Origin: Chryseobacterium sp. Leaf404
Lineage (GTDB): Bacteria; Bacteroidota; Bacteroidia; Flavobacteriales; Weeksellaceae
Assembly: GCF_001424145.1 (NCBI RefSeq)
Contig: NZ_LMQM01000013.1
Location: forward strand, 186,001-250,000
DNA: 64,000 nucleotides
Direction: 5' to 3'
Shown: piece by piece, positions 1-64,000 of the stretch
How the letters are laid out: each line of letters starts with the position of its first letter
Position numbering within the stretch: position 1 is the stretch's first letter
Translations under genes and position numbers: made by a program
The notes under the pieces: model-generated
The model's database searches: none
What the model saw: the letters and a program-made list of their open reading frames with translations, nothing else
Told to the model about the DNA's origin: nothing

Positions 1-912
1 CTCTAAACTACCAATATTCATCCCGAAATAACCATCTCTATTACCTGTAGCTACTGATAAAGTATTTTGGTAAATCGTTCCTGTCTGAAAGAAATCTTTT
101 ATATTATCTTTTCCATAAGGAGTAAATGGAGACATTATTGATCCTGCCTCATCTCCAGCTGGGTTACTGTCGTTAGGATTCACATCGATAGTACCATTTC
201 CATTTGCATCAAACAAGGGTATACCATAAGGCTGAGTAGTTCCAGCAAAATTTGGATCTGTAAATGCAGGACCCCAAGCTCCATTTTCTACATGAATTTT
301 ATCTCCAAACCATCCTTGACCATAAGTCCTTTGTCTCTTTGGCAAAAATGCTACAGTTTCAAAATCCACTGCTGAATTGAAGCTTATTCGCAATCCTCCA
401 GAAGCAGTACCTCTTTTTGTAGTAACCACTACAACTCCATTTACACCCTGGGGTCCATAGAGTGCGGCTCCACCAGCTCCTTTGATGATGTTTACAGATT
501 CAATCGCATCTGGTGGTAATTGAGATAACACATTTGCTGATGAAATTACGTTATCAATTACAACTAGCGCTTCAGTATTACCTGTGATGGTGTTCGGAGT
601 TCTAATAACAATACTCTGCGATGAGTTTACACTATTGTTAGTCTGGTTGATTCTTACCCCAGAAGCTTTACCTGCAATTGCATTTATTGCATTTGGATTA
701 CTTGCTACTTTTAATTGCTCGTTGCTGATAATTTGCTGAGCTGTAGTAACTTCGTCTTTTACTTTTAATCTACCTGTTATAGGTTGAACAAAAACAACTT
801 CGGCGATTTCTGTAGTTTTAGGTATTGTATCATTTCTTCTATCCTGTGCATTTACTAATGCCATAGAAGAAGACACGACAACCAATAAAACACTAGCAGT
901 TAATTTCTTCAT
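1..912 (-). CDS. SusC/RagA-family TonB-dependent outer membrane receptor, 5' part
   Basis: The first 304 codons of a receptor that runs off the left edge of the window. It starts at an ATG whose complement is 910-912. A signal peptide (MKKLTASVLLVVVSSSMA, ending near VNAQ) is followed by a TonB plug domain. The plug shows SusC-type features: 'ALVVIDNVIS', 'ESVNIIKGAGGAALYG' and 'GVNGVVVVTTKRG'. The barrel begins after about residue 170. SusC proteins import oligomers through the outer membrane with a SusD lipoprotein; a susD would lie further left and is not visible. There is no obvious carboxypeptidase-regulatory-like domain before the plug. Substrate unknown. Confidence is high for the family and none is claimed for the ligand. 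Confidence 0.92.
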   Translation of the reverse strand, partial: MKKLTASVLLVVVSSSMALVNAQDRRNDTIPKTTEIAEVVFVQPITGRLKVKDEVTTAQQIISNEQLKVASNPNAINAIAGKASGVRINQTNNSVNSSQSIVIRTPNTITGNTEALVVIDNVISSANVLSQLPPDAIESVNIIKGAGGAALYGPQGVNGVVVVTTKRGTASGGLRISFNSAVDFETVAFLPKRQRTYGQGWFGDKIHVENGAWGPAFTDPNFAGTTQPYGIPLFDANGNGTIDVNPNDSNPAGDEAGSIMSPFTPYGKDNIKDFFQTGTIYQNTLSVATGNRDGYFGMNIGSLE

Positions 913-940
913 ATTTAAATTGATTATTTTTTACTAAATG

Positions 941-971
941 CAAATATGTGAAACTTTCTTAAATTAAACAA
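941..971 (-). promoter_or_regulatory. Promoter of the SusC-like gene
   Basis: On the minus strand TTG (971-969) is followed after 20 nt by CATATTTG (948-941). This is one mismatch from the Bacteroidota -7 box TAnnTTTG. The predicted transcript start is near 935, leaving a leader of about 20 nt. Confidence 0.65.
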
Positions 972-1089
972 ATGTTTTGTTAAAAATATTTAACACAACG
1001 TGCAGATTTTATAATAATTACAAAATTTTTACAAATGTATAAGGATATCCAGACGTTTTTTATGATTTCAATAATAAAGAAATACCTTT

Positions 1090-1097
1090 TATATTTG
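1090..1097 (+). promoter_or_regulatory. -7 box of rnhB
   Basis: TATATTTG matches the Bacteroidota -7 consensus TAnnTTTG and lies 25 nt before the rnhB start. No clear TTG -33 element is seen at the usual distance, so only the -7 half is supported. Confidence 0.5.
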
Positions 1098-1122
1098 CAG
1101 ATGTTTTTTAGCGGAAGTACAG

Positions 1123-1707
1123 ATGAATCAACTAATAAAAAAATACTCTCAATATGTTGAAGCGGGCTGCGATGAAGTTGGCCGTGGATGTCTCTGCGGA
1201 CCGGTGGTAGCAGCTGCAGTAATTATTGATGAAACTTTTGAGCAGAATCTTATTGACGATTCTAAAAAATTAAATTTAAAAACAAGGTTGGATCTTGATG
1301 CCTATATAAAAGATCATGTGAAGTGCTACGCCATTCATGAACTTCCACCATCCTATATTGATGAGCATAATATTCTTAATTCGAGTATTCATGCTATGCA
1401 TGGAGCTTTAGATAAGTTAACAGTCAGGCCTGAGTTTATTTTGGTGGACGGAAATAAGTTTTATCCTTACAATTTTATTCCTCACGAATGTATTGTAAAA
1501 GGAGACTCAAAAATTTTAGCCATTGCTGCTGCATCCATTCTGGCAAAAAATTACCGTGACCTCTTAATGATGCGATTACATGAAGAGTATCCCGAATATG
1601 GATGGAATACGAATTTCGGGTACGCCACAAAACATCATCAGAAAGCGTTGATTCAACATGGTCCAACTCTGCATCACAGAAAGTCTTTCAGACTGAAATA
1701 CGATTGA
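1123..1707 (+). CDS. rnhB: Ribonuclease HII
   Basis: 194 aa, the usual length for RNase HII. The enzyme nicks RNA-DNA hybrids and removes single ribonucleotides misincorporated in DNA. The N-terminal motif 'GCDEVGRG' supplies the metal-binding D17 and E18. D109 ('LVDGNK') and D128 ('KGDSK') complete the expected acidic set, and 'AAASILAK' is the usual helix after it. The ATG at 1123 fits the family start. The gene is transcribed alone, divergent from the SusC-like receptor, and ends before a bidirectional terminator shared with yidC. Confidence 0.96.
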   Translation: MNQLIKKYSQYVEAGCDEVGRGCLCGPVVAAAVIIDETFEQNLIDDSKKLNLKTRLDLDAYIKDHVKCYAIHELPPSYIDEHNILNSSIHAMHGALDKLTVRPEFILVDGNKFYPYNFIPHECIVKGDSKILAIAAASILAKNYRDLLMMRLHEEYPEYGWNTNFGYATKHHQKALIQHGPTLHHRKSFRLKYD

Positions 1708-1777
1708 TTGTTTGATTAATTTAACATTAACAAATTATAAAGCCAACGGAAATTATTTAAACAGATTACAAATAAAA

Positions 1778-1805
1778 AATGAGAAGCATCATTCTGCTTC
1801 TCATT
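1778..1805. terminator. Bidirectional terminator between rnhB and yidC
   Basis: A perfect 11-bp stem (AATGAGAAGCA at 1778-1788, complement at 1795-1805) with a 6-nt loop. It lies between two convergent genes and has A-rich and T-rich flanks. Confidence 0.8.
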
Positions 1806-1831
1806 ATATTTTAAATGGTTTGTAAAAACCT

Positions 1832-3631
1832 CTATTTCTTTCTGGATCCCTGCTGACCCTGAGCTTTTTGCTGCTCCTGAGCTTTTTCCATCATTTCACG
1901 CATTCTCTTCTGGAATTTGCTTTCGGTTTTAGGCTTTTCTTTGTTCGCCTGAATCTGTGCATGAATTTTCTTTTCATCTAAGATCAGATATTTAATCACT
2001 AAAATAATCAAAATGTTAATCGCATTAGACACAAAATAATACCATGACAAACCGGATGCAGAAGTGTTCAGGAAGAATAAGAACGTAATCGGGAAAATAT
2101 ACATTAATACTTTCATGTTCGGCATTCCTTCCTGTTGTGGCTGCTGCATATTTCCAGAAGTCATTACTGTATAAATTAAAATCACCACCGTACATGCAAG
2201 TGCAAAAACACTTAAATGTTCACCTAAAAACGGTACATTAAATGGTAATTTAATCAAATCATCATAAGCTGTAAGATCTTTTGCAAACCAGAAACCCTTA
2301 CCTCTCAAATCAATAAAGTTCGGGAAGAAACGGAATAATGCGTAGAAAATCGGGATCTGTACCAACGCCGGAAGACATCCCGCCATTTGATTTACGCCAG
2401 CTTTCCTGTAAATTTCCATTGTTGCCTGCTGCTTCTTCATTGGATCAGCATCCTTTAATTTAGCAGTTGCTTCATCAATTTCCGGACGAATCACTCTCAT
2501 CATTGCACTCAGCTTGTGCTGTTTGTACATGATTGGTGACAAAATCAGTTTCACAATAATCGTCATCAGGAAAATTACCCAACCTGCAGATAGTCCCCAT
2601 TCTGCAATGAAATTGTACATGGGCATGAAGAAATAACGGTTCATTGCTCCAATAAATGACCAACCTAATGGTAAAATTTCATCAAAATTTTTGTCGTAAG
2701 ATTTTAACAATGGCAAATCCAAGGGCATGAAATACCACGTGAAATCCTGATTCAACTCACCACCGCTCATTCCTACAAAACCTTCAAAATTTAATTTTTT
2801 AAGGTATTCTCCTTCCTCAATGGTTTCCTGATTCCCTTTACTGTTTGTGAAACCTGTTTTAGATTCGATTACTGAAGAGAAAAACTGCTGTTTTACGCCA
2901 ATCCAGTTCAGGGTTTCTTCATCTTCAGACATATCTGTTCTTCCGTCATAATCATAATCTTTATAATTATTAAACGCGTAAGAGAATTCGGAATGAGACT
3001 GCTCCTGAGCTCTACCTTTTTCAAGATTTCTTACATTGTAATCCCAGATAAAATCTGCTTTGTTGTCGGAAGATACATTAGCTAAACCTTTAGTTCTAAC
3101 CTTAAAATCAACAGTGTATTTCGGCATCAGAGTGTAGACAAACTGAATAACAGCACCGTTAACATTAGCCGTCAACGTTGCTACATTTCCAGCAACTGAA
3201 GGGGTAAAAACTAAATCTTTAGTATTGATGGTTTTACCTGCTTTATCTTTAAACTGAAAACCATAGTTGGAGTTGTTTTTCGTGATTAAATAAAGTGGAA
3301 GGTCTGCAACATCAGTTTTGTGGTTGTAAGCCTTGAATTTTGCAAGCTCAACCTTAGAAACCTGCCCTCCTAAACTTGAGAATTCAATTTTAAGCTCATC
3401 ATTTGCAAGATTTACATTTTGAATCGCTCCCGGAGTTACATTTGTGTTGATTTGAGCTGCCTGGGTCTGCTTTACAGCGCTTTTTGCCTGTTCTGTTTTC
3501 TGTTGTTCAGCTTTAAGTTTTTCTTCTTCAGCACTATTTCTCTGGAAATAAAACATGAATCCGAAAAGAACCAAACATAAAACCGCAAAACTAATCATCT
3601 GACTTTTATCGAGTCCTTTGTTCTGTTGCAT
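1832..3631 (-). CDS. yidC: Membrane protein insertase YidC (Oxa1 family)
   Basis: 599 aa with the layout of Gram-negative YidC. An N-terminal membrane anchor (about residues 11-30) is followed by a large periplasmic domain to about residue 350. The conserved membrane core comes next ('GWVIFLMTIIVKLILSP', 'QMAGCLPALVQIPIFYALF', 'LFFLNTSASGLSWYY'). The tail is basic and rich in K, Q and R, as expected for ribosome contact. YidC inserts inner-membrane proteins alone or with SecYEG. It follows pyrG in the same direction, but a 230-nt gap with two hairpins suggests separate or attenuated transcription. Confidence 0.97.
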   Translation of the reverse strand: MQQNKGLDKSQMISFAVLCLVLFGFMFYFQRNSAEEEKLKAEQQKTEQAKSAVKQTQAAQINTNVTPGAIQNVNLANDELKIEFSSLGGQVSKVELAKFKAYNHKTDVADLPLYLITKNNSNYGFQFKDKAGKTINTKDLVFTPSVAGNVATLTANVNGAVIQFVYTLMPKYTVDFKVRTKGLANVSSDNKADFIWDYNVRNLEKGRAQEQSHSEFSYAFNNYKDYDYDGRTDMSEDEETLNWIGVKQQFFSSVIESKTGFTNSKGNQETIEEGEYLKKLNFEGFVGMSGGELNQDFTWYFMPLDLPLLKSYDKNFDEILPLGWSFIGAMNRYFFMPMYNFIAEWGLSAGWVIFLMTIIVKLILSPIMYKQHKLSAMMRVIRPEIDEATAKLKDADPMKKQQATMEIYRKAGVNQMAGCLPALVQIPIFYALFRFFPNFIDLRGKGFWFAKDLTAYDDLIKLPFNVPFLGEHLSVFALACTVVILIYTVMTSGNMQQPQQEGMPNMKVLMYIFPITFLFFLNTSASGLSWYYFVSNAINILIILVIKYLILDEKKIHAQIQANKEKPKTESKFQKRMREMMEKAQEQQKAQGQQGSRKK

Positions 3632-3746
3632 TTTATTTTAATTAAAATTTTTAAATTTAATGAAGTAATAATTTTATCACTTTTTTGAGTCGACAAAAAT
3701 ACTGTTTTTTTATCAGAACTCTATATTATAATATGTTACTATATAA

Positions 3747-3780
3747 TAAACTCAGGCTGAGAAAGATCAGTCTGAGTTTA
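3747..3780 (-). terminator. Hairpin between pyrG and yidC
   Basis: A 14-bp stem with one G-T pair (arms 3747-3760 and 3767-3780) and a 6-nt loop. There is no strong T-run on the minus side, so it could be an attenuator, a processing site or a second pyrG terminator. Confidence 0.5.
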
Positions 3781-3820
3781 TCTATGACGTTTGTAATTTT
3801 TAAATTACTTTATATTCGAT

Positions 3821-3852
3821 AAACCTTCAAGGTTTGAATACCCTGAAGGTTT
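3821..3852 (-). terminator. Probable pyrG terminator, part of a repeated hairpin motif
   Basis: The arm AAACCTTCAAGG (3821-3832) pairs with 3841-3852, with one mismatch, about 10 nt past the pyrG stop. The same AAACCTTCAAG arm recurs in a hairpin at 32827-32859, so it may be a dispersed repeat that serves as a terminator. Confidence 0.55.
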
Positions 3853-3862
3853 GTAAATCGTG

Positions 3863-5470
3863 TTATTTTCCCGAACAAGCCTTAATGAAAGCTCTGAACA
3901 AAGGATGCGGAGTGGCTACTGTACTCTTGTATTCCGGGTGATACTGCACCCCAACGTAGAACGGGTGATCGTGCATTTCCAAAGCTTCTACCAATCCCGT
4001 TTCAGGGTTTGTACCTGTTGCCACAAAACCATTATCTTCAAATTCTGCGATATAATCACTGTTGAATTCGTATCTGTGACGGTGTCTTTCAGAAATATGT
4101 TTGCTTCCGTAGATTTCAGATAATTTAGATCCATTTTTAACGGCACATTTCCAGGCTCCAAGACGCATTGTTCCACCTTTATCCACTACATTTTTCTGTT
4201 CTTCCATTAAAGAAATTACAGGATGCTCTGTTGAAGTATCAAACTCCATTGAGTTGGCTTTTGTATATCCTAAAACGTTTCTTGCGAATTCAACAGTCAT
4301 AATCTGCATTCCCAAACAAATTCCCAACATCGGAACTTTATTTTCTCTTGCGTACTGAGCAGTAAGAATTTTACCTTCAATACCTCTGTCACCAAATCCT
4401 GGGGCAACCAAAATACCGGAAACTCCGTCTAATGATTCTTTGATATTTTCTTTGGTTAAATCACCACTGTAAACCCATCTGATTTTCACTTCAGTTTCCA
4501 AATCTGCACCTGCATGCTTGAAAGCTTCAGCAATTGAAATATAAGAATCCTGTAGCGAAATATATTTTCCAACTAAGGCAATTTCAACAGTTCTCTTCGG
4601 ATTCTGGAATTTTTTAAGGAAAGTTTTCCAGTCTTTAAGATCAGCTTCCTTATCACTTTTTAAATCTAATTCTTTAAGAACTACATCATCAAAGTTTTGT
4701 TTCTGAAGGTACATCGGAACTTCGTAAATCGTTTCCAAATCTTTACACTCAATCACATTATCCAAAGGAACGTTACAGAACTGAGCTAATTTTGCTCTCT
4801 GATCTTTTGGAATTTTATGTTCGGTACGGCAAACCAAAACATCAGCCATAATTCCGCTTTCCATCAACTGACGAACCGAATGCTGGGAAGGTTTTGTTTT
4901 TAATTCTCCACTTGAAGCCAGATATGGTAATAAAGTTAAGTGAATTACCATAGAATTTTTCTCACCCAGTTCCCATTTCAGCTGACGAACAGTTTCGATG
5001 TAAGGTAAAGATTCAATATCTCCTACAGTTCCGCCGATTTCGGTAATGATGATATCGTAATTTTGTTTGGATAGAATTTTAATTCTGCGCTTAATTTCGT
5101 TGGTAATATGAGGAATTACCTGAACTGTTTTTCCAAGGAAGTCTCCTTTTCTTTCTTTTTCGATTACAGTCTGGTAGATTTTCCCTGTGGTAACGTTGTT
5201 ATTCTGAGAAGTTGGCGAGTCAAGATAACGCTCGTAGTGACCTAAATCCAGATCCGTCTCTGCACCATCTTCGGTTACATAGCATTCACCGTGCTCATAA
5301 GGATTTAAAGTACCCGGATCGATATTGATATAAGGATCAAGTTTTTGAATTGTTACATTGAAGCCACGTGATTTTAGCAATAGACCAAGAGAAGCAGAAA
5401 CGATTCCCTTTCCCAAAGATGAAGTTACACCTCCTGTCACAAAGATGTACTTTGTATTCTTTTTACTCAT
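3863..5470 (-). CDS. pyrG: CTP synthase
   Basis: 535 aa. CTP synthase converts UTP to CTP with ATP and glutamine, the last step of de novo pyrimidine nucleotide synthesis. The synthetase domain opens with 'KYIFVTGGVTSSLGKG' (P-loop-like) and contains 'DPYINIDPGTLNP' and 'EIGGTVGDIES'. The C-terminal glutamine amidotransferase domain has the nucleophile in 'GICLGMQ' and the His/Glu pair in 'HPEY'. The reading frame is open to 5527, but I start at 5470 (MSKKNTKYIF). The family begins there and the predicted transcript starts near 5480. Confidence 0.97.
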   Translation of the reverse strand: MSKKNTKYIFVTGGVTSSLGKGIVSASLGLLLKSRGFNVTIQKLDPYINIDPGTLNPYEHGECYVTEDGAETDLDLGHYERYLDSPTSQNNNVTTGKIYQTVIEKERKGDFLGKTVQVIPHITNEIKRRIKILSKQNYDIIITEIGGTVGDIESLPYIETVRQLKWELGEKNSMVIHLTLLPYLASSGELKTKPSQHSVRQLMESGIMADVLVCRTEHKIPKDQRAKLAQFCNVPLDNVIECKDLETIYEVPMYLQKQNFDDVVLKELDLKSDKEADLKDWKTFLKKFQNPKRTVEIALVGKYISLQDSYISIAEAFKHAGADLETEVKIRWVYSGDLTKENIKESLDGVSGILVAPGFGDRGIEGKILTAQYARENKVPMLGICLGMQIMTVEFARNVLGYTKANSMEFDTSTEHPVISLMEEQKNVVDKGGTMRLGAWKCAVKNGSKLSEIYGSKHISERHRHRYEFNSDYIAEFEDNGFVATGTNPETGLVEALEMHDHPFYVGVQYHPEYKSTVATPHPLFRAFIKACSGK

Positions 5471-5485
5471 TAGATTAGGTTTGTG

Positions 5486-5516
5486 CAAAGTTAGGACAAA
5501 AAGAAAAGCAAAGCAA
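5486..5516 (-). promoter_or_regulatory. Promoter of pyrG
   Basis: On the minus strand TTG (5516-5514), 20 nt, then TAACTTTG (5493-5486), a full match to TTG-N20-TAnnTTTG. It implies a leader of only about 10 nt and rules out the longer N-terminal extension. Confidence 0.75.
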
Positions 5517-5703
5517 TTTTGTTGCACTTAAAAATAATTTTTGAAACAAAAAAGGTTTCCAATACTGCTATCGAAAACCTTTACCCAAACCAAATTATAT
5601 AATATGAAAAACTATTATAAACATTTTAAAATCAAAACAATTATTTATTGCTTTAAAACGAAACAAAGATATAAATCTTTAAACAATAAGACATTGATTT
5701 ATG

Positions 5704-6090
5704 TTAAGATCTTCTCTTGGATGAAACTAATTGGCTACCATAAAAGATGAAAAACAACACAATAAAAGAATTGAGGTAGATGAGCATGCTGTAAATATTG
5801 TCTTCTTTTAATCCAAACGGATTAAAGCCCGAAATAACCAAACTTATAAGGTAAATAATTTCAAACAGTAATGCGATTCTCAATACTGAATTGTAGTTTT
5901 TCTTAAATAATAACACTGTGATAAAGGCGACAATTAGAGTAAAAACACATTTAAGAAGAATTAGGAATGGAGCCATTCCCAAACTTTCACCAGGTAGTCC
6001 TAAGATGTAAATCGCAACAACACTAAGCAGAAAATTCAGCATAGCCATGAGAGTAAATATCTGGCTGCTTTTCAGAATAACATTTTTCAT
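5704..6090 (-). CDS. Small integral membrane protein, unknown function
   Basis: 128 aa with about four hydrophobic segments (residues 12-32, 38-62, 70-90 and 100-118) and a basic C-terminus (SSKRRS). No catalytic motif is visible and I do not recognise the family. A purine-rich AGGAG directly precedes the ATG, unusually close to a Shine-Dalgarno site for this phylum. It is divergent from radA across a 46-nt gap, so the two promoters must overlap. Confidence 0.7.
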   Translation of the reverse strand: MKNVILKSSQIFTLMAMLNFLLSVVAIYILGLPGESLGMAPFLILLKCVFTLIVAFITVLLFKKNYNSVLRIALLFEIIYLISLVISGFNPFGLKEDNIYSMLIYLNSFIVLFFIFYGSQLVSSKRRS

Positions 6091-6136
6091 CTCCTAAAAT
6101 TAAGAAAATTTCAAAAAAAATCTTCAACTTAGCAGT

Positions 6137-7486
6137 ATGGCAAAACTTAAAACAGCATATTTCTGTCAGAACTGCGGTTCACAATATCCACAGTGGACAG
6201 GGCAATGTAAAAATTGTCTTGAATGGAACACTCTGGTAGAAGAAATTGTAGAAAAAACCTCATCAAAAACGCCCCCTTTTTCAAAATCAAAACAGCACGT
6301 CATCAACATTATTGAAGTTGAAGCTGTGGAAGAACCGAGAATAAAAACGCCTTCTGATGAACTCAACAGAGTTTTGGGCGGTGGAATTGTTTTGGGATCG
6401 GTCACGTTGATTGGTGGCGAACCGGGAATTGGAAAGTCTACCCTGCTTCTTCAGCTGGCTTTAAAAATGAAGAAGAAAATTTTCTATGTTTCCGGTGAAG
6501 AAAGTGCTTCTCAAATCAAAATGAGAGCCGACCGTTTGGCTGAAATCAAAAATCCAAACTGTTTTCTGTACACAGAAACTTCTTTGGAAAAAATTCTTCA
6601 CGAAGCCAAAAAACTGGAACCCGATTTTGTGATTATTGATTCCATTCAAACCTTGCAGTCACAGCTGATTGAAAGTTCACCAGGAACAGTTTCGCAAATC
6701 CGTGAATGTTCGAATGAGATTATTAAATATGCCAAAGAAAACAATGTTCCCGTATTTTTAGTTGGTCACATCACGAAAGATGGGCAAATTGCCGGACCAA
6801 AAGTTCTGGAACACATGGTGGACGTTGTTTTGAATTTTGACGGCGACAGAAATCACCTTTTCAGATTATTGAGAGCCAATAAAAACCGTTTCGGATCGAC
6901 TGCTGAAATCGGTATTTATGAAATGGTTTCACAAGGTTTAAAGGAAATTAAAAATCCATCAGAAATCTTAATTACCAAAAAATCTGAAGAACTTTCAGGA
7001 AATTCTGTCGCCGTAACGCTGGAAGGAAACCGACCGATGCTTCTGGAAATTCAGGCTTTGGTTAGCACAGCCGTTTACGGAACTCCACAAAGAAGCTGCA
7101 CCGGTTTTGATTCTAAAAGACTGAATATGCTTCTTGCCGTTTTAGAAAAAAGAGCAGGTTTCCAATTGGGCGCAAAAGATGTTTTTCTGAATATTACGGG
7201 AGGGATAAAAACAGACGATCCTGCTTTGGATCTGGCGGTTGTTGCTTCAATTTTGTCATCGAATGAAGATATTGCCATCTCAGAACATTACTGTTTTGCC
7301 GGAGAAATTGGATTGAGTGGAGAGATCCGTCCGATTGCACAGGCTGAGCAGAGGATTACAGAAGCTGAAAAACTGGGCTATGAGAAAATTTTCATTTCTA
7401 ATCTGAATAAACTACCCAAGAAAAAATTCGGGATAATAATTGAAGAAGTGAGCAAGGTGGAGGATTTTCATGAGAGACTCTTCTAA
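6137..7486 (+). CDS. radA: DNA repair protein RadA (Sms)
   Basis: 449 aa, typical length. RadA is a RecA-like ATPase that drives branch migration during recombination repair. In order: a four-cysteine zinc finger (C10, C13, C24, C27), Walker A 'GGEPGIGKST' (93-102), the RadA-specific 'KNRFG' motif near residue 250, and a C-terminal Lon-like domain ('GGIKTDDPALDLAVVAS'). The start fits the family (MAKLKTAYFCQNCG). A RAYT element follows directly. Confidence 0.96.
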   Translation: MAKLKTAYFCQNCGSQYPQWTGQCKNCLEWNTLVEEIVEKTSSKTPPFSKSKQHVINIIEVEAVEEPRIKTPSDELNRVLGGGIVLGSVTLIGGEPGIGKSTLLLQLALKMKKKIFYVSGEESASQIKMRADRLAEIKNPNCFLYTETSLEKILHEAKKLEPDFVIIDSIQTLQSQLIESSPGTVSQIRECSNEIIKYAKENNVPVFLVGHITKDGQIAGPKVLEHMVDVVLNFDGDRNHLFRLLRANKNRFGSTAEIGIYEMVSQGLKEIKNPSEILITKKSEELSGNSVAVTLEGNRPMLLEIQALVSTAVYGTPQRSCTGFDSKRLNMLLAVLEKRAGFQLGAKDVFLNITGGIKTDDPALDLAVVASILSSNEDIAISEHYCFAGEIGLSGEIRPIAQAEQRITEAEKLGYEKIFISNLNKLPKKKFGIIIEEVSKVEDFHERLF

Positions 7487-7492
7487 TCTTTG

Positions 7493-7525
7493 AGCGTTGT
7501 TAGGGCTTAAAGCCCTAACAACGCT
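7493..7525. repeat. REP-like palindrome, left copy
   Basis: A perfect 33-nt palindrome with 15-bp arms AGCGTTGTTAGGGCT around the loop TAA. An identical copy in the same orientation lies on the other side of the transposase gene at 8140-8172. It starts 6 nt past the radA stop, so it may also act as the radA terminator. Confidence 0.9.
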
Positions 7526-7549
7526 TTAAAATCGCTAAATTTAAACACG

Positions 7550-8134
7550 ATGAAAAAATATGTAACTAACCTGGAGCCAAACTCCTTCTACCACATTTTC
7601 AACAAAGGTATTAATGGTAATAAAATCTTTTTTTCAAGTCAGAACTACAGTTACTTTTTAAAATTATTGAAAGATAAAGTGCTCTCTGTATCTGGAATAT
7701 ATGCATATTGCTTCCTCCCAAATCATTTTCATATTTTGATAAAAACTAAATCTGAAAATGAAATCCGTGAAAGTTTCAGCGAAAAAGCACAAATTGATGT
7801 TGATAAGATTATAAGTCAGCAGTTTTCTAATGTCTTCAACAGCTACACGCAGGCAGTGAATAAAAATTATTCCAGAACAGGAAAGCTTTTTGAGCTTCCT
7901 TTTCGAAGAAGATTAATTACATCTGATGATTATTTAATAAAAACAATTCTATATATTCATAATAATCCTAAAAAACATTTTTTAACCAACGAAATATTTA
8001 GTTACCAGCACTCTTCACTACCACAAATATTAAATAATAATCAGAATGGAAAAATTACAAAAGAAATAATATCGCTTTTTGGCAGTTTAGATAATTTCCG
8101 ACTGCTTCATCAAAATTATGATCCTATCAAATAA
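7550..8134 (+). CDS. REP-associated tyrosine transposase (RAYT, Y1_Tnp/IS200-like)
   Basis: 194 aa. The N-terminal 'YHIFNKG' and the HUH motif H59-F-H61 in 'LPNHFHILIK' identify the single-stranded DNA Y1 transposase fold. The candidate catalytic tyrosine is Y135 in 'YIHNNPKKH', the RAYT signature. Such enzymes cut single-stranded DNA at REP palindromes and are usually domesticated single-copy genes. Identical 33-nt palindromes flank it, giving the standard RAYT-REP arrangement. The gene appears intact and AT-rich and sits between radA and the AcpH-like gene. Confidence 0.93.
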   Translation: MKKYVTNLEPNSFYHIFNKGINGNKIFFSSQNYSYFLKLLKDKVLSVSGIYAYCFLPNHFHILIKTKSENEIRESFSEKAQIDVDKIISQQFSNVFNSYTQAVNKNYSRTGKLFELPFRRRLITSDDYLIKTILYIHNNPKKHFLTNEIFSYQHSSLPQILNNNQNGKITKEIISLFGSLDNFRLLHQNYDPIK

Positions 8135-8139
8135 CGTAA

Positions 8140-8172
8140 AGCGTTGTTAGGGCTTAAAGCCCTAACAACGCT
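8140..8172. repeat. REP-like palindrome, right copy
   Basis: Identical to 7493-7525, including the asymmetric TAA loop, so the two form a direct repeat around the transposase. It begins 5 nt after the transposase stop. Confidence 0.9.
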
Positions 8173-8195
8173 CCAAAGCTTAATTACAAAAAAAA

Positions 8196-8786
8196 ATGAA
8201 CTTCCTCGCCCACTCTTTTCTTTCTTTTTCTGACGGACAAATCGTTGGGCAGTTTCTGGAAGATTACATCCGGAATAAAGACCGTTTTTCCTTCCCGAAA
8301 GACATCCAAAATGGCATTACCATGCACCGCACCATTGATACTTTTACAGATTCTCATCCTGCGATTCATGAGGCGAAGAAAGTATTCAGTCCGCTTGTAA
8401 GATTATATTCCGGTGCTTTTGTAGATGTTTCAATGGATTACTTTTTAGCTAATGATCTATCAATTAATTCTTTACAAGGCTGGAAATCACATTCGCGGAA
8501 TGTTTACAAAGTATTAAACCAACACATTCATTTATTTCCTGAAAATTTCAAACTGATGTTGTCACGAATGGAATCTGAGGATTGGCTTTACAACTACAGA
8601 AATGACAAAAACATTGGTTTCAGCATGAAAAATGTTTTAAATAAGGCAAAATATTTAGAAAAAGACATTCCCGTTTTTGAGGCATTTACAGACAATAAAA
8701 AATTCCTGAAAGAATGCTATGACAACTTCTTTCAGGAACTGTTTTTACATGCGAAACAGACCAATGATCTGATGACACACTTTTAG
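8196..8786 (+). CDS. Acyl carrier protein phosphodiesterase-like protein (AcpH/DUF479)
   Basis: 196 aa. The opening 'MNFLAHSFLS' and the motifs 'IVGQFLEDYI', 'GITMHRTIDTFTDSH' and 'DVSMDYFLAND' are typical of AcpH. In Enterobacteria AcpH hydrolyses the 4'-phosphopantetheine group from holo-ACP; the family is related to HD-type hydrolases, and the conserved His/Asp residues are present here. The activity is inferred from the family. The gene lies just downstream of the RAYT cassette and probably lost its original neighbour radA through that insertion. Confidence 0.85.
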   Translation: MNFLAHSFLSFSDGQIVGQFLEDYIRNKDRFSFPKDIQNGITMHRTIDTFTDSHPAIHEAKKVFSPLVRLYSGAFVDVSMDYFLANDLSINSLQGWKSHSRNVYKVLNQHIHLFPENFKLMLSRMESEDWLYNYRNDKNIGFSMKNVLNKAKYLEKDIPVFEAFTDNKKFLKECYDNFFQELFLHAKQTNDLMTHF

Positions 8787-8860
8787 ATTTACCTTATAGT
8801 TTATCTCTGCCTCAGCCTACAAATATGGAGAAATTACTGAAAATTTTATAAATGTTTTTC

Positions 8861-8888
8861 TTTTCCCCATCCCTTAAAGGGCGGAAAA
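8861..8888. terminator. Hairpin between convergent genes
   Basis: TTTTCC (8861-8866) pairs with GGAAAA (8883-8888), with a second inner CCCT/AGGG stem. It lies between the AcpH-like gene and the minus-strand gene ending at 8912. The T/A-rich flanks fit termination in both directions. Confidence 0.5.
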
Positions 8889-8911
8889 ACATGTAGAAAA
8901 TTTATTATAAT

Positions 8912-9682
8912 TTAAAATCTATATCCTAACGACAGGCCACTTCTGAAACCGGCCCATGGACCGTCTACTTTTACCCTTGCCCCCTCCGTATTCGTTTCTA
9001 CGGTGTACTCAACGTAGGGAACATCAAGGTCTTCAATTTCTTTTTTCAGCTGACCCTGCATTTCTGGTGTGAGATAAATATTGCTTGTGAGGGCAAAGTC
9101 TCCTTTTCCGGTTCCGTAATGGGCTCCGGCAATCCAAAAATCAAGTACAAGATTCTGTGCCTTGTTCAGGAAAAACTGAGCTCCCACCATCAGGCCGCCG
9201 CTGTGACCTCTCGTATCTCCCTTGCCGGTAAGCGGAATAGGATATGAGACACCTGCCACAGGCTGAAAATTGTAATAAAAATCAAATTCATTAGACTCAA
9301 CACTTGAATAACGGTAGTAAGGTGCAAAATAAAAACCCTTCCCATAGCCTTGACCGATATAAAATCTCGGCTCCAGGGTAAAATTGGTTGACTTAATTTC
9401 CAGGTTCTGAAACTGCTTTTCGTCTTCATCATCTAAAAAAACTCCCATAAAAGGAACTTTTCCTTCAGGCATGGTACCAAATCCTATTGCTAATGAAAAC
9501 CACTGATTCAGGGATCTTTCGTAGGTAAGGTTAAAATTTCTGAAGGCGTAAGCTGTAACATTTGTTTTTACGATATTCATTTTCTCAGGAACATCAGAAG
9601 CTGGCGGAATTGAATTTTCTATTTGGGCATTTGCAGCAGACATAACGCCGATTGCCAGTAAAGTAGTGATTCTTTTGGTCAT
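8912..9682 (-). CDS. Secreted outer-membrane beta-barrel-like protein, unknown function
   Basis: 256 aa with a signal peptide (MTKRITTLLAIGVMSAANA) and alternating aromatic and polar segments ending in 'GLSLGYRF', an aromatic C-terminus as in outer membrane barrels. 'IVKTNVTAYAFRNFNLTYERSL' resembles the start of small Bacteroidota barrels of the DUF3575 type, but I am not sure of the family. It precedes no obvious partner; the T9SS cargo gene upstream ends 53 nt before its start. Function unknown. Confidence 0.75.
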   Translation of the reverse strand: MTKRITTLLAIGVMSAANAQIENSIPPASDVPEKMNIVKTNVTAYAFRNFNLTYERSLNQWFSLAIGFGTMPEGKVPFMGVFLDDEDEKQFQNLEIKSTNFTLEPRFYIGQGYGKGFYFAPYYRYSSVESNEFDFYYNFQPVAGVSYPIPLTGKGDTRGHSGGLMVGAQFFLNKAQNLVLDFWIAGAHYGTGKGDFALTSNIYLTPEMQGQLKKEIEDLDVPYVEYTVETNTEGARVKVDGPWAGFRSGLSLGYRF

Positions 9683-9735
9683 AGTATGTGATTTTGGTGT
9701 GAAAAAGTAATATCAAAAAGCAGGCAAAATTGATT

Positions 9736-10728
9736 TTATTTCTTAATCAACTTTTTAGTTTCAGATACAGCACCATCCTTTTCAGCTGTGATAAAATAGA
9801 CACCAGACGGAAGATCTGCTACCTGCACAGCATCCTGGGTTTTATTGAACTGTTTTAAAACCTTACCATCTAAGTTGTAGATCACCACATTCGCATTTTC
9901 AGCATTTCTAAAATGCACCACATCAGTTACCGGATTAGGATAAAATTCAAAATTATTTTTGAGCTTTGAGTTCTGCACAGCAAGAAAAATTTCATTTAAT
10001 CCCTGGGCACCGTCAGTAGTCTGATTATTTATACCGGCTGCAGCTACGTTCACCACTACCTGCGACGTTGAAAGCAGTGCAAATTTATGTGTGCTGTCGT
10101 AATAGTTGTAAGAAGTGTTTACAATAGTCCCTATCGGGAATAGAAAAAGAGTGTCTGTAGGCAAATGAAGGTTGAAATTTTGTACCGATTTAATCCTCAA
10201 AACGTTGGTATAAGTTTTAGGGCCAACAATTAAAGTTCCTGTGGCGTCACCGGAATTGCTGATGCTTCCTTTACACAGTCCGCTTAGGGTTGCCGATGTG
10301 AAAGTTCCCTGAGCCTGATCTGTCTCAGAATAGCTGAAAGCTGCAGGATAGGTAATAAAAGTCCCGTTATTGGCTGAAAGATTTAGCGTAGCATCAGCGG
10401 TGACCAATGCAGTAATTTCCAATTTGGAAGCCGTCTGTTTGTAAAAAATGGTGTTTGAACCGTTTACATACTTCAGGGTAGAACCGGGATAAGAAGCAAT
10501 TTCAGCAGATGTTGGCGCAGAATAAATCCCCGGACTGCCACCACCCTGTGTAAGAGAGGCATTGTTAAATGTAGTATTCGCTCCGGTTGCGCTGTTATCT
10601 GGTGTGCCGGCCAAAATCACATAATTGGCTACATCGCCCACAACAGGGTCGTTGAAAGCTTTGGTAACAGTTGTTTGTGCATTAAATAATGAAAAACAAA
10701 AAGTTAAAGACAGTAAAGTTTTTTTCAT
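9736..10728 (-). CDS. T9SS cargo protein with C-terminal sorting domain
   Basis: 330 aa. Signal peptide MKKTLLSLTFCFSLFNA, then a Ser/Thr/Asn-rich body of unknown function. The type A T9SS sorting domain in the last 75 residues has 'FEFYPNPVTDVVHF', 'VVIYNLDGKVLKQF' and 'DLPSGVYFITAEKDG'. T9SS substrates cross the outer membrane and are secreted or anchored at the surface. The frame is open for 55 codons further upstream, but the ATG at 10728 begins a clean signal peptide and is chosen. The body has no enzyme motif I recognise. Confidence 0.85.
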   Translation of the reverse strand: MKKTLLSLTFCFSLFNAQTTVTKAFNDPVVGDVANYVILAGTPDNSATGANTTFNNASLTQGGGSPGIYSAPTSAEIASYPGSTLKYVNGSNTIFYKQTASKLEITALVTADATLNLSANNGTFITYPAAFSYSETDQAQGTFTSATLSGLCKGSISNSGDATGTLIVGPKTYTNVLRIKSVQNFNLHLPTDTLFLFPIGTIVNTSYNYYDSTHKFALLSTSQVVVNVAAAGINNQTTDGAQGLNEIFLAVQNSKLKNNFEFYPNPVTDVVHFRNAENANVVIYNLDGKVLKQFNKTQDAVQVADLPSGVYFITAEKDGAVSETKKLIKK

Positions 10729-10929
10729 GGGTGTAAAATATTGTTTAAAATTACGCAATAAACCAATACGGAAATTAAATAATTTTAAGAATATTTTAAC
10801 ACTATTTAGGATATTCTGGAATTGATAGCTGTTGCGGTTTACATTAAAGATCTGCCAGAAGCATGATGGTACATTCAGTCTATTTTGAAACAAAAAACAG
10901 ATACTCTTAAACTGGAATTTCTTCGCCAG

Positions 10930-11355
10930 TCAATTGATTATTTCCGCATCAGGATTTTCACGAAGCTTTGCAATTTTTTCTTTCCAGTTCTGAAGTTCTT
11001 CATCCGAGAGCCTCACCCAATCTGTCAGTTCGCCAACAATTTTTAAAGGTTCACTGCTTCGGTAAGATCTCGTAGGATTTCCGGGAAATTTTTTGTCGGT
11101 GACATTAGGATCGTTTTCAAATATTCCGGTAGGTTCTACGATGTAGATTCTGCCATCACCATCTCCTTCAGCCAAAGCAGCAGCCAAAACAGCTCCGTTT
11201 GGTAAAGCCGTAAAATAGATGTGATTCATAACAACTTCAGATTTATAGTTTGAATTAAAACCTGCTTTAAGCAAATCTCCGGTCTTCAAATCGGCTTTTG
11301 TACCGTGGTAAAATGGACCTGCATCCAGAATTTTTTCGTCTTTTTTATTTAGCAT
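10930..11355 (-). CDS. arr: NAD(+)--rifampin ADP-ribosyltransferase
   Basis: 141 aa, the length of Arr enzymes, which inactivate rifampin by ADP-ribosylation using NAD. The family sequence is clear: 'FYHGTKADLKTGDLL', 'GFNSNYKSE', 'HIYFTA', 'GRIYIVEPTG', 'DPNVTDKKFPGNPTRSYRS' and 'VGELTDWV'. The catalytic and NAD-binding His, Tyr and Asp positions of the family appear conserved. There are no insertion sequences or integron parts next to it, so it looks like a resident chromosomal gene. It shares this window with rpoB, the gene for the drug's target. Confidence 0.93.
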   Translation of the reverse strand: MLNKKDEKILDAGPFYHGTKADLKTGDLLKAGFNSNYKSEVVMNHIYFTALPNGAVLAAALAEGDGDGRIYIVEPTGIFENDPNVTDKKFPGNPTRSYRSSEPLKIVGELTDWVRLSDEELQNWKEKIAKLRENPDAEIIN

Positions 11356-11493
11356 GATTGCGTTTTTTTTGAGATGAAATCAGTAGAAAACTTAGCAATT
11401 TTTTTGAAATGAAAAAAACCGCCCGGATGAGAGCAATTTTTATGATTGAAGGTACAAGTGCGGCAGTTGCAGCAGCTTGAGAAGATTATATTA

Positions 11494-12303
11494 TTATATT
11501 TTCCAGTTATTTTTTAAAGCCTCCAATTTTGGGATGAGACATGATTTGCTTTCATTATTTTCGGAAACAAATATTTTTATAATATCACCGGATTTTTTCT
11601 CATTCAATATAGAAAAATCTGTCGTAATAGATTTTCCAAATACGTTTGAACCATTTTTTGTTTTGAAAAAGTAGTTGACTGTTATTGTATGATTTCCTGT
11701 ACGGTAGCTTCTGAAGCCATTTCCTGATACCGTATTGCTGTTGATTTCCATTGAAACGATTTCAGCATCTTTCACAATTCCGTTTTTGTAGAGATTGAAG
11801 TTTTTCAAGGATGGAATTACAGATTTAATGAAAAACGGAATTCCGATCAAAAGAAAAACCGATGCGAAGATAAAGACATAATAGATTGGTAAAACAAAAG
11901 GTTCAATATCTTTTATGACAGATTGACCTTCAAAAAATTTTATCTGTATTTCCTTTCCAACGTCTGGATCCGTCAATTTATCAGACTTCAACATTTTAAA
12001 TTTATCGGTGATTTCCTTTCCTTCGTCATCAAATTTATACGTAATAATTTTCACAGATTCCCCGTTAATATTCATGTTGGTTTTCTCAATATGTGAAATT
12101 ACTGCCGTTTTCTCGATACCGTTTTTTTCTATTTTCTCATAATCATAGCTCTCAAAAGGTTGTCTATTTAAGTTTAAAACAATACTTAAAACAACAGATA
12201 TCAGAATTGCGGAAAGAGGAAATAAAATTCCCAGGGTAGAATATGGTCTTCTTTCTTTCAATAAATTGATAAACGCTGAGAATGGAACTTGTCTTTTTTG
12301 CAT
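11494..12303 (-). CDS. DUF3592-type membrane protein
   Basis: 269 aa with two transmembrane segments (about residues 22-44 and 137-160). Two similar beta-rich extracytoplasmic stretches follow them ('KTAVISHIEKTN...ITYKFDDEG' and 'KDAEIVSMEIN...ITVNYFFKTKNG'). This is the internal duplication typical of DUF3592 proteins, whose function is unknown. It lies alone on the minus strand, downstream of a 311-nt gap that follows the kelch gene. Confidence 0.75.
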   Translation of the reverse strand: MQKRQVPFSAFINLLKERRPYSTLGILFPLSAILISVVLSIVLNLNRQPFESYDYEKIEKNGIEKTAVISHIEKTNMNINGESVKIITYKFDDEGKEITDKFKMLKSDKLTDPDVGKEIQIKFFEGQSVIKDIEPFVLPIYYVFIFASVFLLIGIPFFIKSVIPSLKNFNLYKNGIVKDAEIVSMEINSNTVSGNGFRSYRTGNHTITVNYFFKTKNGSNVFGKSITTDFSILNEKKSGDIIKIFVSENNESKSCLIPKLEALKNNWKI

Positions 12304-12615
12304 TGGTTAAATGTAGTTTTTAAGATGATGTAAAATTAAATATTAAAAAAAACATTTTGAAAGAAAACAGAGATTTTACTGTTTCCAAACAAGTGTGAAC
12401 ACCTTGCGGAGCTGGATGTAAAAGACTAAAAAACAAGTGTAAAAAACCCAATTCCCTTTATTGGTGTTCCAATGGCGAGCATAAAAAACTCAAAAAAGAG
12501 TGTAGAGATTTGATGCCAATTCATAAAGAGTCCACTATAAGGGTTAATGGTTTATTTTAATTATTTAAAAAAGTCAAAAGGCGCACATCAGCGGGAAGCA
12601 GGTTACTGCAATGGT
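12304..12615. other. Intergenic region with no recognised gene
   Basis: About 310 AT-rich bases. I see no credible coding frame. There are short direct repeats: ACAAGTGT occurs twice near 12390-12440, and AATGGTTTATTT occurs near 12546 and again at 12610. A weak ACTC/GAGT hairpin lies near 12490. No function is assigned. Confidence 0.5.
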
Positions 12616-13542
12616 TTATTTACCCGAAAGCACCTCATCACTAATATCTGCTACCTGAACGCTTTTAAGAGCTGATTTGGTTGAAGATGCTGTACTTCCA
12701 CCCATAATGTAGAGTTTATTATTATATATTTCTGCAGCGGCATGTCGTCTGGGAATCATGTTGGATGATAACTTATGCAGCTTATTGGTTTCTGTATCAA
12801 AATAGGCCAGAAAATTTTGATTATTATAACCGCCTGCAATAAAAATCTTAGTACCGGATACCGCTAATGAATGACCGGATATCGCAGCAGACATCGTGTA
12901 TTGCTCAGTCCATTCATTTTTGTTGAGATCAAACACATTCACCAGACGGGATGACGTACCGTTAAAACCACCGATTACATAGAGCTTATCATTCACAATT
13001 TTGCCCCTTGCTTCTCTGGCTGTTGGCATATCGGGTAAAGTATGCCATGTGTCTGAAGCAATGTCGTAATATTGAAACCTGTCAGAAAATACTGTGGTGG
13101 CGGCATTGTTTAGCCCACTGCCGCCGAACGTATATATTTTTCCATTATGAATGGCAGAGCCTGCATTTCCTGTGTAGGCACGATTAACAGCTCCCTTCGT
13201 TTTTTGATGAGTTTCAAGGTCTATAATTTCAAGATGGCTGTTTCCCCATCCGTTAAAAATATAAACTTTATTACCGTAAGTCTCCGAATTGGCGAATCTT
13301 TTAGGAACCAGACTGGAGTTGATGAGACTCCAGCGGTTATCTTTAGTACTGTATTTCTCAATAAAATTTGCATAACCATCCGTGTCTTTATATCCATTGC
13401 TCACATAGATATTGTCACCTGCAATAGCACTGCTTATCGCTCCTCTGCGAACAGACATATCCGAAAGGTGTTTAAATTTTAATGTTTGTGCAATGGCTAA
13501 ACATAAACCGAAAAGTGAAAGTAGGAATGATTTTGTTTTCAA
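12616..13542 (-). CDS. Secreted kelch-repeat beta-propeller protein
   Basis: 308 aa. A signal peptide (MKTKSFLLSLFGLCLA) is followed by about six kelch repeats, seen as recurring 'IYVSNGY', 'VYIFNGW', 'IYTFGGSG', 'LYVIGGFN', 'IFIAGGYN' and 'LYIMGGS' with downstream Trp/Tyr. Kelch propellers bind proteins or sugars; no enzyme site is visible. The start is a TTG at 13542. A near copy of its leader and TTG start region occurs at 14265-14350, upstream of the next gene. Confidence 0.82.
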   Translation of the reverse strand: MKTKSFLLSLFGLCLAIAQTLKFKHLSDMSVRRGAISSAIAGDNIYVSNGYKDTDGYANFIEKYSTKDNRWSLINSSLVPKRFANSETYGNKVYIFNGWGNSHLEIIDLETHQKTKGAVNRAYTGNAGSAIHNGKIYTFGGSGLNNAATTVFSDRFQYYDIASDTWHTLPDMPTAREARGKIVNDKLYVIGGFNGTSSRLVNVFDLNKNEWTEQYTMSAAISGHSLAVSGTKIFIAGGYNNQNFLAYFDTETNKLHKLSSNMIPRRHAAAEIYNNKLYIMGGSTASSTKSALKSVQVADISDEVLSGK

Positions 13543-13619
13543 TGGCGTTGAGGTTTGGTTTAATTGATTTTCTGTGTTGAAAAATATGTTTTTAAATATA
13601 GGGAAAAGTCACGGATTGG
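13533..13619. repeat. Duplicated leader sequence, copy 1
   Basis: About 87 nt covering the kelch start codon and its upstream region. They match 14265-14350 with about ten differences and one 1-nt gap by eye. Confidence 0.8.
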
Positions 13620-13639
13620 GAATATAGCACATCAAGCTC

Positions 13640-14179
13640 TCAATACCCATTAATTGTATTAAAGTTCACATAATATTTTTTGAATTTGAATGTATCTTGA
13701 TCTATTATTATGGTTTTGGAATCAACTATTTGACATTCTCTTGTATATTGATATATTTTTCTATTATAAAAAGATGTTAATTTAAAAGTATTGCCATTAA
13801 GTATATAAGAGTCAGCATTTTTGTATTCTTTAATTAAATCTGATTTTTTCCAACCCAAGCGACCAAATAATACGTCAAAAACCCAACTGTCCTCATTGCT
13901 TGAGCCAGGTATTTGCCACATTTCCGCCCCAATTACCCTATTTATAGCTTTACCCTCACTGCTAAACATATAAATTGATAATCTAGCTGGGTATAATTCA
14001 GGAATGTCTACTTTTCGAGGATTTAAAGAATCTATTTCTGATATTCTTTTGTAAGAATAATAATATCCATCAAATCTTAGGAGTGACTGAGATATTCCGT
14101 CCCGTGATAAAGGTTTGTATGACATTGCAGAACAACTGATGATAAGTATTAAAAAAGAAATGTAAACTAAAAATTTCAT
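13640..14179 (-). CDS. Small lipoprotein, unknown function
   Basis: 179 aa. MKFLVYISFLILIISCSAMS has a lipobox-like 'LIISC' with the modified cysteine at about residue 16. The rest has no motif I know and is rich in Tyr, Ile and Ser. The frame is open to 14275, but that extension (MKAKLLLLLISVIL...) lies in the duplicated leader and ends in a REP-like palindrome. I therefore start at the ATG at 14179. AT content is higher than in neighbouring housekeeping genes. Confidence 0.65.
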   Translation of the reverse strand: MKFLVYISFLILIISCSAMSYKPLSRDGISQSLLRFDGYYYSYKRISEIDSLNPRKVDIPELYPARLSIYMFSSEGKAINRVIGAEMWQIPGSSNEDSWVFDVLFGRLGWKKSDLIKEYKNADSYILNGNTFKLTSFYNRKIYQYTRECQIVDSKTIIIDQDTFKFKKYYVNFNTINGY

Positions 14180-14212
14180 ATAATAAACTTTAAATAATGT
14201 GAAATCAGATAG

Positions 14213-14230
14213 CGCGGATTTATAATCCGT
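14213..14230. repeat. REP-like palindrome
   Basis: CGGATT and AATCCG arms (14215-14220 and 14224-14229) around TAT, within GCGCGGATTTATAATCCGT. Palindromes of this kind (gcggatt-n-aatccgc) are common between genes in Bacteroidota and are linked to RAYT enzymes. Confidence 0.5.
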
Positions 14231-14264
14231 ACATAAAATCACGGAAATTAAAAGGAGTAATAAC

Positions 14265-14350
14265 TTTGCTTTCAATAGTGTTGAGGTTCGGGTTAATCGA
14301 TTTTCTGGGTTGAAAAATATGTTTTAAATATAGGGAAAAGTGATGGATTG
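14265..14350. repeat. Duplicated leader sequence, copy 2
   Basis: A near copy of 13533-13619 (about 88% identical by eye), including a TTG start context followed by a hydrophobic reading frame. That frame soon runs into other sequence, which suggests the remains of a duplicated gene start. Confidence 0.8.
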
Positions 14351-14371
14351 GAAATCTGCGACATAATAATG

Positions 14372-14394
14372 GGTACGAGCGAGACGCTCGCACC
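14372..14394. repeat. REP-like palindrome
   Basis: GGT-A-CGAGCG, loop AGA, CGCTCG-C-ACC: a 9-bp stem with one mismatch, GC-rich in an AT-rich region. It lies just past the stop of the gene ending at 14406 and may serve as its terminator. Confidence 0.5.
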
Positions 14395-14405
14395 AGAGGG
14401 GAATT

Positions 14406-14738
14406 CTAAAACGGCATAAAGCCTAAGTGTATTTTTTCATTATCGTATTTATAGAAAATTGAAAACCTTGGATTTTTATGAAACCCATCATAAATATTCA
14501 ATTGCAAATAGTCATCGTAGAATCCATTAAATTCTTTTTCGACTTTTATCTCTTTTATCTTCCCGCGGACTTTTGAGTGTAAAATTTTGTTCCTAAATAA
14601 TTTGTAGAAATCTAATTTACTTTCCCTATCTACAATTACAATTTCAGACTTCAGAAAAGAAATGAAATATTTCGGATCTTTTTTAACAAACGCTACCACC
14701 AATGCATTTCTGATATGTTTATTTGTTAAATCATTCAT
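14406..14738 (-). CDS. Hypothetical protein, AT-rich
   Basis: 110 aa, basic and aromatic, no signal peptide, predicted cytoplasmic. I recognise no family. It begins 6 nt after the stop of the longer gene upstream, so the two are probably co-transcribed. Lys, Phe, Ile and Asn are frequent, and the codons are more AT-rich than those of nearby groEL. This suggests a horizontally acquired pair. Confidence 0.55.
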   Translation of the reverse strand: MNDLTNKHIRNALVVAFVKKDPKYFISFLKSEIVIVDRESKLDFYKLFRNKILHSKVRGKIKEIKVEKEFNGFYDDYLQLNIYDGFHKNPRFSIFYKYDNEKIHLGFMPF

Positions 14739-14744
14739 TTCAAA

Positions 14745-15626
14745 TTAATCTAGATTTCCATATACAGTATCAATATCATCTTCATAAAAGTTATTTCTAA
14801 CCCAATCATCAAATGTTTCAAAGTCATTAGAAACTACATCTGTTTCATTCTCATATCCTATCCTTATCTTTTGAAAATACTCAATATGGTAATTAACATA
14901 CTGAAAGGGATCTAAAGTTTTGTTCACACCTAATAAAACTTCTTCATTTTCTTCGAGTTCAAATTCTAGAAATTCTTTCAAATCACAAATATTAACACTT
15001 ACAAAGTGATTATCATTATGATTATAGAATCGTAGAGAGTCATCATTTCTATACTCCCAAGAGTTATATTTAAAGTCTGGATCCTGACATACGTGAAAAT
15101 AGTAATCCGTACCTAGTTTGTACAAATCAAATTCAAACTGCTTTTCGAATTCGTCTAAAGTTATCCCAAATGTATCTTCTGAGGGAGAACTGGGTAATTC
15201 TTTTTTATGTGCATTACGAAAAAACAATTCATCATCTTCTTCGTCAATTATTTTTGGACTTATATTGCAATAACTATCCATATCTTCATTATAATCAATT
15301 TTATTTTTTATCTTGCTTAGCAATATTTTTCTATTTTCCGAGCCAGTCCATAAATCACTAGCTTTCGTTATTGCTTCTGTTGTAGAACTCAAAAGGAGTT
15401 TTAAATCTGCATTCATATTAAAAAGGCCTTGAATATAATTGTAATTTTCAAATAGTTTTTTCACAATAAATTCCACCTGATTTAATGTCAATGAAGTTTT
15501 TGAAATTAGATACTCTGTACTACCGATTCTGTTTGGCTCTAAATCATTGAAATAAAAGTTTAATAGATGGTTAATATTTTTTTTAGTTTTAGGATAAACA
15601 TTATCATTTTTGAGAGGTAATGCCAT
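14745..15626 (-). CDS. Hypothetical acidic protein, AT-rich
   Basis: 293 aa, rich in Asp, Glu, Asn and Tyr, no signal peptide or membrane segment after the chosen start. The frame is open to 15701, but the extension is a hydrophobic, poorly coding stretch; MALPLKNDN at 15626 is the more natural start. The first 80 residues are helical and the C-terminal half has many acidic and aromatic residues ('FDDWVRNNFYEDDID'). No family recognised. It pairs with the small gene 6 nt downstream. Confidence 0.6.
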   Translation of the reverse strand: MALPLKNDNVYPKTKKNINHLLNFYFNDLEPNRIGSTEYLISKTSLTLNQVEFIVKKLFENYNYIQGLFNMNADLKLLLSSTTEAITKASDLWTGSENRKILLSKIKNKIDYNEDMDSYCNISPKIIDEEDDELFFRNAHKKELPSSPSEDTFGITLDEFEKQFEFDLYKLGTDYYFHVCQDPDFKYNSWEYRNDDSLRFYNHNDNHFVSVNICDLKEFLEFELEENEEVLLGVNKTLDPFQYVNYHIEYFQKIRIGYENETDVVSNDFETFDDWVRNNFYEDDIDTVYGNLD

Positions 15627-15704
15627 TACAATAAATTTAGAATGAGTTAGTTTAGCTACAAATTTAATAATTATGTGGATATTTGATTTGATTAAAAACA
15701 AAAA

Positions 15705-15733
15705 AAACCGCCCAGAAAAAATCTGAACGGTTT
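15705..15733 (-). terminator. groEL terminator
   Basis: AAACCG (15705-15710) pairs with CGGTTT (15728-15733), and inner CAGA/TCTG extends the stem across a 2-nt bulge. It lies 24 nt past the groEL stop, with T-rich sequence following on the minus strand. Confidence 0.65.
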
Positions 15734-15757
15734 AAATATTTATAGCATCGATGATGA

Positions 15758-17416
<1,659 letters not shown>

Positions 17417-17456
17417 TTAGCTTTAGCGATTCGCTGTATTAATTTATAATTTGATT

Positions 17457-17813
17457 TTAATTTCCGTTAAGCCTGTTCCAAAGGGTGACAAGCTTCTTTT
17501 TTAGTATTGTTAATTCATCCGAAAGGATTTGGAAATCTTTTTCTGACAGATATTCTAAATCTTTTGAAAGAATTAATTGGTTCTCGGCTTCGTTGGATGA
17601 TCCTAATGCGATGTTAATGAAATTTGCAAATTCTTTATCTGAATTCCTGCCACTTCCTTCAGAAATATTGTATCCTATGGAAGCAAAAGATCTTCTGATT
17701 TGAGAAGTTACACCAAAAATTTCTTCTTTAGGAAAGCTTTGGCTTGACTTATAAACTTTTAAAGTTAATTTATGGCTCAGTTGCCAAACTTCAAATTTTT
17801 TAAAATCTCTCAT
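17457..17813 (-). CDS. Four-helix-bundle protein of the 23S rRNA intervening-sequence (IVP/S23) type
   Basis: 118 aa. 'FKKFEVWQLSHKLTLKVYK', 'FPKEEIFGVTSQIRRSFASI' and 'NISEGSGRNSDKEFANFINIALGS' are the family signature of small four-helix proteins. They were first found encoded inside 23S rRNA intervening sequences and later found scattered in Bacteroidota genomes. Function unknown. Here it sits between groES and groEL in the same direction, bracketed by imperfect 19-nt inverted repeats, as if inserted as a unit. Confidence 0.9.
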   Translation of the reverse strand: MRDFKKFEVWQLSHKLTLKVYKSSQSFPKEEIFGVTSQIRRSFASIGYNISEGSGRNSDKEFANFINIALGSSNEAENQLILSKDLEYLSEKDFQILSDELTILKKKLVTLWNRLNGN

Positions 17814-17849
17814 TGTCTATTTTCAACGCTGGAAAGCCATCTGCCATAA

Positions 17850-17868
17850 GCCAATAGCAATTAGCCAA
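17850..17868. repeat. Imperfect inverted repeat, right arm, overlapping the groES stop
   Basis: GCCAATAGCAATTAGCCAA pairs with 17396-17414 (two mismatches). It includes the groES stop codon and the last codons, so the insert boundary lies at the very end of groES. Confidence 0.65.
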
Positions 17869-18139
17869 TTACTCCTAATAAATCAGACTCTTTAGCGATA
17901 ATGAAATCTTTTCCGTCTAATTTTAATTCTGAACCTGAATATTTTCCATAAAGAACTTTGTCTCCTACTTTTACAGTTGTAGGCTCGTCTACTTTACCGG
18001 GACCTACCGCTACCACTGTACCTTCCTGTGGTTTTTCTTTAGCCGTGTCTGGAATAATAATACCTGAAGCTGTTTTGGTTTCTGCAGCGATAGGCTCAAT
18101 AAGCACTCTGTCTGCTAAGGGTTTAAAGTTTACTGACAT
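17861..18139 (-). CDS. groES: Co-chaperonin GroES (Hsp10)
   Basis: 92 aa. GroES caps the GroEL cavity. Typical elements: '[19 protein letters not shown]' at the start, the mobile loop '[19 protein letters not shown]', and '[18 protein letters not shown]'-like sequence near the C-terminus (here '[13 protein letters not shown]'). It is the first gene of the groE operon. About 190 nt of upstream sequence precede the alcohol dehydrogenase stop; I could not identify a heat-shock operator there. Confidence 0.97.
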
Positions 18140-18280
18140 AATATATTTGATTTTTTAATTATTTCTGTGTTGAAATTGTCTAATTGTATGCCAAGGGAAC
18201 GATGATGGAGATTTGGCAGACTTTTAAATTTTTATGTGAAATTTTGTCAGTCTTTTTTTATGTTAAATTAGAAAACAAAA

Positions 18281-18306
18281 TCGGCGGAGCCCAAAGACAC
18301 CGCCGA
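18281..18306 (-). terminator. Terminator of the alcohol dehydrogenase gene
   Basis: A 7-bp GC-rich stem TCGGCGG (18281-18287) / 18300-18306. On the minus strand it is followed by TTTTGTTTTC. Confidence 0.8.
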
Positions 18307-18332
18307 GATACTTATAGTTAAATTTAAATCTC

Positions 18333-19388
18333 TTAAGACAGAGACTGCATATCAATCACAAAACGGTATCTCACGTCGCTTTTCAGCATTCTTTCGTATG
18401 CCTCATTGATATCCTGCATTTTGATCATTTCAATTTCCGAAACGATGTTGTGCTCACCACAGAAATCAAGCATTTCCTGAGTTTCAGCAATACCACCAAT
18501 TACAGAACCTGCAACAGATCTTCTTCCCATAATCATTGGCGGTGTGAATAATGCCTCTTCCATTTTACCGATAAATCCTACCAAAACCAAAGTTCCGTTT
18601 ACATTTAAAGTATTCACATAAGGATTGACATCATGGTCGTAAGGAACCGTATCAATAATTAAATCAAATTTTCTCTGAACAGTTGTCATTTGCTCGTCAT
18701 CTGTAGAAATAATAACGTTGTCTGCACCTAAATTCTTAGCATCTTCAGTTTTTCCAGGCGTTCTTGAGAACAGAGTAACCTCAGCGCCCAAACCTTTTGC
18801 CAGTTTGATCGCCATGTGACCCAAACCACCTAAACCAATTACAGCAACTTTAGAATCTTTACCAACATTCCAGTGTCTTAAAGGTGACCAGGTTGTGATA
18901 CCAGCACAAAGAAGCGGTGCAACGGCAGCCAGATCAAGATTGGCAGGAACTTTTAATACGTGATCAGCATCTACCACCACTTTCTGAGAATATCCACCGA
19001 AAGTATGACCTCCCAAATACGTATCTTTTCCGTTGTATGTTCCGGTGAATCCGTTTTCGCAGTATTGTTCAAGATCCTGTTTGCAGCTATCGCAGTGTCC
19101 GCAAGAATCTACAATACATCCCACTCCGGCAAGATCACCTACCTGAAATTTAGATACATCAGAACCTACTTTTGTGATTTTTCCCACGATTTCGTGCCCT
19201 GGAACTGACGGATATTTTGTTCCACCCCAGTCGTTTCTTGCAGTATGCAAATCGGAGTGACAAACCCCGCAGTAAAGAATTTCAATTTCCACATCGTTGG
19301 CGGTAATTTCTCTTCTTTCAATATTCATTTCTTTAAGGTCAGCTTCTTTGGATTCTGCTCCAAAAGCTTTTACAGAAAATGTGCTCAT
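18333..19388 (-). CDS. Zinc-dependent NAD(P) alcohol dehydrogenase (cinnamyl-alcohol/YahK type)
   Basis: 351 aa, medium-chain dehydrogenase/reductase. The catalytic zinc site is seen in 'YCGVCHSDLH' and 'VPGHEIVG'. The structural zinc site is the four-cysteine loop C-G-H-C-D-S-C with the last Cys after 'KQDLEQY'. The Rossmann motif is 'VIGLGGLGHMAIKLA'. Proteins of this group reduce a wide range of aldehydes, mostly with NADPH. The gene stands alone between groES and the divergent esterase. The specific substrate is not predictable. Confidence 0.9.
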   Translation of the reverse strand: MSTFSVKAFGAESKEADLKEMNIERREITANDVEIEILYCGVCHSDLHTARNDWGGTKYPSVPGHEIVGKITKVGSDVSKFQVGDLAGVGCIVDSCGHCDSCKQDLEQYCENGFTGTYNGKDTYLGGHTFGGYSQKVVVDADHVLKVPANLDLAAVAPLLCAGITTWSPLRHWNVGKDSKVAVIGLGGLGHMAIKLAKGLGAEVTLFSRTPGKTEDAKNLGADNVIISTDDEQMTTVQRKFDLIIDTVPYDHDVNPYVNTLNVNGTLVLVGFIGKMEEALFTPPMIMGRRSVAGSVIGGIAETQEMLDFCGEHNIVSEIEMIKMQDINEAYERMLKSDVRYRFVIDMQSLS

Positions 19389-19524
19389 AATTTATTGATA
19401 ATTTTAAATGTAATCTTTTGTCTTACAAATTTCCGACCTTTTTTCGAAAAACCACTTACCATTTCAACAGATTATTTTCTCAGATTATTGTTTTATTTCT
19501 TAATTTTCGGTTTTGAACTTGAAG

Positions 19525-20847
19525 ATGAGTACAAATCAGCAACTACACAATCATACGTTTGAAACTTCATTCGGGAAAATTTTAGCTTTTAAGGAAAATG
19601 GTGTCATTAAAGCTAAAAGCATTCGCTATGCTCAATCTGAAAGGTTTAAAAAGCCAATACCATTAGATTTTGCAGAAAATTTCGTTTCAGATAAAACGCC
19701 GGTTTGTCCGCAGAAAATCAGTCCGCTTTTAGAAAGATTAATTGGTACAACAGATTTGGAAAAATTTCAGCCGGAAGAATCAACTCAATTCCTAACGATC
19801 ACCAGACCTGAAAATTTAGTTGAAGAAAAACTTCCCGTTATCGTATGGATTCATGGTGGTTCCTATGAAATTGGCTGTGGAGATTTACCCACTTCTGATC
19901 CTTCGGTTTGGGTAAAAGAACAGAATATTATTGTCGTTTCAGTTTCCTACCGTTTAGGTTTGTTTGGATTTTTGGGAGGCAACGATGAGCGACCTGCAAA
20001 TCTCGGTTTGTTTGACATTATCGAAGCTTTGAAATGGATTAAAAAATACATTTCTGATTTTGGAGGAAATCCTGATAACATCACGCTTTTCGGACAATCA
20101 TCCGGTGGTGATGCCATTGCACACCTTTTAATTTCAGATGGTATTGATGATTTATTTAAAAGAGTAATTATTCAAAGTGCACCTTTAGGTTTCAGGCTGA
20201 AAAGAGAGAAAATGTATACCGAACTTTTTAGTCAGACCGATTTTCTTAAAACTGAAACTGATGTTTTAAAAATGGTTGATTCCTACCAGAATTTTCTTCC
20301 GTCAAGTTTTAAATATGGTTTAAAAGCCGCCATGCCTTTCTGTCTCAAATACGGTCATGCTCCACTTCCCGAAGAAAAATATACTCTTGATAAATGGAAA
20401 CAGAACGCTTCAAAAATTGATGTTTTGATTGGTTTTAATGAAGATGAAACATCATTCTATGTAAAAACCGCTCAGGAAGGTATCTACACTTATCTTCCGG
20501 AGAAAATTCTGAACAGAATTGTCAAAACAACCACAAAATCAATCTACGGAAAACCTGCTGAAATTTTCGCCAAAAATTATGCTTCCGGTGGAGGAAATAT
20601 CCATTTGTATACAATTAAATCGACTTTAAAAAACCACTTCATCGGAGCATCGCACTGTTTTGATCTTCCCTTAATCTTCGCTAACGAAGACGCATGGAAA
20701 GAAGCGGGACTTTTAAAACATGTGCCTTGGGAATATCTATTTGAGAACGGAAAAAAACTGCGTGCGGTCTGGGCAGAATTTGCCAGAAACGGAAAAATTT
20801 CAGATCCGAAAGACAGACCTGAAATTTTGGAAATACGAAAAGTTTAG
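19525..20847 (+). CDS. Type B carboxylesterase
   Basis: 440 aa, alpha/beta hydrolase of the carboxylesterase/lipase family. The oxyanion-hole motif is 'VWIHGGSYEIG', the nucleophile elbow 'TLFGQSSGGDA' carries the active serine, and a late 'GASHCFDLP' supplies the likely histidine. There is no signal peptide, so it is probably cytoplasmic. I use the ATG at 19525; a TTG four codons earlier is in frame but less likely. It is shorter than many family members (about 500 aa). Natural ester substrate unknown. Confidence 0.88.
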   Translation: MSTNQQLHNHTFETSFGKILAFKENGVIKAKSIRYAQSERFKKPIPLDFAENFVSDKTPVCPQKISPLLERLIGTTDLEKFQPEESTQFLTITRPENLVEEKLPVIVWIHGGSYEIGCGDLPTSDPSVWVKEQNIIVVSVSYRLGLFGFLGGNDERPANLGLFDIIEALKWIKKYISDFGGNPDNITLFGQSSGGDAIAHLLISDGIDDLFKRVIIQSAPLGFRLKREKMYTELFSQTDFLKTETDVLKMVDSYQNFLPSSFKYGLKAAMPFCLKYGHAPLPEEKYTLDKWKQNASKIDVLIGFNEDETSFYVKTAQEGIYTYLPEKILNRIVKTTTKSIYGKPAEIFAKNYASGGGNIHLYTIKSTLKNHFIGASHCFDLPLIFANEDAWKEAGLLKHVPWEYLFENGKKLRAVWAEFARNGKISDPKDRPEILEIRKV

Positions 20848-20856
20848 TTAAAAAAA

Positions 20857-20886
20857 AAATCGGTTCCAATTTAATGAAACCGATTT
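20857..20886. terminator. Bidirectional terminator
   Basis: A 9-bp stem (AAATCGGTT / AACCGATTT) with a 12-nt loop and an A-run before it. It lies between the convergent esterase gene and the minus-strand gene ending at 20910. Confidence 0.8.
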
Positions 20887-20909
20887 GTACTGATAAAATA
20901 TTTTGAAAA

Positions 20910-22346
20910 TTATTTTCCGTCAAAGTTTTCAATTGCGACAATCGCAGCACTTCTGCTACCATCGTAAGTTCTTGGATAATAAATTCCTTTCACATCAGGT
21001 CTATACAACAAAGCCTGACTGTAAGCATCACCCGAACCCTGAAACTGAGTTGCCTGCGTTTCTTTGTAAGGAGGCATATTTTTAAGTTCAACTACAGATT
21101 TGCTGTCCAGATTTACCGCAGACAGATCATAGTTTTCACCCTTCTTCATGATGTAATTTCCTTTTACATTGACGATTCCCAAAGCATGAAGACTGAGATC
21201 AGCATTTTTGCGACCCTTTCCATTCAGAGAAACTACATTGTCAATTTTCCCTGTTGTTGAATTGATGATGACCATTCTCGGATCTGCAGTTACGTAGTAG
21301 GTTTCATCGATCATCATTGTTCCCATCGGAGATTTTACCTGTCTTGTTCCAGCATTGAGTCTGCTTTCTGTAAAAAGGTAAATATTGTCACCACTCACTG
21401 TGGAATAAGGCGTATAAATTTCAACAATCTTGCTTCCGTCATTGTATTGCGAAACCACCTCGTTTGAAATAATTTTTCCTTCTGCAATATCGTACAACAT
21501 CAGATTTTCGAAGTTGGCGGCGTTCATTTTTATCGTCTTCGGCGTGCTGTTGAATGCCAAAAGATATTCTTTAGCCCCGATGGAAACTGCGTGTTCGCTT
21601 ATAACCTTCATTTTTTCAGTAAAGAATTTCTCTTCCTGACCAGACGGAGTCACATATAAAAGTGAAGCGTTTTGCTTTGCAGAGCGCAAAAGACCAACGT
21701 TACCCGAATTGGCAACAAAAAAGTGAGTGTCTGAACTTCCAGCTTCACCCGTGATCTGCTTTTCCCAAACAGTTTTCAGATTAGATAATTCAAAAACATT
21801 GATATTGATTTTCACAGGTTCTTTTCTCGGAGAATGCTCATAGAAAACTATTGCACCGTATCTTCCGTTCTCAGATTTTTCGAAGTAAGAAGTTCCGGAT
21901 TTCATGACAGATTCTATCGGGAAAGTCGCCATTAAATCTTCCTTAAAAGTTCCGGAAGTTTTATCAAAAATAACTTTGTAGATTTCCTTCTTCTTAAGTT
22001 TACCTGCGAACGTTTCTGTGATAAAAACGATGTTGTTTCCTGCATCAAAACTCCCAAGATAATTGATGTAGGCGTACTTTTCCATCTGAGGAATGTTGTG
22101 AGTAAAAGTCTGCTTCAGATTGTTGGTATTGTCAAATTTTCTTACAAAAATCTGGCTTTTACTATCAATGGTATTTTCGTTGGCAACGCTGCTCATGTAA
22201 AAACTACTGGCATCTCCGGCAATCATTTTTACATCTTTCTCGATGGCTTTATCGAAATCGAATTTGTTTCCGTGGTTATATTTTGCCTGAGAAAAAGCCA
22301 TTGTAGCAATACCCAAAGCAAGGATTGTAAATATTTTAAATTTCAT
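20910..22346 (-). CDS. Secreted protein, unknown function, probable beta-propeller
   Basis: 478 aa with a signal peptide (MKFKIFTILALGIATMAFS, cut before QAKYNHG). The body is a series of beta-strand blocks with recurrent 'LLAFNS', 'NIYLFTES' and 'MVIINSTTGK' patterns, suggesting a propeller, but no named repeat family is certain. No catalytic motif is visible. Its start lies 9 nt after the stop of the upstream gene at 22355, so the two secreted proteins form an operon and probably act together in the envelope. Confidence 0.75.
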   Translation of the reverse strand: MKFKIFTILALGIATMAFSQAKYNHGNKFDFDKAIEKDVKMIAGDASSFYMSSVANENTIDSKSQIFVRKFDNTNNLKQTFTHNIPQMEKYAYINYLGSFDAGNNIVFITETFAGKLKKKEIYKVIFDKTSGTFKEDLMATFPIESVMKSGTSYFEKSENGRYGAIVFYEHSPRKEPVKININVFELSNLKTVWEKQITGEAGSSDTHFFVANSGNVGLLRSAKQNASLLYVTPSGQEEKFFTEKMKVISEHAVSIGAKEYLLAFNSTPKTIKMNAANFENLMLYDIAEGKIISNEVVSQYNDGSKIVEIYTPYSTVSGDNIYLFTESRLNAGTRQVKSPMGTMMIDETYYVTADPRMVIINSTTGKIDNVVSLNGKGRKNADLSLHALGIVNVKGNYIMKKGENYDLSAVNLDSKSVVELKNMPPYKETQATQFQGSGDAYSQALLYRPDVKGIYYPRTYDGSRSAAIVAIENFDGK

Positions 22347-22354
22347 GGTTCAGA

Positions 22355-23536
22355 TTATTTGTAGATTTGGTTTTCCAAAGTTTTCAGCTCTGCTTTTTCG
22401 TTGTATGATAAATCTAATTCTACCATTTTTTCCTGCAACTGGTTCAGGTATTTTTCTGCAACTTTCTTGTTTTCCAAAGCAACATTCAGTCTTATTAAAT
22501 TTAAAAACAGAAACTTCCCGATTTTGGCATTGTAAACTGCTTTTTTATCGGTATAATTTACTTTAGCCAAAGTCTGTTCCCAAATATCTGTACCTTTTTT
22601 CATGTTTTCGAAAGCAACATTATTTGCAGTCGGATCTGAGTTTGCCTGAAGCTTTCTAAGGTTCGTCGTTACATAAATCTGTGCTTTTTCAAGGTCGTTA
22701 TATTCACCTTTATTTTTCACAAATTCAAGTTTCACCTGCTTGTTTAAAGTTTTGTAACCATAATTTTCATTCAGGAAAGTATTGATTGATTTGATAGTAT
22801 TTCCTAAGAATTTTTTCTCCTCCGCAGGCTTGTTGATGTTATTAGAAGGCTGTGAAGATACAAACACAAAATCCTGACCGATATTGGTGTTAATTTTCTC
22901 TGTTCCATTCTCCTTCACCGTGATTTTTGTAGGCTGGTTAGCAAAGGTCTGCCCTGCATTATCCTGAAAATTGACAGTTGCCATATCAACATAAACGTCG
23001 ACTACCGGATTTCCTTTTTTGTATCCGTCAATAGAAATTTGAGAAGCTAAAACATTGTTGTCTACGATAAAATAATCATTCAGATCAGGCTCCCTGTAAA
23101 CTGGCGGAGAAGGTTTTACATAAATTGGTTTAGAAGGAAGTCTGAGTGTGGGTTTCATTCCTTTTTCCTGCATATTCAGACGTTCCAGAAGACTCAATTT
23201 TTTGAATTCTGCAGATTCTAGTGCGAATGTTTCTTTCGCTTTTATCACCTCATCATTATAATCTTTCAATGACTGCTGATAATTATCCTGACTTTCCTTA
23301 ATCGTATTGCTGAAATTGGCTACGGCATCCTGATGGTCTTTTTTAGATTGCTTCAGAACGTCTTCCTTGCTCAGATTGTATGGTGATTTCACCGAAATAT
23401 TGTAGGTTCTTTCGTTTTCCTTAATGGAAGTTTGTGGAGCTTTTAAAACCCTAAATTCCACATTTTCAGAATTGATACTCTGTGCCTGCATACCAATTAT
23501 TGAAGTAATTGCTATAGACAGTAAAATTTTTCTCAT
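22355..23536 (-). CDS. Secreted coiled-coil protein, unknown function
   Basis: 393 aa, signal peptide MRKILLSIAITSIIGMQA. Residues about 60-130 form a charged coiled coil (many Lys, Glu, Gln and Asp). A Pro-rich segment follows ('SKPIYVKPSPPVYREP'), then a mixed domain and a C-terminal helical part resembling tetratricopeptide-like helices. I do not recognise the family. It is first in a two-gene operon with the putative propeller protein downstream. Confidence 0.72.
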   Translation of the reverse strand: MRKILLSIAITSIIGMQAQSINSENVEFRVLKAPQTSIKENERTYNISVKSPYNLSKEDVLKQSKKDHQDAVANFSNTIKESQDNYQQSLKDYNDEVIKAKETFALESAEFKKLSLLERLNMQEKGMKPTLRLPSKPIYVKPSPPVYREPDLNDYFIVDNNVLASQISIDGYKKGNPVVDVYVDMATVNFQDNAGQTFANQPTKITVKENGTEKINTNIGQDFVFVSSQPSNNINKPAEEKKFLGNTIKSINTFLNENYGYKTLNKQVKLEFVKNKGEYNDLEKAQIYVTTNLRKLQANSDPTANNVAFENMKKGTDIWEQTLAKVNYTDKKAVYNAKIGKFLFLNLIRLNVALENKKVAEKYLNQLQEKMVELDLSYNEKAELKTLENQIYK

Positions 23537-23615
23537 AAACTTGATAAATTATTGGATGTAAAGATAATTATTTATATGAATTGTAAATATAAATTAATAC
23601 ATGTACCAAAATAAG

Positions 23616-23644
23616 AATCCCCGCCTCATTTTGAAGCAGGGATT
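23616..23644 (-). terminator. Terminator of the amylase gene
   Basis: A hairpin of about 12 bp with two mismatches (AATCCC-C-GC-... arms 23616-23627 and 23633-23644), 27 nt past the amylase stop. Confidence 0.7.
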
Positions 23645-23670
23645 TCTATAATTTAAGTCCGTAAATTGTA

Positions 23671-25161
23671 TTAGTTTTCACTATCATTTTCAACAAGCCA
23701 AACACTCACATTCCCAGCCGGAACAGGGAAATTTCCCCAACCGTTTTCATCGATGACAACTTTATCCTCGAATCTGCCTAAAACATCGTAAAAAGTTTTG
23801 CCAATGTATCTTTCACCCATTTCCATAGGTTTTTCATACTGATCTTTATTGCTTAAAACTACAGCACAACCCTCGTGTTCGTCATCACCCAGACGAACCC
23901 ATCCCAAACAGTTGGCATCTTCGAAATAATCTTTCTGTTCTCCGTATGCGTGGTTTTTTCTTGCTTTTAAAAGCTCTTCAATTCCGTCTACTTTATTGAG
24001 GAAAATTTCATACTCATTGCCGTCACTGCCATTATCTTTATAGCTTGCACCAAATAAATCGGGGTAAAAAACACATGGATAACCGTCTACACGTAATAAA
24101 ATCAATGCATAAGCCACAGGTTTAAACCACTCTTCCACTGGGGCCTCCAGATCCTGAAGCGGCTGGGTATCATGATTATCAACCAGACTTACCGAATGTA
24201 AAGGATCTGCTTTTGTAAGTGTTTCTTCAAAAATCTGTCTCAGGTCATAAGAATCTCCTTCTTTGGAAGCCGTGTGAAAGTTGTTGTGCAGCGAGCTGTC
24301 AAAAAGACTCATACATCCTTCCGTAGCATCAATGTATTTCTGAAGAAGATTAAGTTGTCCCGGAGCCCAGTATTCTCCTACAGCAAAAATGTTTTTCCCT
24401 GAATTGGTACGGAGCATTGTGAGCCATTCTTTGTAGAAATCGTAAGAAATATGCTTTAAAGCGTCCAGTCTTACCCCATCAAAATCCGTCAGCTCAAAGT
24501 ACCATTTTGCCCAATGGTTAAGCTCTTCACGCACATGTGGATTACGGTGTTCTACGTCATTGAACATGAGGAAATCATAATTTCCTTTCTCATCATCAAT
24601 CATTTCTTCCCAGTCGTCGCCGTATTCAGATTTGATTTTGTAGATGTGAGATTCTTCTCCTTCGGCATAATCTACACCACTGAAACAGGTAAAATTCCAT
24701 TCAAAATCTGAATATTTTTTTCCACGTCCGGGAAAAGTAAATTTGGTGTAGGATTCTATATCAATTTCACGGGAAATCACTTTATCACGGTTGTTTTCGT
24801 CAACCTTTACCACTTTAAATTTTTCAAGTTCATCGCCGCCGGCTTTATGGCCCAAAACAATGTCTACAATCACCTGAATGTTTTTTTCCTTTAAAGCTTT
24901 TATGGTATTTATATAATCTTCTTTGGTTCCGTATTTTGTGGGAATGGAATTTTTTTGGTCAAATTCTCCTAAATCAAAAAGATCATAGGCATCGTAACCA
25001 ACGGAATTTCCGCCGTTCGCACTTTTGTAAGCCGGAGGAAACCAGACTGAAGTAATTCCTAATTCTGAAAGGTATTCTGCGTTTTTATTAGCCTCGTTCC
25101 ACAGTGTTCCGTTACCTTCGGAATACCAATGGAAGTATTGAATCATTGTTGGGTTTGTCAT
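23671..25161 (-). CDS. Cytoplasmic alpha-amylase (GH13)
   Basis: 496 aa, very close in length to E. coli cytoplasmic AmyA. It hydrolyses alpha-1,4-glucans. The N-terminus 'TNPTMIQYFHWY' mirrors AmyA, and 'DIVLGHKAG', 'DGVRLDALKH' (nucleophile Asp), 'AVGEYW' (acid Glu) and 'VDNHDTQ' (Asp) are the GH13 conserved regions. There is no signal peptide. A GTG at 25203 that overlaps the dinB stop would add 14 residues; I prefer the ATG at 25161 because the family begins there, though coupling to dinB is possible. Confidence 0.92.
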   Translation of the reverse strand: MTNPTMIQYFHWYSEGNGTLWNEANKNAEYLSELGITSVWFPPAYKSANGGNSVGYDAYDLFDLGEFDQKNSIPTKYGTKEDYINTIKALKEKNIQVIVDIVLGHKAGGDELEKFKVVKVDENNRDKVISREIDIESYTKFTFPGRGKKYSDFEWNFTCFSGVDYAEGEESHIYKIKSEYGDDWEEMIDDEKGNYDFLMFNDVEHRNPHVREELNHWAKWYFELTDFDGVRLDALKHISYDFYKEWLTMLRTNSGKNIFAVGEYWAPGQLNLLQKYIDATEGCMSLFDSSLHNNFHTASKEGDSYDLRQIFEETLTKADPLHSVSLVDNHDTQPLQDLEAPVEEWFKPVAYALILLRVDGYPCVFYPDLFGASYKDNGSDGNEYEIFLNKVDGIEELLKARKNHAYGEQKDYFEDANCLGWVRLGDDEHEGCAVVLSNKDQYEKPMEMGERYIGKTFYDVLGRFEDKVVIDENGWGNFPVPAGNVSVWLVENDSEN

Positions 25162-25199
25162 CTGAAGTTGATTTTGATCAATAAATAGTTTGTAAGTGA

Positions 25200-26294
25200 T
25201 CACAACTCGTTCCGAAATTCCTCAAATGGGATTTTAAGCTGTACAGAAACCTGCTTTTTATCTTCGGTGTTAAGTTGTGACACAGACAATCCCAATAATC
25301 GTACCGCTTTATCGAAGGGACGCAGTTCCCAAAGCTTTTTTCCGGTGATGAAATATTCTTCAGGGGATGAATAATATTCTTCTTTTGTGAAACTTCTGGT
25401 AAATAAAGAGAAATCTTTATACTTGATCTTCAACGTAAGCGATCTTCCCATGATGTTGTTTTTCTGAAGTCTGCTGTGTAGTTCTTCACTCAGACTCTGC
25501 AGTTTTTCGTCAATTTGCTGCTGATCAAAAAGGTCTTCAAAAAATGTACGTTCTACCGCCACACTTTTCTGTATCCGGTGAGGCTTCACTTCAGAATTGT
25601 GAATTCCGCGCACGACATCATAATAATATTTTCCGGACTTACCGAAAAGTCTCGTTAAATCTTCTATATTTCTTTTTTTTAAGTCTAATCCTTTATAAAT
25701 CGCAAGACTGTACATTTTGTTGGCTGTCACTTTTCCTACGCCATAGAATTTTTCAACAGGCAAATCTTCCAGAAATTTTTCAACATTATCGGGATGAATC
25801 GTTTTTTGTCCGTTGGGTTTGTTGATATCTGAAGCGACTTTGGCTAAAAATTTATTGATTGAAATTCCTGCAGAAGCCGTCAAACCTGTCTTTTCAAATA
25901 TCTTCTGACGGATTTCTCTGGCAATCTGATTGGCAGACTCTATTCCTTTTTTATTTTCGGTAACATCCAGATATGCCTCATCCAGAGAAAGCGGCTCTAC
26001 CATATCTGTGTATTCATAAAAAATTTCACGGATTTTTTTTGAAATCTCCTTATACCTCGCAAATCTTGGTGGAACAAATATCAAATGTGGACATTTTTCT
26101 TTCGCAGTTTTACTGGGCATCGCTGAACGGACTCCATATTTCCTGGCTTCATAACTCGCCGCCGAAACCACACCACGATGACCGCCTCCCACGGCGATAG
26201 GTTTTCCGCGCAGTTCGGGATTGTCATGCTGCTCCACAGAAGCATAGAATGCATCCATATCGACATGAATAATTTTGCGGGAAACGAAACTCAT
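25200..26294 (-). CDS. dinB: DNA polymerase IV (Y family)
   Basis: 364 aa, full length. An error-prone translesion polymerase. 'HVDMDAFYASVEQ' and 'SLDEAYLDVT' hold the catalytic Asp and Asp-Glu, 'GISINKFLAKVASDINKPNGQ' is the Y-family motif, and the little-finger domain follows. The C-terminal 'VSVQLKIPFEEFR' may contain a beta-clamp-binding motif. It lies immediately upstream of the amylase and probably shares its transcript; the two functions are unrelated. Confidence 0.95.
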   Translation of the reverse strand: MSFVSRKIIHVDMDAFYASVEQHDNPELRGKPIAVGGGHRGVVSAASYEARKYGVRSAMPSKTAKEKCPHLIFVPPRFARYKEISKKIREIFYEYTDMVEPLSLDEAYLDVTENKKGIESANQIAREIRQKIFEKTGLTASAGISINKFLAKVASDINKPNGQKTIHPDNVEKFLEDLPVEKFYGVGKVTANKMYSLAIYKGLDLKKRNIEDLTRLFGKSGKYYYDVVRGIHNSEVKPHRIQKSVAVERTFFEDLFDQQQIDEKLQSLSEELHSRLQKNNIMGRSLTLKIKYKDFSLFTRSFTKEEYYSSPEEYFITGKKLWELRPFDKAVRLLGLSVSQLNTEDKKQVSVQLKIPFEEFRNEL

Positions 26295-26356
26295 TTCTAC
26301 AAAATTACAGACAATTATTTAAACTATGCTCTTGATTTTTCTGACAGCGAATTGCA

Positions 26357-26489
26357 CGCGCCCCGACCTGAATGGAGCTCGTCGTTGCGAGGGTCAAAAT
26401 AGCTCTACCAAAAGATTGCTTCGTTCCTCTCAATGACAGCGGAAACCCTTCGACAGGCTCAGGATACATTACGGGCGGAAACTGGCGCC
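26357..26489. repeat. Intergenic repeat element, copy 1
   Basis: Begins CGCGCCCCGACCTGAAT, then GGAGCTC, and ends GGGCGGAAACTGGCGCC. The ends GCGCC and GGCGC are inverted. A second copy with the same ends but a different and shorter middle is at 54309-54390. The middle of this copy contains CTCTACCAAAAGATTGCTT and a second segment ending CTTCGACAGGCTCAGG. It is not protein coding. Confidence 0.75.
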
Positions 26490-26495
26490 AAAAAA

Positions 26496-26524
26496 AATAC
26501 CCCGACTGTTATAACCGAGATATT
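26496..26524 (-). terminator. Possible terminator of the lipoprotein gene
   Basis: AATACCCCG and CGAGATATT can pair with two G-T pairs, just past the stop of the gene ending at 26559. The copy-2 repeat is followed by a similar AATACCCTG hairpin. Confidence 0.45.
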
Positions 26525-26558
26525 TAGTTTTAAAAGTTTATGATAAATACATATTGTA

Positions 26559-27833
26559 TCATTTTGAAATACAGGTACATTGATCGGCATCGATAACATC
26601 TACATCGCCGATATCTCCTTTCATTGCAAAGTTATAAACCGGTGGATTGTAGTCTATAAATAAATCGGTGGAAGGTGCTGCTGACAGAGTATTTCCGGTA
26701 TATTTTATTCCCTGCAAACCATAGACTCTTCCTGATGTAACGGCTGTTGCTTCAAGATAATTTCCGCTTGCCCAGATGAACTCTTCACATTTCACTAAGT
26801 TTTTATCATCTCCCATATATTGGAAATCTACTCCACCGGCAGCATTTTTACCGGTAGAACCACCGACAAAATATTGGGTATTAGACGTCCAATTGCTTCC
26901 ATTTTTGTTGTAACTGAATGCAATAGAATTATGCGGATCTCCTCTTTCTGATAAAATTATCTTTTTGGTATCTGCCGAAAACTCAACATCTGTGATTGCG
27001 TCTAAAATCCCCGGAAGATTACTAATTTCTAATGTCGGAGCTGAAGTAGGCATCGCTCCGCTGGAATTCAAGGTTATAGAATAAAGATTTCTGTTGGTAA
27101 GTGTGGTTACAGGAATAGTAATTCTCGGAAAATATACTTTTACGTTTCCGTTTTCATAATTTACTCCGATTCCCCAAATTCTTTCGTCCTGAACTGTGAT
27201 ATCGGGAGTTCCGGAATCGACAGCAAAAGGATCGTAGGTTTGAAGTATTGAGCCACTCATCGAAATTCTGTATATCTTCCCATCATCAAGGTTGGTTGCA
27301 AATAACTGATTGTTGATTTTGTCATAGGCGACATTTCCAACCCCGTTTAAACTTCCTGCTAAACTGGCATACGACATGGGAAGATCTACAAATGAAGCCG
27401 TAGAATATGTTCCAGCAGTAGCTTTGTAAATTCTTCCCGGAACCAAATTTTGGTAAGGAGCATTCATAAAGTTTTGTCCGTAAATTCCTGATGCCGCAAG
27501 GTAAACATTTGCATTTTTATCTGTTGCGATGCCAAAGATTCTGCCCAATTTACCCAAGGTCCAGTCTGCGGGTTTTGTTATTTTGCCTCCCGTTCCAAGA
27601 GCTGGTGCCCAATCTGCTCCTACAGGTGCAGTTGCATTATTTCTGGTATCATAAATTGAAGCCACAAAATCGGTGGGATTATCTGCATTATAGGTAACGA
27701 TGGTAAGTCCGGATTGCTCGGTATTGTTGCCTAAAGGCTCACAAGGCGTAACGTATTCGCAAGTTTCCTTGTCGCAATTCAGTAGAAGAAATAAACTTAC
27801 TACTGCTGCTGTTTTTATATTTAAATATTTCAT
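26559..27833 (-). CDS. Lipoprotein with propeller-like domain, third gene of OmpA operon
   Basis: 424 aa. A hydrophobic leader (MKYLNIKTAAVVSLFLLLNC) ends in a lipobox with the acylated Cys near residue 20. A short Cys-rich stretch follows ('CDKETCEYVTPCEP') and the protein ends with 'DADQCTCISK'. The body has beta blocks of a six-bladed-propeller kind ('GIATDKNANVYLAASG', 'NVAYDKINNQLFATNLDDGKIY'). No enzyme site is visible. It is the last gene of the operon that starts at 30693 and probably a surface partner of the OmpA protein. Confidence 0.75.
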   Translation of the reverse strand: MKYLNIKTAAVVSLFLLLNCDKETCEYVTPCEPLGNNTEQSGLTIVTYNADNPTDFVASIYDTRNNATAPVGADWAPALGTGGKITKPADWTLGKLGRIFGIATDKNANVYLAASGIYGQNFMNAPYQNLVPGRIYKATAGTYSTASFVDLPMSYASLAGSLNGVGNVAYDKINNQLFATNLDDGKIYRISMSGSILQTYDPFAVDSGTPDITVQDERIWGIGVNYENGNVKVYFPRITIPVTTLTNRNLYSITLNSSGAMPTSAPTLEISNLPGILDAITDVEFSADTKKIILSERGDPHNSIAFSYNKNGSNWTSNTQYFVGGSTGKNAAGGVDFQYMGDDKNLVKCEEFIWASGNYLEATAVTSGRVYGLQGIKYTGNTLSAAPSTDLFIDYNPPVYNFAMKGDIGDVDVIDADQCTCISK

Positions 27834-27860
27834 GGTTTATTTTTTAAAGTTTAAAAACCA

Positions 27861-27910
27861 GAAACGCCTACTCTTTATTTTTTGTGCTTTTTTTTGATAG
27901 TAAGCGTTTC
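27861..27910 (-). terminator. Long-loop hairpin between OmpA gene and downstream lipoprotein gene
   Basis: GAAACGC-C-TAC (27861-27871) pairs with GTA-A-GCGTTTC (27900-27910) around a T-rich loop of 28 nt. It may reduce expression of the last gene rather than end transcription. Confidence 0.35.
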
Positions 27911-27922
27911 GATAGTTTTAGT

Positions 27923-29749
27923 TTAATAGTTTTCTACACAAAGAATTTTGAATTCTGTTCTTCTGTTGATGCGCTGTTCATCTTCGGTACACGGCACATT
28001 ATCAGCACAACGGTTGAGCAATTCTGCTTCACCGGCACCACGCGATACCAATCTGTTTCTGTCTATCCCCTTGTTTACAATATAGTTTACACTAGAATCT
28101 GCTCTTCTCTGAGACAGTTTTTGGTTGTAACTGTTACTTGCACGGGAGTCTGTGTGCGAAGAAAGTTCTACTTTTAATTTAGGGTTTTTCTTCATAAGAT
28201 TTACTACATAATTGAGGTCTGGCTCTGATGCCGGAAGAATGTCAGACTTATCAAGGTTGAAGTTGATATTATTTAATCTGATTGCCTTGCCGCAAGGATC
28301 TACACACACCTCGAACTTAATAAACAATGATTTTGTTCTGTCATAAGTAGTGGTGTTGATTTCCATTTCGTTGGAGAAGTAGCCGTCTTTGTTGCCTTTG
28401 ATGGTATATTTGGTGTTTTTGCTCACGTTAAAAATATATTCTCCTGTAGAAGATGAAATTGTATTTTTCTTGGCATTTGATGGTAAATGTGCCAGTTCTA
28501 TATTTGCACCTTCGATGGTTTTGGTTGTATTGCATTCGAAAACCTGACCTTTGAGAACGAAATTATCATCTGTGTAGAGAATTTCTTTTTGGATAACGCC
28601 ACCATTCGCTTTGCACTGATCAAAATCTGCCTGGGTGATTCTGTTTTCCTGTAGATTTACATTATGAAGTTTACCTTTTACGGTATAATTACCGGCTGCA
28701 ACTTCATCAAAAACCACAACGCCAAAACTGTTGGTCTTACCAGATTCTACGATTGTTCCGTCTTGTCTTTGCAGTACTACATCGGTATCATTAAGAAGTT
28801 CTCCGCTAATTTTATCTTTTGCCGTGATTGATATTTTGCATCCGCATGTGTTGCAAGTTGCGGTACACATTGGTGGCTCGTGTACTTTTTTGCAGACATT
28901 ACAATATTGGCAGGTGGTGCATTTTTCTTTTTTGGGGAATCTCAAAGTGATACCAGCATACACACCCGTAGAATTGATGTTGCAGTTGCAAGCTTTGGTT
29001 CTCATGGTTGCATCCAAATCAAGCTCAGAAACTGCGCTTCCTGTTTGGTGATTGTTGCCAGACGAAAAATTGTAATACATAGAAGAAGCTCCAGTTACAG
29101 GATCTATCAGTTCAGGAACTTTGAAATGGTTGATGTGATAAACGCCTAAATGCACTCCAAAAGCTTTGCTGAAAAAATAATTGTACTGTAGTGATGCCTT
29201 TCCTGAAAGCACATTTTTTGCATCGTAACCCGCATGATGATTGAGGTAAAGCATGGTTGGGTTTGGCGATGTATTGATTGTGCCGTCTAGCAGAGTGTAG
29301 CCACCTTTGATATTAGAAATACCTCCACGCAGTCTCATTTCAATATTCCAGCGGTCATTTTTTTTGTATCTGAAAGAAGGACCTATTCCCAAAAATGTTC
29401 TTGAGATATGCTTTTCCTGCAAATGGAAGTTATTTACTGTAAATCCGCTGTGCCACAAATTATCGGTAGGATAAGTGCTTTCGGGATTATTAACCAGATA
29501 ATCAAAGTCTATCCCTATTCCCCACCATCTGTTTACATAGTAATCTAAACTTCCACCAGCCATCCAATTTCCCTTATAATCGATGTAGGGCGTATTGTTG
29601 TTGTAGATAGGAAGTGCGTCATACCCACCCCTCAGGGAAAGTTGAAATCCTTTGTTGATAGCATTGGTAGTACTGAGATTTGGTGCTTGTGCGTAGTATA
29701 TCATCATACAGAACTGCAATATGATGATTAGTAAGTTTTTTGTTTTCAT
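27923..29749 (-). CDS. OmpA-domain outer membrane protein with Cys-rich insert
   Basis: 608 aa. A signal peptide (MKTKNLLIIILQFCMMIYYAQA) and a barrel-like N-terminal domain (about 25-265) come first. A Cys-rich linker of about 50 residues follows ('CNCNINS', 'KCTTCQYCNVCKK', 'CTATCNTCGC'). Next are one or two carboxypeptidase-regulatory-like domains (about 310-475) and an OmpA C-terminal peptidoglycan-binding domain ('NINFNLDKSDILPAS', 'SHTDSRASNSYNQKLSQRRADS', 'INRRTEF'). It links outer membrane and cell wall. It is the second gene of the operon, 17 nt after the upstream lipoprotein gene. The Cys cluster is unusual. Confidence 0.9.
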   Translation of the reverse strand: MKTKNLLIIILQFCMMIYYAQAPNLSTTNAINKGFQLSLRGGYDALPIYNNNTPYIDYKGNWMAGGSLDYYVNRWWGIGIDFDYLVNNPESTYPTDNLWHSGFTVNNFHLQEKHISRTFLGIGPSFRYKKNDRWNIEMRLRGGISNIKGGYTLLDGTINTSPNPTMLYLNHHAGYDAKNVLSGKASLQYNYFFSKAFGVHLGVYHINHFKVPELIDPVTGASSMYYNFSSGNNHQTGSAVSELDLDATMRTKACNCNINSTGVYAGITLRFPKKEKCTTCQYCNVCKKVHEPPMCTATCNTCGCKISITAKDKISGELLNDTDVVLQRQDGTIVESGKTNSFGVVVFDEVAAGNYTVKGKLHNVNLQENRITQADFDQCKANGGVIQKEILYTDDNFVLKGQVFECNTTKTIEGANIELAHLPSNAKKNTISSSTGEYIFNVSKNTKYTIKGNKDGYFSNEMEINTTTYDRTKSLFIKFEVCVDPCGKAIRLNNINFNLDKSDILPASEPDLNYVVNLMKKNPKLKVELSSHTDSRASNSYNQKLSQRRADSSVNYIVNKGIDRNRLVSRGAGEAELLNRCADNVPCTEDEQRINRRTEFKILCVENY

Positions 29750-29766
29750 TTTAATAGTTTTTAGGT

Positions 29767-30693
29767 TTATTTAAGTAAAGTTACATGCCCCACATAATCT
29801 GCACTTTTGCCGACCTGAGCATCTTTCAGATCAAAAAATATGGTGTGGTTTGCCGTTAAAGTCTGTTCTTTTGTCACCCACATAAAATTGCCATTGTTTT
29901 CTGTGACAAATAAGAGATAACATTGTAAGCCAACAGGATATTGACCGCCAATTGTACCTAAGGCGTTGGGAACATCTTTTGTGATTATAAATACCTGAGA
30001 TGCATTGGCATATCCCGAAGGAACATTAGCAGTAATTGTGGTTTTAGGATTAGGATAATTATAGAACTTATCACAGTTGAACCATCCAAATCCCGGCACG
30101 CTCATCGTATATTTATTGGGCGTAACCTGCGTATTGGTAATCACATCCCAGGTTGCAGTGGGCGTCCATGTCAAAGTATTATTTGCTATTGCACCATTGA
30201 AGGCCTGCATCCCGGTAACGGTGCCACCGGAATTTGAGGTTAATGTTTCTATAGTGACAGGACATGTAGTTGTAAGCACATTGCCATCTTTCTTAACAGT
30301 CACAAAAAACTCACCTCCGGAGAGCATCATTTCTTTTTCTCCACTGGTTTTGATGCCCATTGTTGGTTTGTTTGCAACAAGCATTTTTGCACGGTCGTAC
30401 AGTTCTACAAACTCCATAATGACAGTTCCTGTTACTGGTGCCCCATTCAATCTCAGGCAAGAACCATTTATTTTTACTGTGGTTCCTCTTGATGAGGTGT
30501 AGATAAAATTGTTGTTTGCAGAATCGAAATGAGCAAATGCAGTTTCACTTCGCAGCCCATCTTCGAATAACTGGTTAAAACGCTCTGCAGATGGCGGCGT
30601 AATGTCGTTATCAAACATCACATCTTTGTCTGTACATTGCCAAATGAAAGCTGATATGATGATTGCACTTGAAATTAGTCTAAAATTTTTCAT
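29767..30693 (-). CDS. Lipoprotein, unknown function, first gene of OmpA operon
   Basis: 308 aa. The leader MKNFRLISSAIIISAFIWQC ends in a cysteine that fits a lipobox (C20). 'GTTVKINGSCLRLNGAPVTGTVIMEFVELYDRAKMLV' resembles a regulatory-like beta domain, and later beta-rich segments carry no motif I can name. It is transcribed from a promoter with an 18-bp palindrome (30747-30764) and heads a three-gene operon with the OmpA protein and a second lipoprotein. Function unknown; surface or periplasmic location inferred. Confidence 0.78.
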   Translation of the reverse strand: MKNFRLISSAIIISAFIWQCTDKDVMFDNDITPPSAERFNQLFEDGLRSETAFAHFDSANNNFIYTSSRGTTVKINGSCLRLNGAPVTGTVIMEFVELYDRAKMLVANKPTMGIKTSGEKEMMLSGGEFFVTVKKDGNVLTTTCPVTIETLTSNSGGTVTGMQAFNGAIANNTLTWTPTATWDVITNTQVTPNKYTMSVPGFGWFNCDKFYNYPNPKTTITANVPSGYANASQVFIITKDVPNALGTIGGQYPVGLQCYLLFVTENNGNFMWVTKEQTLTANHTIFFDLKDAQVGKSADYVGHVTLLK

Positions 30694-30716
30694 TGTAAAA
30701 TCGTTTAATGTTTCTA

Positions 30717-30765
30717 CAAATTTTAAGATTTTTTTAACACAAAAAAATCCCTAATTATAGGGATT
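30717..30765 (-). promoter_or_regulatory. Promoter and candidate response-regulator operator of the OmpA operon
   Basis: On the minus strand ATCCCTATAATTAGGGAT (30764-30747) lies upstream of TAAAATTTG (30725-30717), a -7 box with one extra base. No TTG -33 is present. The distance from the palindrome edge to the final G of the -7 box is 30 nt, the same as at the regulator gene (32889-32936). The centre is about 44 nt before the predicted transcript start, the usual place for an activator. Confidence 0.65.
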
Positions 30766-30866
30766 GAAATTATTATGACACAAAAATGAAAACTATCAAA
30801 ACACCAAAAAATCCAATCATCTAATGACAAAGGGATTTAAATGATTTATCAAAAAAACGATCCGTC

Positions 30867-31993
30867 TTATAAAATATAATCCAAATAATTTTCCTGATTG
30901 ATAATTCAAATCCAGCATTGGGATAAGATTTTGCTAATTCAGTTGGGATTTTTGATATGCTTTTTCCCCATTTGTATTTCAAATGCTTGTAGTTGCTCAT
31001 TTTTTTCTTCAGTTCTATCTATTTCTTGTTTGGTGTGGGTACGCCAGAAATAATCAAATACAAAATCTTGTTTGTAATCCATTGCTTTTCTGCGTTCAGA
31101 ATTGAGGTAATTCTCCCACAATTTTCCCGAATCTTCCCTCATATTAAATGGATTGAAAGAATTGATAATCGCATTCCGAATGCCATTATCTACAAAATAC
31201 CATTTTTTCATTTTGGTGATTTCATTATCCCGATGTCTGCAAAATCGCGACACGCTGTAGATGATAAATACTTTACGAAACAAATCCAGATATTTTTCGA
31301 CCGTGTTTTTACTAATTTGCAAATCTCTGCCAATGCTTTCCAACGAAACTTCGCTACCCGTTCTGAAAGCGATTATTTGTAATAATGCAATTATTTTGTC
31401 CCGTTTTTTAATGCCTTCAAATGCCAATATATCTCGTAAAAGTTGGTTGTTTACAATTTCCTTTAGATACGTTATTTTATCTTCTCGATTTTTCAATTTT
31501 GTGAGTTCAGGATAGCCAATAAAAATCAATCTGTCTTTGAGATTGCCTTTAGTTTCTAAAAAAATTTCAGTTTGCGAAAACTCCATTTGCTACATTGGGT
31601 GCAACATTATGGTTTTCATTCTGCCAACTAAAGGTTCCCCAATTTGGTTATTGATTTCGAACGCAGATGAGCCTGTGATCAATACTTTTAAACCTTCGAT
31701 GGTATCCATCAACTTCAATTTTTTGCCAATATTTGCAATTTCTTGGGCTTCGTCAATTATTAAAAACCGAGTGTCGCCCAAGATTCGGTTGAAGTTTGCG
31801 GTGCTTTGAATTTCTAATAACTGATGCATTTCTACATCGTCTCCATTTAAAAAAGAATTTTTTCGGTACTATCTTTTATTATTTTATTGATTAATTGCGT
31901 TTTACCAACACGTCTTGAACCTAACAAAACAACCACTTTATTCGCTTGAAGCTTATCAGAAATGATTTTTTCGGCTAATCTATTATGTTCCAT
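30867..31993 (-). pseudogene. Decayed AAA-type ATPase with DUF4143 domain
   Basis: Once about 370 aa. It starts at 31993 with MEHNRLAEKI and a P-loop 'LLGSRRVGKTQLI', then shifts frame in a T-run near 31855. It continues with 'LIIDEAQEIANIG' (Walker B-like) and 'LKVLITGSSAFEI', and meets an in-frame TAG near 31588 after 'HPM'. Next comes a helix-turn-helix and DUF4143-like region ('ISKNTVEKYLDLFRKVFII'). It shifts again near 30950 in an A-run, and once more near 30895, after which 'NQENYLDYIL' and a stop at 30867 would end the ancestral protein. At least four lesions, so the gene is dead. Such ATPases are often mobile accessory genes of unknown function. Confidence 0.85.
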
Positions 31994-32192
31994 ATTCTTA
32001 CATTTTGAATACACATATACTCAACAAACACAAATACCGCCATCTAATTGACGGAAATAAATAAAATTCCGTCAGTTTATAATGGTGTAAAATTGATGAA
32101 ATTAGTAATTGGAATTTTTTAATTATAGATTTTCGCCTTATTAATCATTAATTTTCAAAGCAAAACCTAATTCTTATAAATTTTGAAACTTT

Positions 32193-32813
32193 TTACGGTT
32201 GCGAATTCCTGTAATACCAATAAATCGCCTCTCCCAAAGATGAAATATGCAATTTCTCGTAAATATGTTTCGTGTGCGTATTAATCGTAGAATAACTCAC
32301 TCCCAGTTTATCGGCGACCATTTTGTAGCTCAAACCTTCTGAAAGAAATTTCAAGACTTCCTGTTCTTTTGGAGTAAGTATTTCCTGTGTTTTTTTCGGG
32401 ACAAAATATTCCATCACTTTTCTTGCGATTGCAGGATTCATCGATGCTCCACCTTCATACACTTCTTCTATCGCCTGCAAAATTCGGGTCGGATTGTCGG
32501 ATTTTAAAATATAACCGCTTGCTCCGTTCGAAATGGCTTTAAAAACTTTGTCGCTATCATCAAAAGCCGTTTGAATCAAGACTTTAATCTGTGGGAATTT
32601 AGATTTTATCCTTTTTAGACCTTCAATTCCATCAACTTTTGGCATATTGATGTCCATTAAAACTACATCTGGAGAATACAGGGTCATTTCATCCAAAACA
32701 TTTTCACAACATTCTGCATCGCCAATGTACAAAAGGTTATCGCTCAAAGAAATCAGTGCCTTTAAGCTTTGTAGCCGTTCTGGGCTGTCATCGTATGCGA
32801 ATATTCTGATCAT
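32193..32813 (-). CDS. LuxR/NarL-type response regulator
   Basis: 206 aa. Receiver domain with phospho-acceptor D54 ('VVLMDINMP'), acidic D8/D9, the switch Thr in 'LIQTAFDD' and Lys in 'YILKSDNP'. A C-terminal LuxR helix-turn-helix ('LTPKEQEVLKFLSEGLSYKMVADKLGVSYSTINTHTKHIYEKL') follows. The sensor kinase gene lies directly upstream in the same direction. Its promoter region carries an 18-bp palindrome that also occurs before the OmpA operon, so it probably controls itself and that operon. Confidence 0.95.
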   Translation of the reverse strand: MIRIFAYDDSPERLQSLKALISLSDNLLYIGDAECCENVLDEMTLYSPDVVLMDINMPKVDGIEGLKRIKSKFPQIKVLIQTAFDDSDKVFKAISNGASGYILKSDNPTRILQAIEEVYEGGASMNPAIARKVMEYFVPKKTQEILTPKEQEVLKFLSEGLSYKMVADKLGVSYSTINTHTKHIYEKLHISSLGEAIYWYYRNSQP

Positions 32814-32826
32814 TTTTTTAAAATTA

Positions 32827-32859
32827 AAACCTTCAAGATTTCAAAAACCTTGAAGGTTT
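32827..32859. repeat. Hairpin sharing the AAACCTTCAAG motif of the pyrG terminator
   Basis: Arms AAACCTTCAAG (32827-32837) and CTTGAAGGTTT (32849-32859), an 11-bp perfect stem with an 11-nt loop. It lies in the leader of the response-regulator mRNA, just before its start. The same arm is found at 3821-3852. Confidence 0.6.
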
Positions 32860-32888
32860 GTAATACTGTGGTTATTAGTTTTCTACTA

Positions 32889-32936
32889 CAAATGTATCCG
32901 TAAAAACACGATTTCTCAATCCCTAATTGTAGGGAT
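32889..32936 (-). promoter_or_regulatory. Promoter and candidate operator of the response-regulator gene
   Basis: On the minus strand ATCCCTACAATTAGGGAT (32936-32919) overlaps the end of the kinase gene. It touches TTG (32919-32917), followed by 20 nt and TACATTTG (32896-32889), a full promoter match. The palindrome differs by one base from that at 30747-30764 and sits at the same 30-nt distance from the -7 end. Both -7 boxes are followed by TAG. The regulator therefore has its own promoter besides read-through from the kinase gene. Confidence 0.7.
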
Positions 32937-35903
32937 AATAATTTTAACTAAAGTTCCAGGATTGCAGACAATCTCAAATTTTCCGTTCATTTCTTCGGTG
33001 CGTTTTTTCATATTGTGCAAGCCGTTTCCTTTTTTGTTTTCCAGATTAAAACCAATTCCGTTATCAAAAATTCCCAAATGATATTCTTCATTTTTCTTCA
33101 TTAAATCTACTTCAACTTTCGTTGCCTCACTGTATTTTGCAATGTTATTCAAAGCTTCTTTACAAATGAGAACAATATTTTTCCGCATCGTAAAATCTTT
33201 AATTTCCTGATCAATTTCCGGACAAACCTTAATCTGAAAAGGAATTTCTGTGTGACCCAAAATTTCATTGGCAGAGTTGATAATTCTCGTACTCAAAGAC
33301 ATAAATTCGTTTTTCCCGGGCTTCAAACTCCAAATAATATCGCCGATGTTTTCTGAAATATGTTTTGCCTGAGCTTCAATTTTTTGCAGTATTATTTCTG
33401 TTTGCAAAGGATCTTTGGTCATCATTTTCCGGGCAATTGCAGAATTTATTTGCAAACTACTGAGCGTCGCACCCAAATCATCGTGCAGATTTGCGGTGAT
33501 TTTGTTCCGCTGATTATCCATATCCAATTCGTGTTGGTAGAATTCTTTTTGTTTCAAGAACCGCCATCTTCCATAAAGCGCAAAAATTCCTCCGAAAAAC
33601 AAACCACTTACCAAAATCCAAAATAAAATGGTTTCGTAAAAGGCTTTTTCTATCGTGATTTCTATTTTTTTGAATCCCGAAAATTGGTTCGAAAATTTAT
33701 CATAGATCGCAAATTCTACCATATAATCTCCCTGAGACAAACTGTTGAATATCAACGGACTTTTCGGTAAAATCATTCGCCATTTGTTTTCTTTATTTTT
33801 TATTCTGTAAAACAATTTCCGCTGTTTCCCGAATTCTAAATCTTTAATAAAAACCTTGAGGTTAATATTGTTTTCATCATTTTTCAATGTTAATTTCTCG
33901 ATGGAATTGAAGCCATTTATCGCTTCTATTCTTTTATTATTAATAAGAATTTCATCAAAATAAATTTCCGTTTGGTAATGAGATTTTATTTTCAAGGGCG
34001 GTTTGAAATAATTAAAACCATTAACACCCCCGAAATACAGCGTTCCATCGCGGGTTTTCAAAAAAGCCCGGTTGTTGAAATCCCAATGCTGAATCCCATC
34101 TTCCAGGTCATAATTAATGATTCTGAACGTATTTTTTTCGATAGAACTCAATCCTCTTTGATGGCTGCACCACGCGTTTCCATCATCGTCAATCAAAATT
34201 CCGTAGATGTAAGTTCCCGCCAAACCGTTGTTGCTGTCGAATTTATTGAGGATTTTAAAATTTTTGTCTAAAAGAAAAACACCTTCGTTGGTTCCTACCC
34301 AAAATTGATTCGCTTTTTCATCTTCCTGAAGATAAAATGACTGCACACCAGGAAGAATTTTTTTTAAAATTTTAACAGATTTGTCGGGATTTATTTGAGC
34401 CAAAATCATATCGCCGTTCAGATAACTTATCGCCACTCGGTTTTGGCTGATTTTGTTGATGTAAAAGCCATTTTTCTCGGGAAGCGCTTTTATTTTTTCA
34501 ATTGTTTTCTGTTTTTCATTCAGCCAAAAAATGCCATTAGAAAAAGAAAGCATTAGCGGAAAATCTTTAAAAACCGCCATCGATTGAAAACGAGAATTGT
34601 TTGTATTTTCAATTTTGAAAATGGTTTTCAATTTTTCCTTACTATCTAAAAACGCAATTTGATGGTAATTTTTCCCTTCTTGGTAAATCCAATTTCCATT
34701 TCTTTGTGCATCAAAATAAACTCTGGATATAAAAGTTTTAGTTTTTGAAACCGGCACCAAACTATTTATCAATCCGTTATGTTCCATATTCTTATCAACC
34801 AGTACATTTCCGTTGGGTAATTCTGCAAAACTACCAACGCCCATCGTTTTGAAATAAGAAAATTTTTGGTCTCTGAAAGATTCTGAATTGCCTAAAATTT
34901 TCCTGTCAAAATTGAAAATAGATTGTCCCAAACCATCATCGCAAAACCAAAGTCTGCCTGTTTTATCAAAGGTCAAACTGTAAGCTCTCCGATAATTTTC
35001 TATATATTTTTGATTAAAACTATTGTTTGAAAGAATGATTTTATTTTCTATTTTTAATGCCAAAACATTTTGGTGATGGGCGATAGAAGATACTGCATTC
35101 AGTTTTTCACCATCAATTTCGGCGATTGTCTTTTTTCTAAAATCTTTGAGATTAAAGATTAGCAAGCTGTTTTTTGTGCCTATGTATAAAATATTTTTTT
35201 CGCTGTCATAGTCAGATGAATAGATAATTTCATCGTTTTTACCTAGCGGGAAATCGCTTTTCTTCGATTTCATATTATAGCGTACAATTTGGTTTCCCGA
35301 AAAACCCCAAAGATTACTTTCTTTATCAAAAAATGGCATTTGATTAAAAAACGAGGTTCCATTGCTACCGTAAACATGCAAAGAAACCATTGGTTCTATG
35401 GGTAATTGCGTAATTTTCTCAATTTTTTTGGAAGTAACATCAAACGTTGCCAACTCAAAATTTTCATTGAAACACCAGATTTTCCCATCAAAAAACCCAA
35501 TCGGAATGGCGGTTTTGGTTTTAGAATTTTTGAAAATTTCTATTAATCTAAATTCATCTTTAAGGTAATCGTATTGGTACAAACCTCTCGTAGAACCGAT
35601 GTACAGGTTTTTGGTGTCTTCTGCAAATCCGTAACCTTGCTGTAAATTGGGGCAGTTTTTAAAGTAATAATTGAGGTTATAAACTTTCACATTCGAGCCA
35701 TCAAAACGGTTGAGTGCATCGTTTGCCGTAATCCACATAAAACCTTTGCTGTCTTCAAACCGAAAATAATTGGATCCTTGCGAAAGCCCATCGTCTTGGG
35801 AAACCCGGGAAATATTGAAGTGATTGAGATTTAATTGTGCAAAAAAATAATTTCCGCAACAGAGCAAAATCAAAAAACAGAACATTTGCTTTAAAGAAAT
35901 CAT
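32916..35903 (-). CDS. Sensor histidine kinase with two-component regulator propellers
   Basis: 995 aa. A signal-like leader ('MFCFLILLCCGNYFFAQ') precedes a periplasmic region of about 700 residues built of propeller repeats ('GLSQGSNYFRFEDSKGFMWI', 'GRLWFCDDGLGQ', 'NQFWVGTNEGVFLL', 'DDDGNAWCSHQRGLSS'). A Y_Y_Y-like domain follows, then one transmembrane helix near residue 755. The cytoplasmic HisKA_3 domain has phospho-accepting H807 in 'NLHDDLGATLSS', and the HATPase domain includes 'NIAKYSEATKVEV', 'DNGIGF' and 'GNGLHNMKKR'. It phosphorylates the NarL-type regulator encoded next. Ligand unknown. Confidence 0.93.
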   Translation of the reverse strand: MISLKQMFCFLILLCCGNYFFAQLNLNHFNISRVSQDDGLSQGSNYFRFEDSKGFMWITANDALNRFDGSNVKVYNLNYYFKNCPNLQQGYGFAEDTKNLYIGSTRGLYQYDYLKDEFRLIEIFKNSKTKTAIPIGFFDGKIWCFNENFELATFDVTSKKIEKITQLPIEPMVSLHVYGSNGTSFFNQMPFFDKESNLWGFSGNQIVRYNMKSKKSDFPLGKNDEIIYSSDYDSEKNILYIGTKNSLLIFNLKDFRKKTIAEIDGEKLNAVSSIAHHQNVLALKIENKIILSNNSFNQKYIENYRRAYSLTFDKTGRLWFCDDGLGQSIFNFDRKILGNSESFRDQKFSYFKTMGVGSFAELPNGNVLVDKNMEHNGLINSLVPVSKTKTFISRVYFDAQRNGNWIYQEGKNYHQIAFLDSKEKLKTIFKIENTNNSRFQSMAVFKDFPLMLSFSNGIFWLNEKQKTIEKIKALPEKNGFYINKISQNRVAISYLNGDMILAQINPDKSVKILKKILPGVQSFYLQEDEKANQFWVGTNEGVFLLDKNFKILNKFDSNNGLAGTYIYGILIDDDGNAWCSHQRGLSSIEKNTFRIINYDLEDGIQHWDFNNRAFLKTRDGTLYFGGVNGFNYFKPPLKIKSHYQTEIYFDEILINNKRIEAINGFNSIEKLTLKNDENNINLKVFIKDLEFGKQRKLFYRIKNKENKWRMILPKSPLIFNSLSQGDYMVEFAIYDKFSNQFSGFKKIEITIEKAFYETILFWILVSGLFFGGIFALYGRWRFLKQKEFYQHELDMDNQRNKITANLHDDLGATLSSLQINSAIARKMMTKDPLQTEIILQKIEAQAKHISENIGDIIWSLKPGKNEFMSLSTRIINSANEILGHTEIPFQIKVCPEIDQEIKDFTMRKNIVLICKEALNNIAKYSEATKVEVDLMKKNEEYHLGIFDNGIGFNLENKKGNGLHNMKKRTEEMNGKFEIVCNPGTLVKIIIPTIRD

Positions 35904-35958
35904 TGGAAATTAGTTTTAAGTAAATTTAGATAAAAAATCTTCATTTTAATGCAAAAAA

Positions 35959-35981
35959 AATCATCCCAATTTGAGATGATT
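35959..35981 (-). terminator. Terminator of the thioredoxin-like lipoprotein gene
   Basis: AATCATC/GATGATT stem with a 9-nt loop, followed on the minus strand by a run of eight T. It also separates this gene from the kinase gene. Confidence 0.75.
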
Positions 35982-36031
35982 AGTGATTAATTGATTGTTT
36001 TTTCACCTAAACCTTTGCCTCAGCCTCCACT

Positions 36032-36547
36032 TTATTTCGAAAGTTTATCAATTGTAGCCTGAATTTCCGGATCTTCCGGAGAAATGGCGTAGTATTTTGC
36101 AATCTGAGAAGTCTGGTCAATCACCATGTATCTCGGAATCCAGTTCAGCTCGATGTAATTGTTGAAATCATTTTTCCAGCCAGATGAAAACCAATAATTT
36201 TCTTTGTCTTTCATAGCATGTTTTTCGAGGCTTCTGTCAAAACCTTCTTTTGATCTTTCGAGTGAAAAATAGATAAAATCTACATCAGGATTTTTTTCTT
36301 CCAGTTCTTTGGCTTTCGGCATTGCTTTCAGACAGTCTCTGCACCATCCAGCCCAGAAATCAATGACCAGAACTTTACCTTTATGCTGATTTAAAATTTC
36401 CTGAATGCTGATTGATTTCCCATCTTCATCCTGAAGTTTGTGGCTTAGAGCTTCCTTTGAAAATTCCTTTTTTGAAACCTCAGGCGCCTGCTGTGAACAG
36501 CCTAAAGTGAAAACACTCAACATCATGAACGTCAGTAACTGCTTCAT
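36032..36547 (-). CDS. TlpA/thioredoxin-like lipoprotein
   Basis: 171 aa. The leader ends in the lipobox 'TLGC' (C17). The thioredoxin fold follows with the redox motif W-C-R-D-C in 'VIDFWAGWCRDCLKAMP' and the cis-proline in 'LNWIPRYMVID'. It is a membrane-anchored periplasmic thiol-disulfide protein, probably reducing or delivering electrons to envelope proteins. The CRDC active site is less common than CxPC. It stands alone between the kinase gene and lpxK. Confidence 0.9.
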   Translation of the reverse strand: MKQLLTFMMLSVFTLGCSQQAPEVSKKEFSKEALSHKLQDEDGKSISIQEILNQHKGKVLVIDFWAGWCRDCLKAMPKAKELEEKNPDVDFIYFSLERSKEGFDRSLEKHAMKDKENYWFSSGWKNDFNNYIELNWIPRYMVIDQTSQIAKYYAISPEDPEIQATIDKLSK

Positions 36548-36654
36548 ATTTAATTTTTATGCAAATCTAAACATTGAAACGTAATTTTTATGATGACACT
36601 GTATGATTTAACATAATATGAGAGATTGAGAAACTCTATTTTGAGCAAAACAAA

Positions 36655-36676
36655 ATCCGCAACGGTTGCTGCGGAT
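36655..36676 (-). terminator. lpxK terminator
   Basis: ATCCGC (36655-36660) pairs with GCGGAT (36671-36676), immediately past the lpxK stop, with TTTTG after it on the minus strand. Confidence 0.65.
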
Positions 36677-36682
36677 AAGATT

Positions 36683-37708
36683 TTATCTTTTATTCACGAA
36701 ATTCATAATTTCCTGATTGAATTCTTCTTTTTTATCAATGACAACATTGATTGGCCAGTAGTAAACGAGATCTCTCAGATAATCAAAAGTTTTCAGGCGA
36801 ACAAAATCTTTTTCGGTGGTTAAAATCAATCTGTACTCACCCAGTTTTTTGTACTCAGCAAGGATATTTTTTATGTCTGAATCTGTAAAATTATGATGAT
36901 CTCTGAATTTCAAATGCTTTACACGCTGGGAAAATTTCGCCAGATGAGCCAGCAAAGGTTTCGGGTTGGCAATTCCTGTAATCAGAAGAATGTCGTAATA
37001 ATTCAAATTGTTATCGGGAAGTATTTTTTCTCTTCCGTATACATTTTCGTCGTATCCTATGGAAGAAAAAAATACTTTCTGCCCACGTTCAGGCCGTATT
37101 CTGGAGATGTAGTACTGTTTGGTTTCATCGGTGAGTTCATCCGGGCATTTGCTTACCATGATGATGTCTGCACGTTTGGCACCGCTCCGGGATTCTCTCA
37201 AATCTCCTGCCGGCAAAAGATGATCTTTAAAGTAAGGATCATTAAAATCGGTCATCAGAATATTGAATCCTGCTTTTATCGCTCTGTGCTGAAATGCATC
37301 ATCGAGAATCAAAACATCCAGATCCATATCTTCGATCACTTTTCTGGCTCCCGGAACGCGTTCTTCAGAAACAGCTATGACGAACCTGTTTTTAAATCTT
37401 TCAAATAGCTGCATGGCTTCATCGCCTACGGTTTTGTAGTTGCTTTCGTAGTTGGTAATGCCATAACCTTTCGTCAGCCTTCCGTAACCTCTCGAGAGAA
37501 CTCCTGTTCTGTACTGTTTTGAGAGACTTTTTGCCAGATACATCACCATCGGAGATTTTCCGCTTCCGCCCACAGACAGATTACCGACGTTGATCACCGG
37601 TGTGCGAAATTGTGTAGATTTAAAAATCCCCAGATCATAAAATGAGTTCCGAAAACCGGTAACCGCACGATAACCCAGAGAAAAAGGATAGAGATACCAT
37701 CTTTTCAT
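36683..37708 (-). CDS. lpxK: Tetraacyldisaccharide 4'-kinase
   Basis: 341 aa. LpxK phosphorylates the 4' position of the lipid A disaccharide at the inner membrane. The atypical P-loop 'NVGNLSVGGSGKSP' (40-53) is clear. 'LSRGYGR', 'VGDEAMQL', 'LDVLILDDAFQHRAI' (catalytic Asp region) and 'LTTEKDFVRL' are family motifs. The N-terminal hydrophobic segment anchors it to the membrane. Its presence confirms a lipid A-bearing outer membrane. It is divergent from truA. Confidence 0.96.
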   Translation of the reverse strand: MKRWYLYPFSLGYRAVTGFRNSFYDLGIFKSTQFRTPVINVGNLSVGGSGKSPMVMYLAKSLSKQYRTGVLSRGYGRLTKGYGITNYESNYKTVGDEAMQLFERFKNRFVIAVSEERVPGARKVIEDMDLDVLILDDAFQHRAIKAGFNILMTDFNDPYFKDHLLPAGDLRESRSGAKRADIIMVSKCPDELTDETKQYYISRIRPERGQKVFFSSIGYDENVYGREKILPDNNLNYYDILLITGIANPKPLLAHLAKFSQRVKHLKFRDHHNFTDSDIKNILAEYKKLGEYRLILTTEKDFVRLKTFDYLRDLVYYWPINVVIDKKEEFNQEIMNFVNKR

Positions 37709-37889
37709 ATGTAGATATCTATTTTTTTAAATTGCCATATATTATCGCTATATCTTCATTGGTGTTTACAACAAAATTTTTGTAATGGAGATTTCATACG
37801 GTGGCAAAAATAAGAATTTTTAAACCTATTGAGGGATGTTTTTAGTCAGTTTTCAAATAAATCTGTAAAATTTAATCGTCAAATTGAAG

Positions 37890-37897
37890 TATTTTTG
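37890..37897 (+). promoter_or_regulatory. -7 box of truA
   Basis: TATTTTTG followed by CAG matches TAnnTTTG, 80 nt before the truA TTG start. The -33 element is not clear. Confidence 0.5.
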
Positions 37898-37977
37898 CAG
37901 AACTGTTTTGATATTTAAAATTTATACCCAAATTTTAAAATTCTCAACTTCAAACCTACCTTCAAACTTTATATATC

Positions 37978-38715
37978 TTGAGATATTTTATAGAATTTTC
38001 ATACAACGGAAAAAATTATTTTGGCTATCAGATTCAGCCGAATGCAGTTTCTGTGCAGGAAGAATTAGAAAAAGCACTTTCAACTATTTTAAGGGAAGAA
38101 ATAAAAACCACAGGAGCAGGACGTACTGACACCGGCGTACATGCGAAGAAAATTTTTGCCCATTTTAATACAGAACACGTTTTAGACTCTCATTTCACGA
38201 GAAAGCTGAACAGTTTTTTGCCAGCAGATATTTCAGTTAAAAGAATATTTGAGGTTAGAGATGACTTCCATGCCCGTTTTGATGCCACTTTCAGAACGTA
38301 TGAATATTATATTTCTCAGGAAAAAAATCCTTTCACTCAGGATTCTGCGTGGCAGCTGTGGAAGAGAAATTTAGATATCAATAAAATGAATGAAGCCTGC
38401 AAAATTCTGTTTGAATACGAAGATTTTACAAGTTTTTCTAAACTTCATACCGACAACAAAACCAATAACTGCACAATATACAGAGCAGAATGGGAACAGC
38501 ATGGTTCAGAATTAAAATTTACCGTTTCTGCCAACCGTTTTTTGCGGAATATGGTTAGAGCCATCGTAGGAACTCTGGTAGAGGTAGGCGCAAGCAAGAT
38601 CAAGCCTGACGATGTAAGAAAAATAATTGAAGACAAAGACCGCAGTTCTGCCGGAACCTCTGCCCCAGCGCACGGTCTGTATCTGGTGGATGTAGGATAT
38701 AATTTTAGTGAGTGA
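37978..38715 (+). CDS. truA: tRNA pseudouridine(38-40) synthase
   Basis: 245 aa. TruA makes pseudouridine at positions 38-40 of the tRNA anticodon stem-loop. 'RYFIEFSYNGKNYFGYQIQ' is the family start, the catalytic Asp is D51 in 'GAGRTDTGVHA', and 'NRFLRNMVRAIVGTLVEVG' is the C-terminal motif. The start codon is TTG at 37978: no ATG or GTG lies upstream in frame and the family begins at this residue. It is first in a series of plus-strand genes with the small membrane protein and the ABC exporter. Confidence 0.96.
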   Translation: MRYFIEFSYNGKNYFGYQIQPNAVSVQEELEKALSTILREEIKTTGAGRTDTGVHAKKIFAHFNTEHVLDSHFTRKLNSFLPADISVKRIFEVRDDFHARFDATFRTYEYYISQEKNPFTQDSAWQLWKRNLDINKMNEACKILFEYEDFTSFSKLHTDNKTNNCTIYRAEWEQHGSELKFTVSANRFLRNMVRAIVGTLVEVGASKIKPDDVRKIIEDKDRSSAGTSAPAHGLYLVDVGYNFSE

Positions 38716-38772
38716 AAAATGATAAAGTTTCGGAAATAATCTCTAAATTTATCTTTTTACAAAACTAATGCT

Positions 38773-39117
38773 ATGCTTTCTATTTTTATTCTGATCGGCG
38801 CTTACCGTTATTACGCAGGATTGGCAGAAGCCTACCGCAAAACCAAGTGGCACTACGGTGTTCTGGCCATTGCTATTTATATCGGTTCCCAGCTGATGTT
38901 CGGTGTCTTGTATGGCGCTTACCTGATTATTACAGACCCTTCTGCAGCAAATAACATGAATTACACCGGTTTTTCTCTGGTCAACTTTTTAGGCTGGATT
39001 GTCTCAGTGATAATAGTTTATCTTGTTTATCTTTTTTTGAAGAAAAAGTTTAAACTTGAGGCAGCTAAAAAACCTCTTTACGAAATAGACGAAATCGGTA
39101 AAGGAGATCCTGCTTAA
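38773..39117 (+). CDS. Small membrane protein, unknown function
   Basis: 114 aa with three hydrophobic segments (about 1-14, 27-53 and 67-89) and a charged Lys-rich C-terminus. No known motif. It lies 57 nt after truA and 130 nt before the ABC exporter, in the same direction. Function unknown. Confidence 0.75.
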   Translation: MLSIFILIGAYRYYAGLAEAYRKTKWHYGVLAIAIYIGSQLMFGVLYGAYLIITDPSAANNMNYTGFSLVNFLGWIVSVIIVYLVYLFLKKKFKLEAAKKPLYEIDEIGKGDPA

Positions 39118-39198
39118 ATTCCGGGAGATTTTTTACCAATTAGAGACAATCTGAAAATTTTAGAGAAACCTTTACAGTGCTTTCCTGTTTTAAAGTAT

Positions 39199-39206
39199 TA
39201 TTTTTG
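39199..39206 (+). promoter_or_regulatory. -7 box of the ABC exporter gene
   Basis: TATTTTTG followed by CATAG, 41 nt before the ATG. No clear -33 TTG, so only the -7 element is supported. Confidence 0.5.
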
Positions 39207-39246
39207 CATAGAATTTTAAAATAAGTTTTTCAGTTCGTTAAAAATA

Positions 39247-41004
39247 ATGAAGAAGCAAGACACCTGGGATATTGTAAAGAGGCTTTTCTTTATCGGAATG
39301 AAGTTCCGTTCGTGGTTTATTTTCACCCTCATCATTTCCATCGTTTTATCTGTCGTTTCTACGTACAGACCATATCTTACGATGCAGATTGTAGATAATG
39401 ACATCACCAGACTTCAGGATAAAGCTTTGATGATGAAGCATATCTACATTTTGATAGGTCTTGTTTTCGCCGAAACGGTTCTGAACTTTTTTCTAGTTTA
39501 TTTCTCCAATTTTATTTCCCAGAACGTAATCCGCGACATCAGGGAACGGCTTTACAACAAATTAATTTACTTCAAAACCTCATTTTTCGACAAAACACCA
39601 ATTGGGCAGTTGGTTACAAGAGCCGTGGGTGATGTAGAAACTATTGCAACGGTATATACTGATGGCTTTCTGATGGTTTTCGGGGATGTTCTGAGGATTA
39701 TCTTTGTTTTGGTGATGATGTTTCAGACGGATGTTCATCTGAGTTATATTTCTCTGGCGATTCTTCCGCTGATGGTTTTCATTACAAGATTTTTTCAGAA
39801 AAAACTTAAAAAAGCTTTTGGTGATGAAAGAAACTGGACTTCTACGCAAAACTCATTTGTGCAGGAAAGACTTGCCGGAATGCCCATTATTCAGGTTTTT
39901 AACAGACAGCGGGCTGAGTTTAAAAAGTTTGATGACATTAATATCTCTTTAAAAGCAGCATTGTTGAAAACGGTTCTTATTTTTTCGCTCTTCTTCCCCG
40001 TTGTTGAATTGATTTCGTCACTTTTTATAGGATTTATTTTGTTTTACGGCGGTTATATCACCATCAGTGCGGGAGTTGTGATTGCTTTTATCCAGTATAT
40101 TTCAATGCTGATACGTCCTTTAAGACAGATTGCAGACCGTTTCAACAACATCCAGCGGGGAATTGTGGGTGCAGAAAGGGTTTTAGGTCTGATGGACGAA
40201 GATTACGCAATGACCAATACCGGAAAATTTGAAAAAGATCATTTTGACGGAAAGATCGAGTTTAAAAATGTCCGTTTTTCTTATGATGAAAAGCAGGAAG
40301 TTTTGAAAGGAATAGATTTTAAAGTAAATCCCGGCGAAACCGTTGCGATTGTAGGAGCAACCGGAGCGGGAAAATCTACCATCATCAGTTTGATTACAAG
40401 ATTGTATGACCTCAACTCAGGTGATATTTTGATTGATGATGTTAATTTGAAAGACTACGAACTCTATAATTTGAGAAGTCACATTGGTGTGGTTCTGCAG
40501 GATGTATTCCTTTTTCACGGAAGTATTTATGAAAATCTGGCGTTTGGTGATGACACGATTACTTTGGAAAAAATAAAATCCGTTGCCAAACAAATTGAAG
40601 TAGATCAGTTTATTGAGCAGCTTCCCGGCGGTTACGAATATGTAGTGAGCGAGCGGGGCTCTTCTATTTCACTGGGGCAGAGACAGTTGCTCTCATTTTT
40701 AAGAGCATATTTATCAGATCCTAAAATTCTGATTTTGGATGAAGCAACGTCGTCAATTGACCATGAAAGTGAAAAACTGATTCAGCGGGCTACAGAAAAA
40801 ATTACAAAAAACAGAACATCCATTATTATCGCCCACAGGCTTTCAACCATCGAAAAAGCCGATAAAATAATCGTTATGGAGCACGGGAAAATTGTGGAAG
40901 AAGGAACACACTTGGATTTACTGGATCAAAACGGATATTATTCTACACTGTACAAAGCACAGCTTCGTCACGAAACTGAAGTTGACGAAATGGGTAAATC
41001 TTAA
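39247..41004 (+). CDS. ABC exporter half-transporter (membrane plus ATPase domains)
   Basis: 585 aa, MsbA/multidrug type. Six transmembrane helices (to about residue 290) precede the nucleotide-binding domain. Walker A is 'GATGAGKST' (370-378), the Q-loop 'VVLQDVFLFHGSI', the signature 'ISLGQRQ', Walker B 'ILILDEATS' and the H-loop 'IIAHRLS'. It works as a homo- or heterodimer to flip or export a lipid, peptide or drug; substrate unknown. The truA-membrane protein-ABC order suggests a conserved neighbourhood. Confidence 0.93.
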   Translation: MKKQDTWDIVKRLFFIGMKFRSWFIFTLIISIVLSVVSTYRPYLTMQIVDNDITRLQDKALMMKHIYILIGLVFAETVLNFFLVYFSNFISQNVIRDIRERLYNKLIYFKTSFFDKTPIGQLVTRAVGDVETIATVYTDGFLMVFGDVLRIIFVLVMMFQTDVHLSYISLAILPLMVFITRFFQKKLKKAFGDERNWTSTQNSFVQERLAGMPIIQVFNRQRAEFKKFDDINISLKAALLKTVLIFSLFFPVVELISSLFIGFILFYGGYITISAGVVIAFIQYISMLIRPLRQIADRFNNIQRGIVGAERVLGLMDEDYAMTNTGKFEKDHFDGKIEFKNVRFSYDEKQEVLKGIDFKVNPGETVAIVGATGAGKSTIISLITRLYDLNSGDILIDDVNLKDYELYNLRSHIGVVLQDVFLFHGSIYENLAFGDDTITLEKIKSVAKQIEVDQFIEQLPGGYEYVVSERGSSISLGQRQLLSFLRAYLSDPKILILDEATSSIDHESEKLIQRATEKITKNRTSIIIAHRLSTIEKADKIIVMEHGKIVEEGTHLDLLDQNGYYSTLYKAQLRHETEVDEMGKS

Positions 41005-41273
41005 ATGCTTAAAGCTGTTTCTTAATCTGAAGAAGTTTTTTTAATAAGTAATTTCAAGGTGAAAAATTATTGCTTCAATTTCAAACTTTTTATTCTTCAT
41101 CTGGTTTTTGATAAAATTTTCATTTATTTAAGATTTTTTACAATATATTACAAAATTCATTAGGTTTATTTAAAATATTTATTAACTTTATTCAGGAATT
41201 CTGGATAGACCCTCCTATTTTGGTAGGGTGTTTGCAGATGTAGAGTATTTTTTAACTTAACCCAAATATATAA

Positions 41274-41486
41274 ATGAAAAATATACAGGATGAATTTCAG
41301 TATTTCAAAGAAGAAATGAAGAAATTGAAAATTGATGTAGAAAAAATCGTAAAAGTAGGAAATGGAAGTATGGATTTCCATGAGGTTTACTATAGATCAC
41401 CACGATATGAGGAAGTAAAGACCGTTTATGTGCAGCGTCACAATCTGGATCATATGATCGAAAAATTTAAAGAAGTATACGCATAA
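41274..41486 (+). CDS. Small conserved hypothetical protein
   Basis: 70 aa, charged, no signal peptide; an amphipathic Lys/Glu-rich N-terminal helix and a C-terminal 'NLDHMIEKFKEVYA'. Family unknown. It is preceded by an A-rich leader and followed at once by a perfect 10-bp terminator, which supports a real short gene. A CC/GG-rich hairpin at 41209-41229 lies between it and the ABC gene. Confidence 0.7.
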   Translation: MKNIQDEFQYFKEEMKKLKIDVEKIVKVGNGSMDFHEVYYRSPRYEEVKTVYVQRHNLDHMIEKFKEVYA

Positions 41487-41493
41487 AAAAATC

Positions 41494-41516
41494 CGGCTCA
41501 ACATTTTGTTGAGCCG
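41494..41516. terminator. Bidirectional terminator
   Basis: A perfect 10-bp stem CGGCTCAACA / TGTTGAGCCG with loop TTT, between the convergent genes ending at 41486 and 41533. Confidence 0.85.
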
Positions 41517-41532
41517 ATTGCGTTGTATCAGG

Positions 41533-42057
41533 TTAAAAAACACCGAAAGTATATCGGTTAGGATAACTTAATTTTTCGCTTATCCGTTCTCCGTTGATGA
41601 TTAAATGGACGATATTAATCTGATCATCAAAATAATTATATAGAAAACTCACAGCAGCTTCTACTTTTTTTGGGCGTTCTGCAGATTCGCTTTCGAGATA
41701 AATATTTACAGACTCATGATCCTCTTCATAGCCTACGAAGTTTACTTTTAAAAATTTTCCGTCGGATTTCAGTTTAAAATATTCTGCGCTGTAGTTTTTT
41801 AATGCTTCATTAAGCTGATTTTTAAATTTCAGATCATTGAAATGAAAAGGCTTTCCGTATTTTTTTCCCAAAGCATTCTCCAGGTCATCCATGAAAAATC
41901 TTCCGGTAATCTCAAAAGTTTTAGACTTTTTATTATGATTGATTTCCACCGACCCTACATGATAAGGATGCCTGAAAGAGGTAAGAATCAAGGCAAATGA
42001 GCCAAGAAGCAGGCAGAATGCAACAGACAGCAGAGATTTAAAGAGTTTTTTATTCAT
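41533..42057 (-). CDS. DUF6702-type membrane-anchored protein
   Basis: 174 aa. One hydrophobic anchor or signal segment (about 8-26) is followed by a beta-rich extracytoplasmic domain starting 'HPYHVGSVEINHN', the start typical of DUF6702. Function unknown. In related genomes such proteins often lie beside M1 peptidase genes; here the peptidase starts about 1 kb away. It is transcribed on the minus strand, 56 nt below the small gene ending at 42114. Confidence 0.8.
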   Translation of the reverse strand: MNKKLFKSLLSVAFCLLLGSFALILTSFRHPYHVGSVEINHNKKSKTFEITGRFFMDDLENALGKKYGKPFHFNDLKFKNQLNEALKNYSAEYFKLKSDGKFLKVNFVGYEEDHESVNIYLESESAERPKKVEAAVSFLYNYFDDQINIVHLIINGERISEKLSYPNRYTFGVF

Positions 42058-42113
42058 TGAAGGAGTTCTAATTTTTTTTGTGGGTCAAAGTTCGCTGAGT
42101 TAATTCTGTGAAT

Positions 42114-42347
42114 TCAACCTGCATATTTCATTATCAATAATCGAACAAAATCTTCTTTAGAAATCGTATCATCATCCCGCAAAGACGCTCCGTATTTCTC
42201 AGTAGCTTCTAAAACATTTTCAGGCAACTCTCCATTCTGCTCATATTCATTTTCAATAGACACAGATTTCACACCTTTTATTTTCTCTAAAAGCTGTTTG
42301 ATAAATGCGAAATCTTCCTTATTTTCTAATTCTATATTTACAATCAA
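42114..42347 (-). CDS. Small hypothetical protein, antitoxin-like size
   Basis: 77 aa, acidic, with 'MIVNIELENKEDFAFIKQLLEKI' at the start. The start is a TTG at 42347, since no ATG lies in frame nearby. The size and acidity resemble antitoxins, but no toxin gene is adjacent. The start lies 66 nt from the divergent HupE-like gene, so the promoters overlap. Confidence 0.6.
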   Translation of the reverse strand: MIVNIELENKEDFAFIKQLLEKIKGVKSVSIENEYEQNGELPENVLEATEKYGASLRDDDTISKEDFVRLLIMKYAG

Positions 42348-42413
42348 GACACTGAAATTTAGACAAAGTTAAAATAATTTTTGTATAATCGCTTTTTTAA
42401 AAACGAAACTGAA

Positions 42414-42992
42414 ATGCAGGATTTTTTATTATATCTGAATCTGGGATGGAAACACATTATTTCTCTGGATGCACTTGATCATCAACTGTTTGTACTGGCT
42501 TTAATCGCAATCTACTCTTATTCCGACTGGAAAAAAATTTTAGTTTTAATCACCGCTTTCACCATAGGGCATTCTGTTACCTTAGCTTTAAGCATTCTGG
42601 ACATTGTGAGATTGCCTTCAGACTGGGTGGAATTTCTGATTCCTTTGACTATTATTCTGACGGCTTTGGGAAATATTTTAATGAAAAACAAAAAGCAGTC
42701 GGGAAATAAAACCAATTATTATTTAGCCTTATTTTTCGGGCTGATTCACGGGTTAGGCTTTGCTAACACTGCAAGAGTAATGATTGCCAAAAGCCAGAGC
42801 ATTGCTGTGCCACTTTTCGGTTTCAATGTAGGGCTTGAACTTGGGCAGATTGTGATTGTTGCAGGAATTTCAATTTTACTTTTTATCTTATTAAACCTAT
42901 TTAAAGTAAACAAAAAAGACTGGATTCTTTTTGTATCGTCCGGCGTTTTTGCACTTTCACTCAAAATGACTTTAGAGAGGCTTCCGTTTTAA
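42414..42992 (+). CDS. HupE/UreJ-family membrane protein
   Basis: 192 aa with about six transmembrane segments. 'LGWKHIISLDALDHQLFVLAL', 'TIGHSVTLAL' and 'GLIHGLGFA' carry the conserved histidines of HupE/UreJ, which move nickel in other bacteria. No hydrogenase or urease gene is in the window, so the metal is unproven; in Bacteroidota it is commonly a stand-alone gene near M1 peptidase genes, as here. ATG at 42414 chosen; a TTG at 42381 is in frame but less likely. Confidence 0.85.
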   Translation: MQDFLLYLNLGWKHIISLDALDHQLFVLALIAIYSYSDWKKILVLITAFTIGHSVTLALSILDIVRLPSDWVEFLIPLTIILTALGNILMKNKKQSGNKTNYYLALFFGLIHGLGFANTARVMIAKSQSIAVPLFGFNVGLELGQIVIVAGISILLFILLNLFKVNKKDWILFVSSGVFALSLKMTLERLPF

Positions 42993-43001
42993 TAATTTTT
43001 G

Positions 43002-43032
43002 TTGAAAACACAAACAGTTATTATTATATTTA
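43002..43032 (+). promoter_or_regulatory. Promoter of the M1 peptidase gene
   Basis: TTG (43002-43004), 20 nt, then TATATTTA (43025-43032), one mismatch from TAnnTTTG. The start codon is 22 nt further on. Confidence 0.6.
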
Positions 43033-43053
43033 CAAATTCTTAATGCATAAGCT

Positions 43054-45435
43054 ATGAAACTCAAAATAACTGTACTTGCTACCGCCATCTGTTCGGCTGC
43101 GTTTGCTCAGAATATTCAGAATAATCCGGGAAGCAACCACGGGAATAGGTTTGAACAGCTGGGTACCATTCTCCCTACTCCCAATATTTACCGCTCGGCA
43201 TCAGGAGCTCCAGGTCACGGCTACTGGCAAAATAGGGCAGATTATGATATTACAGCTTATCTGGACGAAGACAAACGAAATCTTAAAGGATCAGAAACTG
43301 TTACCTATCACAATAATTCACCAGACGATTTAGATTACATCTGGCTTCAGCTGGATGAAAACCAACAGTCTACCGTTAAAAAAGCAGATTATCAGTTTTC
43401 TTCTACCCTTCCGAAGGCAACCACTGATCAGCAGCTGAAAGTTTCAGAGCTTCCGGCGAAAGACAATGGCTACGGCGTAAATCTGGAGAAGGTGACCGAT
43501 GCCAACGGAAATCCTCTAAAATACACGGTCAACAAAACGATGATGAGGATTGATCTTCCCAAAATTTTAAAGAAAGGTGAAAAATTTATCTTCAAAATAG
43601 ACTGGAATTACAACATACCGAACCGGATGCAGATGGGCGGACGCGGCGGCTACGAAAACTTCGCAGAAGACGGAAATGACCTTTACACCATCACACAATG
43701 GTATCCCAGAATGTGCGTGTACAGCGATTTTCAGGGGTGGCAGAACCATCAGTTTACAGGCCGCGGCGAGTTTGCTTTGGTTTTCGGAGATTTTAAAGTT
43801 AAAATGAATGTTCCTGCTGACCATCTGATTGGCGGAACGGGTGAATGTAAAAACTACAGCGAAGTGCTTACTCCAGCTCAGTATTCAAGATATCAGAAAG
43901 CAGAAACAGCTTCTGAGCCTGTGGAAATTGCCACTTTGGATGAAGCGAAAAAAGCAGAGAAAAATCATTCAAAGCAAAGAAAAACATGGGTTTTTGAGGC
44001 TAAAGATGTAAGAGATTTTGCATGGACTTCCTCAAGAAAATTTGTCTGGGACGGAATGAGAGTTACGATTCCTGAAAACAACAATAAAGTAATGGCGATG
44101 AGTTTTTACCCGAAAGAAGCTTATGGTTTATACAGAAAATTTTCTACTAAAGCTGTTGCTCATACCATTAAAACGTATTCAGAATTTACAATTCCTTATC
44201 CTTACCCTGTAGCTCAATCGATCGAAGCTTCCAACGGGATGGAATATCCGATGATCTGCTTTAATTACGGAAGAACAGAGAAAGACGGCACGTATTCCGA
44301 AGCCATCAAAAACGGGATGATCGGCGTAATTATTCACGAAGTGGGTCACAACTTTTTCCCGATGATCATCAATTCAGACGAAAGACAGTGGAGCTGGATG
44401 GATGAAGGATTAAATACATTCACAGAATACCTAACAGAAGAAAAATGGGACAATAAATTCCCGTCTAGAAGAGGCCCGGCATGGACGATTGTAGATTACA
44501 TGAAACTACCGAAAGATCAGTTGGAACCTATCATGAGTAATTCTGAAAACATTATTCAGTTTGGACCAAATGCCTATGCAAAACCGGCTACAGGACTGAA
44601 TATTCTACGTGAAACCATTATGGGAAGAGAACTTTTTGATAAAGCTTTTAAAACGTATGCCAAAAGATGGGCTTTTAAACATCCTGAGCCCGCAGATTTC
44701 TTCAGAACAATGGAAGATGCATCCGGTGAAGACCTCGACTGGTTCTGGAGAGGTTGGTTTTACGGAACTGATCCTGTAGACATTTCTATCGAAAAGGTGA
44801 CGGTGGCAATTCCTGATTTTGATACGCCGCCAAGAGCTGCATCCGAAACCAAATATAAAGTGGAAGCTCCGATTCAGAATAAATATGATGATATCTCAAA
44901 AATCAGAAACCGTGAAGATAAAACCATCGTTTTTGAAGTTGAAAAAGACAAAGATCTTCAGGATTTTTATTACAGATATGACCGCGGACAGGAAAAGGTA
45001 AATGTAGACAAAGAATACACTTCGAAATCGGACGGAAGTTCAAAACTTGAGAAAAATGATGTGGAAAGACTTAAAAACATCACCGCATATCAGATTGATT
45101 TTGCCAACAAAGGCGGTTTGGTAATGCCTTTAATTCTTGAATTTACTTTTGAAGACGGCACGAAATTAAAAGATAAGACATCAGCACAGATCTGGAGACA
45201 AAATGAACAGAAAGTTTCAAAAACGTTTTATTTTGCTAAAAAACTGAAGTCTGTACAGCTTGATCCATTAAGAGAAACGGCAGATATTGATACAGATAAT
45301 AACTTCTGGAGTGCAGACAGCAGCACTGCTGAAACTTCAAAGTTCCAGATATTTAAACAGAATCAGCAAGGCCCAACGAGAGGTGCAGGCAACGGAAAAG
45401 TAAATCCTATGCAGGCTGCGGGAAAGAAAAATTAA
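43054..45435 (+). CDS. Secreted M1-family metallopeptidase
   Basis: 793 aa with a signal peptide (MKLKITVLATAICSAAFAQ). The zinc site is H428-E-V-G-H432 in 'IIHEVGHNFFP', with the third ligand Glu near 451 in 'WSWMDEGLNTF'. 'NGMEYPMI' precedes it as in M1 aminopeptidases (GxMEN-like, here GMEYP). A large C-terminal region of about 250 residues follows. It acts in the periplasm or outside the cell on peptides. The exact cleavage specificity is not known. Confidence 0.92.
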   Translation: MKLKITVLATAICSAAFAQNIQNNPGSNHGNRFEQLGTILPTPNIYRSASGAPGHGYWQNRADYDITAYLDEDKRNLKGSETVTYHNNSPDDLDYIWLQLDENQQSTVKKADYQFSSTLPKATTDQQLKVSELPAKDNGYGVNLEKVTDANGNPLKYTVNKTMMRIDLPKILKKGEKFIFKIDWNYNIPNRMQMGGRGGYENFAEDGNDLYTITQWYPRMCVYSDFQGWQNHQFTGRGEFALVFGDFKVKMNVPADHLIGGTGECKNYSEVLTPAQYSRYQKAETASEPVEIATLDEAKKAEKNHSKQRKTWVFEAKDVRDFAWTSSRKFVWDGMRVTIPENNNKVMAMSFYPKEAYGLYRKFSTKAVAHTIKTYSEFTIPYPYPVAQSIEASNGMEYPMICFNYGRTEKDGTYSEAIKNGMIGVIIHEVGHNFFPMIINSDERQWSWMDEGLNTFTEYLTEEKWDNKFPSRRGPAWTIVDYMKLPKDQLEPIMSNSENIIQFGPNAYAKPATGLNILRETIMGRELFDKAFKTYAKRWAFKHPEPADFFRTMEDASGEDLDWFWRGWFYGTDPVDISIEKVTVAIPDFDTPPRAASETKYKVEAPIQNKYDDISKIRNREDKTIVFEVEKDKDLQDFYYRYDRGQEKVNVDKEYTSKSDGSSKLEKNDVERLKNITAYQIDFANKGGLVMPLILEFTFEDGTKLKDKTSAQIWRQNEQKVSKTFYFAKKLKSVQLDPLRETADIDTDNNFWSADSSTAETSKFQIFKQNQQGPTRGAGNGKVNPMQAAGKKN

Positions 45436-45451
45436 GTTTTTTTTAAAATAT

Positions 45452-45494
45452 AAAACAGCTTCGGCGGACTGCAAAAGTCCGCCGAAGCTGTTTT
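45452..45494. terminator. Strong bidirectional terminator
   Basis: A perfect 19-bp stem (arms 45452-45470 and 45476-45494, AAAACAGCTTCGGCGGACT and complement) with a 5-nt loop and T-run. It lies between the convergent M1 peptidase and hxlR-type genes. Confidence 0.95.
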
Positions 45495-45551
45495 TAATGA
45501 ATTTAAGATTTTACAAATGCTTTGTATTAAAAACTCATTCCACAGAAATGT

Positions 45552-45923
45552 TTATTCTGCCATATTATACTTTTGCTCCATATCGTTATAAGCCCAGTCT
45601 GCCATTGCATCAATTACTGGGGCAAGTTTTTTTCCGGCATCACTTAAACTGTAAGTAACATGAGGAGGAACAACCGGTTTTGCTGTTCGGATGATCAATC
45701 CGTCACTTTCTAACTGCTTCAAATGCTGTATCAACATTTTTTCTGTCACGGCTGGGATTGCTCTTTTCAATTCACTATATCTTTTCTCCCCTGCCGATAA
45801 CTGAAATAAACTAATCGGCTTCCAAAAACCTGCTATTTTTTCCATAACATACATTACAGGGCATTGATCCAGCAGATTTTTTCTGTTTTCCTGAATGGTT
45901 GAATTTTCTTTAATTGCAGTCAT
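45552..45923 (-). CDS. HxlR-family transcriptional regulator
   Basis: 123 aa, MarR-like winged helix of the HxlR family: 'CPVMYVMEKIAGFWKP', 'RYSELKRAIPAVTEKMLIQHLKQLESDGLIIR' and 'VTYSLSDAGKKL'. C21 lies at the position of the redox-sensing cysteine of HypR/YodB-like members. It is divergent from an NmrA-type gene and the shared 96-nt region has repeated GTAAGTAC sites, so it probably controls that gene and itself. Confidence 0.93.
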   Translation of the reverse strand: MTAIKENSTIQENRKNLLDQCPVMYVMEKIAGFWKPISLFQLSAGEKRYSELKRAIPAVTEKMLIQHLKQLESDGLIIRTAKPVVPPHVTYSLSDAGKKLAPVIDAMADWAYNDMEQKYNMAE

Positions 45924-45941
45924 AACGTTACATACTTTAGG

Positions 45942-45967
45942 GTAAGTACTTGTATAAAAGTAAGTAC
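45942..45967. promoter_or_regulatory. Candidate HxlR operator
   Basis: GTAAGTAC occurs twice (45942-45949 and 45960-45967), 18 nt apart. The copies flank the TTG -33 element of the NmrA-type gene promoter, and AAGTACTT is itself palindromic. A regulator bound here would cover the promoter. Confidence 0.6.
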
Positions 45968-45980
45968 AAATATAACTTTG
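45950..45980 (+). promoter_or_regulatory. Promoter of the NmrA-type gene
   Basis: TTG (45950-45952), 20 nt, then TAACTTTG (45973-45980), a full consensus match, about 40 nt before the ATG. Confidence 0.72.
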
Positions 45981-46019
45981 TTCTCAGAAATATCAACAAA
46001 AAAAATAAATATTTTACTT

Positions 46020-46904
46020 ATGAAAATTACTATCACAGGCTCATTAGGAAATGTAGCAAAGCCATTAGCCCAACATCTGATTACCGAAGGTCACGAAATT
46101 ACCGTAATCACCAGCAATGAAAATAAGAGAAATGAAATTGAAGTTTTAGGTGCTAGTGCTGCGATTGGCTCTATCACAGATGTAGTTTTTTTAAAAGAAG
46201 CTTTCCGCGGAGCCGATGCAGTTTTTCTCATTACTCCTCCAATGGTTGATGCAACAGACATCATCAAAAAAACTATCGTTATAGGTACAAAATATGCAGA
46301 AGCAGTTGCAGAAACCAAAGTTAAGAGATTGGTCATGCTGAGCAGCGTTGGTGCAGATTCTCCGGTTGACAACGGTCCTATTGCAGGCCTTCATCATATT
46401 GAGCAGATATACAGTAATCTTGAAAATGTTTCGTCTACTTTTCTGAGAGCAGGAAATTTTTATATTAATTTCTACAATGACATTCCCTTAATAAAAAATG
46501 CAGGAATCATCGGTTCTAATTATCCTGCACAGGTTAAAGTTCCTTTGGTTCATCCCAAAGATATTGCAAAAGCTGCCGCTGAAGAACTGGCAAAAATATC
46601 GAGTGATCAGAAAATCCGTTATGTGGTAAGCGACAACCGTGAAGCTGGGGATGTTGCTGAAGTTTTAGGAAATGCTGTTGGAAAATCAGACTTGCCTTGG
46701 GTAGAAATGACTGATGCGCAGATTTATGAAGCAATGTCTCAGTCCGGACTTCCAACAGAGATGGCAAAGCTGTACGAAGAAATGGGAAGAGGGATCAGAA
46801 CCGGTGTGGTGCAGAAAGATTTTATCGCGAATGGTTCTCCTGCAGCTGGCAATGTGAAACTGGAGGATTTTGCACAAGAGTTTGCGGAAAAGTTTAATTC
46901 TTAG
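46020..46904 (+). CDS. NmrA-like NAD(P)-binding protein
   Basis: 294 aa. 'MKITITGSLGNVAKPLAQHLI' is the glycine-rich NAD(P) site of an atypical short-chain dehydrogenase. 'RLVMLSSVGAD' and 'STFLRAGNFYINFY' follow the NmrA/QOR2 pattern. Relatives are quinone oxidoreductases or redox sensors. The frame is open to 45978, but MKITITG at 46020 is the natural start. It is divergent from hxlR, a frequent pairing for electrophile or quinone stress genes; the reaction is inferred. Confidence 0.88.
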   Translation: MKITITGSLGNVAKPLAQHLITEGHEITVITSNENKRNEIEVLGASAAIGSITDVVFLKEAFRGADAVFLITPPMVDATDIIKKTIVIGTKYAEAVAETKVKRLVMLSSVGADSPVDNGPIAGLHHIEQIYSNLENVSSTFLRAGNFYINFYNDIPLIKNAGIIGSNYPAQVKVPLVHPKDIAKAAAEELAKISSDQKIRYVVSDNREAGDVAEVLGNAVGKSDLPWVEMTDAQIYEAMSQSGLPTEMAKLYEEMGRGIRTGVVQKDFIANGSPAAGNVKLEDFAQEFAEKFNS

Positions 46905-46963
46905 ATCTTTTAAATCAAATTTTTAATTAAAATTTTTAATCCGGTTTTAGAATTTAAAAACAC

Positions 46964-46990
46964 AATCGGCGAGTCACAGGCCCGCCGATT
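46964..46990. terminator. Bidirectional terminator
   Basis: AATCGGCG (46964-46971) pairs with CGCCGATT (46983-46990), with T-rich sequence after it. It lies between the convergent NmrA-type and phosphodiesterase genes. Confidence 0.82.
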
Positions 46991-47059
46991 TTATTTCTTT
47001 ATCATATTTTTGACAGAATTTTATCATACTCTCTGTTATTTTCAGTCGGCACTTGTATT

Positions 47060-48337
47060 TTATTTCTTTAAAATTGGGTTCAATATCTTGAGATTTCCGT
47101 CAATCTTTTCTTTGATTTTTAAACCTAAAATCTCCGCGACCAATGGATAGACATTTACATTTTCAAATTCATTTATTTTTTGATTATTTTTAAATGCCGG
47201 GCCCCACGCAAAGAATGTTGCCTTCATTTCAGGAACCTGTTTTGGGTCGTAGCCATGTTTTCCAACCGATGTTTTCTGATTTTTCTCTAAAAAAACTTTC
47301 GGAGCTTTGGGAACCAGTAAAATCTGTCCGATTCTGTTGTAGCGGTCATCTCTAGTCGCGAAATGCAGATATTTTGGCAATTTTTTATCTAAATAAACTT
47401 CGTAATCTGAAGATTTCTGCGCTTTCAGTTCTTTATACACCCTTTTCACCTCAGCAGGATTTTTCACATAAACCCTCAGCAAAGTCTGAGAATTATAAAA
47501 ATCAAATCTGTTTTTATCAAATAACATCTGAGGAATTTCCAAAGGGTTCCCGCCATCCACCTGAATCATTCCATGATCGGAAACGAAGATAAAATTCACA
47601 TCTTTCAAACCTAAATCTTTCACTTTCTGAACTAAATCACCAATCGCTGCGTCTACCAGCTGAACTGCCACTTCTGCCTCTTTCGCTTCAGGACCGAAAT
47701 GATGACCTGCCCCATCCACTTCAGGGAAATATATGGAAATAAAATGCGGTCTTTGATCTTCAGGCAGTTTCAGCCAACTGATGACTTTTTCTACTTTTTC
47801 TGAAGGTGTAAATTTCTCGTGATATGGATAATAATACGTTGGCCTTTTTTCTCCAGCTTCGCTCGCAGAACCCACCCACTGCATCGAAGCGCTTACCATA
47901 CCATGTTTTTCTGCAAGTGCCCAAAGCGGAGTTCCGCCGTACCATTTCCCGTCTTCTACAATTTCTTTTTTGTTCATGGCGTAGTTTTTCTGCCATTTGT
48001 AATCGTGGAAAAAATTATCAATTAAGCCGTGATGTGAAGGATATAACCCCGTAACTAGACTCCAATGGTTTGGGAAAGTAATACTGGGATAACTTGGAAT
48101 CATAGCTTTAGCCTGAATGCCTTCATTTGAAAATTTCAAAAGATTCTTCGCATCGTATTTTTCAGCATAATCATATCTGAAACCGTCTGCAGAAATCATA
48201 ATCACGTAAGGCTTTGACTTTGCATCAGTATTGTTGAATCTATTGGGTATAATAATTTGTGCAGTATCAATTTTTGTTATTTGAGCAAAAATGGTCAAAG
48301 AAAAAATCAATAGCAATAATGGTAATCTTAGCAGCAT
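47060..48337 (-). CDS. Secreted type I phosphodiesterase/nucleotide pyrophosphatase
   Basis: 425 aa with a signal peptide (MLLRLPLLLLIFSLTIFA). Alkaline-phosphatase-like fold: 'VIMISADGFRYDY' holds the first metal Asp and 'PSITFPNHWSLVTG' the nucleophilic Thr. 'EVDGAGHHFGPE' and 'FVSDHGM' give the other metal ligands, and 'GKHGYDP' the last His. It is homologous to ecto-nucleotide pyrophosphatases (NPP) and probably cleaves nucleotide or phosphodiester substrates in the periplasm. The gene is monocistronic. Confidence 0.9.
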   Translation of the reverse strand: MLLRLPLLLLIFSLTIFAQITKIDTAQIIIPNRFNNTDAKSKPYVIMISADGFRYDYAEKYDAKNLLKFSNEGIQAKAMIPSYPSITFPNHWSLVTGLYPSHHGLIDNFFHDYKWQKNYAMNKKEIVEDGKWYGGTPLWALAEKHGMVSASMQWVGSASEAGEKRPTYYYPYHEKFTPSEKVEKVISWLKLPEDQRPHFISIYFPEVDGAGHHFGPEAKEAEVAVQLVDAAIGDLVQKVKDLGLKDVNFIFVSDHGMIQVDGGNPLEIPQMLFDKNRFDFYNSQTLLRVYVKNPAEVKRVYKELKAQKSSDYEVYLDKKLPKYLHFATRDDRYNRIGQILLVPKAPKVFLEKNQKTSVGKHGYDPKQVPEMKATFFAWGPAFKNNQKINEFENVNVYPLVAEILGLKIKEKIDGNLKILNPILKK

Positions 48338-48462
48338 TATTTAAAATTTTCGGCAAAGTTACTTTCTGTATTTATGAAAGAAAAGTTTTATTGATTAAAA
48401 TAATTTTAAATATTATTTCTAATTTTCACTCATCTTAAAATTCATCCGTTATAAACGAAAAA

Positions 48463-48485
48463 GTGCTCATTAATTTAATGAACAC
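48463..48485 (-). terminator. Terminator
   Basis: GTGCTCATTA / TAATGAACAC, a 10-bp stem with one G-T pair and a 3-nt loop, past the stop of the gene ending at 48506. Confidence 0.65.
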
Positions 48486-48505
48486 AACTACAATGTTTAC
48501 TTTTA

Positions 48506-49012
48506 TTAAAATTCAATCGAATTTGTCTCTAATTTATTAATTTTTCTTTGCTTAATAATCTGATAAACAGAACCTACAATAAAAAGTATAAAAATAATAA
48601 GCAAGGTTTTACTAATCAGAGGATCATTGATGTCTTTCGCTAAGGGATGCCCAAACGGAACTCTGGTAAGTGTTTCATTGACGGTGGGAAGCATTGACAA
48701 AAGAAAACTGAAAGCCATGAGAAAATTTTCAAAATAGCGTGCTTTATTATTTCCTCCTTTTTTGCTGTGAAGAAAAAATGCAACCGTTACAAGAATCAAA
48801 ATCATTAGTGAAAGTGCATGTCCTGCATTAAAACCACCATGTTTAGAAATTCCTAATGCCGTAAGCGAAGTAATAATGGTAAAATAAAAGTATAACTTAC
48901 CTGTAATATGTTTCAAATTAATTTTACCGTATCTGATAAATGATATTAGCGCTGATAAAATGGCAACAACGCCAATCACTGTGTGAAAAATCCCTAAGTT
49001 TGATAGTCCCAT
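48506..49012 (-). CDS. Multi-pass membrane protein, DUF2306-like
   Basis: 168 aa with five hydrophobic segments (about 5-26, 37-56, 64-83, 94-112 and 134-153). 'GIFHTVIGVVAILSALISFIRYGKINLKHITGKLYF' resembles the first part of DUF2306 proteins, where His residues face the membrane; the family is not certain. Just upstream on the same strand is the AraC regulator, which ends 104 nt before its start. Confidence 0.7.
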   Translation of the reverse strand: MGLSNLGIFHTVIGVVAILSALISFIRYGKINLKHITGKLYFYFTIITSLTALGISKHGGFNAGHALSLMILILVTVAFFLHSKKGGNNKARYFENFLMAFSFLLSMLPTVNETLTRVPFGHPLAKDINDPLISKTLLIIFILFIVGSVYQIIKQRKINKLETNSIEF

Positions 49013-49116
49013 TTTAGTATTTTTTTAATTTGTTTTGTTATTATAAAATTGCTTGTTAAGATTAACGCTGCAAAATTGTGACAGATTAAAAAAAAGGACT
49101 TTGCAAATCAGCTCAA

Positions 49117-49971
49117 TTATTTATCTTTTTGGTTCAAACGGTATTTTTTAGGTGAAATACTATACTTTTCGGTGAAACTTCTGGTGAAATTAGCGATGTC
49201 ATTGAATCCGCATTCGAAGGCAATTTCAGAAATACGTTCATCAGAAACCGAAAGTAATTCGGCAGCTTTTTCAAGCTTTTTGGTCTTCATATAATTGGCG
49301 GGAGTATCATTGTAAAGCTTTGCAAATTCTCGTTTAAAAGATGAAACACTAAGATTATTATGATGTGCAAGTTCGTCAATCGTTAACTGTGAAAACAGAT
49401 GAGCTTCAATAATTTGTTTAAAAGTATAAGTAGTTGGCGAAAAAAGCTGTGATAATATAACTTGTATGGCTTCTACATTGCTTGTTTGTGAAAGTAAAAG
49501 TATAATTTCCTTTAATTTCAGAACTAAAATATCTTCATTGACCAACGAAGGATTTTCAAAATAAAACAGTAATCCTTCAATATATTTTTGAATTAAAAAA
49601 TCATTGTTTATTTTCTCAATTGATTTATTTGAAACTATTTTTTTTTGTGACTTAAGTAGTAAAGGTAATTCTTTATCGTAAATTTTCTTGAGTATATCAG
49701 GATGAAAATTAATAATCACAATTTCATTACTGCTTTCTAAGCCTTCATTACTTATTTGTTTATCGGAGTTTATACAATTTTGGAATAACGAATGTTTTCC
49801 CGGGAGATTTATTTTTTCATCGTCCAGTCTGTATTGTATTTCACCTTCCAGCATGTATAAAAAACAGGCATTATCCGTAATAGGAAAATCAAATTTAAAA
49901 GGTGATTTTATAACCAGTTTGTGCAATAAAGGTTTTCCGAATAAATCATATTTTTTGTGGTCGATAATCAT
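49117..49971 (-). CDS. AraC-family transcriptional regulator
   Basis: 284 aa. The C-terminal 100 residues have two helix-turn-helix motifs: 'LTIDELAHHNNLSVSSFKREFAKLY' and 'RISEIAFECGFNDIANFTRSFTEKYSISPKKYR'. The N-terminal region has a cupin-like beta pattern with 'CFLYMLEGEIQYRLDDEKINLPG' and probably senses a ligand. Its target may be the membrane protein just downstream. Confidence 0.9.
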   Translation of the reverse strand: MIIDHKKYDLFGKPLLHKLVIKSPFKFDFPITDNACFLYMLEGEIQYRLDDEKINLPGKHSLFQNCINSDKQISNEGLESSNEIVIINFHPDILKKIYDKELPLLLKSQKKIVSNKSIEKINNDFLIQKYIEGLLFYFENPSLVNEDILVLKLKEIILLLSQTSNVEAIQVILSQLFSPTTYTFKQIIEAHLFSQLTIDELAHHNNLSVSSFKREFAKLYNDTPANYMKTKKLEKAAELLSVSDERISEIAFECGFNDIANFTRSFTEKYSISPKKYRLNQKDK

Positions 49972-50132
49972 AATCTATAATAAGTTTTATCTTGTAAATT
50001 TTATAAAAAATCCAGCACGCATGTTTGAGTAAATTTATCGAAATACTTCTAATCATAAAACTTCTTGATGATTCATATCTTGAAGAAGTGCGATTTTACT
50101 TTACTAAGCCAGTATTTAGTTTTTTTATGATA

Positions 50133-50166
50133 AAAATCCTGAAAACTTTACAGCTTCCAGGATTTT
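50133..50166 (-). terminator. Terminator of the DUF5777-cytochrome-YceI operon
   Basis: AAAATCCTG (50133-50141) pairs with CAGGATTTT (50158-50166), a 9-bp stem with a 16-nt loop, 25 nt past the last stop. Confidence 0.75.
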
Positions 50167-50191
50167 ATAATTCAGATTAATTACTTTAAAT

Positions 50192-50938
50192 TTATTCTTT
50201 AATCAATTTCTCGAAGGTTTGGCTTCCATCTTTCATCAGAATTTCAATGTAGTAGCTTCCGGATTTGAAATCAGAAATATTGATGTTTTCTAAGTTTTTG
50301 TGTACTTCCTTAACTTTTCTTCCTGTTGAATCAAAAATTTCTAAGGAAGTGATTTTTTCAGGGTTTTTAAAACCAAAACTTTCCTTTGCAGGATTAGGAT
50401 ATAGAACATTTTTTTTGCTCTCTGCAGCTAGATCGGATGTGGCCAATACTCCTGCCATCGTTAGAGATGCGTATCCACGGGTACCGGCACTGTGATAGGC
50501 GATTCCTGTTCCTCCACCCGTTCTGGCGTAGAAAATACTGATGGTTCCCGCAGCATTTGGGATGGCAAAATCGCCTGCTCCGCCAGCGAGTGATCTTGTA
50601 GCTAACACGGTCCGTGTGCTTCCTGAGACGGTATTCGATGTTTCTGTCCAGTCTTGTGATGGGTCTGGAGAGGGAGCTGTAAATCCTCCAAAAGTATAAT
50701 CTCTGTTTGCTGATGAATTGTAGATAAATCCGTCTGCACCACTCGCCATTCCGGAGTTTCCGAAACCAATTCCCATCATAGAATTGCTGTCGCCAATTAA
50801 AGTAATGGTAGCTGTAGAAGCATTGGTGTCTAACTTAACGGTCATAGCCGCCGCAGTTAAATTAACTGTACCTGACGAAAACTGAGCCTGAGCTACTGTT
50901 GCCAGTACCAAGCCCGAAATGAGTAAAATTTTCTTCAT
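50192..50938 (-). CDS. DOMON-like T9SS cargo protein
   Basis: 248 aa. Signal peptide MKKILLISGLVLATVAQA; residues about 20-160 resemble a DOMON domain, a heme- or sugar-binding beta sandwich ('MMGIGFGNSGMASGADGFIYN', 'DWTETSNTVSGSTRTVLATR', 'AYHSAGTRGYASLTM'). A T9SS type A sorting domain closes the protein ('VLYPNPAKESFGF', 'IFDSTGRKVKEV', 'FKSGSYYIEIL'). It is the last gene of an operon with a cytochrome c lipoprotein and YceI, so electron transfer or heme handling at the surface is a reasonable guess. Confidence 0.8.
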   Translation of the reverse strand: MKKILLISGLVLATVAQAQFSSGTVNLTAAAMTVKLDTNASTATITLIGDSNSMMGIGFGNSGMASGADGFIYNSSANRDYTFGGFTAPSPDPSQDWTETSNTVSGSTRTVLATRSLAGGAGDFAIPNAAGTISIFYARTGGGTGIAYHSAGTRGYASLTMAGVLATSDLAAESKKNVLYPNPAKESFGFKNPEKITSLEIFDSTGRKVKEVHKNLENINISDFKSGSYYIEILMKDGSQTFEKLIKE

Positions 50939-50943
50939 ATATT

Positions 50944-51471
50944 TTAATTTTTTAAAAGGTTGATAATTTCTTTATTGTCGGTTTTCAGCGCGTATTCAAA
51001 AGGCGTCATTCCCATTGAATCCTTCACTGTTTTATCTGCATTATGCTTCAGCAGTATCTGTACAAGTTCTGTATTTCCTGCTTTTACAGCCCAGAAAAGC
51101 GGCGTTGTACCTGTAGAATCTGCTATGTTTGGGTCTGCCTTTTTATTTAACAGATGTTCTGCCAGCACTTTATTGTATCTGAATGAAAGACCAGCCAGAG
51201 CTGTCCCTTCGTTGCTTTTGTAGTTAAGGTCTTTTACGTTGTCTATCAAATATTTAGCCACCTCAATATTGCCGCGGTAGCAAGCTAAAATTAAAGGAGA
51301 AAAACCGTTTTCATTTGTCTCGTTGATAATATCCGGATTACTTTTCATTAATTCTTTTACATCCGCTACGGTTCCGCTTCTTGCAACATCAAATATCGAT
51401 TTTGATTTTTCCTGAGCTGCCACTGAAGTGAAACTCAGAAAGAAGCTAAGTATTAAAGCCAGTTTTTTCAT
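50944..51471 (-). CDS. Secreted ankyrin-repeat protein
   Basis: 175 aa. Signal peptide MKKLALILSFFLSFTSVAA and about four ankyrin repeats: 'NENGFSPLILACYRGNIEVAKYLI', 'GTALAGLSFRYNKVLAEHLL', 'TGTTPLFWAVKAGNTELVQILL' and 'MGMTPFEYALKTDNKEIINLL'. Small periplasmic ankyrin proteins next to catalase or cytochrome genes are known in other bacteria. The start overlaps the YceI stop by one base, which suggests translational coupling. Protein-protein contact is likely. Confidence 0.88.
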   Translation of the reverse strand: MKKLALILSFFLSFTSVAAQEKSKSIFDVARSGTVADVKELMKSNPDIINETNENGFSPLILACYRGNIEVAKYLIDNVKDLNYKSNEGTALAGLSFRYNKVLAEHLLNKKADPNIADSTGTTPLFWAVKAGNTELVQILLKHNADKTVKDSMGMTPFEYALKTDNKEIINLLKN

Positions 51472-52013
51472 TATTTAGTCAGTACATAATTATATTCTAC
51501 ATTTACACTTTCTGCCACTTTTTTCATAACCATTTTAGGAATGGTTACTTTATAATCAGCAGGTTTTGCAACAAATTTCCCCTGCATATAAATTTTTCCG
51601 TCTTTTGCAGAAACCGTTGCAGTGGAATTTACTGCTCGGTCTACACCGTGGAAATTAAGTGTTCCCTGAACGTTATATTTCTGTGGTGAGGCTGTAAGTT
51701 TTGTTTTGTCGAAGCCTGTAATTTTCCCTTTAAAAGTTGCTTTGGGATATTTTGTGGTTTCGGCGTAGCTCTCATTGAAATGTTCTTCCATCAGTTTCAC
51801 TTTAAAATGAAAATTTTTCACCGTGGAAACTGAGGCAAAATCCTCGTTATCTGCGTTGATGATCGCAATATTGCTGTCGTCCTGCGCAAAAACATCCTCA
51901 AACAGAGGCACAGAAGCCTCGAAGGTGACCTTCCCAGTTTTTGTTGAATACTTCTGAGCAGAAACTGTACCTGCAAAACCTAAGGCTACACAAAAGAATA
52001 TCAGTTTTTTCAT
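51471..52013 (-). CDS. YceI-family periplasmic protein
   Basis: 180 aa with a signal peptide (MKKLIFFCVALGFAGTVSA). The lipocalin-like YceI fold is seen in 'KTGKVTFEASVPLFEDVFAQ', 'NFHFKVKLMEEHFNESYAETTKYPKATFKGKI' and 'VQGTLNFHGVDRAVN'. YceI proteins bind polyisoprenoids or quinone-like lipids. Membership in this operon with a cytochrome c suggests a respiratory or redox role, which is an inference. Confidence 0.92.
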   Translation of the reverse strand: MKKLIFFCVALGFAGTVSAQKYSTKTGKVTFEASVPLFEDVFAQDDSNIAIINADNEDFASVSTVKNFHFKVKLMEEHFNESYAETTKYPKATFKGKITGFDKTKLTASPQKYNVQGTLNFHGVDRAVNSTATVSAKDGKIYMQGKFVAKPADYKVTIPKMVMKKVAESVNVEYNYVLTK

Positions 52014-52025
52014 AATAATTTAATT

Positions 52026-52376
52026 TTAATTTTCGGCAAGCCCGTCGGCTTTCCATTTGGTGATGATGGAGATTTGTGTGGGAGAAAGACTTCCGCCCTG
52101 AGGCATTTTCAGCGGATCTCCTGTAGGTTTGCTTATTCTGACTATGATGTTGTCTATATTATTTTTCACCTGAGAATAGCTGGTCAATGGCTGAAAAAAT
52201 CCAGATCCCTGTGCAGAATGGCAGCTGATACAATTGGCATCGAAAATCGGTTTGATATCTTTGTTGTAGGTAACCACAGCTGCAACCGGAGTTTTATCTG
52301 AAATCTCGTCATAAGTGCGGCTTTCACATGCGGTAAACAGTATTGCCGGCGAGATGATGTACATTATTTTTTTCAT
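52026..52376 (-). CDS. Cytochrome c-type lipoprotein
   Basis: 116 aa. The leader ends in the lipobox 'LFTAC' (C17). The heme-binding motif is C-I-S-C-H in 'DANCISCHSAQGSGFF', and 'PLKMPQGG' supplies the likely Met ligand. It is probably anchored in the periplasm at the inner or outer membrane and carries one heme. It is the second gene of the operon, 3 nt after the DUF5777 gene. Confidence 0.92.
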   Translation of the reverse strand: MKKIMYIISPAILFTACESRTYDEISDKTPVAAVVTYNKDIKPIFDANCISCHSAQGSGFFQPLTSYSQVKNNIDNIIVRISKPTGDPLKMPQGGSLSPTQISIITKWKADGLAEN

Positions 52377-52379
52377 AAT

Positions 52380-53231
52380 CTAAAAAACTCTGTAAAGGTT
52401 AAATCCAAAAAAAATCTGTCCTTTTTCCCATTTTCCTGCCGCATTGGTTAGATATCCTATGTCTGAATTCAGCTGGGAATTTGAAAATAAAAGCTGGAAA
52501 ACGTGACCGCCGGTTTCGATATCCATTCCTATTGAGAGCGGGTTTTTGTAGAAACTGTGACTGTCGTAGTTTACAAAATATTCGGCATTAACTGAGATTC
52601 TTTTTGAAATTTTATAACGGCCGCCAAGACCTGTAAAAAACTGATCTTTATCTTCAACTGTCGGTTCGTACAGGTTTTTATGAACGTAAGACGGCGTAAG
52701 TTGAAGGGAAAAGTTTTCATTAAATCTTCTCGATATCAAAGCCTGACTTAAATACGAAATCCGGTCTGAAAACCGAAGACCGGGATAGTTGTCTTTACTT
52801 AAATCTGTATTTACTGCCACTACGTTGTAACCTACGATGTCTACAGGAAATTTTGCGTTCTGCTGCACCAATCTGTACTTTATGGCGCCTTCAAAAGTTT
52901 TAAGATTGGTTTCTCTAGAAAGACTTAATGAAACTGCATCTGTAAGACCATAGATTGCCCCCAACTTAGTGGATGCGTCATCAAGACCGAAAAAATCTTT
53001 AAAACCTTTGCTTACATCCCCGAAACGGTGTGCTACTACAAAGTACCACTCTTTTTTTGCCGCAAGCTTGGTAGATTGCCCCGTAACAATCTGCAGCGCC
53101 TTGAATGCCGGAGGTGAGATTTCTGTATTGTCTGTCTGAATGGTGTCAATATCTTTCAAAAGATCATCCTGAGAAAAAGCAAGACCTGATGTAAATAGTG
53201 ACAAAAGGAGGAAAGTTTTTGTCATACGCAT
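52380..53231 (-). CDS. DUF5777-type outer membrane beta-barrel
   Basis: 283 aa with a signal peptide (MRMTKTFLLLSLFTSGLAFS) and many amphipathic strands ending 'GQIFFGFNLYRVF', an aromatic C-terminus typical of outer membrane barrels. 'KALQIVTGQSTKLAAKKEWYFVVAHRFGDV' is the DUF5777-like start. Function unknown. It is first in the operon with cytochrome c, YceI, ankyrin and DOMON genes, and its promoter has a Crp/Fnr-type site. Confidence 0.85.
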   Translation of the reverse strand: MRMTKTFLLLSLFTSGLAFSQDDLLKDIDTIQTDNTEISPPAFKALQIVTGQSTKLAAKKEWYFVVAHRFGDVSKGFKDFFGLDDASTKLGAIYGLTDAVSLSLSRETNLKTFEGAIKYRLVQQNAKFPVDIVGYNVVAVNTDLSKDNYPGLRFSDRISYLSQALISRRFNENFSLQLTPSYVHKNLYEPTVEDKDQFFTGLGGRYKISKRISVNAEYFVNYDSHSFYKNPLSIGMDIETGGHVFQLLFSNSQLNSDIGYLTNAAGKWEKGQIFFGFNLYRVF

Positions 53232-53251
53232 AATTATTAAAATTCGTAGAA

Positions 53252-53297
53252 CAAACTTAGAAACTTATGATTCTAAAAGTTGGTGATAAAAGTCACC
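53252..53297 (-). promoter_or_regulatory. Promoter with Crp/Fnr-type operator for the DUF5777 operon
   Basis: On the minus strand GGTGA-TAAAAG-TCACC (complement of 53282-53297) has the Crp-type GTGA-N6-TCAC layout. A -7 box TAAGTTTG (53259-53252) follows. The operator centre is 37.5 nt from the -7 end, that is about -43 to the predicted start. There is no TTG -33, which fits activation by the regulator encoded just upstream. Confidence 0.65.
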
Positions 53298-53348
53298 GAT
53301 ACCATTGTTTTTATCAATCAAAAACATAAAACAGTTAAAACAAATTTA

Positions 53349-53999
53349 TTAGACCAGGCTAACATTTTCGTTCTGAGGAATTCTGATGCCTTCTCTGCTT
53401 TGCGAAATTTCACCTTCGTTTTCAATTTTCTTCAGCACCCTGCTTACAACTTCTCTTGAAGTACCGAGATTGGTGGCAATCTCCCGATGAGTGAGTTTGA
53501 TGGGGTGATTTCCTGTGATGGCAATCTGCTGTTTGATGTAACTGAGGATTCTTTTATCGAGCCTGTGAAAAACAGCTTCGTTCACCATATTCATTACGTC
53601 TGTGAACCTTCTGTCGTACTCCAGAAAGAATATTTTATTGATGGCGGGAAACTGAACCAGCCAATTTTGCATTATATCTGCAGGAATAAGTAAAACCTCT
53701 GAATCTTCTTCAGCTACAGCGTAAACCCTGCTGATGCCAGTGGTGAAAATGGATGAAAAAGTCATCATGCAGCTGTCATTTTCCCGGACGTAGTAGTAAA
53801 TAAGCTCACGACCGTCATTCAACGTAAAAACTCTTACTGAACCTTTTATGACGAAAGGAATAAATTTGTTTTTCTGCCCTTCCCTCACGATTTCAGTTTT
53901 CGCTTTTATCTGAGTAACTACAGCATGTTTTCTGATTTCTTTTAAAAAATCAGCGCCTAAAAATTCAAACCTTTCAACGATAAACTGATTATGTGACAT
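53349..53999 (-). CDS. Crp/Fnr-family transcriptional regulator
   Basis: 216 aa. An N-terminal cyclic-nucleotide-binding-like beta domain ('EIVREGQKNKFIPFVIKGSVRVFTLNDGRELIYYYV') precedes a C-terminal winged helix ('LTHREIATNLGTSREVVSRVLKKIENEGEI'). There is no N-terminal Cys cluster, so it is not an iron-sulfur Fnr. The effector is unknown. I use the ATG at 53999; a TTG three codons before is in frame. It lies 117 nt before the operon that it probably controls. Confidence 0.92.
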   Translation of the reverse strand: MSHNQFIVERFEFLGADFLKEIRKHAVVTQIKAKTEIVREGQKNKFIPFVIKGSVRVFTLNDGRELIYYYVRENDSCMMTFSSIFTTGISRVYAVAEEDSEVLLIPADIMQNWLVQFPAINKIFFLEYDRRFTDVMNMVNEAVFHRLDKRILSYIKQQIAITGNHPIKLTHREIATNLGTSREVVSRVLKKIENEGEISQSREGIRIPQNENVSLV

Positions 54000-54128
54000 A
54001 TAGTTCAAACAAATTCGGAATCAAAGGTATAAAATTGAAAATTATGGATGTTAATTATTTTTAATGTATTATAATTTTGAGTTGTTCTAAATAGTTGGGA
54101 GATAGAAGATGGGAGATGGGAGATTATT

Positions 54129-54143
54129 GAACCCTGCGGGTTC
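54129..54143. repeat. REP-like palindrome
   Basis: GAACCC, loop TGC, GGGTTC; a degenerate second copy (GAATCCTGCGGTTT) follows near 54200. Confidence 0.5.
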
Positions 54144-54308
54144 TTTTGATAAGGATCATTTTTATTTCCAGAGGTCTCGTTGATGGTTATTGTAACTGAA
54201 TCCTGCGGTTTTTTAAAATGTGAATAATCTTTCTTTCCTAAGTTTTACGTTTGGATATTTGAATTTTATATAGTGAATTTTATGAGATGTTGAGAAAGAG
54301 CGAAGTCC

Positions 54309-54390
54309 CGCGCCCCGACCTGAACGGAGCTCTTTTTGTGCGGAGGTACGACGAGCAAAAAAGCGGGAGTGGAGGGCGGAAATTGGCGCC
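54309..54390. repeat. Intergenic repeat element, copy 2
   Basis: Begins CGCGCCCCGACCTGAACG, continues with GAGCTC and ends GGGCGGAAATTGGCGCC, matching both ends of 26357-26489. Here the middle contains GCTCTTTTT and AAAAAAGC, which can pair in a stem. 82 nt against 133 nt for copy 1. Confidence 0.75.
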
Positions 54391-54424
54391 CAAATGAAAA
54401 TTACGGAAATGTTCGGGCAAAAAA

Positions 54425-54450
54425 AATACCCTGACTTGCGCCAGGGTATT
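54425..54450 (-). terminator. Terminator of the DUF3467 gene
   Basis: AATACCCTG (54425-54433) pairs with CAGGGTATT (54442-54450), a perfect 9-bp stem, with a T-run after it on the minus strand. Confidence 0.85.
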
Positions 54451-54474
54451 CTTTATATCTGATTAAGATCAATC

Positions 54475-54783
54475 TTAAGCATTTACGTTGTTTCCTCCTC
54501 CTAATACGAAAGGTTCAACTTCTTTGATTTCACCGAACTGCTGCTCGTAGTTTGTAATGTTCTGCTGAAGTGCAGCCAAAACTCTCTTTGCGTGAAGTGG
54601 AGCAAGGATTACTCTTGATCTTACGTTTGCCTGCTGTACACCTGGCATCAACTGGATGAAGTCTACTACAAACTCAGATGGAGAGTGGTTTACCAAAGCA
54701 AGGTTACAGTATACTCCTGTAGCTACCATTTCGTTCAGCTGAATGTTGATGTTTCCGTCTTGTGGATTTTGATTGTTGTCCAT
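54475..54783 (-). CDS. DUF3467-family protein
   Basis: 102 aa, no signal peptide. 'VYCNLALVNHSPSEFVVDFIQLMPG' and 'ARVILAPLHAKRVL'-like sequence ('SRVILAPLHAKRVLAAL') are the DUF3467 hallmark. Function unknown. The gene follows rpoC in the same direction (142-nt gap), and close linkage of this family with rpoC is common in Bacteroidota. Confidence 0.88.
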   Translation of the reverse strand: MDNNQNPQDGNINIQLNEMVATGVYCNLALVNHSPSEFVVDFIQLMPGVQQANVRSRVILAPLHAKRVLAALQQNITNYEQQFGEIKEVEPFVLGGGNNVNA

Positions 54784-54925
54784 TTTTTTATTTAAAATTT
54801 AAGGTTTTAATGTTCAAAGCTCAAAAATATAAAAAAGTTTCAACCTTGAATATTATATTTCAATTTATTTTTGAGATACGTGGACCGGGATACGATACCC
54901 GCATCCCGAATCACGGAACTCTTTA

Positions 54926-57900
54926 TTAGTTAAGATCTTCGAATTCTTTTCTGGAACCTACGATCACGTTCTGATACTCTTTAAGACCTGTACCTGCAGG
55001 GATTCTGTGTCCTACAATTACGTTTTCTTTAAGACCATTTAGGCTGTCTACTTTACCGGCAACTGCTGCTTCGTTAAGAACCTTGGTTGTTTCCTGGAAT
55101 GATGCTGCAGACATGAATGATTTCGTCTGAAGAGCTGCTCTGGTAATACCCTGCAATACAGGTGTTGCTGTAGCGGGTAAAGCGTCTCTTACTTCAACTA
55201 AGGCCTGATCTTCACGCTTCAGTTTAGAGTTTTCGTCACGCAGTTCTTTGGTTGTAATCATCTGTCCCGGCTGGAAAGCTTTAGAATCTCCGGCTTCGGT
55301 AACTACTTTAAGACCAAATACTCTGTTGTTTTCTTCAAGGAAATCGTATTTGTGCTCAAGTGCACCTTCAAGGAACTGAGTATCACCTCCGTCTACAATC
55401 ATTACTTTCGTCATCATCTGTCTTACGATGATTTCGAAGTGCTTATCATCAATTTTTACCCCCTGAAGACGGTAGACTTCCTGAATTTCATTTACTAAAT
55501 ATTCCTGAACAGCCGTAGGACCTTTAATTTTCAGGATATCGTCTGGAGTAACTGAACCGTCAGAAAGTGGCGAACCAGCTCTCACGAAGTCATTCTCCTG
55601 TACCAAAATCTGGTTGGATAATTTAACCAAATAAATTTTTCTTTCACCAGTTTTAGCCTCAACGATCAATTCACGGTTACCTCTCTTGATTTTTCCGTAA
55701 GAAACCACACCGTCGATTTCTGTAACTACAGCTGGGTTAGACGGGTTTCTTGCTTCAAATAATTCTGTAACTCTCGGAAGACCCCCGGTAATATCCCCGG
55801 TCTTAGCAGCTTTTCTCGGGATTTTGATTAAGACTTTACCAGCCTTAATTTTCTCACCGTCGTTTACCATTAAGTGGGCTCCTACAGGCAAGTTGTAACC
55901 TTTCTGCTCAACACCTTTAGAATCTACTACCTTCAATGTAGGTACAGCTTTCTTATTTCTTGATTCAGAGATTACTTTCTCTTCGAAACCTGTCTGCTCA
56001 TCGATCTCCAGCTGGAATGAAATACCCTGAATAATATCTTCGTATTCTACTTTACCGGCATTTTCAGCAATAATTACCGCGTTGTAAGGATCCCATTTTG
56101 CAATGATATCACCTTTCTTCACTTTATCACCGGATTTAACAAGTAACTGCGAACCGTAAGGTACGTTGGCTACCATTAATGGCGTTCTTGCTTCGTTATC
56201 AGCTACCAATCTGAATTCTGTTGTACGGGATACTACTACTTCCGCAGTGTTTCCGTTTTCGTCTTCAGAAGTAATTGTTCTTACTTCATCCAACTCAACG
56301 ATACCGTCTCTTCTTGCAGAGATTGAAGGATTTTCTGATACGTTTGTAGATACACCACCCTGGTGGAAGGTTCTCAATGTAAGCTGAGTTCCCGGTTCCC
56401 CGATGGATTGTGCAGCAATTACCCCTACAGCTTCTCCCATGTGAATGGTTTTCCCTGTAGCAAGGTTTCTACCGTAACATTTAGCACAGATACCTTTTTT
56501 AGCTTCACAAGTAAGTGGTGAACGTACTTCTACAGCTTCCAATCCTACTTCTTCGATCTTTTTGGCTAAAGCCTCAATGATTACCTCATCAGCATTAACG
56601 ATGATCTCGTCCGTTTCAGGATCATAAATATTGTGTAATGAAACTCTACCTAATACTCTTTCAGAGATTTTTTCAACAATCTCATCATTTTTCTTCAATG
56701 CAGTAACTTCAGTACCTCTTAAAGTTCCACAGTCTGTTTCTGTAACGATAACATCCTGTGCAACGTCTACCAGTCTTCTCGTTAAGTAACCTGCATCGGC
56801 AGTCTTAAGAGCGGTATCCGCAAGACCTTTACGTGCACCGTGGGTAGAGATAAAGTATTCGAGGATGGAAAGACCTTCCTTAAAGTTTGCAAGAATCGGG
56901 TTTTCGATAATTTCCGCACCAGTAGAACCAGCTTTCTGCGGTTTTGCCATCAAACCTCTCATCCCTGATAACTGACGGATCTGTTCCTTAGAACCCCTCG
57001 CACCAGAATCAAGCATCATGTATACAGAATTGAATCCTCCCTGGTCAACTTTCATTCTGCTCATGATCATTTCAGTTAATCCAGCGTTGGTGTTTGTCCA
57101 AACGTCAATTACCTGATTATATCTTTCTGTATCTGTAATAAGACCCATGTTATAGTTGGCTCTAATTTCGTCTACAGTTTCAATAGATGTTGCGATCATT
57201 TTCTTTTTCTCAACAGGAACAACGATGTCACCTAATGAGAACGAAAGACCTCCTTTGAATGCATTTGAATACCCTAGGTCTTTCATTGCATCCAAGAACT
57301 TCACAGTTGTAGGGAAATCTGTATCAGCAAGTACTTTACCAATAACATTTCGTAATGATTTCTTTGTAAGAAGTTCATTAATATATCCTGACTGTTTAGG
57401 AACTATCTGGTTAAATAAGATTCTACCTACAGAAGTTTCAGTTAGTTTCGTTGTGATTTCACCGTTTTCTTTGATAGGAAGTCTACATCTTACTTTAGCG
57501 TTCAATGAAACTCTGCCTTCAGCGTAAGCGATTTCTGCTTCTTCCGGAGAGTAGAATGCAAGACCTTCACCCAAAACTTTCATATCTTCAGTAGAGCTCA
57601 ATTCTTTGGTCATGAAATAAAGACCAAGAACCATGTCTTGAGATGGTACCGTAATTGGAGAACCGTTTGCAGGGTTCAAAATGTTCTGAGAACCTAACAT
57701 CAATAACTGAGCTTCCAAAATCGCTTCTGGGCCTAACGGTAAGTGTACCGCCATCTGGTCACCATCAAAATCGGCGTTGAATGCTGTTGTTACCAAGGGG
57801 TGAAGCTGGATTGCTTTACCTTCGATCATCTTAGGCTGGAAAGCCTGAATACCCAGTCTGTGAAGCGTAGGTGCTCTGTTTAATAAAACAGGGTGACCTT

Positions 57901-59191
57901 TCATCACGTTTTCAAGGATATCATATACTACAGGCTCTTTTCTGTCGATGATTCTCTTTGCAGATTTTACAGTTTTTACAATTCCTCTCTCGATCAGTTT
58001 TCTGATGATGAACGGTTTGTAAAGCTCAGCTGCCATATCTTTAGGAATACCACATTCGTGAAGCTGTAAGTTTGGACCTACAACAATTACCGAACGCGCA
58101 GAGTAATCTACCCTTTTCCCAAGTAAGTTCTGACGGAAACGACCCTGCTTACCTTTCAAAGAATCTGAAAGTGATTTCAATGGTCTGTTTGATTCAGATT
58201 TTACAGCAGAAGATTTTCTTGTGTTATCGAATAATGAATCTACAGATTCCTGAAGCATACGCTTCTCGTTTCTTAAGATTACTTCAGGAGCTTTGATCTC
58301 CAATAATCTCTTCAAACGGTTGTTTCTGATGATCACTCTTCTGTAAAGGTCATTCAAATCGGAAGTTGCGAAACGCCCACCATCCAATGGAACCAATGGT
58401 CTTAGTTCTGGTGGTATTACAGGAAGTACACGCATAATCATCCACTCCGGTCTGTTGATCATTCTTGTATTGGCACCTCTCAATGCTTCTACAACGTTCA
58501 ATCTTTTTAGAGCTTCAGTTCTTCTTTGTTTTGAACCTTCGTTGTGAGCTTTGTGTCTCAAGTCGAAAGACAAAGCATCAAGATCGATTCTTTTTAACAG
58601 TTCTTCAACAGCTTCAGCACCCATTTTGGCGATGAATTTGTTTGGATCTGCATCATCAAGATACTGGTTTTCAACAGGAAGAGTATCCATAATATCAAGA
58701 TATTCTTCTTCTGTAAGGAATTCCATGTGATCGAAATCTGCACCGTCTGCTTTTTTAGCAATACCCTGCTGAATTACTACATATCTTTCGTAGTAAATGA
58801 TCATATCTAATTTCTTAGAAGGGATACCCAAAAGGTAACCGATTTTGTTTGGTAAAGAACGGAAATACCAAATATGCGCGATAGGAACAACCAAACCGAT
58901 GTGTCCGATTCTTTCTCTACGTACTTTTTTCTCCGTAACCTCTACACCACAACGGTCACAAACGATCCCCTTGTAACGGATTCTCTTGTATTTACCACAA
59001 GCACATTCGTAATCTTTGATAGGACCGAAGATTTTTTCACAGAACAAACCGTCTCTTTCAGGTTTGTGCGTTCTGTAGTTAATGGTTTCCGGTTTTAAAA
59101 CTTCACCTCTGGAATCCTGTAAAATGGACTCCGGAGAAGCTAAACCGATGGTTATTTTATTAAATCTACTTGATTTATTTTTATTTGACAT
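54926..59191 (-). CDS. rpoC: DNA-directed RNA polymerase subunit beta'
   Basis: 1421 aa. The catalytic Mg-binding motif '[12 protein letters not shown]' and the zinc sites '[20 protein letters not shown]' and '[13 protein letters not shown]' are intact. Together with RpoB it forms the RNA polymerase active centre. It follows rpoB with a 96-nt gap that contains no hairpin of terminator strength, so the two genes form one operon. Confidence 0.98.
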
Positions 59192-59287
59192 TGTTTTATT
59201 TTTAGATTTAAAGATTAAGAGATTTGAGATTTGAGACTTTGCTTTTACAATTGTCTCTTATCTCATGTCTATGCGTCTCTTGTCTTA

Positions 59288-62200
59288 TTACTCTTCCAAT
59301 CTTACGTCTAATCCAAGACCTTGTAACTCGTGAAGTAATACGTTGAAAGATTCAGGAATACCTGGTTCAGGCATTGCTTCTCCTTTCGCAATCGCTTCAT
59401 AAGTTTTCGCTCTACCAATCACGTCATCCGACTTCACAGTAAGAATTTCTCTCAGGATATTTGATGCACCGAATGCTTCAAGTGCCCAAACCTCCATCTC
59501 TCCGAAACGCTGTCCACCGAACTGAGCTTTACCTCCTAAAGGCTGCTGAGTAATCAATGAATAAGGTCCGATAGAACGTGCGTGCATTTTGTCGTCTACC
59601 ATATGTCCTAATTTCAACATGTAGATGATACCCACCGTTGCCGCCTGAGTAAATCTCTCTCCGGTACCACCATCATAAAGGTAAGTGTGACCGAATTTAG
59701 GCACTCCTGCTTTCTCTGTGTACTCAGTGATCTGATCAAGAGTAGCACCGTCGAAGATTGGCGTAGCGAACTTCATTCCCAGTTTCTGACCAGCCCATCC
59801 AAGAACTGTCTCATAAATCTGTCCGATGTTCATACGGGAAGGTACTCCAAGTGGATTCAATACGATATCAACCGGTGTTCCGTCTTCAAGGAACGGCATA
59901 TCTTCCTGACGGACGATTCTCGAAACGATACCTTTGTTACCGTGACGACCTGCCATTTTATCTCCAACGTTCAGTTTACGTTTTTTAGCGATATATACTT
60001 TAGCCAGTTTCATAATACCTGCCGGAAGCTCATCACCGATAGAAATTGCGAATTTCTCACGGTTTTTAACCCCTTGGATATCGTTGAATTTGATTTTGTA
60101 GTTGTGAATTAATTGTTTGATCAATTCATTCTTATCGTTATCAACTGTCCAGTCTGAACCGCTCACATTTACATAATCTTCTACAGACTGAAGAAGTTTC
60201 AGGGTAAATTTAGTTCCTTTACCGATGATTTCTTCGTCTAAATCGTTGGTTACTCCCTGAGAAGTTTTACCGCCAACAAGAGTATTTAATTTTTCAATTA
60301 AAGTATTTCTCAACTCGTCAAACTTCGCTTTGTAAGTGTTTTCAATCTCTTCAAGCTTCAGTTTTTCTTCAGTTCTCTTCTTTTTATCTTTGATGTTTCT
60401 TGAGAACAGTTTTTTGTTGATCACAACACCTCTCAATGATGAATCTGCTTTTAATGAAGCATCTTTCACATCACCTGCTTTGTCACCAAAGATTGCTCTA
60501 AGAAGTTTTTCTTCCGGAGTAGGGTCTGATTCTCCTTTTGGAGTAATCTTACCAATCATGATATCACCAGGCTTCACTTCAGCACCAATTCTGATCATAC
60601 CGTTCTCATCAAGATCTTTTGTAGCTTCTTCAGATACGTTTGGAATATCTGCTGTCAGTTCTTCCATACCCAATTTGGTATCACGAACTTCAAGAGAATA
60701 CTCATCCACGTGGATTGAAGTAAACCAGTCTTCACGCACAACTTTTTCGTTGATTACAATTGCATCCTCGAAGTTGTACCCTTTCCAAGGCATGAAGGCT
60801 ACCACTAAGTTTCTACCTAAAGCCAGTTCTCCGTCTTCAGTTGCATAACCGTCGCAAAGAACCTGACCTTTCTGTACCACATCACCTACTCTTACGTTTG
60901 GTCTCAATGTAATGGTAGTACTTTGGTTGGTTTTTCTAAATTTAGTAAGGTTATATGTTTTAGTAGCAGATTCGAATTGTACCAAATCTTCGTCTTCGCT
61001 TCTGTCATATTTAATTACGATTCTGTCAGCATCTACATACTCTACAGTACCAGTACCTTCAGCATTGATCAAAATTCTTGAATCTCTTGCAACCTGCTGC
61101 TCAAGGCCTGTACCAACGATTGGAGCCTGTGGCTTCAACAATGGAACTGCCTGACGCATCATGTTTGATCCCATCAATGCACGGTTTGCATCATCATGTT
61201 CCAGGAATGGAATTAATGAAGCTGAAATACCGGAAATCTGGTTTGGTGCAACGTCGATCAAATTAACTTCTGAAGGCTCAACTACAGGATAATCACCGTC
61301 AAGACGTGCAATAATTCTGTCTGTAAGGAACGCTCCGTTATCATCCAACTCAACGTTTGCCTGAGCAATTACTTTATCTTCTTCGTCTTCCGCATTTAAG
61401 TAAACCGGCGCATCGTTTAGTGCAACCTTACCAGCTTCTACTTTTCTGTACGGAGTTTCGATGAAACCAAGTCTGTTAATTTTAGCATAGATACCTAGTG
61501 AAGAGATCAAACCAATGTTTGGTCCTTCAGGAGTTTCGATAGGACAGATTCTACCATAGTGAGTATGGTGAACGTCACGCACCTCGAAACCTGCTCTTTC
61601 TCTTGATAAACCACCAGGTCCCAGGGCAGAAAGTCTACGCTTGTGCGTGATTTCTGATAGTGGGTTGGTTTGGTCCATAAACTGAGAAAGCTGGTTGGTA
61701 CCAAAGAATGAGTTGATTACTGATGTTAAAGTTTTAGCATTAACAAGGTCAAGCGGAGTAAATATTTCGTTATCTCTAACGTTCATTCTTTCTTTAATTG
61801 TTCTTGCAATTCTGGAAAGACCTACACCGAACTGTCCTGCCAACTGCTCGCCTACAGTTTTAATTCTTCTGTTTGACAAGTGATCGATATCATCCACATC
61901 TGTTTTTGAGTTTACCAGCTCAATTAAGTGTCTTACGATAGCGATGATGTCTTCTTTAGTAAGAACTTCTGTAGTGGTAGGGATGTTTAGATTTAATTTT
62001 TTATTTAATCTGTAACGTCCAACTTCACCCAATGAATATCTTTGTTCAGAGAAGAATAATTTTTCGATAATTCCTCTTGCTGTTTCCTCATCTGGTGGAT
62101 CTGCATTTCTAAGCTGACGGTATATGTATTCTACTGCTTCTTTCTCAGAATTGGTAGGATCTTTCTGTAAAGTATTCTGAATGATAGAAAATTCGTTGCT

Positions 62201-63106
62201 GTTTTCTTTGTGAATCAAAATAGATTTTACACCGGCATCAAGAATAAGATCAATATGTTCTTTTTCAAGGATTGTTTCTCTGTCTAAGATAATTTCGTTT
62301 CTTTCGATAGAAACCACTTCACCGGTATCTTCGTCTACAAAATCTTCGAACCATGTGTTCAATACTCTCGCAGCTAAAGTTCTGCCTTCCACTTTCTTAA
62401 GGGCAGCTTTAGAAACTTTCACTTCTTCTGCAAGGTCAAAAATCTGAAGAATATCTTTATCAGATTCATAACCGATGGCTCTTAAAAGAGTTGTTAAAGG
62501 TAATTTTTTCTTACGGTCGATATACGCGTACATCACGCTGTTGATATCTGTTGTAAATTCCATCCAGGATCCTTTGAAAGGGATAATTCTTGAATAGTAT
62601 AATTTTGTTCCGTTTGCGTGGTAAGTCTGTCCGAAGAATACACCTGGTGAACGGTGAAGCTGCGTAACGATAACCCTTTCAGCACCATTGATGATGAAAG
62701 ACCCGCTCGGAGTCATGTAAGGAACGGGACCTAAATAAACATCCTGTACTACAGTCTGGAAATCTTCATGTTCCGGATCTGTACAGTATAATTTAAGTCT
62801 TGCTTTTAAAGGCACTGAATACGTCAGTCCTCTTTCCACACATTCATTGATAGAATAACGTGGTGAATCTACCAGATAATCAATAAATTCTAAAACGAAT
62901 TGATTTCTGGAGTCTGTGATAGGAAAATTCTCCTGGAAAGTCTTATACAAACCTTCGTCTGTTCTGTCTTCAGGTAGAGTATCCAGCTGAAAAAATTCTG
63001 TAAACGACTCAATTTGGATATCCAAAAAATCTGGCGTTACTACTTTTCCCTTCGCTGTGGAGAAATTAATTCTCTTTTCCTGAGTTGTAGCTGTTGTTTT
63101 ACTCAT
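59288..63106 (-). CDS. rpoB: DNA-directed RNA polymerase subunit beta
   Basis: 1272 aa. The rifampin-binding region reads '[20 protein letters not shown]' followed by '[16 protein letters not shown]'. The positions that change most often in resistance (E. coli D516, H526, S531) carry the sensitive-type Asp, His and Ser. '[12 protein letters not shown]' and '[10 protein letters not shown]' are the usual conserved blocks. The protein is complete. The ribosomal protein gene rplL, usually just upstream of rpoB, is absent from the next 890 nt. Confidence 0.98.
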
Positions 63107-63427
63107 AAAACTTTTAAGAAAGGTTAAAAAATATTTTGATTAAAAAAAATATCAGAAACAAAAAGAAACAAGATAAAAGTAAAAAGGTAAAAGTGTTTTT
63201 GGCGCACGGAGAACCTTAATATTAACATATTGATTCCAAATTATTTCTAACTGCAACGCTGGTATATCTTTTCACAGCGTAATGCAAAATACTTTTAAGA
63301 TCTTTTGAGGCTGAAGTGTCTGAAATTTTTAAAATACACATAGCAAAATCTCTTTCAAAAATCATGAAAGAGCTGATATTGAGTATTTTAGAAGTTTTTA
63401 TACAAATTTTCGCGCCAAAAGAGAATG

Positions 63428-63458
63428 CAAAACTACAATTTTATTTTGTATTACACAA
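63428..63458 (-). promoter_or_regulatory. Promoter of rpoBC
   Basis: On the minus strand TTG (63458-63456), 20 nt, then TAGTTTTG (63435-63428), a full match to TTG-N20-TAnnTTTG. The transcript would begin near 63422, giving a leader of about 315 nt. Confidence 0.7.
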
Positions 63459-63675
63459 AGAAACATTAAAAATCAGTGAGTTAAATATCTTCAATCCTAT
63501 TAAACAATTTAGCACAATACAATCTGGCTGTAGCGAATGTGAAAATGCGCTGTGGTACTTGTTAGTTAAATTATTACATCATTTGAAAAGATTCAATACA
63601 TAATATAAATCATAGAAATATTTTTTTTAAAAGTAAATTAACAAATATTAATAAATAAATGAATATTATTTAGTT

Positions 63676-63702
63676 TTGTATTATATAAAGTATTTATATT
63701 TG
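63676..63702 (+). promoter_or_regulatory. Promoter of the small peptide gene
   Basis: TTG (63676-63678) and TATATTTG (63695-63702) with a 16-nt spacer, slightly shorter than usual. The predicted leader is about 50 nt. Confidence 0.55.
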
Positions 63703-63757
63703 CAGCAAGTTAAAAAAATACACCAATTGTATTTTAAAACTTAAAAACATCATACCA

Positions 63758-63937
63758 ATGAAAAATTTAAAAGAAAAATTAGCTGATCTTAAAATTGAGC
63801 AGCTAGAGGAAAGAAAGGAGTTTACTTTCTACACAGTTAAGAATTGCAACCCTCAACCACCATGTGGACCAACTCCTCCTACTACCCCTCCTGCAAACCC
63901 AGGAAACGGTGGCGGAAATACTGGAGGTGGCTGGTAA
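63758..63937 (+). CDS. Small Pro/Gly-rich peptide, possible RiPP precursor
   Basis: 59 aa. A charged N-terminal leader ('MKNLKEKLADLKIEQLEERK', about residues 1-21) is followed by 'EFTFYTVKNC'. Residues 31-49 are Pro/Thr-rich with a second Cys at 36, and the tail is 'GNGGGNTGGGW'. There is no hydrophobic signal peptide. The Leu/Lys/Glu-rich leader and small-residue core resemble ribosomal peptide natural-product precursors of Bacteroidota, but the modifying enzymes lie outside the window, so the class is unassigned. It has its own promoter and a terminator with a UUCG loop. Confidence 0.7.
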   Translation: MKNLKEKLADLKIEQLEERKEFTFYTVKNCNPQPPCGPTPPTTPPANPGNGGGNTGGGW

Positions 63938-63954
63938 AAAACTTTCATAAGCTA

Positions 63955-63986
63955 AGAAAAAGCGGACTTTCGGGCCCGTTTTTTCT
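63955..63986 (+). terminator. Terminator of the small peptide gene
   Basis: CGG-A-CT with UUCG tetraloop (63969-63972) and GG-C-CCG, extended by AGAAAAA/TTTTTTCT flanks, 18 nt past the stop. Confidence 0.7.
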
Positions 63987-64000
63987 ATTTCTAACCAATT

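Follow-up and report, generated by a model that had tools for sequence, protein, structure and literature searches.

Peptide prenylation by enzymes of the isoprenoid-synthase fold is known from few systems. PalQ of Paenibacillus alvei, with active-site residues D89/D93 and Q197/D200/D204, strictly needs a C-terminal Trp in its substrate and leaves other electron-rich residues unmodified (PMC10853753); a Gly before that Trp is helpful (PMC13290415). All characterised trans-IDS-like peptide prenyltransferases target Trp, and they have in common a Gln upstream of the second Asp-rich motif (2026 review, PMC13290415). The same review describes ChrPC as a prenyltransferase-cyclase fusion (Hubrich et al. 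2024). Among maturation proteases, EpeP is thought to remove the leader of epipeptides and possibly to export them (PMC10885120).

Here we describe a locus of Chryseobacterium sp. Leaf404 that begins at the end of the window, the whole stretch of 64,000 nucleotides analysed (contig NZ_LMQM01000013.1, G000:C13:186001-250000), and runs into its continuation, L002. A precursor gene and the genes of a predicted prenyltransferase and an M50 protease probably constitute an operon of three genes whose product would be a prenylated RiPP, a reading drawn from sequence comparison. The kind of enzyme, a trans-IDS-like peptide prenyltransferase, is already known.

The precursor gene and its operon

The features of the locus are as follows.

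63695-63702, + strand: -7 promoter element TATATTTG (TAnnTTTG), Bacteroidota type, conserved in G119 and G169 and present as TATCTTTG in G111
63758-63937, + strand: precursor peptide gene, 59 residues and stop, conserved, most codon changes synonymous, its leader family present in 13 genomes
63758-63823, + strand: residues 1-22, the leader, with the conserved motif IEQLEERKEF at its end, kept across 19 precursors and in genus g36
63830-63832, + strand: Tyr25 codon, candidate acceptor at +3 from the leader motif, a Tyr in all 24 precursors of stand-alone enzymes
63932-63934, + strand: C-terminal Trp59 codon (GGGW), favoured candidate acceptor in its own clade, kept in four orthologues
63955-63986, + strand: UUCG-loop hairpin followed by T-rich sequence, from folding, recurring in orthologues
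L002:1012-1827, same strand as the precursor: P0001, prenyltransferase-type enzyme, 271 residues, isoprenoid-synthase profile match
L002:1858-3012, same strand as the precursor: P0002, M50 membrane protease, 384 residues, HEFGH, NCBIfam matches

The product of ORF 63758-63937 (+) is the 59-residue peptide MKNLKEKLADLKIEQLEERKEFTFYTVKNCNPQPPCGPTPPTTPPANPGNGGGNTGGGW. Orthologues 83-93% identical to it occur in three other Chryseobacterium genomes, G119, G111 and G169 (L016, L017 and L031). Over codons 1-39 there are eight synonymous changes and one nonsynonymous change with respect to G111, and 12 and two with respect to G169. The presence of orthologues in three relatives, with mostly synonymous codon changes, indicates that the ORF is a genuine gene and no chance ORF. 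The four orthologues, that of Leaf404 included, show purifying selection on the peptide, the changes in these codons being mostly at third positions. We infer that the leader/core boundary lies after IEQLEERKEF. The core holds the two Cys, the PPTTPP segment and the Gly-rich C-terminal end reported in the preliminary description, and terminates in GGGW. An NHLP-type leader was matched neither in this precursor nor in its relatives.

The gene had been credited with its own promoter and a UUCG-loop terminator. The -7 element is conserved in relatives; it is accompanied by a weak -33 element, and the strict pattern TTTG-N17-23-TAnnTTTG has no match upstream of the gene. The hairpin and its loop are present (-13.6 kcal/mol, z -2.2), but the unit continues into the enzyme gene, which an attenuator fits better than a terminator. 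Orthologues keep the hairpin, with paired changes in the stem. Precursor-to-enzyme spacers measure 65-78 nt and, since a hairpin sits in every one that was folded (nine of nine systems), that at 63955-63986 is probably an attenuator inside the operon rather than the end of the transcription unit. Such an attenuator would let the precursor be made in excess.

The window stops 11 nt short of the next gene of the operon, the start of which would be window position 64011. The preliminary description had pointed beyond this edge for modification genes, and the two genes directly downstream encode an enzyme of prenyltransferase type and an M50 protease of the maturation type. Neither of the two belongs to the families it had guessed (ATP-grasp, radical SAM, LanM, peptidase-ABC), nor, on Pfam and NCBIfam searches, is either a class-defining enzyme of lanthipeptides, graspetides, radical-SAM RiPPs or lasso peptides. 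A non-exhaustive reading of ORFs in the 19 kb downstream recognised no dedicated transporter. Two inverted, paralogous sets of three secreted or surface-type genes each follow the operon (L002:3195-8326 and 12834-16695). The peptide operon is part of a stretch of about 14 kb that lies between rpoB and rplL.

P0002 matches the NCBIfam models daptide_HExxH over residues 15-314 (E 2.5e-25, 89 bits against a cut-off of 300) and YydH/LiaK (E 3.5e-14, 53 bits against a cut-off of 225). Both scores are below the curated cut-offs, and the daptide and epipeptide maturation proteases are its nearest kin. It is 30% identical to the M50 protease of a system in G117 in which the prenyltransferase is fused to a cyclase-like domain.

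We envisage that the leader, ending in IEQLEERKEF, would guide the 271-residue enzyme, which would move an isoprenyl group from its diphosphate onto one core residue. The M50 membrane protease would then cut off the leader and help to release, and possibly export, a Pro/Gly-rich lipopeptide. Roles as a signal or as an antagonist are both possible.

The prenyltransferase-type enzyme and its relatives

P0001 searched alone has no credible match in Pfam, NCBIfam or the PDB. Its family as a whole gives scattered chance-level matches in Pfam, and a single sequence or narrow profile retrieved nothing useful from the PDB. The profile of an alignment of 25 sequences (A6) does find solved polyprenyl synthetases there, the best being 4lob (E 3.8e-5), the others weaker. 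In this alignment D49, D53, D172, D173, D176 and D180 are invariant and Q169 nearly so. P0001 thus carries a FARM DxxxD and a QxxDDxxD, the signature of the trans-IDS-like peptide prenyltransferases PalQ, ChrPC and ComQ. Q169 followed by D172/D176 has the spacing of PalQ Q197/D200/D204, and D49/D53 likewise that of D89/D93. The P0001 profile also matches a PalQ-like protein of Paenibacillus, at L032, with E 1.1e-6 and a probability of 91% at about 22% identity. That protein adjoins a histidine-kinase-like gene and an NHLP precursor (leader match 1.6e-19) ending in STW, the arrangement of the PalQ-PalX-PalP gene set of P. alvei (PMC10853753). P0001 ends at 271 residues and comprises the P domain only, without a C-terminal class II cyclase domain. 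The signature, the profile matches and the gene context make it very probable that P0001 is an enzyme that prenylates peptides. Its low pairwise similarity to characterised enzymes speaks against the prenylated-RiPP reading.

Support from structure prediction was dropped: an AlphaFold model from three sequences had a mean pLDDT of 54, and Foldseek with this poor model returned no match below E 0.001. The VIA list, headed by ABC transporters and with geranylgeranyl diphosphate synthases further down (Z at most 5.7), was left unused.

A search with P0001 of 173 genomes of the genus gave 13 strong matches, P0001 itself included, in addition to weak matches to proteins of 660-680 residues. The precursor profile finds 22 precursors in exactly the same 13 genomes and nowhere else; these are the further copies of the leader for which the preliminary description had proposed a search. 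In all 13 the precursor is directly upstream of the enzyme gene and an M50-type gene is next, with an interrupted reading frame in G177. Tandem precursors occur, six in G003 and three in G195. Five of the six in G003 (L014:6615-7872) end in GGGIPF; the first has a TTG start, a GGSIPF end and has lost the core Cys. Genus g36 of the same family has the same gene set, with the leader VEKLE[DN]RKEFIFYC. In g36 (L066:2397-5507, L068:1442-5359) the precursor gene is separated from that of the prenyltransferase by genes for three secreted-looking proteins, and in G243 a frameshift divides the prenyltransferase gene.

In longer relatives the enzyme is fused to a domain resembling squalene-hopene cyclases, as matches to squalene-hopene cyclase models reveal. 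The precursors near them have a leader of the type VEELExRxE[ML], and several of these fused enzymes adjoin an M50 protease. One locus, in G211 (L069:4853-10178), combines a prenyltransferase-cyclase fusion and an M50 protease with a radical SAM/SPASM maturase and three precursors rich in Gly (leader ELEERLELGSW), which suggests a RiPP modified in two different ways. A class-wide search with the A6 profile added few further members. In G579, from another family of the phylum, a stand-alone prenyltransferase is paired with a precursor rich in Cys and free of Trp, ELSCYCAINLC... (L072:627-6439); the M50 protease of this locus has a weak PqqD match. Weak matches within the Leaf404 genome (L004-L006, E 0.1-0.2) were not counted as relatives, nor was L008.

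A tree places its 14 Weeksellaceae-type stand-alone enzymes in one clade (99/99), inside which the Leaf404 clade forms a long branch; the distant stand-alone enzyme L060, itself a long branch, falls outside. Just upstream of the precursor in eight of nine sister loci is a gene for a secreted-looking protein of about 264 residues, 43-65% identical between species (L019, L020, L024 and L027, +; L021, L022, L023 and L025, reverse). In G187 this protein family is confined to the precursor locus, in three tandem copies; it is absent from the Leaf404 genome. The protein may belong to the peptide system.

Might P0001 instead produce a small molecule, as a terpene or prenyl-diphosphate synthase, with the peptide modified by the protease alone or secreted unmodified? 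It does fall in the isoprenoid-synthase superfamily, and no annotation marks it as a peptide enzyme. We consider this quite unlikely: the genes of enzyme and precursor occur strictly one to one and side by side, the Gln/SARM spacing is of the PalQ type, and homologous fused enzymes likewise adjoin leader-bearing precursors. Less probable still is that the peptide serves as a small structural or spacer protein, its Pro/Gly tail of low complexity having no link to natural products. The low-complexity core would suit such a protein, as would the lack of a curated family match for the precursor in NCBIfam and Pfam, but the leader is conserved while the core varies, copies occur in tandem and linkage to enzyme and protease is strict. 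The preliminary description had preferred a RiPP precursor to a structural protein, and the adjacent enzyme and protease, with a leader family in 13 of 173 genomes, support this.

Candidate acceptor residues

Which residue of the prenylated peptide would carry the isoprenyl group? The GGGW end is present in all four orthologues despite indels and differing spacers before it, and it comes near to the motif preferred by PalQ. C-terminal Trp59 is the most likely acceptor in the Leaf404 clade, at about even chances. Tyr25 comes second, as a possible but less likely candidate, and a Cys third, which seems rather improbable.

Since most sister precursors have no Trp (it is absent from 18 of 24 precursors of stand-alone enzymes), this residue cannot be the general acceptor, and the idea of a C-terminal Trp serving the whole family was dropped. 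In most precursors of stand-alone enzymes a Cys comes directly after the Tyr at +3 from the leader motif. With Trp mostly absent, Tyr invariant and the Leaf404 clade nested on a long branch, either that clade switched to its C-terminal Trp or the acceptor of the family is Tyr or Cys. Tentatively, the stand-alone Bacteroidota clade might comprise the first trans-IDS-like peptide prenyltransferases acting on Tyr or Cys at the leader/core junction; the Leaf404 clade would then have gone over to a C-terminal Trp or acquired one in addition.

Alternatively the prenyl group might be placed on Tyr25, or on Cys in sister systems, across the whole stand-alone clade, the C-terminal Trp of the Leaf404 clade being incidental; a prenyl group at the leader/core junction would then anchor the peptide for intramembrane cleavage by the protease. 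The Tyr at +3 in every stand-alone precursor, most of them Trp-free, agrees with this, as does the single clade formed by the stand-alone enzymes of Weeksellaceae. So do the precursors of fused enzymes: all 16 contain Trp, located at +2/+3, about the same place, in 10 or 11 of them depending on how the motif is read. On the other hand, the characterised enzymes of this type use Trp without exception (PMC13290415), PalQ ignored other electron-rich residues (PMC10853753), and the Gln tied to Trp recognition is retained in Trp-free systems. The invariant Tyr could also be merely part of a recognition or cleavage site. We regard modification of Tyr25 across the clade as possible, though doubtful on balance.

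Comparison with known systems

We found no description of stand-alone enzymes forming a Bacteroidota clade, accompanied by an M50 protease and by precursors that mostly lack Trp, in the searchable literature, a scope that did not extend to Hubrich et al. 2024. The scarcity of Trp in sister precursors hints at new chemistry. Natural substrates with a terminal Trp and others free of Trp, paired with homologous enzymes, make the determinants of acceptor choice directly testable. The combination of precursor, prenyltransferase and M50 protease, which Pfam and NCBIfam leave unnamed, offers a handle in searches for lipidated ribosomal peptides in Bacteroidota.

Like the daptide and epipeptide systems (YydH/LiaK, EpeP), the locus has an HExxH membrane metalloprotease adjoining a RiPP precursor; it differs in that no daptide or epipeptide modification enzymes are among the adjacent genes. 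ComX/ComQ of Bacillus also relies on an enzyme of the isoprenoid-synthase fold for peptide prenylation. However, ComQ is without the second Asp-rich motif (PMC10853753) that P0001 possesses, the Trp of ComX is internal and no M50 protease gene has been described with this pair. The P domain is homologous to that of ChrPC, as judged from the fused relatives and from the description of ChrPC in the review, and those relatives have the LExRxE leader type and M50 protease in common with our system. P0001 differs in having no cyclase domain and, as far as that description goes, its precursor in having Tyr in place of Trp near the leader. In PalX/PalQ (PMC10853753) the leader is of the NHLP type and the prenyltransferase is adjoined by a histidine kinase, whereas P0001 is adjoined by an M50 protease and most sister precursors of its system contain no Trp. 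The resemblance nevertheless extends to a stand-alone peptide prenyltransferase of the isoprenoid-synthase fold beside a small precursor, the same FARM and Gln-SARM spacing and, in Leaf404 itself, a precursor that also ends in Trp (GGGW).
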